Source: Armatimonadota bacterium (GTDB taxonomy: Bacteria > Armatimonadota > Armatimonadia > Armatimonadales > Capsulimonadaceae). Taken from it: a DNA stretch of 32,234 nt. Numbering within the stretch: the stretch's first letter is position 1; every line of letters begins with the position of its first letter. The notes beneath the pieces were generated by a model that worked only from the letters and a program-made list of their open reading frames with translations, searched no databases and was not told the origin of the DNA. A program made the position numbers and the translations under genes. The DNA is taken from assembly GCA_025354405.1 (NCBI GenBank), contig JANXMY010000006.1:1-32234 (forward strand), read 5' to 3'. This document shows, in pieces, positions 1-32,234 of the stretch.

Positions 1-126
1 GGCGTAGCCGACATGGTTGTCCGCCATCAGGGCGACATGAGAAGCGGTCTTCGCGCAGGTCTTGATCTGGGCCAGAGTGCGCTCATCGGCACCGCCCCAG
101 ACCGGGATTCCGTCAATAAATTCCAT
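1..126 (-). CDS. rtcB: RtcB-family RNA ligase, N-terminal fragment (runs off the window)
   Basis: The first 42 codons of a leftward gene are present. The translation begins MEFIDGIPVWGG and reaches MADNHVGYA at the window edge. That matches the RtcB N-terminus, where the family has a D-x-H-x-G-Y/x-G segment whose Asp takes part in metal binding. Here the sequence is A-D-N-H-V-G-Y. RtcB joins 2',3'-cyclic phosphate (or 3'-phosphate) RNA ends to 5'-OH ends in a GTP- and manganese-dependent reaction during RNA repair or tRNA splicing. The start is supported by an AGGAG about 6-7 bases before the ATG. Only the N-terminus is visible, so integrity of the catalytic residues further on cannot be judged. 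An intrinsic terminator and a small ORF lie just upstream on the same strand. Confidence 0.85.
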   Translation of the reverse strand, partial: MEFIDGIPVWGGADERTLAQIKTCAKTASHVALMADNHVGYA

Positions 127-174
127 CTGTCATCTCCTCGAGCAATCGAAACCGAAAAAAGTACGCCCAAAAAA

Positions 175-199
175 GGCCCCTGGCAGAGTGCCGGGGGCC
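175..199 (-). terminator. Intrinsic terminator between a small ORF and rtcB
   Basis: An 11-bp stem (GGCCCCTGGCA at 175-185, TGCCGGGGGCC at 189-199, one G-T pair) encloses a 3-base loop. On the minus strand the stem is followed at once by six T residues (169-174). It therefore stops leftward transcripts about 50 bases before the rtcB start. No leftward annotated gene other than the 40-codon ORF lies upstream, so it either ends that small transcript or acts as an attenuator for rtcB. Confidence 0.75.
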
Positions 200-236
200 G
201 ATTGCTTGCTTCTGTTTTTGTCGCTGGGGTAGGGGT

Positions 237-359
237 TTAACAACACCTTCCAAAGTGTGAAGAAGCGGTGGCAATCGGCGGCGCGGCGTATCGCCGCCCG
301 AACAGGGGTGTCCAGTTGCCGACTCTTGGCGCGGTTAAATTGTAATTTTGGGTAGTCAT
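237..359 (-). CDS. Possible 40-aa small protein or leader ORF upstream of rtcB
   Basis: A 41-codon reading frame starts with MTTQNYNLTAPRVGNW and ends in GRCC. It is not a recognised family. It has a convincing promoter (373-401) and is followed about 40 bases later by the intrinsic terminator at 175-199, so a discrete RNA of roughly 190-200 nt is predicted. There is no Shine-Dalgarno; the ATG lies only about 6 bases after the predicted transcription start, which would make it nearly leaderless. The RNA also contains a strong GC hairpin (283-297). It may be a real small protein, a leader peptide controlling rtcB, or a non-coding RNA with a chance frame. Confidence 0.4.
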   Translation of the reverse strand: MTTQNYNLTAPRVGNWTPLFGRRYAAPPIATASSHFGRCC

Positions 360-372
360 TGCTTCGGAGGAG

Positions 373-401
373 AGAATACCTGCCATTTCAGGCTCTGTCA
401 A
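373..401 (-). promoter_or_regulatory. Sigma-70-type promoter for the small leftward transcript
   Basis: On the minus strand a perfect TTGACA (plus 396-401) is followed after 17 bases by TATTCT (plus 373-378). The predicted start is around plus position 366. It drives the 40-codon ORF and possibly rtcB. Confidence 0.65.
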
Positions 402-443
402 GGCTTTAGCAAGGCTCTCGCCCTGAAATCCTTCTGGAAATGC

Positions 444-472
444 TTGACAGGTTCGTATTCATAAGATATACT
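444..472 (+). promoter_or_regulatory. Sigma-70-type promoter for the secreted-protein pair
   Basis: TTGACA at 444-449, a 17-base spacer and TATACT at 467-472 give a near-consensus housekeeping promoter. Transcription should start near 479, leaving about 20 bases before the ATG at 499. It is divergent from the promoter at 373-401, whose -35 lies only about 40 bases away. Confidence 0.75.
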
Positions 473-498
473 GTTCCTATCGCACCTATTGCCTTCAA

Positions 499-2109
499 AT
501 GTCCGTGTCGGCAAGACAGTCAAGCCCGCTACGGACCCAATGGAGAACGAATCCATGTCGCCTTTCGTTCCTGTCGCTCTTATTTTTAGGTAGTCTTTTT
601 CTTTTGCCCCAAGCCTCTCATGCTGGACAGTGGGTGGTCACTTTTACAACTGCTCAAAATGGTCCGTTTCATCCCGTGTTCACAAATAATTCCTGTGGGT
701 TCGGTCTCCCCGGGGACGGAACCATCAGCTTGTCCGTCACCCCGACGCTAACCTGGACTCCGAGTGGCCCGGGCGATACGTCACTCCCGCCGTCCACCAT
801 ACAAGTGTTGGAAACAGCCAACGTGAACTCCAGCCACTTTATGGTCAACCCCGTTGGGGTCGTTACACAGGCCTCAGATGGCTTCAACGATCCGATGACA
901 TACCAGACGGCACCATTGTACGGTGCATTGTCCAGCGGAAAACATCTCCTTAGTCTGACAATACCTACCGGTCAGCTCTCGATAACGCTGCCCACTCGCT
1001 CCCTGAGTGTCTCACTCTCACAGACTTCTTATCTCTTTGGTGGTTCACCCGGCATGAGCGTCAATTACAGCGTTCAGCTAGACAATCGGAAAGCGTGGAT
1101 TAGTTCACAAGAAATCGACGACTCTTATCGCAAAGGACCGTACGACAGTGTCCATGGCACAGACAGATACCTGAATCAACCAAACTCAGATGGTTCCATA
1201 TCGACTGATACTGCTGCGGCATATGATCTTGGATTCTATGGCGGATTTCCTTTCTATGGTGGGAATCACTATACCGTGAGTACTTCTAATTTCTCCAATA
1301 CAGCATATAACTGGACAATAACGGCAACAGACCTTTCTGGGAGAGACTTTAGTGTCGCTGGGGGGAATAAACAAACTATTCAAGCCATAATTAGTCTTGG
1401 CAAAAAGCTGGACGGCTTCCCTAAACACAGCACCTTTAAAGTTGACGTTCAAGATAGCTTGGACAGTGCTATCGCTAGCAATACATACGGTGTGAACTGG
1501 CATTTACCTGTCGAGAATTGGACCCTTATTACCTCAATTCCGACGACAAATCGAATGTACCCGAAGCCTGGTGCTGACATTGATGGCAATACAAGCATCG
1601 AACCCAGTCGAGCTATTTACTACACCATTCCGACTGAAGAGATCGACGTGGCGGGACCTGCGGTAAAAACGCTTTCTGTTTTCCTTTCAGGAACTGCCGC
1701 GGCAGCCCCCTTGTTGCTACCCGAAGGAATCGCAACGGGACCAATTGGTGTCGCGACAGTCTATAAGGATTACGTTGCCGCTGTGACTCTGCAACAGACT
1801 ATCAATACCTGGGGAGTTGGAATACAGAGATTTAACCCAGACTTGGTCAATCAAGCCGCGGCTAACTTCGCACTACTTCAGTCAAAATACCCTCTGCCTG
1901 CGAATTGGCAGGACCATTGGAATGAGGACCCTTACTTTAACCAGTCAGGAAATCATTTTTTACGTGTTGCTGCACAAGTCGGACGCTATCGTGAGATCAA
2001 TACGTTTGAGGGAGATGCTTATGGTCCAAACGGATATAGAGGAATAACTATTGATACTTCGACACGTGATAAAGACGTATTCTATGTTGAAACATGGAGC
2101 TACCTTTAG
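499..2109 (+). CDS. Secreted protein of unknown function (536 aa)
   Basis: I do not recognise this family. Residues about 20-42 form a signal peptide: a basic stretch, then a hydrophobic core rich in L and F, ending PQASHA before GQW. Export across the cytoplasmic membrane is therefore expected. The mature part is rich in S, T, N, G and aromatic residues, with alternating beta-type patterns through the first 350 residues, as in secreted beta-sandwich proteins. A stretch around 395-430 is hydrophobic and Ala/Gly-rich. No catalytic motif is evident. The start sits 20 bases after a near-consensus promoter but lacks a Shine-Dalgarno. The gene looks AT-richer than the metabolic genes to the right, which hints at an accessory origin. 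Its stop overlaps the next gene's start (TAGTG), so the two are probably co-translated. Confidence 0.8.
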   Translation: MSVSARQSSPLRTQWRTNPCRLSFLSLLFLGSLFLLPQASHAGQWVVTFTTAQNGPFHPVFTNNSCGFGLPGDGTISLSVTPTLTWTPSGPGDTSLPPSTIQVLETANVNSSHFMVNPVGVVTQASDGFNDPMTYQTAPLYGALSSGKHLLSLTIPTGQLSITLPTRSLSVSLSQTSYLFGGSPGMSVNYSVQLDNRKAWISSQEIDDSYRKGPYDSVHGTDRYLNQPNSDGSISTDTAAAYDLGFYGGFPFYGGNHYTVSTSNFSNTAYNWTITATDLSGRDFSVAGGNKQTIQAIISLGKKLDGFPKHSTFKVDVQDSLDSAIASNTYGVNWHLPVENWTLITSIPTTNRMYPKPGADIDGNTSIEPSRAIYYTIPTEEIDVAGPAVKTLSVFLSGTAAAAPLLLPEGIATGPIGVATVYKDYVAAVTLQQTINTWGVGIQRFNPDLVNQAAANFALLQSKYPLPANWQDHWNEDPYFNQSGNHFLRVAAQVGRYREINTFEGDAYGPNGYRGITIDTSTRDKDVFYVETWSYL

Positions 2110-2987
2110 TGAAAAACACCAATCTTGTCACTCTGGCTTCAATAGCAATCTGCCTGCTTTTCAGCGATGCTTGTGCGACTCGGCACTGTGATGCCTCTGC
2201 CGCTCAGTCGCCTCTGCAGGTGTTGCTCCAACAACAGCGTCTTAAATGGTCGTGGGCGGATGAGGCCTGGACAAATAACGACAAGTCTTATCTTCTGACT
2301 AAAGAGAATGTTGACCAGTTAGTTTTGCAGGGGAAAGGTCTTGATGGATTGCTTCAAATATATAAGAGATCTGCAACCAACAGCCCATATAATACCCTGG
2401 AACAATTTCGTTGGGCCTATCTAGCGTTTCAAATGACGCTTCTACCGGAAAATCAAAAGCAGGGTGTCGACAAAATAGGTTTATCTGCGTATGCTTTAGA
2501 CCGTCCCGCATCACCTCATAGCTATGAATATGATCGTATGCGTTACCGGATTTGGTCCTATCTGACGCCCAATTATCTGTTGAATAGTTTAGGAGACCGG
2601 TTGTTAAAGCGCGACCCGAAAAACCGGGAAATCCGATTTTATGTGATTGGGAATTTTGCTGATGCCACAAACTGGGGAGAACGAAATCCTAAAGACGTGA
2701 TTGCTTCGCAAAAAAAAGCTATAACGTTGCTGCACAAATTTATTGAGGATTATCCAACTGATTCTGCGGCATACGGATTGCTTGGTGGGATCTATTCTGA
2801 TATGTACCTGAAAAGCACTAATCCTGTAGATCAGAAAAACGCCCTTGTTGCGTTCAAGGAGAGTCAAAAGTATCAAACTCCAAATAGTCTCCATTACAAT
2901 TTGACGACGGACATGCTCAAACGGATTCAAAGCGGATTAGTTCTCTATCTGGGCCATTATGTTTACCGAGATCAAATGCCTAGGTGA
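2109..2987 (+). CDS. Secreted or lipoprotein-like protein with TPR-like C-terminal half
   Basis: The family is not recognised. The likely start is GTG 2109, which overlaps the previous stop as TAGTG and has GGAG nine bases upstream. An ATG at 2094 is in frame but has no ribosome site. The N-terminus is a signal peptide with a hydrophobic core followed by LFSDAC, a poor match to a lipobox, so lipidation is possible but unproven. The C-terminal half has helical repeats resembling tetratricopeptides, for example around the AYGLLGGIYSDMYLK segment, suggesting a protein-binding scaffold. Coupling to the preceding secreted protein suggests they act together outside the cytoplasm. Codon use and base composition resemble the partner gene rather than the downstream operon. 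Confidence 0.75.
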   Translation: MKNTNLVTLASIAICLLFSDACATRHCDASAAQSPLQVLLQQQRLKWSWADEAWTNNDKSYLLTKENVDQLVLQGKGLDGLLQIYKRSATNSPYNTLEQFRWAYLAFQMTLLPENQKQGVDKIGLSAYALDRPASPHSYEYDRMRYRIWSYLTPNYLLNSLGDRLLKRDPKNREIRFYVIGNFADATNWGERNPKDVIASQKKAITLLHKFIEDYPTDSAAYGLLGGIYSDMYLKSTNPVDQKNALVAFKESQKYQTPNSLHYNLTTDMLKRIQSGLVLYLGHYVYRDQMPR

Positions 2988-3040
2988 ATAAGCCCCAAAT
3001 TTCCTTTGACAGATCCCCCAATTTTGCCATATTTGACCCA

Positions 3041-3079
3041 GGGCTGTATTGTAGACAATGCAGCCCAATCGCCCTTTTT
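3041..3079 (+). terminator. Probable terminator after the secreted-protein pair
   Basis: A 12-bp stem with one G-T pair (GGGCTGTATTGT at 3041-3052, ACAATGCAGCCC at 3055-3066) is followed by a five-T run at 3075-3079. The T run is a little far from the stem, so efficiency is uncertain. The rest of 2988-3419 shows no gene; it has only a weak inverted repeat (GACCAAA 3154-3160 / TTTGGTC 3187-3193). Confidence 0.5.
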
Positions 3080-3407
3080 CCTAGACAAGACGCAGAAAGT
3101 CACTTTCGTGGGGTCTTCTCGACCTCAAATTAATCTGCACTATCATTCTCACTGACCAAACAGACGGACTCCACGGTGAGGCTGCATTTGGTCACGTTGC
3201 GAGCAACCATTATGGGTCTGTTGCTGATTCCACTGAATGCCTACTAAGTGGAGTAGAAAAAAGCCGGAGTTTGTTCAGGATGTTCATTAGCAAGTGCAAC
3301 TCTTGTGCGACAGGCGTCTGAACAGGACAGCCAACGTTATCCACACAAAACCCCAAAGTGCCGCAAATTTAACCGGCTTCCATCCTGAAGGCTTCGCTGA
3401 AATCGGG

Positions 3408-3413
3408 TACCAT
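3408..3413 (+). promoter_or_regulatory. Possible -10 box giving a leaderless EamA transcript
   Basis: TACCAT lies exactly six bases before the GTG at 3420, a spacing that would place the first transcribed base at the start codon. No clear -35 box is seen, so this is tentative. Confidence 0.3.
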
Positions 3414-3419
3414 AGAGGC

Positions 3420-4382
3420 GTGAAATCAAGTCAAAGTTCTTTGGGTCCGCTCTCTCCCTGGCTGATTGCGCTGGCCGCGATGCTCTGGGGCAGCGATCTG
3501 CTTTTGCGGGCTAAGGTCGTATCGGCAGGCTGGTCAGCTTCGTATATCGTGCTGGCCGAGCATCTCATCCTGACGGCCATCTTCGTCATTCCGTTGTGGC
3601 TGGGCCGGCGGCAGCTGGCGCAGCTCACGCGGCGTCAATGGGCCGCGCTGGCGTTTGTCGGCGTGGGCGGGTCCGCACTGGGAACGTGGCTGTACACGAC
3701 GGCATTCACGCTCGACTATTCCCGGGCGTTGACGGTCGTGCTGCTGCAAAAGACTCAGCCGGTTTTTGCCCTGCTGCTGGCGGCGACTGTGCTGAAAGAG
3801 CGTCGTACTCCGGCGTTCTGGGGGTGGTGCGTCATGGCGCTGCTTGGGGCCTGCCTGCTGGTGGTCGGTGATAAAAACTTCGCCCTGCATCTGCACTCAC
3901 GCCCTCTGCTAGAGCAGGCATTTTTAGCGATCGCCGCTTCGGCACTCTGGGGTGCGGCGACCGTTGTGGGGCGACCGCTTTCGGTGCTGCTGCCGCCTTC
4001 CCTGCTTTCCGGAGCGCGGTTCGCACTGGCCCTGCCGGTGCTGGGCCTGCTGGCACTCTTTGCGGTTCCGCCGCCGACTGCCGCGCGAACCCCGGAGATT
4101 GGGGTCCTGCTTCTGCTGGTCGCCCTGGTTCCGGGCCTGCTGGGAATGGGTCTGTACTATCGCGGCCTGCGCGGGACGACTGCTTCCGTCGCAACACTCG
4201 CCGAGCTCTGCTATCCCCTGACCTCGCTGCTGATCGGAGTTGTCGTTCTGCATGTCCCGATGACCGGAAGCCAGTGGGCCGGGCTGCTGCTGCTGCTGGC
4301 CGCCGTGCTGGCTTTGGGACGTCAGCCGGGGCTGGTCGTTACGGAGAAACCCCTGCGTGAGCTATCCCCCGCCATATCCTGA
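3420..4382 (+). CDS. EamA/DMT-family membrane transporter
   Basis: The protein has about ten hydrophobic segments arranged as two tandem five-helix EamA units, typical of the drug/metabolite transporter superfamily. The first unit begins LSPWLIALAAMLWGSDLLL and includes a conserved-looking LEHLILT-like helix and the KERRTPAFWG loop; the second begins near ASALWGAATVVGRP. Such proteins export or import small metabolites or amino acids; the substrate cannot be read from sequence. The reading frame opens at 3294, but the 42 residues before GTG 3420 are hydrophilic and unlike the family, so GTG 3420 (320 aa) is preferred. The gene overlaps the next one by 26 bases, indicating translational coupling with a nuclease and YajQ. 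Confidence 0.85.
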   Translation: MKSSQSSLGPLSPWLIALAAMLWGSDLLLRAKVVSAGWSASYIVLAEHLILTAIFVIPLWLGRRQLAQLTRRQWAALAFVGVGGSALGTWLYTTAFTLDYSRALTVVLLQKTQPVFALLLAATVLKERRTPAFWGWCVMALLGACLLVVGDKNFALHLHSRPLLEQAFLAIAASALWGAATVVGRPLSVLLPPSLLSGARFALALPVLGLLALFAVPPPTAARTPEIGVLLLLVALVPGLLGMGLYYRGLRGTTASVATLAELCYPLTSLLIGVVVLHVPMTGSQWAGLLLLLAAVLALGRQPGLVVTEKPLRELSPAIS

Positions 4383-5652
4383 CCCGTCCAAACTGCCGCT
4401 CACCTGGACTCTGGCCTCGTACAATGTCCATGACCTATTTGATACGATCGACGAACGTTCCTCGCAGGAGCTGCGGCCAGCGGAGAACCAGCTTCGCAAC
4501 AAGCTTACTCGCCTGCGCCGGGTGCTTCAAGTTCTGGATGCGGACGTGGTCGGCCTGATGGAAGTGGAGACGCTGGGCGTCCTCAAGCGTCTCAATGCAT
4601 CTCTCGGGGCAGGAGCTTACCCGGAGGCAATTCTGCTGGAAGGGAACGACCCGGAGCGCGGCATCGATGTCGCGCTTCTCTCACGCTTCCCCATCATCCA
4701 GATACTATCACACACCGCTGATACTTACGATACGCCTCACGGGCAGCAAGACCGGGTCTTCTCCCGCGACTGCCTGGAATGCCACTTGTGCCTTCCGTCA
4801 GGCGAGACTCTGGTCGTGCTCGTAAACCACTTCAAGTCCAAGCGTGGTGGGGAGCTTGAGACGGAGCCGCTGCGAACGGCGCAGGCGGCTCGGGTTCACG
4901 AGATCTCTGAGAGTTTACGGGACCAATATCCTTTGGTCGCCGTGATTGGAGATTTGAATGACACGCCTCTTTCTCAAAGCCTTCAGCCGCTGCTCTGCGG
5001 GTCACTGACAGACTTGCTGGACCGGGCTATTCCGCAATCCAGTAACTACTCTTTCTTTCACCGGGGGCAGGCCGAACGGATCGATTATCTGCTGGCCTCT
5101 GCCGAGCTTGCCGCACGCTTCGTGCCAAACTCGGCCCTGCTGCTGCACGACGACTGGGCACGACGGGCCTCAGACCATGCCCCGGCGCGAGTGGCTTTTT
5201 CACTTGCGGAAGACGTTCCTGGGAGTTACCCGGAAAATCTGACGGCGGCTCGCGACCGCTTGGACCCGCCGCGAACTGGCTATCGCGGTGCGGCCCGAAT
5301 CAACGCCGCACGCTTCATGCCCCATACCCTGGTGCGGCTTCAGGGACAGGTCGTTGTAGTCACGGGGATGGTCGAGCGCGTGGAAGTGTCGCGCGGCACA
5401 GGAGTTCTTCGGCTGCTGCTGGGAAACACCGATCCGTTTCTTGCGATCCAGGTGACGATCTTTCCCACCGACCGCGCGGCATTTGCCAACGCCGGGATTT
5501 TGGACATCGGCGGGTACACTAGGGGAAAGATGGTACAGGCCGTGGGAACACTGGAGTTTTACCGGGAGATCCCTGAGGTCAGTGTCTCACGTTCCGGTCA
5601 GCTGAAAGTATTACCACAGGAGGAATCGCAACATGGCAGTCACGGAATATAG
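4357..5652 (+). CDS. Endonuclease/exonuclease/phosphatase-family nuclease with C-terminal OB-fold
   Basis: Residues about 15-285 form an EEP (DNase I-like) domain. Visible catalytic residues are N23 (YNVHD), E69 (LMEVE), H158 (VNHFKSK), D199 and N201 (GDLND), D243 (RIDYLL) and D273/H274 (SDHAP). The domain cleaves phosphodiester bonds with a divalent metal. Residues about 315-425 resemble an OB-fold (LVRLQGQVVVVTGMVERVEV onward), which would bind single-stranded nucleic acid. No signal peptide is apparent, so a cytoplasmic role in DNA or RNA processing is likely. The start is GTG inside the EamA gene, and the stop overlaps yajQ by 20 bases. The domain assignments are secure; the physiological substrate is inferred. 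Confidence 0.85.
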   Translation: MSYPPPYPDPSKLPLTWTLASYNVHDLFDTIDERSSQELRPAENQLRNKLTRLRRVLQVLDADVVGLMEVETLGVLKRLNASLGAGAYPEAILLEGNDPERGIDVALLSRFPIIQILSHTADTYDTPHGQQDRVFSRDCLECHLCLPSGETLVVLVNHFKSKRGGELETEPLRTAQAARVHEISESLRDQYPLVAVIGDLNDTPLSQSLQPLLCGSLTDLLDRAIPQSSNYSFFHRGQAERIDYLLASAELAARFVPNSALLLHDDWARRASDHAPARVAFSLAEDVPGSYPENLTAARDRLDPPRTGYRGAARINAARFMPHTLVRLQGQVVVVTGMVERVEVSRGTGVLRLLLGNTDPFLAIQVTIFPTDRAAFANAGILDIGGYTRGKMVQAVGTLEFYREIPEVSVSRSGQLKVLPQEESQHGSHGI

Positions 5653-6130
5653 TTTTGATGTCGTCTCGAAAGCCGACCCACAGGAAGTCAAGAATGCCAT
5701 CGGGCAGGCGCAGCGCGAAATCGAGACTCGTTTCGATTTTCGAGGCAGTATCAGCGAAATCGCCCATGACGGCAAAGATAAGCTGACGCTGACGTCCGAC
5801 GATGAGCCGCGGCTGACGGCATTGATCGATGTTCTCCAATCTAAGCTGATCAAACGCGGCATCGATGTCCGGTTTTTAGACTATGGTAAATTGGAGCAAG
5901 CTTCGAAAGGCACCCTTCGTCAGGTCGTGACGGTCAAAGACGGCCTTCCGATGGAAGCGGCCAAAAAGATCGTCAAGCTGATCAAAGACAAAGGGCTGAA
6001 AGCAAACGCGCAGATCCAGGATGAGCAGGTCCGTGTGACCAGCAAGAGCAAAGACGATCTTCAAGCGGTCATGACCCTTCTGAAGGGCGCGGACATGGAA
6101 GCCCCCCTGCAGTTCACGAACTACCGCTAA
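5633..6130 (+). CDS. yajQ: YajQ-family cyclic-di-GMP-binding protein
   Basis: This 165-aa protein matches the YajQ/UPF0234 (DUF520) family along its length, with the N-terminal FDVVSK, the ETRFDFRGS segment and the C-terminal PLQFTNYR ending. Family members bind nucleotides; some bind cyclic di-GMP and act as effectors or co-regulators. The start has a perfect AGGAGG about eight bases upstream, inside the end of the nuclease gene. The window also encodes a GGDEF/HD-GYP enzyme (19829-21985) that could set the cyclic-di-GMP level, although it is not adjacent. Confidence 0.95.
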   Translation: MAVTEYSFDVVSKADPQEVKNAIGQAQREIETRFDFRGSISEIAHDGKDKLTLTSDDEPRLTALIDVLQSKLIKRGIDVRFLDYGKLEQASKGTLRQVVTVKDGLPMEAAKKIVKLIKDKGLKANAQIQDEQVRVTSKSKDDLQAVMTLLKGADMEAPLQFTNYR

Positions 6131-6133
6131 ATT

Positions 6134-6358
6134 GTGCGAAAGGGCAGGGGATTGGACCCGTTTAAGATTATCGGCGGGGCACTTGTTCTGCTCGGCTTCG
6201 TTTTTCGGGCGATCAGCCTGGCGTTCTTCGCGCAGCGGGCCAAATCCGTGCCAGACACGGTGCGGGCCCGCCAGAAGTTTGCGGCCAGTAAGCAGCGAGC
6301 ATTAATCATCGACGCCCTCTTCATTGCCGCCGGATTTTATGTTCTGCTGACGAAGTGA
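6134..6358 (+). CDS. Small membrane protein of unknown function (up to 74 aa)
   Basis: Two hydrophobic segments (IIGGALVLLGFVF and IIDALFIAAGFYVLL) flank a basic hydrophilic loop rich in A, K, R and Q, giving a hairpin-like inner-membrane protein. The frame opens with GTG three bases after the yajQ stop but without a ribosome site. An in-frame TTG at 6152 is preceded by an AAGGG-type site and may be the true start. It closes the EamA-nuclease-YajQ run. No family is recognised. Confidence 0.65.
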   Translation: MRKGRGLDPFKIIGGALVLLGFVFRAISLAFFAQRAKSVPDTVRARQKFAASKQRALIIDALFIAAGFYVLLTK

Positions 6359-6460
6359 ATCACGGATATCTTTTCCACTGAACGGCGGCCTCCAGCGAGT
6401 TCGCCAGTCCAAATGCGCTTCCGGGCTGGTGGGGGCAGCCGCAACCATCAAGCGTTAGCT

Positions 6461-7342
6461 TCAGCGGGGATGCTCAAGCTTCCGAGCCTTGGCTAAATCC
6501 TTGTCGAGATAGGTGCGCGCGATCGTGAGGCTGGGGCTGCTGCGCAGAGCGGCCCGAAACTCGGCAATGGCCTTGTCGCGGCGGCCTAGGCCATCCAGAG
6601 CGACCGCCATATTGTAGTGAGCCAGGGCAAATCCCGGCCTCAGCCTCAATGCTTCAGTATACTCCGTCACGGCTTCGGCATGTTTGCCCACGGTATCGAG
6701 AACGTTGCCGAGCGCGTTGTGCGGGTCAGCGTTTGCCGGGTTGAGCCTGATTGCGGTTCGATAGTGCAGTATTGCATCGTCATGGTTGCCAATGTCATCG
6801 AGTGCGTTCGCAAGTATATAATGCATGGCGGCGTAGTTGGGGCGAAGCAGAAGAATTTCCTGATATTCTGCGATGGCCATCACGTGTTTCCCTGAGGCGT
6901 CCAGCATTCGGCCAAGTATCAGGTGAGCGGGGAGAAAGGCGGGCCGAATTTTTACAGCGGCTTGAAGCTGGATAATGGCTTCGGCGGCACGTTTCTGGCG
7001 GCTGAGTGCGATTCCAAGATTAAAGTGGGCATCTGGATTGCCCGGACTGAGCTGGACCGTCTGCTGAAACTCTTTCAGAGCCTCTTCCGACTGGCCCTGC
7101 TTTTCCAGCACGATTCCCAGGGCATTGTGTGCCTTGGCATAACTGGGCCGCAGGCGGACCGCATCACGGAAATCGGTGGTGGCGATATCAATCTTTCCTG
7201 CTTGATAGGCGGTGACCCCGGCCTGGAACTTCAGCGCGGCGGCATCGAGTGGGAGTGTGTCCTGTGCCCGAATTGCCCCGGCCAGTGCCCCCGTCAGGAA
7301 AACGGTCAAAAGCAGACCGGGAAGCGAAAGTCGTGTTTGCAT
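6461..7342 (-). CDS. Secreted tetratricopeptide-repeat protein
   Basis: The N-terminus is a signal peptide (LPGLLLTVFLTGALAGA, then IRAQ), followed by about seven tandem 34-residue TPR units. Each shows the W/G-Y-A pattern and the P at the turn, for example AKAHNALGIVLEKQGQSEEA and ADPHNALGNVLDTVGKHAEA. TPR superhelices bind other proteins; no enzymatic domain is present. The ATG has AGAGGA about 11 bases upstream. It lies 41 bases downstream of the frameshifted TPR gene on the same strand, so the two may share a transcript. Export is inferred from the signal sequence. Confidence 0.85.
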   Translation of the reverse strand: MQTRLSLPGLLLTVFLTGALAGAIRAQDTLPLDAAALKFQAGVTAYQAGKIDIATTDFRDAVRLRPSYAKAHNALGIVLEKQGQSEEALKEFQQTVQLSPGNPDAHFNLGIALSRQKRAAEAIIQLQAAVKIRPAFLPAHLILGRMLDASGKHVMAIAEYQEILLLRPNYAAMHYILANALDDIGNHDDAILHYRTAIRLNPANADPHNALGNVLDTVGKHAEAVTEYTEALRLRPGFALAHYNMAVALDGLGRRDKAIAEFRAALRSSPSLTIARTYLDKDLAKARKLEHPR

Positions 7343-7383
7343 GGAATAGAAATGTCCTCTGAGTTTTGACTGTATTTGTTCAA

Positions 7384-9055
7384 TTATTGATGCCGAAATG
7401 CCGAGATTGATTTTTGCAGCACCGGCAGGGTGGCCTGGCTGTAAGGGGCCGCATTGTGGGTGGGAATTTGAAGTGTCGTTCCAGCGGCGACCGATGCGTA
7501 TTGATCGCCCTCAAAAAGTTTCCCCGTATTCTGTCCGACACCCTTCCAGTGGGCATGCGTAAAAGGCTGGCCTCCGAGCGTCATCAGCTCCAGTGGCGAG
7601 GGCGTAAAGTGGAGATGGCGGGCGCGTGCAATGCTCAGCGCCATCTGCACTTTCCACTCTGACGTGTTTTCATCTGCGATAGAGCCGCCGCCTCTCTGGC
7701 CGATCACAATCTCCAGGGTTGGCTGCGTGGCATCGCTGCGCTTTGGTCCGCTCCAAAGATAGATCGTGCCTGTGCCATCGCCCGCATCAATTCTTGTTTG
7801 GGTCAGCTGATAGCCGGTGGGCGGAATAATTCGGTATTCGCCCAGTGCGATCTCCGCCGGATTGACCGGCCTCGCACCCGCGGGAATACCGAGGGAAAGG
7901 GGCCGCCGCATCCGTACCAGGCGTGGAAACGGGGTCTTATGCGCTTGTGCCATCTGGAGCTGCTGTTGCGCCTGCAGCAGCAGTGACCGGGGCTGCTTGA
8001 CGAGTGCGGTTTTAAGATCCTCTAGAGCCGCCTTGCGATCCGGCTCCGCGCTATGCAGGAGTGCCATGGTATAAGAAGCCGTGGCGGCGGGCTTGTCCCC
8101 CTGTGCTGTGTAACAAAGGCCCATATTATAACGCACCCAGCCTTGTGCACTCTCTGCATCGAGGGCTTTCTGGTCACTCTGGATCGCCTGCGGGAATTGG
8201 CCTGCTTCGTATTGATACCAGCCCAGACTTCCCCACCAATTGCCGTTGCGGGAGCTGTTCTCCGGGCAGGAGCGGCGGGCACGATGCCAAAGCGCCACTG
8301 CCGCGGCATATGGATGACTTTTTTCGAGAAAATCCCCTTCGGCATGGTACGCATCGGGATTGTTTGGATCCAGCCGAACTCCCTGTTCAAAATCTGCCAG
8401 TGCGGCTCCGTTTTTGCCGAGTGCCGCCAGAGCCGCGCCGTGCAGGGCAATCTCTGCCGGGTACAGACCGACCCGGCTTTCGGCATTGGCCCGATTCGAA
8501 TACAGATCGGCGTCATCGCTCTTGCCATCTGGCAGAGCCAGTGCGGTCGTGTCATCCTGGATGGCTTCGTGGAACCGGCCCAGGGAATGAAGTGTCATTC
8601 CGCGCAGCAGATACCCTGCCATCAGGCGGGGGCGCAGAGCAATCATCTGGCTGTATTCTTCGTTTGCCTTGGCGAAGTCGTGTTCTTGGAAAGCAATGTT
8701 CCCGGCCCGATTGTGCTGATTAAAGGCAATATCCCCGCCCGGTCCGCGCATCCAGCTTTTGTAGCCTGCCCATCCGGCCAGGCCGAGGCAGCCCACCAGC
8801 AGGGCGGAGACCGAGAGTGCAACCCAGACCCAGGAAGGAATCGTTCGCTTTGGAGGGGGGGGCAGCGAAGTATGGCCTCGCCTCTATGGTCGCACCACCG
8901 TGTACTTTTCCGCCGGCGGTGCGACCGCGCAGGAAATCTTTCTCACTGCACGCGGGACAGACTAGAGTTCCCGCTGGCAGGATGGTCCGGCACTCAGGAT
9001 ATACGTTCAGATCCAAAGGAAGCCTCCTGGTATCTTTGCAGATGAAAATAGACAT
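7384..9055 (-). CDS. Zinc-ribbon / TM / TPR protein, reading frame broken at a C8 tract
   Basis: The uninterrupted frame from GTG 8796 to 7384 codes for 470 aa that begin in the middle of a membrane helix, contain several TPRs, and end in a domain of about 150 residues (from roughly PAEIALGEYRIIPP) that may be PsbP/DcrB-like. Upstream, another frame starting at ATG 9055 gives MSIFICKDTRR and a zinc-ribbon-like segment ending VCPACSE. The frames join if the C8 run at 8855-8862 is read as seven C: A-A-P-P then PKRTIPSWVWVALSV, which completes the helix. Zinc ribbon, linker, TM, TPR is a sensible architecture, so one gene is inferred. The ribbon also has Y-P-E-C where C-P-x-C is usual. It could be a sequencing error, a slippage-controlled gene or a decaying gene. 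Confidence 0.7.
8855..8862. repeat. G8 homopolymer at a frame break
   Basis: Eight consecutive G on the plus strand (C8 on the coding strand) lie at the point where the zinc-ribbon frame and the TM/TPR frame diverge. Seven residues would give one continuous protein. Confidence 0.9.
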
Positions 9056-9153
9056 CACTCCATAAATAGACAGCAGCCAATAATTGGAGATCGCCTGCGA
9101 GATTTCCTGCTTTTGAGCCGCGGTGCGTCTGGGGCCGGGTATGAAAAGAGCAT

Positions 9154-9182
9154 TTGAAAAGGGAAGCGGCTTATGGTATACT
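9154..9182 (+). promoter_or_regulatory. Sigma-70-type promoter for the membrane protein and sigma factor
   Basis: TTGAAA (9154-9159), a 17-base spacer and TATACT (9177-9182) form a strong promoter. Transcription should begin near 9189, leaving an 80-base leader to ATG 9270. Confidence 0.75.
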
Positions 9183-9269
9183 GAAAACAATTGAAGATTG
9201 TTACTAAATGAAGCTTGCTTTCAATGCTTACCGGTATTATTCTTGGCCGCTGTGCCGTTCCCAGATCTT

Positions 9270-9590
9270 ATGCCGATGAACAATTTCGATGCGGAACACT
9301 TGCCCTGGCGGGTTGCGGCTCTGGCGGGTCTGATAGTTGGTGGTATCAGCCTGGCTGGCGGTTCTGAGATCTGGACCTGTCTGCTCCGAGTTGGAGCCGC
9401 TTTTCTGGTGTTCGCCCTGGCCGGTCTTTTGCTGCGGGCTGTTATGCGCCTGGGTGTAGATCCACCGCCGTCCAGCCGCCCGTCAGGTCGGCACAGGGCT
9501 GAGACTGACCCGGCAGAAGCGGTAGGCGCGACTCTTTCCGGCAGTGCCGAAACAAAACCCGAAGTCCTAAATTCCGATACCTTGAAGTGA
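9270..9590 (+). CDS. Small membrane protein upstream of the sigma factor
   Basis: From ATG 9270 the protein is 106 aa. It has two hydrophobic segments (VAALAGLIVGGISLAG and LLRVGAAFLVFALAGLLLRAV) and a hydrophilic, Pro/Ser/Glu-rich tail. No family is recognised. ATG 9276 (which overlaps the stop of a 23-codon upstream frame) and TTG 9198 are alternative starts; none has a good ribosome site. The gene ends 13 bases before the sigma-factor gene and shares its promoter. An inner-membrane partner or accessory of the sigma-factor regulon is conceivable, but only position supports that. Confidence 0.6.
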   Translation: MPMNNFDAEHLPWRVAALAGLIVGGISLAGGSEIWTCLLRVGAAFLVFALAGLLLRAVMRLGVDPPPSSRPSGRHRAETDPAEAVGATLSGSAETKPEVLNSDTLK

Positions 9591-9603
9591 GACTTTAGAG
9601 CGC

Positions 9604-10395
9604 ATGATGACTACCTCCGTACCCCTGCCCGACCTTTGGACGCGCCTTAAAAAGCGTAACGACCAGAAGGCGCGGGACCAGATTATTAACCATTATGCCT
9701 ACCTCGTCAAGATTACGGCAGGCCGAGTCGTCACCAGTCTCCCCCCGAATTTGGAGCGCGACGATCTGGTCAGTGCCGGTCTGATGGGCCTCATCAAAGC
9801 CGTGGACCAGTTCGACGTCACCCGTCAGGTGAAGTTCGAGACCTACGCTATCGCGCTCATCCGCGGGGCGATTCTCGAGATGCTCCGCGAAGAAGACTGG
9901 GTCCCGCGCTCGGTCCGGGACAACGTCAAAGCTCTGGAGCGCACCTACTATCAGCTTGAAGTGAAGCTTGGTCGTCCGGCCACCGAAGAAGAAGTCGCGA
10001 CCGAAATGGGCCTGACCGAAGCCGAGCTGCTGAAGCTGCTGGTCAATACCAGCCGCGCGAACGTTCTCTCCCTCGATGATATGCTCATGGGCGGCGGTGG
10101 CAGCAGCGACGGTGAGCGTCTGCACCTGACCGATGTCCTGCAGGACGAAAACGCCAACGTCCTGAAAGATGTCGAAACCTCCGCCATGAAGACCTCCCTC
10201 GGCGTGGGGATCGACCGTCTGCCCGACCGTGAGCGCCTCGTCATCTCCCTTTACTACTACGAAGGCCTGACCTTCAAAGAGATTGGCAAAGTCCTCACCG
10301 TCTCCGAATCCCGTGTCTACCAGCTCCACACCCAGGCCGTTCTCCGCCTGCGCGGCTATCTCCAGCGCGACACTGCGCTCTTTGCCAAAGACTAA
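9604..10395 (+). CDS. FliA/WhiG-family RNA polymerase sigma factor
   Basis: The protein is a group-3 sigma-70 factor of 263 aa. Region 2 covers about residues 20-95, including LERDDLVSAGLMGLIKAVD and the core-binding and -10-recognition helices (KFETYAIALIRGAILEMLR). Region 3 follows (DNVKALERTYYQLEVKLGR and the ATEEEVATEMG helix). Region 4 is at the C-terminus with a helix-turn-helix (LTFKEIGKVLTVSESRVYQLH) for -35 contact. Such factors drive flagellar genes in many bacteria and development in Streptomyces. No flagellar gene is in the window, so the regulon is unknown. ATG 9604 is used here; ATG 9607 is equally possible. No strong Shine-Dalgarno is seen. Confidence 0.9.
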   Translation: MMTTSVPLPDLWTRLKKRNDQKARDQIINHYAYLVKITAGRVVTSLPPNLERDDLVSAGLMGLIKAVDQFDVTRQVKFETYAIALIRGAILEMLREEDWVPRSVRDNVKALERTYYQLEVKLGRPATEEEVATEMGLTEAELLKLLVNTSRANVLSLDDMLMGGGGSSDGERLHLTDVLQDENANVLKDVETSAMKTSLGVGIDRLPDRERLVISLYYYEGLTFKEIGKVLTVSESRVYQLHTQAVLRLRGYLQRDTALFAKD

Positions 10396-10472
10396 CTCCT
10401 GCCTTTATGCCCTCTTCCGCTCTCAGTCAAATTGCTGATTGGAGTCGGGAGATGGCTTTATTTTTCACTGAT

Positions 10473-10610
10473 TAGAGCTCTTGCGTCAGTACCCTGCACT
10501 GGAAGTGCAGGTCTTTTGAGGTGCGATTGTCTGCCTTCGCAGACAATCGCTTTGCAGAAGACCCGGATTAGAAATCCGGGCACGGCAAGGCGACTTATGC
10601 AAGAGGTCTA
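10473..10610. repeat. 138-bp palindromic element, copy A
   Basis: This element has imperfect terminal inverted repeats (consensus GACCTCTTGCGTAAGT; here with GAGCTC and CAGT variants). They enclose three hairpins: CCTGCACT/AGTGCAGG, GCGATTGTCTGC/GCAGACAATCGC with loop CTTC, and CCCGGATT/AATCCGGG with loop AGA. It lies between the sigma factor and the DUF2007 gene and shows no credible coding frame. The same 138-bp element occurs at 19615 and 24572 in the same orientation. Confidence 0.9.
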
Positions 10611-10635
10611 TTATATTTTTGTGGTACACTGCTCG

Positions 10636-10672
10636 AAGCCGCGGGGGTAAGTTTTGAGGTATAACGCGGCTT
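10636..10672 (+). other. 8-bp inverted repeat upstream of the DUF2007 gene
   Basis: AAGCCGCG (10636-10643) pairs perfectly with CGCGGCTT (10665-10672) across a 21-base loop. It may be a leader hairpin or a binding site. No clear promoter or T tract accompanies it. Confidence 0.35.
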
Positions 10673-10722
10673 GGGAGAGGTGATGGACTGCAGAGCCATG
10701 TGTTATTGGAAAAGAGAGTATC

Positions 10723-10995
10723 ATGAGTGAACTTGTATCAGTCGGCAATTATTCTGACCGCTTCAGTGCTGAGATCGCCCAGAGTCTTCTGGATACGGAA
10801 GGGATCGATTCCTATATCCGTGCTGACGATGCAGGCGGTATGCGTGCTTTTCAGCTGGCAGGCGCAGGCGGAGCGTGGCTGATTGTGGGGGCGCAAAATG
10901 CAGCACGCGCTTCGGAGTTACTTCAAGCCTTTATGCAGGAGCCGGGGGAAGAGCCGGGGGAAGATGACCCCGAAGCCAAATCGTTCACGGCCTAA
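10723..10995 (+). CDS. DUF2007-family putative signal-transducing protein
   Basis: The 90-aa protein fits the DUF2007 family: a short alpha/beta fold with the pattern F-x-AEIAQSLLDTEGI-x-(S/A)YI near the N-terminus and a helix (NAARASELLQAF) near the C-terminus. The family is called putative signal transducing in databases, but its role is poorly defined. The tail is acidic (repeated PGEE). A weak purine-rich AAGAGAG precedes the ATG. The gene stands alone between copy A of the palindromic element and an unknown membrane protein. Confidence 0.8.
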   Translation: MSELVSVGNYSDRFSAEIAQSLLDTEGIDSYIRADDAGGMRAFQLAGAGGAWLIVGAQNAARASELLQAFMQEPGEEPGEDDPEAKSFTA

Positions 10996-11043
10996 CAAGG
11001 CGCTGCCGCCGTGGGGTGTTTGCTTTCCTGAAGCGAAAACCTC

Positions 11044-11082
11044 CTTGCTTATCTGACTTGCTTATCTGACTTGCTTATCTGA
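11044..11082 (+). repeat. Three tandem 13-bp direct repeats
   Basis: CTTGCTTATCTGA occurs three times head to tail at 11044-11056, 11057-11069 and 11070-11082 with no mismatch. The array ends 16 bases before the next start codon. It could be an operator (iteron-like) or simple slippage. Confidence 0.9.
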
Positions 11083-11098
11083 ACTCTGTGGCTCCCCT

Positions 11099-11524
11099 AT
11101 GCTGCTTCAAAACATCATGTTCTGGTGGGCGTGTCTCGCTCTTTTGATTACCATCGTGGCAATGGGCGGAATACTCACGCGCAAAGGTGTAGACAAAGAC
11201 ACCGGCGAAACTCCTAAAGCTTTCCTTGATTTTTCCGCGGGACAACTGGAAGGTCGGGAGATGCAAAATGTTTTGACAAAGGCTTTGTCCGGAGCAAGGA
11301 CAGATGCCGAGTTTGAACAGCAATTCAAGGCCGCAATCGAGGCAGCGACAGGGTTGGAAGCGGAGACATCCTGGGCCTGGCTGGGGCGCTTCTTGATGGA
11401 ATATCGCCGGGCGAACGAGTTTGAGTCTTCCCCGCGCCAGCTGGCGCGGCGTTTTCTTGCGGACGTACCGCGCCGGTATAATCTCAAAGATATACCATCG
11501 GAACCAACAACACCTGCGGCCTAA
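11099..11524 (+). CDS. Membrane-anchored protein of unknown function (141 aa)
   Basis: A single N-terminal membrane helix (FWWACLALLITIVAMGGIL) is followed by a soluble, helical, charged domain with many A, E and R residues and a Pro/Thr-rich end. The family is not recognised. The ATG at 11099 is close behind the 13-bp tandem repeats, leaving little room for a ribosome site, and none is evident. The soluble part is predicted to face the cytoplasm from the basic residues just after the helix (TRKGVDK). Confidence 0.6.
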   Translation: MLLQNIMFWWACLALLITIVAMGGILTRKGVDKDTGETPKAFLDFSAGQLEGREMQNVLTKALSGARTDAEFEQQFKAAIEAATGLEAETSWAWLGRFLMEYRRANEFESSPRQLARRFLADVPRRYNLKDIPSEPTTPAA

Positions 11525-11534
11525 CACACTAGCG

Positions 11535-11548
11535 GATATGACCATATC
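11535..11548. other. Perfect 6-bp palindrome in the 11525-11667 gap
   Basis: GATATG-AC-CATATC lies a few bases after the 141-aa gene. It may be an operator half-site pair or chance. Nothing else of note is seen between 11525 and 11667. Confidence 0.3.
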
Positions 11549-11667
11549 AGGTAAGTCTTGCATTGCTGACTTGTTGAAAATTGATTGGCGGTTACGATTG
11601 CAAAGGAATAACAAACATGTGGGAACCGAGTGGAGCTGCTTGAGGCTATTGGCTGACGCTTAACCGA

Positions 11668-11853
11668 ATGAAGACGAAGAATAAAATACAGATACGCGAC
11701 AATAGATTCTCTGAAGTAAAGCCGGAGGACGATCTGGAAGATGAGCTGCGTCCGGAATATGATGCGACAGCCTTAAAAAATGGAGTGCGGGGGAGATATC
11801 TGGCCCCATTTGATGGCAGACTCACCGCACAGGAGGCGATTTGGCACGAGTAG
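11668..11853 (+). CDS. Small protein with PEYD...GVRG motif (antitoxin-like)
   Basis: This 61-aa hydrophilic protein is rich in D, E, K and R. It contains LRPEYDATALKNGVRGRYL, which resembles a motif seen in many short cyanobacterial and other bacterial proteins often placed next to toxin-like genes (D/E-L-x-P-E-Y-D-x(4-6)-G-V-R-G-K/R-Y). That match is from memory and is the only clue. The gene overlaps the following TTG-started gene by 13 bases, and the ribosome site of that gene is inside this one, a common layout for antitoxin-toxin pairs. The function is not demonstrated. Confidence 0.55.
   Translation: MKTKNKIQIRDNRFSEVKPEDDLEDELRPEYDATALKNGVRGRYLAPFDGRLTAQEAIWHE
11831..11836 (+). promoter_or_regulatory. 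Ribosome binding site that fixes a TTG start
   Basis: A full AGGAGG lies inside the 61-aa gene, four to five bases before TTG 11841. It makes TTG the clear start of the 230-aa protein. Confidence 0.7.
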
Positions 11854-12533
11854 GCTGGCGCGAACTTAGGGAACGATTTACCCACATCGATGCCAAATTT
11901 ATCAGCTGTGAAGTGGGATTGCCATCCCACGACGGTTTTTTTACGGTCTCGCTGTATCCCTGGTTTGAGCACCCGCTGTATCTAGCGGCACGGGACGCAG
12001 GTGAAAATTGGGGATTTGCCAATAGTTCGGGCGGTGATCGTGAAGTGACTGTCTACCCGAAGAATGTTGCTGAGTTCCTGTTGACGCGGCAGAGCACAGT
12101 CATTGACTGGGACTTTACTCAGGAATATCCTCTCCTTTGGAAATACGAAAATAGTGGATCAATTACGTGTCATTCCGCGCTGACTCTAACCCAGTGGATG
12201 GAGATTTCGGCACTGGTAAAAAGCCGGTTGACGGGCTATCATCGAGAAGGCAACGTCGCGGAATATGGAATGGAGCAAGTTCATCGCTGGGGGCATACCG
12301 CTCCATTTTCGCTAGGCAGTTTTCCGTACTCTGTGTTCAAGGTGCTTTGCCCGATTTTAGACGCCAAAAATGTTCATTATTTCGTCCCATTTGAAGCCAA
12401 ACCGAAAGATCTGCCGGTGCTGTTTTTGATTGATGGGGACGATTACATCATCGCAGAGGACTTTGAGGTGGAAGTGCCGGAGTTTACCCACAAGCCGGAA
12501 TGGTTCAAGCCTCGCGAGAATAGGCCGACCTGA
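11841..12533 (+). CDS. Protein of unknown function (230 aa), coupled to the antitoxin-like gene
   Basis: I do not recognise this protein. It is soluble, with no signal peptide or membrane helix, and is rich in aromatic residues (W, F, Y, H) throughout. Examples are VSLYPWFEHPLYLAARDAG and QEYPLLWKYENSG. The C-terminal part (VLFLIDGDDYIIAEDFEVEV) is an alpha/beta-type segment. The start is TTG with a strong AGGAGG. It overlaps the upstream 61-aa gene, and the two form a two-gene unit. It might be a toxin or an immunity/regulatory partner, but there is no motif to support a catalytic role. It is convergent with the ketosynthase gene, whose end lies 13 bases away. Confidence 0.6.
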   Translation: MARVGWRELRERFTHIDAKFISCEVGLPSHDGFFTVSLYPWFEHPLYLAARDAGENWGFANSSGGDREVTVYPKNVAEFLLTRQSTVIDWDFTQEYPLLWKYENSGSITCHSALTLTQWMEISALVKSRLTGYHREGNVAEYGMEQVHRWGHTAPFSLGSFPYSVFKVLCPILDAKNVHYFVPFEAKPKDLPVLFLIDGDDYIIAEDFEVEVPEFTHKPEWFKPRENRPT

Positions 12534-12545
12534 TAAATATCCGAT

Positions 12546-13796
12546 TCACACCCGCCCGAACACCAAACACGCATTGATTCCCCCGAAGCCGAACGAATTA
12601 GACAGCACGGCATTGACACGCGCCTTCCGGCCCGATGGCTCTGGGATGTAGTCTAGGTCGCAGGCGGGATCGAGGTTTTTGAGGTTCAGGGTGGGAGGGA
12701 GCCAGTCGTCTTCAAGGCAGAGGAGGGAGATCGCGGCTTCCCAAGCTCCGGTCGCGCCGAGGGCATGCCCATGAAAGCCTTTGGTGCCGCTGATCGGGAG
12801 TGTATGGACGCTCTCCCCGAAGACCTGTTTCAGCGCCATCGTTTCCGTGCTGTCGTTGAGGGTGGTGCTGGAGCCGTGGGCATTGACGTAGCCAATGTCC
12901 GACGGAGCGAGGCCTGATTTGCGCAGGGCGAGGCTCATGCAGCGGGCGGCCTGAACACCGTCGGGGCGGGGCTGGGTCATGTGGAAGGCGTCGTTTGTGA
13001 AAGCATGGGCCAAAATCTCGCCGTAGATGTGCGCTCCGCGGGCATGGGCATGTTCCCAAGATTCTAAAACCAGCATGACTGAGCCCTCGGCCATGACAAA
13101 GCCGTCCCGGTCGGCATCGAAGGGGCGGGAGGCCGTCTGCGGGTCGTCGTTGCGCTGGCTCATCGCCCGGATGATCGCGAACGCTCCGTAGCAGAGCGGC
13201 GAAAGGGGAGCTTCCGAGCCACCTGCCAGCATGATATCCGCGCTGCCGTCGCGAATGAGATCGACGGCGCGACCGATAGCGATCGGGGAGGCCGCGCAGG
13301 AGTCGCCATTTGCCGTAGCCGGACCGGTCACACCCAGCTCGATGGCGACGTTGCACGAGCCGGCTCCGTTGAATACGCTCAGGGCCAGCATAGGGTTGAC
13401 CCCGCGCGGACCTTCCGCCATAAACGCCGGATACTGCTCCTCAGCGAACCCCACGCCGCCAAGGGCGGTGCCGAGGCAGACACCCACGCGGTCCGTGTCT
13501 TCGATTCGCAGGTCCAGCCTCGCATCGGCGACGGCCATTTTCGAGGCGGCGACGGCAAACTGTGAAAATTTGTCGAGCCGCTTCAGCTTCTTTCCATCGA
13601 GGTAGGGGAGGGGATCGAAGCCCTGCACCTCGGCCGCCATGTGTGAGGCCAGGCGCGACGTGTCGAAGTGAGTAATGGTCCCCACGCCGGAGCGTCCTGA
13701 CCGCAAACCTGCCCGGAGTCCATCCACGCCGATGCCGATGGGAGTTATCACCCCGAGTCCCGTCACAACCACGCGCCGCGCCGATTCTATGGTCAT
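12546..13796 (-). CDS. Beta-ketoacyl-ACP synthase (FabF-like ketosynthase)
   Basis: The 416-aa protein is a full-length thiolase-fold ketosynthase. The active-site Cys is C167 in NGDSCAASPIAIG, and the two catalytic histidines are H307 (VNAHGSST) and H344 (GHALGATG). It would condense an acyl-ACP or acyl-CoA starter with malonyl-ACP. Because it sits last in an operon with a cyclase-like SRPBCC protein, an FAD oxidoreductase and a methyltransferase, rather than with fab genes, a role in a polyketide-like pathway is more likely than housekeeping fatty-acid synthesis. The nucleophile motif G-D-S-C-A-A-S differs from the T-A-C-A-T/S-G of standard FabF. Its ATG overlaps the preceding stop (ATGA). 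No chain-length factor or ACP gene is seen nearby. Confidence 0.85.
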   Translation of the reverse strand: MTIESARRVVVTGLGVITPIGIGVDGLRAGLRSGRSGVGTITHFDTSRLASHMAAEVQGFDPLPYLDGKKLKRLDKFSQFAVAASKMAVADARLDLRIEDTDRVGVCLGTALGGVGFAEEQYPAFMAEGPRGVNPMLALSVFNGAGSCNVAIELGVTGPATANGDSCAASPIAIGRAVDLIRDGSADIMLAGGSEAPLSPLCYGAFAIIRAMSQRNDDPQTASRPFDADRDGFVMAEGSVMLVLESWEHAHARGAHIYGEILAHAFTNDAFHMTQPRPDGVQAARCMSLALRKSGLAPSDIGYVNAHGSSTTLNDSTETMALKQVFGESVHTLPISGTKGFHGHALGATGAWEAAISLLCLEDDWLPPTLNLKNLDPACDLDYIPEPSGRKARVNAVLSNSFGFGGINACLVFGRV

Positions 13797-14275
13797 ACCA
13801 AGGTCTCATTTTCTACGATCTCTTTGATCGTCGCCAGGGTCCGCCCAGCAATCGCTCCGACAAACTGCCGTCCGACCATCTCCTGAGCAAACCAGCCATT
13901 GAGAAAGAGTAGGGGGTAAGTCAGGTCATGGCGGATCGTGACCCGTATGCCCCGCCCCCAGGGGTCCTTCTCCAGCGACCAGACCACCCACATTCCCGTG
14001 GCAACCCCTGCCAGGTGCTTGAAATAAATATGCCCGGTCTCCGGCTCGCAGATTTGAACGCTCCTCCAGCGCACCGGGAAGGTGATACCGGGGAGCGGGA
14101 AATCGCTGCGCACCGCCGCCATTTCGACCACTTTGCGGCATCCATCGTCGGACTGCTCAAAGACAGAGACTTCGCGGTAGTGGGGCAGAATCGTCGGCCA
14201 GTTCTGGATATCCGCCGCCAGCTGGAAGATGCGGGCCTGAGAGCCGCGAATATAGATCGTGTTTTCCGTATGCAT
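13793..14275 (-). CDS. SRPBCC (START-like) aromatase/cyclase-type protein
   Basis: This 160-aa protein has the SRPBCC pattern: an N-terminal beta strand then AADIQNWPTILPHYREVSVF (the typical D-x-x-x-W-P-x-x-x-P-x-x segment), mid-protein beta strands, and a long C-terminal helix (VGAIAGRTLATIKEIVE). Such cavity-forming proteins include polyketide cyclases/aromatases and coenzyme-Q-binding COQ10-like proteins. Gene order between an FAD oxidoreductase and a ketosynthase favours the cyclase reading, but ligand binding by a simpler hydrophobic cavity protein cannot be excluded. It starts three bases after the oxidoreductase stop and overlaps the ketosynthase start. Confidence 0.8.
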   Translation of the reverse strand: MHTENTIYIRGSQARIFQLAADIQNWPTILPHYREVSVFEQSDDGCRKVVEMAAVRSDFPLPGITFPVRWRSVQICEPETGHIYFKHLAGVATGMWVVWSLEKDPWGRGIRVTIRHDLTYPLLFLNGWFAQEMVGRQFVGAIAGRTLATIKEIVENETLV

Positions 14276-14278
14276 AAA

Positions 14279-15499
14279 TTAGAGTGTGGACAAAGCAAGA
14301 CGTAAATTCGGCAGTGTGAACAGGTCCGCGGGCCGTGCCCGATCGCCAATTGTCTGCAGCAGCAGCTCTGTCAGCGAAACTGATCGTCGCAGACGCGCCG
14401 CCGCCCACTCCAGCATGGCCGGTGAATGCACAATGTGCTGCACGGCATCGCAGAGGCGATAGCGCGGCAAAAGCTCGGCACGACGGGCGGCATCATAACT
14501 CTGCAGGCTCCGCCGAGACAGGTCGCCCTTCTGGAAACCCAGATTGATAGCCTCGGCCGCAAGCTGGGCACCGCGCAGAGCAAAAAAGACGCCTTCACCG
14601 GTGAAGGGGTGGATGAACGTGGCAGCATCGCCCACCAGCACCGCACTGTCGTCTGCGGCTCGCTTTGTGTGATGCCCAAAACAGCCGATCGAGTGCAAAG
14701 GTCCGACCTGACTTTGGCTCGAAACCTGTTCCCAAACCTGTGGGAAAGAGCGTCTAAGCCGTTCTTCGAAGTATTCCTGCCGCCGCCCGGCCATCTTCTT
14801 CGCCTCCGTAATCGGGACGACAATGTTGACATTCTGCGTCCCGCCTGGGCCGCAGGGGGCACCGACTCCGCAGCAGGCATCGGAACTGTCTCCCGGCAAA
14901 TGCATCGTCACCGAGCTGTCCGAAACCGATTCGGCAGCGGCGTAGTGAGTCACCAGGGCGATGCGCTGGAGGCGAGGGATGGGCCGGACGACGCCCATCT
15001 CCCGTGCCAGCAGCGAGTGGGTCCCATCTGCCCCGACGACCACTCGCGCGCGGTAAGCCGTTTGCTCATCTCCCTGGGCGCCGGTCCCCTGAACGCCGCA
15101 AATTCGGCCGCCTTCTTTAAAAATATTACGCACCGCAAAGCTTTCGGCCACACGCACTCCGGCCGCCCGGGCCTGGTTCAGGAGAACTCTGTCCGTGATG
15201 ACACGCGGGCAGGCGAGAGCTTCCGTTGGGCCGCTGAAGGAGCAAGCGGTGTGGGGCACCACAGCTTCTTTGTCGAGGCGACGCGCACCAGAAGCCAGCA
15301 TTTCGGGCAGAACGCCGATCTCATCGCGCAGCATCTTCACCGCACCCGGGGTCAGGTACTCGCCGCAGGGCTTGTCCCGTGGGAACGCTGCGCGGTCGAG
15401 TAAAACAACGTCATAACCCGCACGGGCGAGAAAGAGGGCGGTGGCGGAGCCAGCAGGACCAGCACCGAGAACAACTACATCTGAAAATTTTTCTAACAA
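14279..15499 (-). CDS. FAD-dependent oxidoreductase, geranylgeranyl-reductase-like family
   Basis: The N-terminal Rossmann fold has G12-x-G14-x-x-G17 (VVLGAGPAGSATA), followed by the acidic end of beta-2 (LLDR). PCGEYLTPGAV matches the geranylgeranyl reductase/halogenase-like flavoprotein group. A second FAD motif, VGDAATFIHPFTGEGVFFALRGA, lies near residue 290. The family reduces or oxidises lipids, isoprenoids and polyketide-type intermediates. There is no W-x-W-x-I-P motif, so flavin halogenase activity is unlikely. Position within the operon suggests redox tailoring of the ketosynthase product. The start is 27 bases after the methyltransferase stop. Confidence 0.85.
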   Translation of the reverse strand: MLEKFSDVVVLGAGPAGSATALFLARAGYDVVLLDRAAFPRDKPCGEYLTPGAVKMLRDEIGVLPEMLASGARRLDKEAVVPHTACSFSGPTEALACPRVITDRVLLNQARAAGVRVAESFAVRNIFKEGGRICGVQGTGAQGDEQTAYRARVVVGADGTHSLLAREMGVVRPIPRLQRIALVTHYAAAESVSDSSVTMHLPGDSSDACCGVGAPCGPGGTQNVNIVVPITEAKKMAGRRQEYFEERLRRSFPQVWEQVSSQSQVGPLHSIGCFGHHTKRAADDSAVLVGDAATFIHPFTGEGVFFALRGAQLAAEAINLGFQKGDLSRRSLQSYDAARRAELLPRYRLCDAVQHIVHSPAMLEWAAARLRRSVSLTELLLQTIGDRARPADLFTLPNLRLALSTL

Positions 15500-15526
15500 A
15501 AGAAATTAGCCAGTCTATTATTCACT

Positions 15527-16261
15527 CTAATTTACTTTACCCATCTTGTCCTGGACTAAAGCAATCCGGAAATACCAGTGTGTATGCAGGCGAATGTTCT
15601 GAACTCCGCTCAGGCCGACCATCTTGCGGTACTCTGGAGGCGTAAAAGCACGCCGTACACTGGCGGGGCCGTCGTGCCGAGTAAATGGATGCGCTTTCAG
15701 CGCGGCAAATGAGGCTTGAACGCCCCACAGCGTCAGCTTGTCACGCTTCAAGTCAGTGACGATCAAGCCGCGCGTTGTCAATTGGTCCATCGTGCGAAGC
15801 ACCTGAGCCGACGCTTCAAAGCCGAAATGGTGGAAAGCCAGGGCGCAGAGGGCGAGATCAAAGGAGCGAGGTGGAAAGGGAAGGGAAAAGGCATCGGCGA
15901 GGGCCAGGGAAACATTCGGCGCGGCTTCGGCAGCCATCCGCAGCATGGCCTCGTGATTATCGACGGCGACGATCGTGAGTTTCAGGCCACGTTTTCGCCC
16001 CCAGGCCTCCAAAGCCAGCGGAATGTCGGCGGAGCCGGTGGCAATATCCAGTATCCGAACTTCGGTGCCAGAGGGGACGTCTTGCAGCAGGCGGGCCACA
16101 TGGTGCAGCACAGTCTGCGTCCCGCCAAACAGGCGGTTTGTCAGGGCGACATCCTGCATGGAGCGGCTGAGCTCGGCAAACGGCTGATTGGGATCATCGA
16201 TCTGCTCGGGCTCATCGGTGCGCGGCAGATCGATCACGCGGGCGAGATCAGGCCACGACAT
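15527..16261 (-). CDS. Class I SAM-dependent methyltransferase
   Basis: The protein is 244 aa from ATG 16261. SAM motif I is ILDIATGSADI (about 70-80), an acidic residue follows at the end of beta-2 (VAVDNHEA), then ADAFSLPFPPRSFDLALCALAFHHF matches motifs II/III. It resembles UbiE-type C- or O-methyltransferases acting on small molecules. ATG 16261 is chosen because it overlaps the hemL stop by 14 bases (translational coupling). A longer frame from 16303 would run 56 bases into hemL. The frequent neighbour combination methyltransferase, FAD oxidoreductase, SRPBCC, ketosynthase suggests modification of an aromatic or polyketide product. Confidence 0.85.
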   Translation of the reverse strand: MSWPDLARVIDLPRTDEPEQIDDPNQPFAELSRSMQDVALTNRLFGGTQTVLHHVARLLQDVPSGTEVRILDIATGSADIPLALEAWGRKRGLKLTIVAVDNHEAMLRMAAEAAPNVSLALADAFSLPFPPRSFDLALCALAFHHFGFEASAQVLRTMDQLTTRGLIVTDLKRDKLTLWGVQASFAALKAHPFTRHDGPASVRRAFTPPEYRKMVGLSGVQNIRLHTHWYFRIALVQDKMGKVN

Positions 16262-17543
16262 GCAGTGCCTCGGCGACGGCGGCTGCCGTTTCTGCAAGGA
16301 CATCGTCGGTATGGGACATACTCAGAAACATAGCCTCAAACTGCGAGGGGGCGATGTAGACGCCTCGTTCGACGAGTGCACGGAAGAACGCTCCGTAGCG
16401 GGCGGCGTCGGCGGTTTTCGCGGTTGTGAAATCCGTGACTTTCGCATCCGTGAAGAACACTGTCATCATCGAGCCGACGCGATTGATGCGGATCGGAACA
16501 CCGGCCCGCGCCGCGGCTTCTTTTGTGCTCTGCGCGAGAAGATGCATCTGGTGGTGCATCTTAGTGTAGAGTGTCTCTTTGTGCTGTTCCAGCAGGGTAA
16601 GCTGCGCAAGGCCCGCTGCCACCGCCAGTGGATTGCCTGAGAGGGTACCGGCCTGATAAACTGGACCGACCGGAGCGACGGTGTCCATGATGTCCGCCCG
16701 TCCGCCATAGGCCGCCAGAGGCAGGCCCCCGCCGATGATCTTGCCGAGTGCGGTCAGGTCGGGCGTGATCCCCAGCAGCTCCTGTGCCCCGCCGTAAGCC
16801 AGGCGGAAACCTGTGATCACTTCATCAAACAGCAGTAGGGTGCCGTCAGCGGTGGTCAGGTCGCGCAGGGCATGAAGAAAGTCCGCACGCGGTGTGACGA
16901 CCCCCATATTCCCCGCCACCGCTTCGAGCATGACGCAGGCGATCTCGCGTGGGTGCGCCCGCATCGCTGCTCGAAATGCGTCGGCATCGTTGTATGGGAG
17001 AGTCAGCGTGTCCAAAGTCAGGTTCTTCGGCACGCCTGCCGAGTCTGGTAAATCGAAGGTCGTCAGCCCGGACCCGGCCTTTGCCAGAAAGCCATCCGAA
17101 TGGCCGTGATAGTTTCCCTCGAACTTAATGATCTTATCGCGCTTCGTGTAGCCGCGTGCGACGCGCACGGCGCTCATCACGGCCTCGGTGCCGGAACTGA
17201 CCAGCCGGACTTTTTCGACCGAGGGGACCGCCGCCACGATCTTCTGCGCCAGCCTCACCTCGGCTTCCGTGCTGGCTCCAAATGAAGTCCCGCGCGAGGC
17301 GGCATCCAGAATGGCCGCCAATATTTGCGGTGGGGCATGGCCAAAGATCAGGGGCCCCCAGGACATAACATGGTCGATATAGCGGTTCCCGTCGACGTCA
17401 AATATATACGGCCCTTCGCCGCGCTCCATGAACAGCGGGTCGCCCCCGACACTCTTAAAAGCACGGACTGGGGAGTTGACGCCGCCGGGGATAACGCGCA
17501 AAGCTTCGGCGAAGAGCCGGGCGGAATTGGCATGAGACTGCAT
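16248..17543 (-). CDS. hemL: Glutamate-1-semialdehyde 2,1-aminomutase
   Basis: This 431-aa PLP enzyme converts glutamate-1-semialdehyde to 5-aminolevulinate in the C5 tetrapyrrole pathway. Clear features are the N-terminal IPGGVNSPVRAF, FEGNYHGHSDGFL, the cofactor Asp in LLFDEVITGFR, the PLP Lys K268 (ALGKIIGGGLP) and YQAGTLSGNPLAV. It is complete. The initiation codon lies six bases after a TATACT box, implying a leaderless mRNA. Its stop overlaps a methyltransferase gene, so it heads a five-gene operon whose other members look like secondary metabolism. 5-aminolevulinate also feeds C5N units in some natural products, but simple heme supply is the safer reading. Confidence 0.95.
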   Translation of the reverse strand: MQSHANSARLFAEALRVIPGGVNSPVRAFKSVGGDPLFMERGEGPYIFDVDGNRYIDHVMSWGPLIFGHAPPQILAAILDAASRGTSFGASTEAEVRLAQKIVAAVPSVEKVRLVSSGTEAVMSAVRVARGYTKRDKIIKFEGNYHGHSDGFLAKAGSGLTTFDLPDSAGVPKNLTLDTLTLPYNDADAFRAAMRAHPREIACVMLEAVAGNMGVVTPRADFLHALRDLTTADGTLLLFDEVITGFRLAYGGAQELLGITPDLTALGKIIGGGLPLAAYGGRADIMDTVAPVGPVYQAGTLSGNPLAVAAGLAQLTLLEQHKETLYTKMHHQMHLLAQSTKEAAARAGVPIRINRVGSMMTVFFTDAKVTDFTTAKTADAARYGAFFRALVERGVYIAPSQFEAMFLSMSHTDDVLAETAAAVAEALHVVA

Positions 17544-17549
17544 GGTAAT

Positions 17550-17555
17550 AGTATA
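17550..17555 (-). promoter_or_regulatory. -10 box for a leaderless hemL transcript
   Basis: On the minus strand TATACT is followed by six bases and the hemL ATG, so transcription should begin at or next to the start codon. A TTGAGC 19 bases upstream is a weak -35. Confidence 0.5.
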
Positions 17556-17595
17556 CCCATCGCGGGGTTGTTTGGCTCAAGAATAGAGGTCTTAT

Positions 17596-17624
17596 TTGGC
17601 TGTGTGGATAAGGCGGCTTACACT
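17596..17624 (+). promoter_or_regulatory. Possible rightward promoter into the inverted-repeat element
   Basis: TTGGCT (17596-17601), a 17-base spacer and TACACT (17619-17624) point rightward. The transcript would open near 17631 and run through the structured region at 17647-17791. Confidence 0.4.
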
Positions 17625-17646
17625 CAACCCGACTACTGAGTGACTT

Positions 17647-17791
17647 ATGTTACGCAAAGCTTGTTTCGTCCAAGCGAATGGAGAGCGTGGAACTCAAAGA
17701 GGCGCAGGAGTTTACTCCCACGCTTCTTCGACTCCCGCCCGTGTAGCTCATACCCTTCACCGGCACTAACTTGAGAAACCCTGCGTAACAT
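17647..17791. repeat. 145-bp element with 10-bp terminal inverted repeats
   Basis: ATGTTACGCA (17647-17656) and TGCGTAACAT (17782-17791) are perfect inverted repeats. Inside are hairpins GCTTG/CAAGC (17659-17675) and AGCGTGG/CCACGCT (17684-17724); just outside is CACTCA/TGAGTG (17621-17642). On the minus strand a 48-codon frame runs from ATG 17791 to TAA 17645, its first and last codons lying in the repeats. It could be a miniature transposable element, an eroded insertion-sequence end or a structured RNA. The rest of the 17544-17946 gap holds promoters only. Confidence 0.6.
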
Positions 17792-17877
17792 CAGTGGTTA
17801 AATTACAGATTATCCCTCTCCGCAGAGCCTCTTCACACGCGTGAATCTAAATGGTATTATGCTTCCCTCAGTAAATA

Positions 17878-17886
17878 TGCTATAGT
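17878..17886 (+). promoter_or_regulatory. Extended -10 promoter for the cupin gene
   Basis: TGC precedes TATAGT (17881-17886), an extended -10 arrangement. No -35 is obvious. The leader to ATG 17947 would be about 55 bases and carries AGGGAG at 17930-17935. Confidence 0.5.
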
Positions 17887-17946
17887 GGGTGCAGTAAGAA
17901 GTTGATTACACCCTCAAACTCAATTTTATAGGGAGAACTATTAAAA

Positions 17947-18429
17947 ATGTATACTGCTGAAAGTTTTTCGGCCACATCTCCGATTATTGTCTTTCCTGAC
18001 GAAGGCCAGACACTCGAAGCGTTTGGTGATACGGCACTGGTGAAATTGGGAGGGGAGCATACCAACGGTTCATTAGCCCTTGTGCTCTGCAGCACTCCAC
18101 CCGGCGGTGGTCCCCCGCCTCATCGGCACCTCAATGAGGATGAGTTATTCTTAGTCTTGGAAGGCCGCTACCGCTTCCTTGTCAATGGAGACTGGACTGA
18201 AGTCGGTCCTGGCGGGGTAGCCTACGTCCCGCGTGGGACGGTGCACACGTTTAGCAACATCAGCGATGTTACCAGCCGGACCTGGGTGATCACGACGCCC
18301 AGCGGTTTTGAGACATTTTTTGGGAAATGTGCCGCTGTTTTTGCAGATGCTCAGAGTGGGCCGCCTAATATGCCCCATATTCTCAGTATCTGTGGCGAGC
18401 ATGGGATAGAGTTTGTGTCGCCAGCGTAA
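17947..18429 (+). CDS. Cupin-domain protein
   Basis: This 160-aa protein has a single small beta-barrel cupin domain. Cupin motif 1 is visible as G-G-G-P-P-P-H-R-H-L-N-E-D-E-L-F-L-V-L-E-G (about residues 57-77), with metal ligands H63?, H65? and E69-type positions; motif 2 is the G-G-V-A-Y-V-P-R-G-T-V-H-T-F segment. Such proteins bind a metal and act as dioxygenases, isomerases or sensors; many of this size are uncharacterised. Residue numbers for ligands are approximate. The start follows a GGGAG about 11 bases away, with an extended -10 promoter. The gene is monocistronic. Confidence 0.85.
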   Translation: MYTAESFSATSPIIVFPDEGQTLEAFGDTALVKLGGEHTNGSLALVLCSTPPGGGPPPHRHLNEDELFLVLEGRYRFLVNGDWTEVGPGGVAYVPRGTVHTFSNISDVTSRTWVITTPSGFETFFGKCAAVFADAQSGPPNMPHILSICGEHGIEFVSPA

Positions 18430-18493
18430 TGCTCGCATCACTCTAAATGCCTGTATCGAAAGATGTAAAGAAGTAGGTAGTAACACTCTGTAA

Positions 18494-18604
18494 GTCGACA
18501 TTTCCAGTGCCTGGAATCCGGTTATTTTGCTCGTCTTTCTCCTGACATTCGGACTGGGCGGAGCTGTATGCGCCCGCAAAAAAGGGCGTGCTAAGACGGG
18601 GTGA
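18494..18604 (+). other. Possible small membrane ORF or anchor remnant
   Basis: After a stop at 18491, an open frame to TGA 18602-18604 reads SAWNPVILLVFLLTFGLGG then a basic tail (ARKKGRAKTG). It looks like a membrane anchor with positively charged end. No ATG or GTG is in frame; TTG 18527 is the only common start and would cut the helix. It could be a remnant of a C-terminal sorting signal or a chance frame. Confidence 0.25.
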
Positions 18605-18625
18605 GTTTCGGAATGACACTCCATG

Positions 18626-18667
18626 AAATCACCCGGCCTTTCAATGAGGCCGGGTGATTTTTATTTG
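18626..18667. terminator. Strong intrinsic terminator after the cupin gene
   Basis: A 13-bp perfect stem (AAATCACCCGGCC at 18626-18638, GGCCGGGTGATTT at 18648-18660) is followed by TTATTTG. It ends the cupin transcript before the hydrolase gene; flanking A residues could allow bidirectional use. Confidence 0.85.
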
Positions 18668-18705
18668 TCTGAGAATTTGGGTATAGATTCCTGTCAATTC
18701 TAGAA

Positions 18706-18710
18706 TGGAG
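18706..18710 (+). promoter_or_regulatory. Ribosome site that fixes the hydrolase GTG start
   Basis: TGGAG ends six bases before GTG 18717, supporting that codon over the ATG at 18705, which overlaps the site. Confidence 0.6.
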
Positions 18711-18716
18711 ACTACA

Positions 18717-19538
18717 GTGGCATATATTACAACTCGGGACAACACAAAGTTGTATGTGAAGGATTGGGGTACGGGAAGGCCAGTAATTTTGATGCATGGC
18801 TGGCCGCTTTCGTCGGATAGCTGGGACGATCAGGCGATGGCGTTTGCAGATGCAGGCTTTCGGGCAATTGCCTACGACCGGCGCGGCTTCGGACGCTCCG
18901 ATCAGCCCTGGGGTGGATACAATTACGACACGCTCTCAGATGACCTGGCGGATGTGATTGAGGCCTCAGAGGCGACAGACGCTGCGATCATTGGTTTTTC
19001 GATGGGCGGCGGTGAAGTTGCTCGTTATATGTCCCGTCATGGCGGCAAGAACGTCACTCAGGCAGGGCTGATCTCTTCAGTTGTTCCCTACATGCTCAAG
19101 ACTGCCGATAACCCGGACGGCACGGATGGCACAATATTTGCCCAGATGGGCGAAGGCATGAAGGCGGATCGGGCACATTTCTTTGCCCAATTCTTCAAGT
19201 CGTTTTACGGCGTCGGTATGATTGCTCATCCAGTCAGTAATGAACTGCTTGAGAATTCCTGCGATGTCGCGATGCAGGCAAGTCTCAAGTCAACCTTAGG
19301 CTGTGCAGAAGCTTTCGGGACGACGGATTTTCGACCTGATCTTGCATCGTTTACGGTGCCGACCCTGATCATCCATGGTACAGCTGACCAGATCGTCCCG
19401 ATCGACGCCGCCGGACGGGCTGCCGCCCGCGGTATTGCGAATTCAACATTGATCGAATATGAGGGTGCGCCCCACGGCTTGTTTGCGACTCATAAAGAGC
19501 GATTGACGAGCGATCTGCTGACATTTCTGCGCCGATAA
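18717..19538 (+). CDS. Alpha/beta hydrolase, non-heme chloroperoxidase/arylesterase-like
   Basis: The protein is 273 aa. It opens MAYITTRDNTKLYVKDWG and has the oxyanion segment HGWPLSSDSWD, the nucleophile elbow GFSMGGGE (catalytic Ser), the acid Asp in HGTADQIVPID, and the catalytic His in EGAPHGLF. These define the cofactor-free haloperoxidase/esterase group of alpha/beta hydrolases, which hydrolyse esters and can perform perhydrolysis. It is cytoplasmic and complete. GTG 18717 is preferred to ATG 18705 because TGGAG is placed correctly for GTG and because the family normally begins at this M-x-Y/F-x-T-T position. Confidence 0.9.
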   Translation: MAYITTRDNTKLYVKDWGTGRPVILMHGWPLSSDSWDDQAMAFADAGFRAIAYDRRGFGRSDQPWGGYNYDTLSDDLADVIEASEATDAAIIGFSMGGGEVARYMSRHGGKNVTQAGLISSVVPYMLKTADNPDGTDGTIFAQMGEGMKADRAHFFAQFFKSFYGVGMIAHPVSNELLENSCDVAMQASLKSTLGCAEAFGTTDFRPDLASFTVPTLIIHGTADQIVPIDAAGRAAARGIANSTLIEYEGAPHGLFATHKERLTSDLLTFLRR

Positions 19539-19614
19539 AATCGCCATCCACAGAGTGTCACAAAGGTACGCCACCAACCTCGCGAAATTTTTGTGATGCT
19601 CTTTTTTCCTCCGC

Positions 19615-19752
19615 TAGACCTCCTGCGTAAGTACCCTGCACTGGAAGTGCAGGTCTTTTGAGGTGCGATTGTCTGCGAAGACAGACAATCGCTTTGCAGA
19701 AGACCCGGATTTCTAATCCGGGCAGGGCAAGGCGACTTATGCCAGAGGTCCA
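19615..19752. repeat. 138-bp palindromic element, copy B
   Basis: Same element as at 10473 and 24572. Its first hairpin is identical; the second reads GCGATTGTCTG/CAGACAATCGC with its loop inverted relative to copies A and C, and the third has loop TCT where copy A has AGA. The termini are more degenerate (CTCCTGC and GCCAGAG). It lies between the hydrolase and the GGDEF/HD-GYP gene. Confidence 0.9.
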
Positions 19753-19828
19753 CTGAATAAATTCGGTCCGTCCACCGATACTGTAAGTATTCTCGTATTT
19801 ACTGGAATCGAGGGGCGGAACCGAATTT

Positions 19829-21985
19829 TTGGAATCTGAAACTCATCAAACTCGCAATCTTCTGCTTAAAGGCTTGCTGATAACGCTGGCATTCCATGCG
19901 GTCTATGCATTCTGGCTGCTGGTGAAACCTGTTTCTCATTCCGTCGTCCAGCTTGGGGGGGACGTTATGGGTACCGCCGGTGCATTCCTGGCGGTCGCGC
20001 TTTGCTGGTTCACCGGAAAGCGTTCAGCCTCAGCGCGAGGGTATCGGGTGGCACTGTTTTGCAGTCTCGGAATTCTTTGTTATGCTCTGCAGCAGATCTA
20101 TATCATCTTCCCGGACCTTGCGCATCGTCCTGCTCCCGTTCCGAAGCTGTCTAGTGATCTGCTGGCAATGGCTTCCTATCCATTGCTGCTTTGCGGCATC
20201 TGGCAGCTTCCACGTCCATCGCGCTCTCTGTCTTCGCACCTCCGAATTTCCCTCGATGGGCTGATGGCGATGGTGACGGCATTCACGTTTAGCTGGTACT
20301 TTATTCTGGGTCCGACTTTTTTCCGGCACTCGCAAAGTCTGGAAACGAAAGTTGTCAGTACTTTGTTTCCGCTGATGGATCTGATGCTGGTAGCCTCCCT
20401 GCTTATGCTGGGTGGAGGCTCACGTCGGCTGCGACCCGCTCTTACACTGTTTGCAATCGGCCTCGGCATCGTGGTTATTTCAGATACGGTGTCCGCCTAC
20501 CTCACACTCCATGGCAAGTATGCTGCCTTAACTCTGCTGGATATTAGCTGGACGCTTGGGTTCATGCCCATTGGTGTCGCAGCCGCCATTGGGAAAACTC
20601 TCCCGCCTGATACTGCTGAGGAAATTGAAGCCGTACCTGCATTGTGGAAATCTCTGCTGCCTTACGCCCTTCTCCCGTGCTTGGTAACGCTTGTTCTGTA
20701 TACGCAGCACGTCCCAGGCCGCCTCGCACTGAAGCAGGGCGTCGTTTGGGGAGCGACCGCACTCGTCGCGCTCATTTTGGCGCGTCAGGTGCTGGCGATC
20801 AGGGAAAACTGGGAGCTAAGTCGCAGGCTGTCGAAGCTCGCGACCACGGACTCGCTGACAGGTCTGCTCAATCACCGCGTCTTTCATAAGAGACTGGCGG
20901 AGGAGACGGAAAAAGCTGAGCGAGAGGGCTACGTGCTGGCGGTTGCCGTCTTGGACCTGGACAATTTCAAGTTTTTTAACGATGCCTACGGTCACCTTGC
21001 TGGAGATGACGTACTTAAAAAGGTTGCGTTCGCCCTCAGCCACCTCTGTGGCTCTGAGGACACGGCCGCCCGTTTTGGCGGGGACGAGTTTGCACTACTC
21101 ATTCCGCTCTCTAAGCTGAGGATGGGGCAGTCTCTAGATAGCCTGCAAATCGAAATCGGCGTCAGTCTTTCCAGCCTGTCCTACAGACCCTCGGGACATG
21201 AAAGCTCAATTCCCCTGACTATCTCAATCGGGATCGCGGTATTTCCGGGGGATGCGACGTCCCGTCTGGAAGTGATGGAGATTGCCGACACACGGCTGCG
21301 CCGCTCGAAAACTGGAGCCTCCGATAGATTGGGCGATGAACTGGGCGACGAATTGCTGCTCTTCCTGACGCGCTCGGTCACTGGCTTTTCAATGCTGAAC
21401 GCACTAGTGACGGCGGTCGACAATAAAGATCGCTATACACGGCGGCATTCGGAAGATGTGCTGATCTACAGCACTCAAATCGCGCTTCGAATGGGGCTGG
21501 GGGATGCCGAGCTGCATCGGCTGAAGATCGCGGCTCTGCTGCACGATGTCGGCAAGATCGGTATTCCTGATGCGATCCTGCGGAAACCAGGGCGTCTTAC
21601 GACCGAGGAATTCGAAGCTGTCCAATATCACCCGGTCATGGGAGCAAGTATTGTCGGAGCCGTACCTGGTTTTGAAGATACACTGGAAGTCGTACGGTAT
21701 CATCACGAGCGCTGGGATGGGCTTGGATATCCGTGCGGCCTGCGGGGGGATAAAACACCGTTTTTGGCCCGCCTCGTGGCCGTCGCGGATGCCTTCTCCG
21801 CTATGACCACGGATCGTCCCTACCGAAAGGGAATGGATCGCAGCTCGGCTCTTTCCATTTTAGCCGCAGGTGCGGGGATCCAGTGGGACCCGGAATGTGT
21901 TGCGGCTTTGCTCGAAGAGTACCAGCCTCTCGTCATTCTTGCTCCCACCGACATCACTCGCACCAAATTTCACAATGCGGCTTGA
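19829..21985 (+). CDS. Membrane protein with GGDEF and HD-GYP domains (c-di-GMP turnover)
   Basis: Residues about 13-320 form eight to ten membrane helices, a sensory module of unrecognised type. A GGDEF domain covers about 335-500 with intact active-site G417-G-D-E-F421; no RxxD inhibitory site is found in the expected place just upstream. An HD-GYP domain follows from about 520, with H572-D573 (LLHDVGKIGIP), HHERWDGLGYP (625-635, GYP intact) and ADAFSAMTTDRPYR. Both synthesis and hydrolysis of cyclic di-GMP are therefore possible in one polypeptide. The start is TTG 19829, preceded by a GAGGGG-like site. The stop is one base from the convergent phosphomutase gene. Confidence 0.9.
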   Translation: MESETHQTRNLLLKGLLITLAFHAVYAFWLLVKPVSHSVVQLGGDVMGTAGAFLAVALCWFTGKRSASARGYRVALFCSLGILCYALQQIYIIFPDLAHRPAPVPKLSSDLLAMASYPLLLCGIWQLPRPSRSLSSHLRISLDGLMAMVTAFTFSWYFILGPTFFRHSQSLETKVVSTLFPLMDLMLVASLLMLGGGSRRLRPALTLFAIGLGIVVISDTVSAYLTLHGKYAALTLLDISWTLGFMPIGVAAAIGKTLPPDTAEEIEAVPALWKSLLPYALLPCLVTLVLYTQHVPGRLALKQGVVWGATALVALILARQVLAIRENWELSRRLSKLATTDSLTGLLNHRVFHKRLAEETEKAEREGYVLAVAVLDLDNFKFFNDAYGHLAGDDVLKKVAFALSHLCGSEDTAARFGGDEFALLIPLSKLRMGQSLDSLQIEIGVSLSSLSYRPSGHESSIPLTISIGIAVFPGDATSRLEVMEIADTRLRRSKTGASDRLGDELGDELLLFLTRSVTGFSMLNALVTAVDNKDRYTRRHSEDVLIYSTQIALRMGLGDAELHRLKIAALLHDVGKIGIPDAILRKPGRLTTEEFEAVQYHPVMGASIVGAVPGFEDTLEVVRYHHERWDGLGYPCGLRGDKTPFLARLVAVADAFSAMTTDRPYRKGMDRSSALSILAAGAGIQWDPECVAALLEEYQPLVILAPTDITRTKFHNAA

Positions 21986-21986
21986 T

Positions 21987-23423
21987 TTATGCCCGCTCCA
22001 CCAGGCCCATTCCGGCATCGATGAGCTCCTGCACCTTTGCCTGAGAAGAAGATTCGGCATACACCCGTACGACCGGCTCGGTTCCCGAAGCGCGAAGCAG
22101 CAGCCAGGCGTCATTGTCCAGCAGAAACTTGGTGCCATCGGTACGATCGATGCTTCGGACAGGCAGCCCGGCGATCTCGGTCGGATTATCTTCTTTCAGC
22201 GACTGGATCACGGCAGCCATCTTGGAAGGGACAGGGTGCAGGTCGACACGCTGATATTCATGCGGGCCGAACTCAGCCATTAGCTCCGCGATCTGCTCTT
22301 CCAGACGTTTCTTACGTGTCGCCATCGTTTCCAGCAGCAAGAGGGACATGAGCGGGCCATCGCGCTCAGGGATGAAGCCCTGGACACCGATCCCGCCTGA
22401 CTCCTCGCCGCCGATCAGCACATCCTCTTTCAGCATCCAATCACAGATATTCTTAAAGCCGATCGGGACAACGTGCAGCGGCAAGCCATACTTGGCGCAG
22501 AGTTTGTCGATCAGGGTGGTCGTCGAAACTGTCTTGACGACGCTTCCGCGCTGGCCTTTATCTTCGTACAGGTGGCGCAAGAGAAGTGCGAAGATGCGGT
22601 GACTGTCAACAAAATTCCCGTCGGAATCCATCGCCCCTACGCGGTCAGCATCGCCGTCGATTGCGACGCCAACATCGGCGTTTGAGGCCAGGACGGCATC
22701 TTTGAGTGGTCCGAGATTCTGGGTGATCGGCTCGGGATTCAGGCCGCCGAACACTGGATTGCGATCCCGGCAGATCTCCTCGATTTCAACTCCGCCGCCG
22801 CGCAGGATATCTGAGAGGTAGCCGCTGCCGCTGCCATGCATCGGGTCGGCGACAACGCGGAACTTTGCCGATGCAATCTTCTGCAGGTCCACCATACTTC
22901 TCAGACCGTCGAAGTAGGCCGGGCGCAGGTCTCTGATCTCGATTTTGTCGGCGGCCTCGGCGGGAACGTCTACTGTAAACTGACCCTTTTCGTAAAGGGC
23001 ATTCAGCTCCTTGACGATTTCGTCGATGTCTGAGGGAAGGGCCGAGCCGCCGAAGCCCATTTTGATCTTCAGTCCATTAAATTGGGGTGGGTTGTGGGAG
23101 GCTGTGATCATGATGCCGCCTTTGGCATTCGCTTTGTGAGCGTTGTAACTGATCGAAGGCGAGGAGCAGGACTGGGCGGACAAAATAGCTTTCAGGCCTG
23201 AGGCCGCCACGACTTTGGCGGCCTCAGCGGCGAAATACTCGGACTGGGAACGGTTATCGTAACCGATAAATACGACCGGCTCCCCGGGAACTGTCGGACG
23301 CAGGAAATAATTGACCACGGCTTGAGAAACGAGGCGGACATTTGCCCCGGTAAAGTTATCAGCAATGATACCGCGCCACCCATCGGTTCCAAATGAGATC
23401 TGCGGCTTTTGGACATCGGTCAT
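21987..23423 (-). CDS. Phosphoglucomutase/phosphomannomutase
   Basis: This 478-aa alpha-D-phosphohexomutase interconverts sugar 1- and 6-phosphates. All four signatures are intact: the phosphoserine loop TASHNP (107-112, S109), the metal loop DGDADR (256-261), the sugar loop GGEESGG (338-344) and the phosphate loop RASGTEP (444-450). It supplies glucose- or mannose-1-phosphate for nucleotide sugars. Sugar specificity cannot be read from sequence. It is the last gene of a leftward unit after a glycosyltransferase and an alpha/alpha-toroid protein, starting nine bases after that gene, with CTGGAG about 11 bases before its ATG. Confidence 0.92.
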   Translation of the reverse strand: MTDVQKPQISFGTDGWRGIIADNFTGANVRLVSQAVVNYFLRPTVPGEPVVFIGYDNRSQSEYFAAEAAKVVAASGLKAILSAQSCSSPSISYNAHKANAKGGIMITASHNPPQFNGLKIKMGFGGSALPSDIDEIVKELNALYEKGQFTVDVPAEAADKIEIRDLRPAYFDGLRSMVDLQKIASAKFRVVADPMHGSGSGYLSDILRGGGVEIEEICRDRNPVFGGLNPEPITQNLGPLKDAVLASNADVGVAIDGDADRVGAMDSDGNFVDSHRIFALLLRHLYEDKGQRGSVVKTVSTTTLIDKLCAKYGLPLHVVPIGFKNICDWMLKEDVLIGGEESGGIGVQGFIPERDGPLMSLLLLETMATRKKRLEEQIAELMAEFGPHEYQRVDLHPVPSKMAAVIQSLKEDNPTEIAGLPVRSIDRTDGTKFLLDNDAWLLLRASGTEPVVRVYAESSSQAKVQELIDAGMGLVERA

Positions 23424-23432
23424 AAGTATGGT

Positions 23433-24527
23433 CTACTCCAGGTTTTGTAATGCGAGATGGGCGAGATGAACGGAAAGTACAGACTCTGCGCCCTGATTAA
23501 AATTGAGGCCGCCGGGGGTAAGAGCGTCGGCGACGCCTCCGGTCTCGGAATTGTAAATCGCCAGACCATGGACATTATTGCCCAGGTACCAGCCGAAAGC
23601 GGCGCGTGCGGCGAGGCGAAATCGCGGTTCACCCGTGGCGTGCCAGGCTTCGACGCAGCACTCCACCAGGGCACCGGCATCCACCGGCTGCTGGTCGAAG
23701 AGAGGGGGTGTTTTATCAGCCCGTGTAAACCAGCCGGCCTCGGTCAAACGCAAATTTCCTATCGGGTTGTAGCTGCCTTTGCCATTGCGGGATTTCTCAA
23801 GGAGGAAGTCAAGTGACTCCGTGGCGATCCGCGCAAAACGGTTCTCTGCGGGGAACAGCCGAGCGGCGGTGAAAAGTGCCTGTGGCAGACGCGGATTGCA
23901 ATAGGTCATCTGATCTTCAAACCAGTGCCAGCCGCCATCGGCGCACGCTTCATAGGAATCTGCCAGGGCATTCGCCAGTGTAAGAATTTCTTCGTCAGCG
24001 ATTCGGGCAGCACTCAGGCCCAGGATGACAAAAGCCTTCGCCCGCAGATAGTGGGGGTCCATCATCGGGATCGCCTGCAAAGAACGGCGCAAAAGGTGCT
24101 CGGCGGAGGAGCGCGGTGCGAAAGGCGCATCGACCTTGTGGGCAACTCCCAGCCCCCACAGAGTACGACCGAACGAATCATCTGTGCCGACAGAGTCCAG
24201 CCACTTCCCTTGCCGGTCGCAGAAATTGTGATAGCGTCCGGCGGATGGGCCGCTCTTGATGGCTGCTCCTTCGATAAATCGAAAGCATCTGCGGGCCAGC
24301 TGCTCATTGAGTTGAGCTTCGACGCCGGCTTCCCAGTAATTGACGCCAACAATCAGGCCCCGAGCCTCGTCGTCAATCGAGTAGCCATGACGCTCGTGTG
24401 GCGTGCTGCCTTTGGCATGCTGCCACAGACCAATCTCCGTGAGCAAATTTTCCAGATGACCAAAGCGCAGCTGGGCCGGGTACTGCGCAAGCTCGGGGAG
24501 AGTTTGCCGGCGAGTAAGTGTTTGCAT
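23433..24527 (-). CDS. Alpha/alpha-toroid glycosidase-like protein linked to a GT4
   Basis: The protein is about 364 aa and largely helical. Its N-terminus (HLENLLTEIGLWQHAKGST, then HGYSIDDEARGLIV) matches a family found beside GT4 glycosyltransferases in many bacteria, where the segment is H-G-Y-x-x-D-D-N/E-A-R-A-L. The overall pattern is like six-hairpin (alpha/alpha)6 glycosidases. The acidic residues of the DDEAR and DGGWHWFEDQ segments might be catalytic, but activity is unproven. ATG 24527 follows AGGA by eight bases; ATG 24533 is also possible. The open frame extends into palindromic element copy C, but that stretch is not coding. Confidence 0.75.
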   Translation of the reverse strand: MQTLTRRQTLPELAQYPAQLRFGHLENLLTEIGLWQHAKGSTPHERHGYSIDDEARGLIVGVNYWEAGVEAQLNEQLARRCFRFIEGAAIKSGPSAGRYHNFCDRQGKWLDSVGTDDSFGRTLWGLGVAHKVDAPFAPRSSAEHLLRRSLQAIPMMDPHYLRAKAFVILGLSAARIADEEILTLANALADSYEACADGGWHWFEDQMTYCNPRLPQALFTAARLFPAENRFARIATESLDFLLEKSRNGKGSYNPIGNLRLTEAGWFTRADKTPPLFDQQPVDAGALVECCVEAWHATGEPRFRLAARAAFGWYLGNNVHGLAIYNSETGGVADALTPGGLNFNQGAESVLSVHLAHLALQNLE

Positions 24528-24571
24528 AAGCATTATCCTAATCTGCCAAATATCGTCTGCGAGCGATGTAA

Positions 24572-24709
24572 TAGACCTCTTGCGTAAGTACCCTGCACTG
24601 GAAGTGCAGGTCTTTTGAGGTGCGATTGTCTGCCTTCGCAGACAATCGCTTTGTAGAAGACCCGGATATCTAATCCGGGCACGGCAAGGTGACTTACGCA
24701 AGAGGTCGA
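24572..24709. repeat. 138-bp palindromic element, copy C
   Basis: The best-preserved copy: GACCTCTTGCGTAAGT and ACTTACGCAAGAGGTC are perfect 16-bp terminal inverted repeats. The three internal hairpins are as in copy A, except that the third has loop TCT with one stem mismatch. It sits between the glycosyltransferase stop and the toroid-protein start inside what should be one operon, so it would be transcribed and fold in the mRNA. Confidence 0.92.
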
Positions 24710-24722
24710 TTAGATCGGTAAA

Positions 24723-26006
24723 TTAAAAGGCTCCGGCTCCGGAAAGAGCCGGGGCTGCTGGTCGGAGCTCGCCTTCGCGGACGAAATCCGTCAAACCAGG
24801 AATCGAGAGTGCGTCCATTGCGGCGCGGTGGTTGACCCAGCGTTCATCCAGCATTTCCGTAAACAGCTTTGTGTACTGAATGCCGACGCTCTGCCAGGTC
24901 ATGGACCGGCCATACTCGTAAGAGAGCATAGATGTTCGCTGAAACAGTGGACCGTCAGTCAGCAGGTTCCCGATGATCTCCGAAAGCTTGCCGCTGTCAC
25001 GGAACGGGTACAGGAAACCGCGCCCCTCGGCAAGCAGTTCTTCAGCATACAGGTAAGGCGTTGAGACGATGACTTTGCCGGTTACCATTGCATAAGCCAA
25101 AGTGCCCGAAGTGATCTGATGTGGGTTGGCATAGTACGGGGTGATGTAGACATCGGTTGCCAGAAGATAGTCCAGCAGCTCCTGCAATGTAAGGTATTTA
25201 TCGACAAACTTGACGTTCTCCGTCAGCCCAAGATCTGCGACCTGCTTGACCAGACCGTCTCGATACCACTCGCCTTCTTTGCGCTTGATGACCGGATGAG
25301 TTTGACCCAGCACCAGATAGGTAGCGGTTGGTTCTTTTTCGACGATCGCAGGCATCGCGGCGATCGCATCTTCAATTCCCTTGTTCGGAGAGATCAATCC
25401 AAATGTTGAGAGGATACGTCGACCTTCCAGACCCAGCTTCTTTTTTGCGCTTTTCTCCGCATTGCAGGGAGCATTCGGTGCGCCATGTGGAATAAATCGG
25501 ATTTTGCTGGGGGCAATTCCGTAGACACTTTGGAGCAGCTCGACGGCTTTATGCGCCATGACGACAAAGGTCGAAACGTGCTTTTCCATTTCCTTCAAGA
25601 TGCGCCGCTGCGGCTCGGACGGGTTCGGCAGCACCGTGTGGAGTGTGACGGCGACAGGCATCGTGACGGCACTCACCAGATCGAGGATATAATCGCCGTG
25701 GTCACCGCCATAGATGCCGTACTCGTGCTGAATCGAGAGAAGGCTGACTTTATGCTTATCGAGAAGCCGTGCGGCCCGCAGGTAATCAGCACGGTTCTCT
25801 TTTTCAATGGTGTAAACGACTTTGCTGTCGGGATGCGGCTCAGCCGGGGCGCTGTCGTCTACAGCAAATACGATGCTTCGCCAGCCAGATAAATCGGTAG
25901 AGTTGACGACATCAAGCGTAAAAGTCGCGATGCCGCACTCTTTTGGCGGGTAGGTGCCGACATAGGCCACCTTGTGACGGCGTGCGAGATTGGGATAGGC
26001 GCTCAT
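24723..26006 (-). CDS. Glycosyltransferase family 4
   Basis: The 427-aa protein is a GT-B retaining glycosyltransferase. The N-terminal Rossmann domain opens KVAYVGTYPPKECGIATFT, with the donor/acceptor loop GIATF typical of GT4. The C-terminal half has the nucleotide-sugar domain: STFGLISPNKGIEDAI, ATYLVLGQTHP and the E-x7-E-like stretch around TSGTLAYAMVTGKVIVSTPYLYAEELLAEGRG. It is cytoplasmic, with no signal. ATG 26006 is supported by AAGGAG 11 bases upstream; the longer frame from 26117 lacks one. It leads the operon with the toroid protein and phosphomutase. The product could be a compatible-solute glycoside or glycan; nothing in sequence decides. Confidence 0.88.
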   Translation of the reverse strand: MSAYPNLARRHKVAYVGTYPPKECGIATFTLDVVNSTDLSGWRSIVFAVDDSAPAEPHPDSKVVYTIEKENRADYLRAARLLDKHKVSLLSIQHEYGIYGGDHGDYILDLVSAVTMPVAVTLHTVLPNPSEPQRRILKEMEKHVSTFVVMAHKAVELLQSVYGIAPSKIRFIPHGAPNAPCNAEKSAKKKLGLEGRRILSTFGLISPNKGIEDAIAAMPAIVEKEPTATYLVLGQTHPVIKRKEGEWYRDGLVKQVADLGLTENVKFVDKYLTLQELLDYLLATDVYITPYYANPHQITSGTLAYAMVTGKVIVSTPYLYAEELLAEGRGFLYPFRDSGKLSEIIGNLLTDGPLFQRTSMLSYEYGRSMTWQSVGIQYTKLFTEMLDERWVNHRAAMDALSIPGLTDFVREGELRPAAPALSGAGAF

Positions 26007-26175
26007 GGTTTCGTTGTCTCCTTGCGCTACAGTGAAGCGTCTTGGGCGTAGTGTGTCTTTATGCAAAAGCGGCCAAGGATTAGGGTGCAGACGATGCTGG
26101 CATCGAGTTGACATCAAACTGGTGACAGGCGGAGCAGGTGAGATACGGCGCTTCTCTCGCTAGATTGACAAATGT

Positions 26176-26181
26176 ATTATA
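26176..26181 (-). promoter_or_regulatory. Promoter for the glycosyltransferase operon
   Basis: A perfect TATAAT on the minus strand (plus 26176-26181) has TTTAAC 17 bases upstream as a weak -35. The leader to ATG 26006 would be about 160 bases. Confidence 0.5.
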
Positions 26182-26235
26182 ACCAACCTTCAGTGTGGGT
26201 TAAACTACTCTGCAGGGAAGTGGAGAGATCTTAAG

Positions 26236-26550
26236 TTACCGAAGGCTGGGCGGCGGTGCTGTATCTTTAGACTGGTCGTTAGACCCAGGAGAAATGGGAT
26301 GTCCGCTGATATGTGTGGGGGGCAAAATCGTTTTGCCCAGGCTTCTGTCATTGAGAACGAAAAGTGTCACTGCCAGAGCCGCGACGACTAAGCCGATCAG
26401 TGCGACACGCAGCCAGTACCCGGTCTGATTGTTGGGAACCAGTGGCTCATTCGAACTGCCTTCAGGACGAGCGTCACGACCAACTTGATTAAATTTTGGC
26501 CCGCCGCCCAAAAACTCTTGTGATTGCTTGCGATCTGCCATAATGCTCAT
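26236..26550 (-). CDS. Small single-pass membrane protein (104 aa)
   Basis: A hydrophilic N-terminal half precedes one membrane helix (VALIGLVVAALAVTLFVL) and a Pro/Ser-rich tail ending APPPSLR. No family is recognised. ATG 26550 and ATG 26541 are both possible. TAATAT lies seven bases before ATG 26541, so a leaderless message from that codon is conceivable. It is divergent from the anti-sigma-like gene at 26664. Confidence 0.6.
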   Translation of the reverse strand: MSIMADRKQSQEFLGGGPKFNQVGRDARPEGSSNEPLVPNNQTGYWLRVALIGLVVAALAVTLFVLNDRSLGKTILPPTHISGHPISPGSNDQSKDTAPPPSLR

Positions 26551-26663
26551 ATATTACCCGGAATTGCCTCGAATCTGAGCGGAAATATCTGAAACATTTC
26601 GGCTTCCCTGCTGTCAGTGTAGGTAGAGACGTTTTTCGGTGACGGAAAGGCTAGCAATTTCTC

Positions 26664-27719
26664 ATGAAATGGTCGTTTTGGACACAACATCGGCATCACC
26701 GCACTAGCGCTTCAGAGCTGGATAGCTGCGACACCATAGATCCGCTGCTATCGCTTTACGCCGACCATATGGCCTCTTCGGAAGAATCCATTCGTGTCGA
26801 GGCGCATCTGCCGGGCTGCGAGAGCTGCCGCGTGTCTTTGGGCTGGATGCAGGCGACCCGCCGGACTTTATCGTCACGCCCGGTGATGCTGCCGCCCGCC
26901 GACCTGCGAGCCCGCATTGCCGGTGCCATCGCTGCGTCCGCGGTGGAACCAGGCGTCCGGCCCCTCCGAGTGTTCGCACTTCGGCCCGCCTATGCCGCCG
27001 CTGCATCCCTCTCAGTCCTTGGAGCTTTGGTGCTCGGTCATTCCCTGCTGACGGCTCCGAAAGTCAAGCCGCAGAACCCTGCGCCGAAATTAGTTGCGTC
27101 CTTGCCGCAGGCCGAAGCTGACAAGGCGCCGACCGTCTCGCCGCCTCTTGCTCCCAGAGTGATCATAAAGCATCCCGTACCTCAGGCATCTGAGACCAAC
27201 GTCTCGCCGGAGCTTGCAGTGCCCGACGCCGCTGGCCAAGCACCGCGAGAGACGGTAGGCGTCGTTACGCCCGCCCCGGAGAAAAGTAGTCTCCGACCTG
27301 TTCATGCGCATGCTGCACCCGCAGTTGCTAAAACTAAGTCTGAGCCCCCTCGTGTCCTGCTAGCCAGGTTCCCCGCAGCGAATTCACTGAAGCATGTTGG
27401 TGCGGTTGTCCCGCCGGTCAAAAAACAGTCAGTTTCTCTCGAAGCAACTCTGCCACCAGTCGTGTCTGTTGGACCTGCTGTCGTCACGCCGCAGGAAGAT
27501 ATCCATCCGATGGTCGCCTCGTCCCCGACGAGCGAAGGGCATTTTCAATCGGTCTCCCTGCTCGGCCCGGCTCAGGAATATGTGCTGAGCCATTCGAGCA
27601 TTTTGGAGCATAATCTCACCCGTGTCGGCAACACGGCAATCCGCCAAGCTGTGCGTACATCCTCCCTCGCTGGTCAGGACGGCGGGGCGGTCCCAGTTGC
27701 CGATATCCACTCCCGATAG
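26664..27719 (+). CDS. Zinc-finger (zf-HC2) anti-sigma-factor-like membrane protein
   Basis: The N-terminus carries the zinc-binding anti-sigma signature H48-x3-C52-x2-C55 (HLPGCESC), with C22 as a fourth ligand. A membrane helix at about 105-127 follows (LRPAYAAAASLSVLGALVLGH). The remaining 220 residues are Pro/Ala/Val-rich, low in complexity and presumably periplasmic. The layout (cytoplasmic zf-HC2, one helix, outer linker) is that of sigma-factor regulators that trap an ECF sigma factor. No ECF sigma gene adjoins; the window's sigma factor (9604) is FliA/WhiG-type and 16 kb away. No ribosome site is clear. Confidence 0.75.
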   Translation: MKWSFWTQHRHHRTSASELDSCDTIDPLLSLYADHMASSEESIRVEAHLPGCESCRVSLGWMQATRRTLSSRPVMLPPADLRARIAGAIAASAVEPGVRPLRVFALRPAYAAAASLSVLGALVLGHSLLTAPKVKPQNPAPKLVASLPQAEADKAPTVSPPLAPRVIIKHPVPQASETNVSPELAVPDAAGQAPRETVGVVTPAPEKSSLRPVHAHAAPAVAKTKSEPPRVLLARFPAANSLKHVGAVVPPVKKQSVSLEATLPPVVSVGPAVVTPQEDIHPMVASSPTSEGHFQSVSLLGPAQEYVLSHSSILEHNLTRVGNTAIRQAVRTSSLAGQDGGAVPVADIHSR

Positions 27720-27796
27720 TCTGAAATGAACTATTAACCACTCTTTCACGTCCAGTTGCAAATGTTACTCGGTACTCATTAATTAAGGAAGTTTTT

Positions 27797-28588
27797 ATGT
27801 ATCCCACACACAACCAAAGTACTAATCGTAAGGGCTTTACCCTGATTGAGCTTCTCGTCGTGATCGCCATTATCGCGATTCTTGCCGCTATTCTTTTTCC
27901 TGTTTTCCAGAAAGTCCGTGAAAATGCCCGCCGCATTTCCTGCGCCAGCAACTTGAAGCAGTTGAGTCTGGGTGTCACACAGTATACACAGGACGCCGAT
28001 GAGCTTTTGCCGTCTATCAACTACGGAGGAGGCGGTGCACAGGATGCTGCGTCTCCTCCACCGGCGGGCTGGGTATCATATACCTCCTTCAACAACACGA
28101 CGACGGGGACGAAGTTTGATGTGACTCGGGGCGGGTTGTATCCTTATGTGAAAAGCAAAGGCGTGTATGTCTGCCCGGACGACACCAGCGGGCAGACGAA
28201 CGGAAACTCCTACGAAATGAATTCCTGCCTTACCGTTTATCAAACAGCACTTCCAGGAATCACGGGCGGAAAGAGCCTTGCGGCGATTGACAGCTCTTCG
28301 GGAACCCTGCTACTATGCGAGGAAGACGCTCAAAACACGACGGCGAATGACGGCAACTTCTTCTATGGCAGCAGCACAACACCGGGGGATAAAGTGCCAC
28401 TGCGTCACAGCAACGGCAACAACTTCGCTTTCGTCGATGGCCATGTAAAATACTATCAGATCTCGCAAAATGCAGCCACAGCGGCCACACAGGCCCGAGA
28501 TCTTCAGCAGGGATATGACCTGAATAACACTTCAGGCTCGGTGCTTCCTGTTACTGGCATCAGTGGAAGCGGGCTTTGTTTTAACTAA
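27797..28588 (+). CDS. DUF1559-type prepilin-like secreted protein
   Basis: The N-terminus has a type IV prepilin leader: RKG then [20 protein letters not shown], with cleavage expected after G13 and Glu at mature position 5. The C-terminal domain ends with the H-X9-DG signature ([12 protein letters not shown]), typical of DUF1559 proteins that are expanded in Planctomycetota and Armatimonadota. Such pseudopilin-like proteins are thought to be exported by a type II/IV machine and to form surface structures. AAGGAAG lies five bases before the ATG. It is followed by a strong terminator and is probably monocistronic. Confidence 0.92.
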
Positions 28589-28618
28589 ACTTAAGGTCCC
28601 GTCTTTCGGTCTGATTAT

Positions 28619-28651
28619 GCCTCCGTATCTCAAAGATGCGGAGGCTTTTTT
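28619..28651 (+). terminator. Intrinsic terminator after the DUF1559 gene
   Basis: GCCTCCG (28619-28625) pairs with CGGAGGC (28639-28645), extended internally by TCT/AGA, and is followed by six T (28646-28651). Confidence 0.9.
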
Positions 28652-28710
28652 CAGGTGTGGGGAACCACTTCGCTCTTTTCTGCTGTTTCCTGTTTCGAGG
28701 AATACGACCG

Positions 28711-29520
28711 ATGACGATGTATCTGCGCCGACGTGCCACTTTTTCAGCAGGCCTCAGCTGCCCTCTGCCAGCCGATCCGGGTCGCGGGCACGATTACCTC
28801 TGTGAACTGACGGTGGGGGGCCTTATTGACCCTCTAACAGGCATGGTCATCAACATCAGAGATGTTGATGCCGTGATGAAAGCGCGTGTCACTGGGCCAC
28901 TCGGCGGAAAGCTACTGGACACGGAAGTTGCCGCATTTCAGGGCGTGCTGCCGACGCCGGAAAATATCGCCCGCTTTCTGTGGAATGAGTGCCGGGACAA
29001 GTTTGGCGTGCATGGGTTTCTGGCCCGTGTCATTCTTTGGCCCACTCCGCTGCTCCAAGTCGCTCTCTCTTCTTTAGAAAATCCGCACGAGGCTCCTATG
29101 CTTACCGTCACACGCACCTACGACTTTTCCGCTTCGCACCGCCTGCACTCTTTGAATCTTTCCGATGCCGAGAATGCCGAGATCTTCGGCAAGTGCAACT
29201 GGGAAAACGGGCATGGGCACAACTACGAGTTTGAAGTGACCTTTGCCGGTGAGGCCAACCCGCAAACGGGTCAGCTGCTAAGCCTGGATTGCCTGGACAA
29301 GATCGTGGATGAGGTCGTGCTGAAGCCGTACGACCACAAGCATTTGAATTGTGACACAGTGGATTTTCACACTCTAAACCCAACGTCCGAGAATCTGACA
29401 AAAGTGATCTGGGATAATTTAACTTCCAGGCTCATTTCCGTGCCGCTGGGGCAAGCGCGATTATATCGTATCGCGGTGCGTGAGACCGCCCGGAACTACT
29501 TCGAGTACTACGGCGAATAG
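28711..29520 (+). CDS. queD: Fused 6-carboxy-/6-pyruvoyl-tetrahydropterin synthase (two domains)
   Basis: The 269-aa protein holds two PTPS-fold units. The C-terminal unit (from about residue 130) is complete: zinc ligands H143 (SASHRL), H168 and H170 (GHGH), the catalytic Cys C162 (FGKCNWENGHGH), and D208/H209 (YDHKHLN). The N-terminal unit keeps GHDYLCEL and PTPENIARFLW but lacks the zinc histidines and is probably inactive. The active unit acts on 7,8-dihydroneopterin triphosphate, as in queuosine synthesis (CPH4) or tetrahydropterin production. ATG 28711 has GAGGA upstream. FolE follows 30 bases later, so the operon makes pterin precursors. The symbol is tentative because other PTPS subtypes exist. 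Confidence 0.85.
   Translation: MTMYLRRRATFSAGLSCPLPADPGRGHDYLCELTVGGLIDPLTGMVINIRDVDAVMKARVTGPLGGKLLDTEVAAFQGVLPTPENIARFLWNECRDKFGVHGFLARVILWPTPLLQVALSSLENPHEAPMLTVTRTYDFSASHRLHSLNLSDAENAEIFGKCNWENGHGHNYEFEVTFAGEANPQTGQLLSLDCLDKIVDEVVLKPYDHKHLNCDTVDFHTLNPTSENLTKVIWDNLTSRLISVPLGQARLYRIAVRETARNYFEYYGE
29087..29092 (+). promoter_or_regulatory. Internal ribosome site at the domain junction of the PTPS gene
   Basis: ACGAGG ends five bases before ATG 29098, which is codon 130 and the first residue of the complete catalytic domain. Initiation here would yield a free-standing 140-aa enzyme. Confidence 0.5.
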
Positions 29521-29550
29521 AGCGCAGACGCAGATAGAAAAGAAGCGAAA

Positions 29551-30219
29551 TTGACCCAATTGACCGCACATGAATATCAGGATCTGGAAAATCTGGAGGT
29601 CCTGCCGCCACGCGAAGTCCTAACGATTGCCTCAGCGCCTATTGCCAGGCCCAGCCAGGAGTCCGCAGAGGAAGGCTATCGAAATCTGCTGGCCTTTGCC
29701 GGAGAGGATCCCGCTCGGGAAGGCTTGCTTCGAACTCCGCACCGGGCGGCAGAGGCGTTCAAATATCTTACCAGCGGATATTCCGTAGATATTGAGACAC
29801 TGCTGAACGGGGCGGTTTTTCGCGAAGACTATGATGACATGGTCGTGGTCAAAGATATTGAGTTCTACAGCTTGTGCGAGCACCACCTGCTGCCGTTCTT
29901 CGGCAAGGCCCATGTGGCATACATCCCCGACGGGACCATCGTCGGACTATCGAAGATTCCCCGGCTGGTGGACATGTTTGCCCGGCGCCTGCAGGTGCAG
30001 GAGCGAATGACCACTCAGATCGCTGAGGCACTGGAGAGCGCATTGCAGCCGAAGGGTGTCGCGATCGTGGTGGAAGGTGTTCATATGTGCATGCGGATGC
30101 GCGGGGTGCAGAAACAGGAGTCCAGCATGGTGACTTCCCATGTTCGAGGGATTTTTCGAACCGACCGGGCGACACGCCAGGAGTTTATGGCACTGGTCAA
30201 GGGAAATGGCCGAATTTAA
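29551..30219 (+). CDS. folE: GTP cyclohydrolase I
   Basis: The 222-aa protein matches type IA GTP cyclohydrolase, which makes 7,8-dihydroneopterin triphosphate from GTP for folate, biopterin and queuosine routes. The zinc site is visible as [21 protein letters not shown] (Cys and His ligands), followed by [24 protein letters not shown] and the third ligand in [12 protein letters not shown]. The N-terminal 40 residues are a variable extension. The reading starts with TTG 29551 after a weak AGAAG site. It lies 30 bases after the PTPS gene, whose enzyme uses its product. Confidence 0.95.
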
Positions 30220-30315
30220 TCCCCTGTCTAATCCCCATATGGGAACCGCCTTGCCGGGAGCCGTGTTAGAAAAGTAATGAGTTGTGTTGACTTAATGGTC
30301 AAGAAGGAGAATTTT

Positions 30316-30642
30316 ATGAGTGCATCTGCCGCTGTTGCAACCGCGGATTTCGATAAGCAGGTTCTGGAGTCTGACATTCCGGTGCTGGTAGACTTCTGGG
30401 CTTCGTGGTGCGGTCCGTGCCGAGCCATTGCCCCGGCAGTCGACGCCGTTGCCGAAGAGTATTCGGGCCGGGCGAAGGTCTTGAAACTGAATGTTGATGA
30501 AAGCCCGGAGATCGCTGGGCGCTACGGGGTGCAAAGCATTCCAACGCTGATCATCTTCAAAGGCGGCCAGAAGGTTGGGGAACTGGTCGGTGGCCAGAAC
30601 ACGAAGCAGTCGATCGGTGCCGCACTTGGCGAGCATGTCTAG
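30316..30642 (+). CDS. trxA: Thioredoxin (WCGPC)
   Basis: This 108-aa protein is a canonical thioredoxin with W31-C32-G-P-C35, the cis-Pro segment SIPTLIIF and the [12 protein letters not shown] strand. It reduces disulfides in cytoplasmic proteins with thioredoxin reductase. ATG 30316 has AAGGAG seven bases upstream; the frame extends to 30277 without another ribosome site. It is the first of two adjacent thioredoxins, 34 bases apart. Confidence 0.95.
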
Positions 30643-30675
30643 CAAAGTTTTAGGTGTAATTGCAGGAGAATATCG

Positions 30676-30999
30676 ATGAGTAATGCTGTTGCCGTCACGG
30701 CGGCCAATTTCGAAAAAGAAGTCCTCTTGTCCGATGTCCCCGTTCTAGTGGACTTCTGGGCCCCCTGGTGCCCGCCCTGCCGCCAGATCGCGCCATCCCT
30801 GGACGCGTTGGCCGCAGAGTATGCTGGCAAGGCCAAGATCGTGAAAGTGGACGTCGACGACGAGCCTGGTGTCGCCTCTCGCTACGGTGTCAGCGGCATT
30901 CCTGCACTGCTGCTCTTCAAGGGTGGTCAGCAGGTCGGGCAGCTGACGGGCGCACACCCGAAAGCGAATATCGCCAAATTGATCGATGAAGCCTTATAG
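30676..30999 (+). CDS. Second thioredoxin with WCPPC active site
   Basis: This 107-aa thioredoxin follows directly, with AGGAG seven bases before its ATG. It shares the fold and length of its neighbour but its active site is W31-C32-P-P-C35. A proline in place of the glycine changes the redox potential or partner choice in related proteins. The pair looks like a gene duplication with divergence; the region around the active site ([21 protein letters not shown]) is otherwise conserved. It is followed by a terminator. Confidence 0.93.
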   Translation: MSNAVAVTAANFEKEVLLSDVPVLVDFWAPWCPPCRQIAPSLDALAAEYAGKAKIVKVDVDDEPGVASRYGVSGIPALLLFKGGQQVGQLTGAHPKANIAKLIDEAL

Positions 31000-31011
31000 G
31001 TTTGACTTTCG

Positions 31012-31044
31012 AGAAAGCCCTGCATCAGTGATGCGGGGCTTTCT
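31012..31044 (+). terminator. Terminator after the thioredoxin pair
   Basis: A 16-bp stem with one mismatch (AGAAAGCCCTGCATCA then TGATGCGGGGCTTTCT) has a single-base loop. The T tract is poor (TGCTGTTCG), so partial termination is possible. Confidence 0.7.
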
Positions 31045-31087
31045 GCTGTTCGATGATTCCCCTGTCTGAAAAATGCTTGCCTTACGC

Positions 31088-31117
31088 TTGACAGACGGGC
31101 CTGCTTTATGTCATACT
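31088..31117 (+). promoter_or_regulatory. Promoter for rplU-rpmA
   Basis: TTGACA (31088-31093), an 18-base spacer and CATACT (31112-31117). The leader to ATG 31194 is about 70 bases. A second TTGACA at 31132-31137 lacks a matching -10. Confidence 0.6.
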
Positions 31118-31163
31118 TACTCCCGTTGTCTTTGACAAATGCTTTTGTAGAAAATCATCAGAG

Positions 31164-31177
31164 TTCGCGGTACGCGA
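31164..31177 (+). promoter_or_regulatory. Leader hairpin before rplU (possible L21 autoregulation site)
   Basis: TTCGCG-GT-ACGCGAA form a compact stem just upstream of the AAAGGA ribosome site. Ribosomal-protein leaders often carry such structures for feedback; the L21 link is inference. Confidence 0.4.
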
Positions 31178-31193
31178 AAGGAAATGCTGTCTT

Positions 31194-31505
31194 ATGTACG
31201 CCATAGTGCGGGCCGGTGGAAAACAATACCGGGTCGAAGAAAAAAACATTCTCGTCGTCGATAAGTTCGAAGGCGAAGCCGGGGCGACGACGACCCTGGG
31301 CGAAGTCCTCTACATCGGCGGCGACAATCCCCAATGGGGCAAGCCCACCGTCGAGGGTGCCAGCGTCACCATTACGATTATGGAGCAGACGAAGGGCAAG
31401 AAGATCAATGCCTTCACCTACAAAGCCAAAAAGAATCAGCATAAGCACTGGGGCCACCGCCAGCAGCTGACCCGCGTCCGTATCGAATCGATCGCGGTCG
31501 CTTAA
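31194..31505 (+). CDS. rplU: Large-subunit ribosomal protein bL21
   Basis: The 103-aa protein opens MYAIVRAGGKQYRVEE and ends HRQQLTRVRIESIAVA, both characteristic of bL21. The TYKAKKNQHKHWGHRQQ motif is intact. It binds 23S rRNA in the large subunit. It is followed 24 bases later by rpmA, the usual partner. The start has AAAGGA about 11 bases away and a hairpin in the leader. Confidence 0.97.
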   Translation: MYAIVRAGGKQYRVEEKNILVVDKFEGEAGATTTLGEVLYIGGDNPQWGKPTVEGASVTITIMEQTKGKKINAFTYKAKKNQHKHWGHRQQLTRVRIESIAVA

Positions 31506-31529
31506 CACCCCTTCTAGGAGAAATCAGAA

Positions 31530-31826
31530 ATGGCACACAAAAAAGGGGTCGGCTCGACCCGTAACGGACGTGACAGCAAGCCGAAGATGCTGGGAGTCAA
31601 AGAGTACGCCGGAGAGCTGGTCAAGCCCGGACATATCTTGATTCGTCAGCGCGGAACCCAGTTCGATCCGGGAATGAACGTCGGCATGGGCCGCGATCAC
31701 ACGCTATACTCGCTTATCGACGGTTACGTCAAGTTCGAGGGTAAGAGCAAGCAGACCCGCCGTATCAGCGTCTACCCTGATGCTCCGTTAATCGGCCCTA
31801 CCGGCCTGAACCCGGCCGCAGATTAG
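31530..31826 (+). CDS. rpmA: Large-subunit ribosomal protein bL27
   Basis: The 98-aa protein starts [16 protein letters not shown], the form without the long N-terminal extension that Firmicutes cleave, and keeps [22 protein letters not shown]. The N-terminus reaches the peptidyl-transferase centre. AGGAG lies about 8 bases before the ATG. A strong terminator follows, so the often-linked obg GTPase gene is not directly downstream. Confidence 0.97.
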
Positions 31827-31850
31827 TCCCCTTACAGGAAGAATTAAAAA

Positions 31851-31886
31851 GGCCTGCCGCTTGAGATTAAGCGGCAGGCCTTTTTT
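31851..31886 (+). terminator. Strong intrinsic terminator after rpmA
   Basis: A perfect 12-bp stem (GGCCTGCCGCTT at 31851-31862, AAGCGGCAGGCC at 31869-31880) is followed by six T at 31881-31886. Confidence 0.95.
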
Positions 31887-32025
31887 GCTGATCCCCTTGC
31901 TTCGGACTACCTCGTGCCGGCGTCAGCCCACGTCACCCCGTCGCCCCGCGCCGACCCTACTCCTGCAGAAAGGAGAGGGTTAAGAATTAGGGGCCTTAGA
32001 GCCTATCCTGATAAGCACTAGACTA

Positions 32026-32175
32026 AGAGACCACCCTGCTGCGTGGGGCTAAAGAAGAAGAGACCTGCGTGATTGGCCGCAGGAGAGGAGACCTACCTGC
32101 TGCTCCGTCGGAGAGGAGACCTACCTGCTGCTCCGTCGGAGAGGAGACCTACCTGCTGCTCCGCAGCTTCCTTCC
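32026..32175. repeat. Tandem 28-bp repeat array with small hairpins
   Basis: GGAGAGGAGACCTACCTGCT begins at 32082, 32110 and 32138, giving a 28-bp period for nearly three perfect units. Two degenerate units with GAGACC lie to the left (near 32026 and 32059). Most units end in a short inverted repeat (CTCCG/CGGAG, CCTGCG/CGCAGG, GCTGC/GCAGC). No coding frame is convincing. From 31887 to 32234 nothing else is seen. The array is not a CRISPR because there are no spacers. Confidence 0.75.
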
Positions 32176-32234
32176 TAAAGGAAGGATTATGATAAGCAAA
32201 ACCGGCCCACGCTAATATCCGGGTCCTTCCTTTA

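Follow-up and report, generated by a model that had tools for sequence, protein, structure and literature searches.

MITEs of the IS5 family are known, for example the IS5-type MITEs of Porphyromonas gingivalis (PMC4596501), which are short and gene-less, are bounded by terminal inverted repeats (TIRs) of IS5 type, and are usually inferred to be mobilised in trans. Dispersed hairpin repeats affiliated with Y1 transposases include REPINs with their RAYTs (PMC3116915) and TIRtrons with their TIRYTs (PMC3733652), in which an inverted pair of hairpin units occurs either gene-free or flanking Y1 genes. We examined a 32,234-nt stretch of DNA from an Armatimonadota bacterium (hereafter the window) that carries three copies of a palindromic element resembling the former in its ends and the latter in its core. 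Sequence comparison argues that this element is very probably a MITE of an IS5-family (ISL2-like) IS, enclosing a transposase-less Y1-type hairpin repeat; both kinds of element are known, and it is their combination that is unusual. An earlier note on the same DNA had proposed either a non-autonomous mobile element or a REP-like family. The first description holds for the ends, which match those of IS5-type IS and are accompanied by 3-bp ANT duplications, and the second for the interior, whose hairpin repeat is REP/REPIN-like and associated with Y1 transposases. An anonymous repeat thus gains a putative mechanism and a partner.

In contrast to the P. gingivalis elements (PMC4596501), the interior here is the repeat of another transposon class, rather than a deletion derivative of an IS or a minisatellite, and set against them the present element shows a consistent 3-bp ANT duplication. 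The closest likeness of the ends is to IS5-family IS with an ANT duplication and the TIR AGACCTCTTGCRNAAGT, which are 854-980 bp long and carry two overlapping frames for HTH_Tnp_4 and DDE_Tnp_4, whereas the element has no transposase. IS5-family IS with a 3-bp ANT duplication presumably constitute the ISL2 group of the ISfinder scheme; a literature search for a definition of that group found nothing. The nearest description that we found for the core is the TIRtron/TIRYT class of Di Nocera and colleagues (PMC3733652; see also PMC6006769). Unlike REPINs/RAYTs and TIRtrons/TIRYTs, the hairpin unit of this family sits within IS5-type TIRs. Literature searches for nested REP/MITE composites, for Armatimonadetes MITEs and for the letters of the TIR returned nothing relevant.

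Three intergenic copies of a 136-bp element

The three copies (A, B and C) lie on the same strand of the window and align without gaps, copy C sharing 93% identity with A and 91% with B, which bears out the earlier description of three copies with common orientation and architecture. They form the sole long direct-repeat family detected by a repeat search of the window, in which the ends of copy C also appeared as an inverted pair. Their equal length likewise stands, at 136 rather than 138 bp: side-by-side reading of the genome's copies shifted the boundary one base inward on each side, one flanking base having been counted in at either end. The element proper thus occupies 10474-10609 (A), 19616-19751 (B) and 24573-24708 (C), all on the forward strand, as set by alignment and a genome-wide scan for paired ends. 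It has the form AGACCTCTTGCGTAAGT...ACTTAYGCAAGAGGTCT, with 3-bp ANT flanks on either side, and its outer TIR, AGACCTCTTGCRTAAGT, inverted at the opposite end, measures 17 bp and not 16 bp as first reported. In copy C (AGACC..GGTCG), the left TIR AGACCTCTTGCGTAAGT (24573-24589, forward strand) differs at 0-2 positions from the TIRs of IS5-type IS (from G014, G116 and Chloroflexota), and the right TIR CGACCTCTTGCGTAAGT (24692-24708, reverse strand) has one mismatch, its last base being changed from T to G.

All three copies are intergenic. Copy A follows a sigma-factor gene, copy B lies between genes for an alpha/beta hydrolase and a GGDEF/HD protein, and copy C is found just past the end of a glycosyltransferase gene. 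The element contains no transposase gene and at 136 bp is too short for any gene, in agreement with the absence of a coding frame noted earlier.

Genome-wide distribution and target-site duplication

The host genome is a 3.6-Mb MAG in 233 contigs. The full-genome search that the earlier note had advised revealed 21 TIR-bounded elements, besides one right-truncated copy (C32); this is a moderate number, not the high one that had been anticipated, and the window is locally enriched. Twelve of the 21 measure 136 bp, and two of 126 bp have lost 10 bp of hairpin 2. In two others, of 183 bp, the central hairpin is longer; three (167, 181 and 193 bp) carry an undeleted core, and two are remnants of 66-67 bp. 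The copies are 87-99% alike, which suggests that their amplification was not very recent. A 31-mer of the element had no match among the GTDB contigs scanned, a set that possibly does not include the host genome itself.

In 11 of the 21 elements the two 3-bp flanks are identical and of ANT form (chance about 1/64 each), and 37 of all 42 flanks are of this form (chance about 1/16 each). Copy A is bordered in the paired-end scan (L008) by ATT on both sides (10471-10473 and 10610-10612, forward strand) and copy C by AAT and ATT, while the flanks of copy B, GCT and ACT, retain no duplication. From these patterns we read the ANT flanks as a target-site duplication. The boundary was at first read as TA..TA (Tc1/IS630-like), an interpretation abandoned since ANT is present on both sides.

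A congener of the host (G001) is syntenic with the window, and its intervals corresponding to copies B and C are shorter and lack the element. The empty sites sought by the earlier note are thus found for B and C as regards absence of the element, but not as exact insertion junctions, the spacers being too diverged; the region of copy A has no alignment in G001.

The putative IS5-type partner

We sought the 17-bp end in 291 genomes of the phylum, allowing one mismatch, and found it in 20 of them; a control with the reversed sequence was nearly empty. Two of these genomes hold the TIRs at the spacing of an IS. In G014, from the same order as the window genome, they lie 892 bp apart, and in G116 877 bp apart, with ATT on both flanks; each pair encloses two overlapping reading frames. 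The encoded proteins match Pfam HTH_Tnp_4, DDE_Tnp_4 and DDE_Tnp_1 above cut-offs, and their best NCBIfam model is IS5 family transposase (IS5_4), which spans both halves; the bit score of either half falls below the curated cut-off, which is set for the whole protein. The G014 transposase is a 99% match to one in JAUJOK010000003.1 (an Armatimonadaceae MAG). Among 44 relatives of the transposase in GTDB genomes, mostly from Chloroflexota, more than half have a TIR pair at 854-980 bp, with ends AGACCTCTTGCATAAGT / AGACCTCTTGCAAAAGT and mostly identical ANT flanks. The transposase with matching ends that the earlier note suggested looking for occurs in G014, G116 and Chloroflexota, and no full-length IS with these ends was seen in the host's own MAG: in its 233 contigs, with up to three mismatches, all TIR matches belong to short elements or stand singly, with no pair at IS distance. 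An IS5 transposase of the PF13340 type, present in one copy in the host genome, was considered as partner and rejected, its ends lacking the TIR of the element.

Short elements with the IS5-type ends occur in several genera of the phylum, with interiors very unlike each other and flanks that are mostly identical. Of 24 further TIR-bearing elements at other loci in the phylum, most with different interiors, 16 have identical 3-bp flanks. The assignment to IS5-family MITEs rests on this correspondence, in that the same ends and duplication bound IS encoding IS5-type transposases, and the ends and duplications together argue for mobility by such a transposase. We propose that a DDE transposase of HTH_Tnp_4/DDE_Tnp_4 type would recognise the 17-bp TIR in trans and insert the element at ANT, duplicating those 3 bp.

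Two features of related transposases were observed in addition. In four loci (L171, L162, L138 and L139) the IS5-type transposase is encoded in two overlapping frames that divide it at a conserved site (..AKRSVTPKK..), a pattern that suggests programmed frameshifting. An IS5-type IS of the DUF4096 (PF13340) type, with ends CAATCTATTGCAAAAGTC and a transposase split across several frames, is inserted in a palindromic repeat of G001 (C200; L065).

A Y1-type hairpin core

A search of the host genome with the element revealed a second set of repeats, which has its right half in common with the element. This free hairpin repeat family comprises about 24 stand-alone copies scattered in the genome without the TIR, each an inverted pair of units in which an outer hairpin CCCGGATT..AATCCGGG is joined by a 15-nt linker to an inner hairpin. 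The core of the 136-bp element follows the same plan, with its inner hairpins merged and hairpin 1 altered on both arms (CCTGCAC..GTGCAGG). In copy C, hairpin 1 (CCTGCACTGGAAGTGCAGG, 24592-24610, forward strand) corresponds by fold and covariance model to the outer hairpin of a Y1-type unit. It is followed by a 15-nt linker (TCTTTTGAGGTGCGA, 24611-24625, forward strand) that in position and letters resembles the linkers of free repeats, such as CTTTAGAAGTGCAA and TCTTTGATAAAGCGA. Hairpin 2 (GCGATTGTCTGC..GCAGACAATCGC, 24622-24649, forward strand) folds as both inner hairpins collapsed into one, and hairpin 3 (CCCGGAT..ATCCGGG, 24661-24679, reverse strand) equals the outer hairpin of the free family. 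At C101, C219 and C58 the free form itself lies directly within IS5-type ends, and the copies at C102 and C211 are intermediate between this form and the 136-bp core, their hairpin 2 retaining the longer spacer of the free repeats (ACATAAGA..TCTTATGT).

The free repeats are in turn associated with a Y1 transposase gene. One flank of a Y1_Tnp gene in the host genome (G000:C208) carries a complete repeat, the opposite flank half of one. The closest Y1 genes of related genomes (G001:C279, G004:C235 and G022:C29) are bracketed by analogous hairpin-linker-hairpin units with different hairpin letters, the layout at G001:C279 being that of C208; such units are also present in those genomes without a Y1 gene. 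The covariance model, a check that the earlier note had envisaged, was built from nine Y1-flanking units of G001 and G004 only, and it matches all three window copies (10492-10550, 19665-19722 and 24596-24649; E values, in ascending order, 2e-4, 9e-4 and 7e-3, the next match in the window being at 0.59) as well as the free repeat family. Applied to TIR-bounded loci with other interiors, it matched within one G036 element (L142), next to the G116 IS and, weakly, in one flank. An alignment mixing both hairpin families was dropped, their loop lengths differing by one base. By these sequence comparisons, the three inner hairpins are not MITE sequence; their match is to the hairpin-linker-hairpin ends of transposase loci of Y1 (IS200/REP) type in the same clade.

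The core shares with REPINs (PMC3116915) and TIRtrons a build of two hairpin units in inverted arrangement, dispersed without a gene and also flanking a Y1 gene; it shows neither the GTAG tag nor the RAYT-type protein of REPINs. No GTAG was noticed at the hairpins read, and in NCBIfam the C208 protein scores 69.6 bits with the IS200 model (cut-off 55) and 27.7 with NF047646 (cut-off 80), placing it by score with IS200/IS605 rather than with REP-associated proteins. For these two reasons, "REPIN-like" is used here of the build of the core, not of membership among GTAG REPINs.

The match of the core to Y1-flanking repeats, together with the free repeats bordering the C208 gene, could be taken to mean that the whole is a single Y1 (REPIN-like) element moved by a Y1 transposase, with the TIR as its outermost hairpin arm and the likeness to IS5 accidental. 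We consider this very improbable, given that some two dozen core copies lack the TIR, and that the TIR also encloses unrelated interiors and ends real IS5-type IS. The ANT duplication suits a DDE element; Y1 elements insert without target duplication. Indeed, the TIR-bounded IS with ANT duplications largely refute it. Another proposal is that the composite has two means of movement, an IS5-type transposase acting on its outer ends and a Y1 transposase on its inner hairpins. The recognition features of both systems are present and both types of gene occur in the phylum; against this, the collapsed inner hairpins and the changes in hairpin 1, relative to the free family, may have abolished Y1 recognition, and among the copies read we noticed none that lacked the TIR yet had a hairpin 1 of CCTGCAC type, so that we regard such dual mobility as distinctly unlikely.

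Under the preferred reading, an IS5-family MITE enclosing a Y1-type repeat, the space between the TIRs would be filled, with hardly any padding, by a derivative of a Y1 (HUH, IS200/REP-type) transposon that has no transposase; it would consist of an outer hairpin followed by a 15-nt linker and an inner hairpin, then the same inverted, the inner pair collapsed into one. A Y1-type repeat would likely have entered an IS5-type MITE, or become trapped between its ends, and the composite would then have been amplified by the IS5-type transposase; both this order of events and mobilisation in trans are our inference.

Other repeats occur near these structures. Within the half repeat beside the Y1 gene lies a different miniature element (G000:C208:245-352; L137), whose ends, GGCTTTGTTGCATAAAT, are IS903-like and which shows a duplication of 9 bp, GATCAAAGG. 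Short tandem or palindromic repeats (e.g. GGGCGCAGCAAGCAGCGCCCC and AGAAAGAATCAGGATGCTTT) cluster around free hairpin repeats in the flanks of L028, L062 and L064, and a tandem repeat with a 28-bp unit, AGAGGAGACCTACCTGCTGCTCCGTCGG, occupies 32056-32163 of the window.

Stability of the cloverleaf fold

The fold itself invites a different explanation, namely that the cloverleaf is a structured RNA or DNA (a regulatory RNA, terminator or nucleoid-binding site) selected for a host function. All three copies are far more stable than 200 dinucleotide shuffles (z -8.6, -7.7 and -11.6) and all are intergenic; moreover, the hairpins are less mutated than the closing stem (97.9% versus 90.7% of cells paired). 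The pattern of change nevertheless speaks against selection on structure: over 45 pairs in 12 copies there is no compensatory change and pairing does not exceed that of shuffles, hairpin 2 is shorter by 10 bp in two copies and most of the core is missing from two others, the congener lacks the element at sites B and C, and no Rfam family matched the window. A host function of this sort thus has little credibility. Of the 17 pairs in the outer stem, many are disrupted in one copy or another, again without compensatory change, so that of the strong hairpins closed by an inverted repeat in the earlier description, the stable fold is retained and the conserved closing helix is not; the stem behaves as a TIR of the kind recognised by a transposase. 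Inverted apices were also seen (GCCTTCGC versus GCGAAGGC, TTTCTAA versus TTAGAAA). A tRNA search of the window found none, and with neither tRNA, Rfam match nor covariation a structured RNA was rejected as a candidate. The origin of the element's parts accounts for the fold, and a host function is not needed. As a general caution, TIR and core should be told apart in "cloverleaf" repeats before these are named structured RNAs.

Enclosure of other palindromes in the phylum

Across several genera of Armatimonadota, one widespread IS5-type end (AGACCTCTTGCRNAAGT, with ANT) surrounds palindromic repeats that differ from one another. If general, such enclosure would provide a simple route by which an unrelated transposase could carry REP-like hairpins to new sites. 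G036 has an unrelated palindrome, GTCATTCCGAGGGAGCC..., which is free at several sites and lies inside the same IS5-type ends at others, with differing padding. In G001, one TIR-bounded element has a Y1-type core of different letters (L150). From these two cases, it seems that IS5-type ends have enclosed dispersed palindromes on more than one occasion. The broader notion, that such ends repeatedly capture the hairpin repeats of other systems in Armatimonadota, the composites keeping both signals and spreading by either a DDE (double-strand) or a HUH Y1 (single-strand) route, is a speculation that we think rather unlikely to hold. A GTCATTCCGAGGGAGCCTCGGCGACCGAGG palindrome of G036 (e.g. L234-L251) was also observed dispersed both free and within IS5-type AGACCTCTTGCAAAAGT ends.
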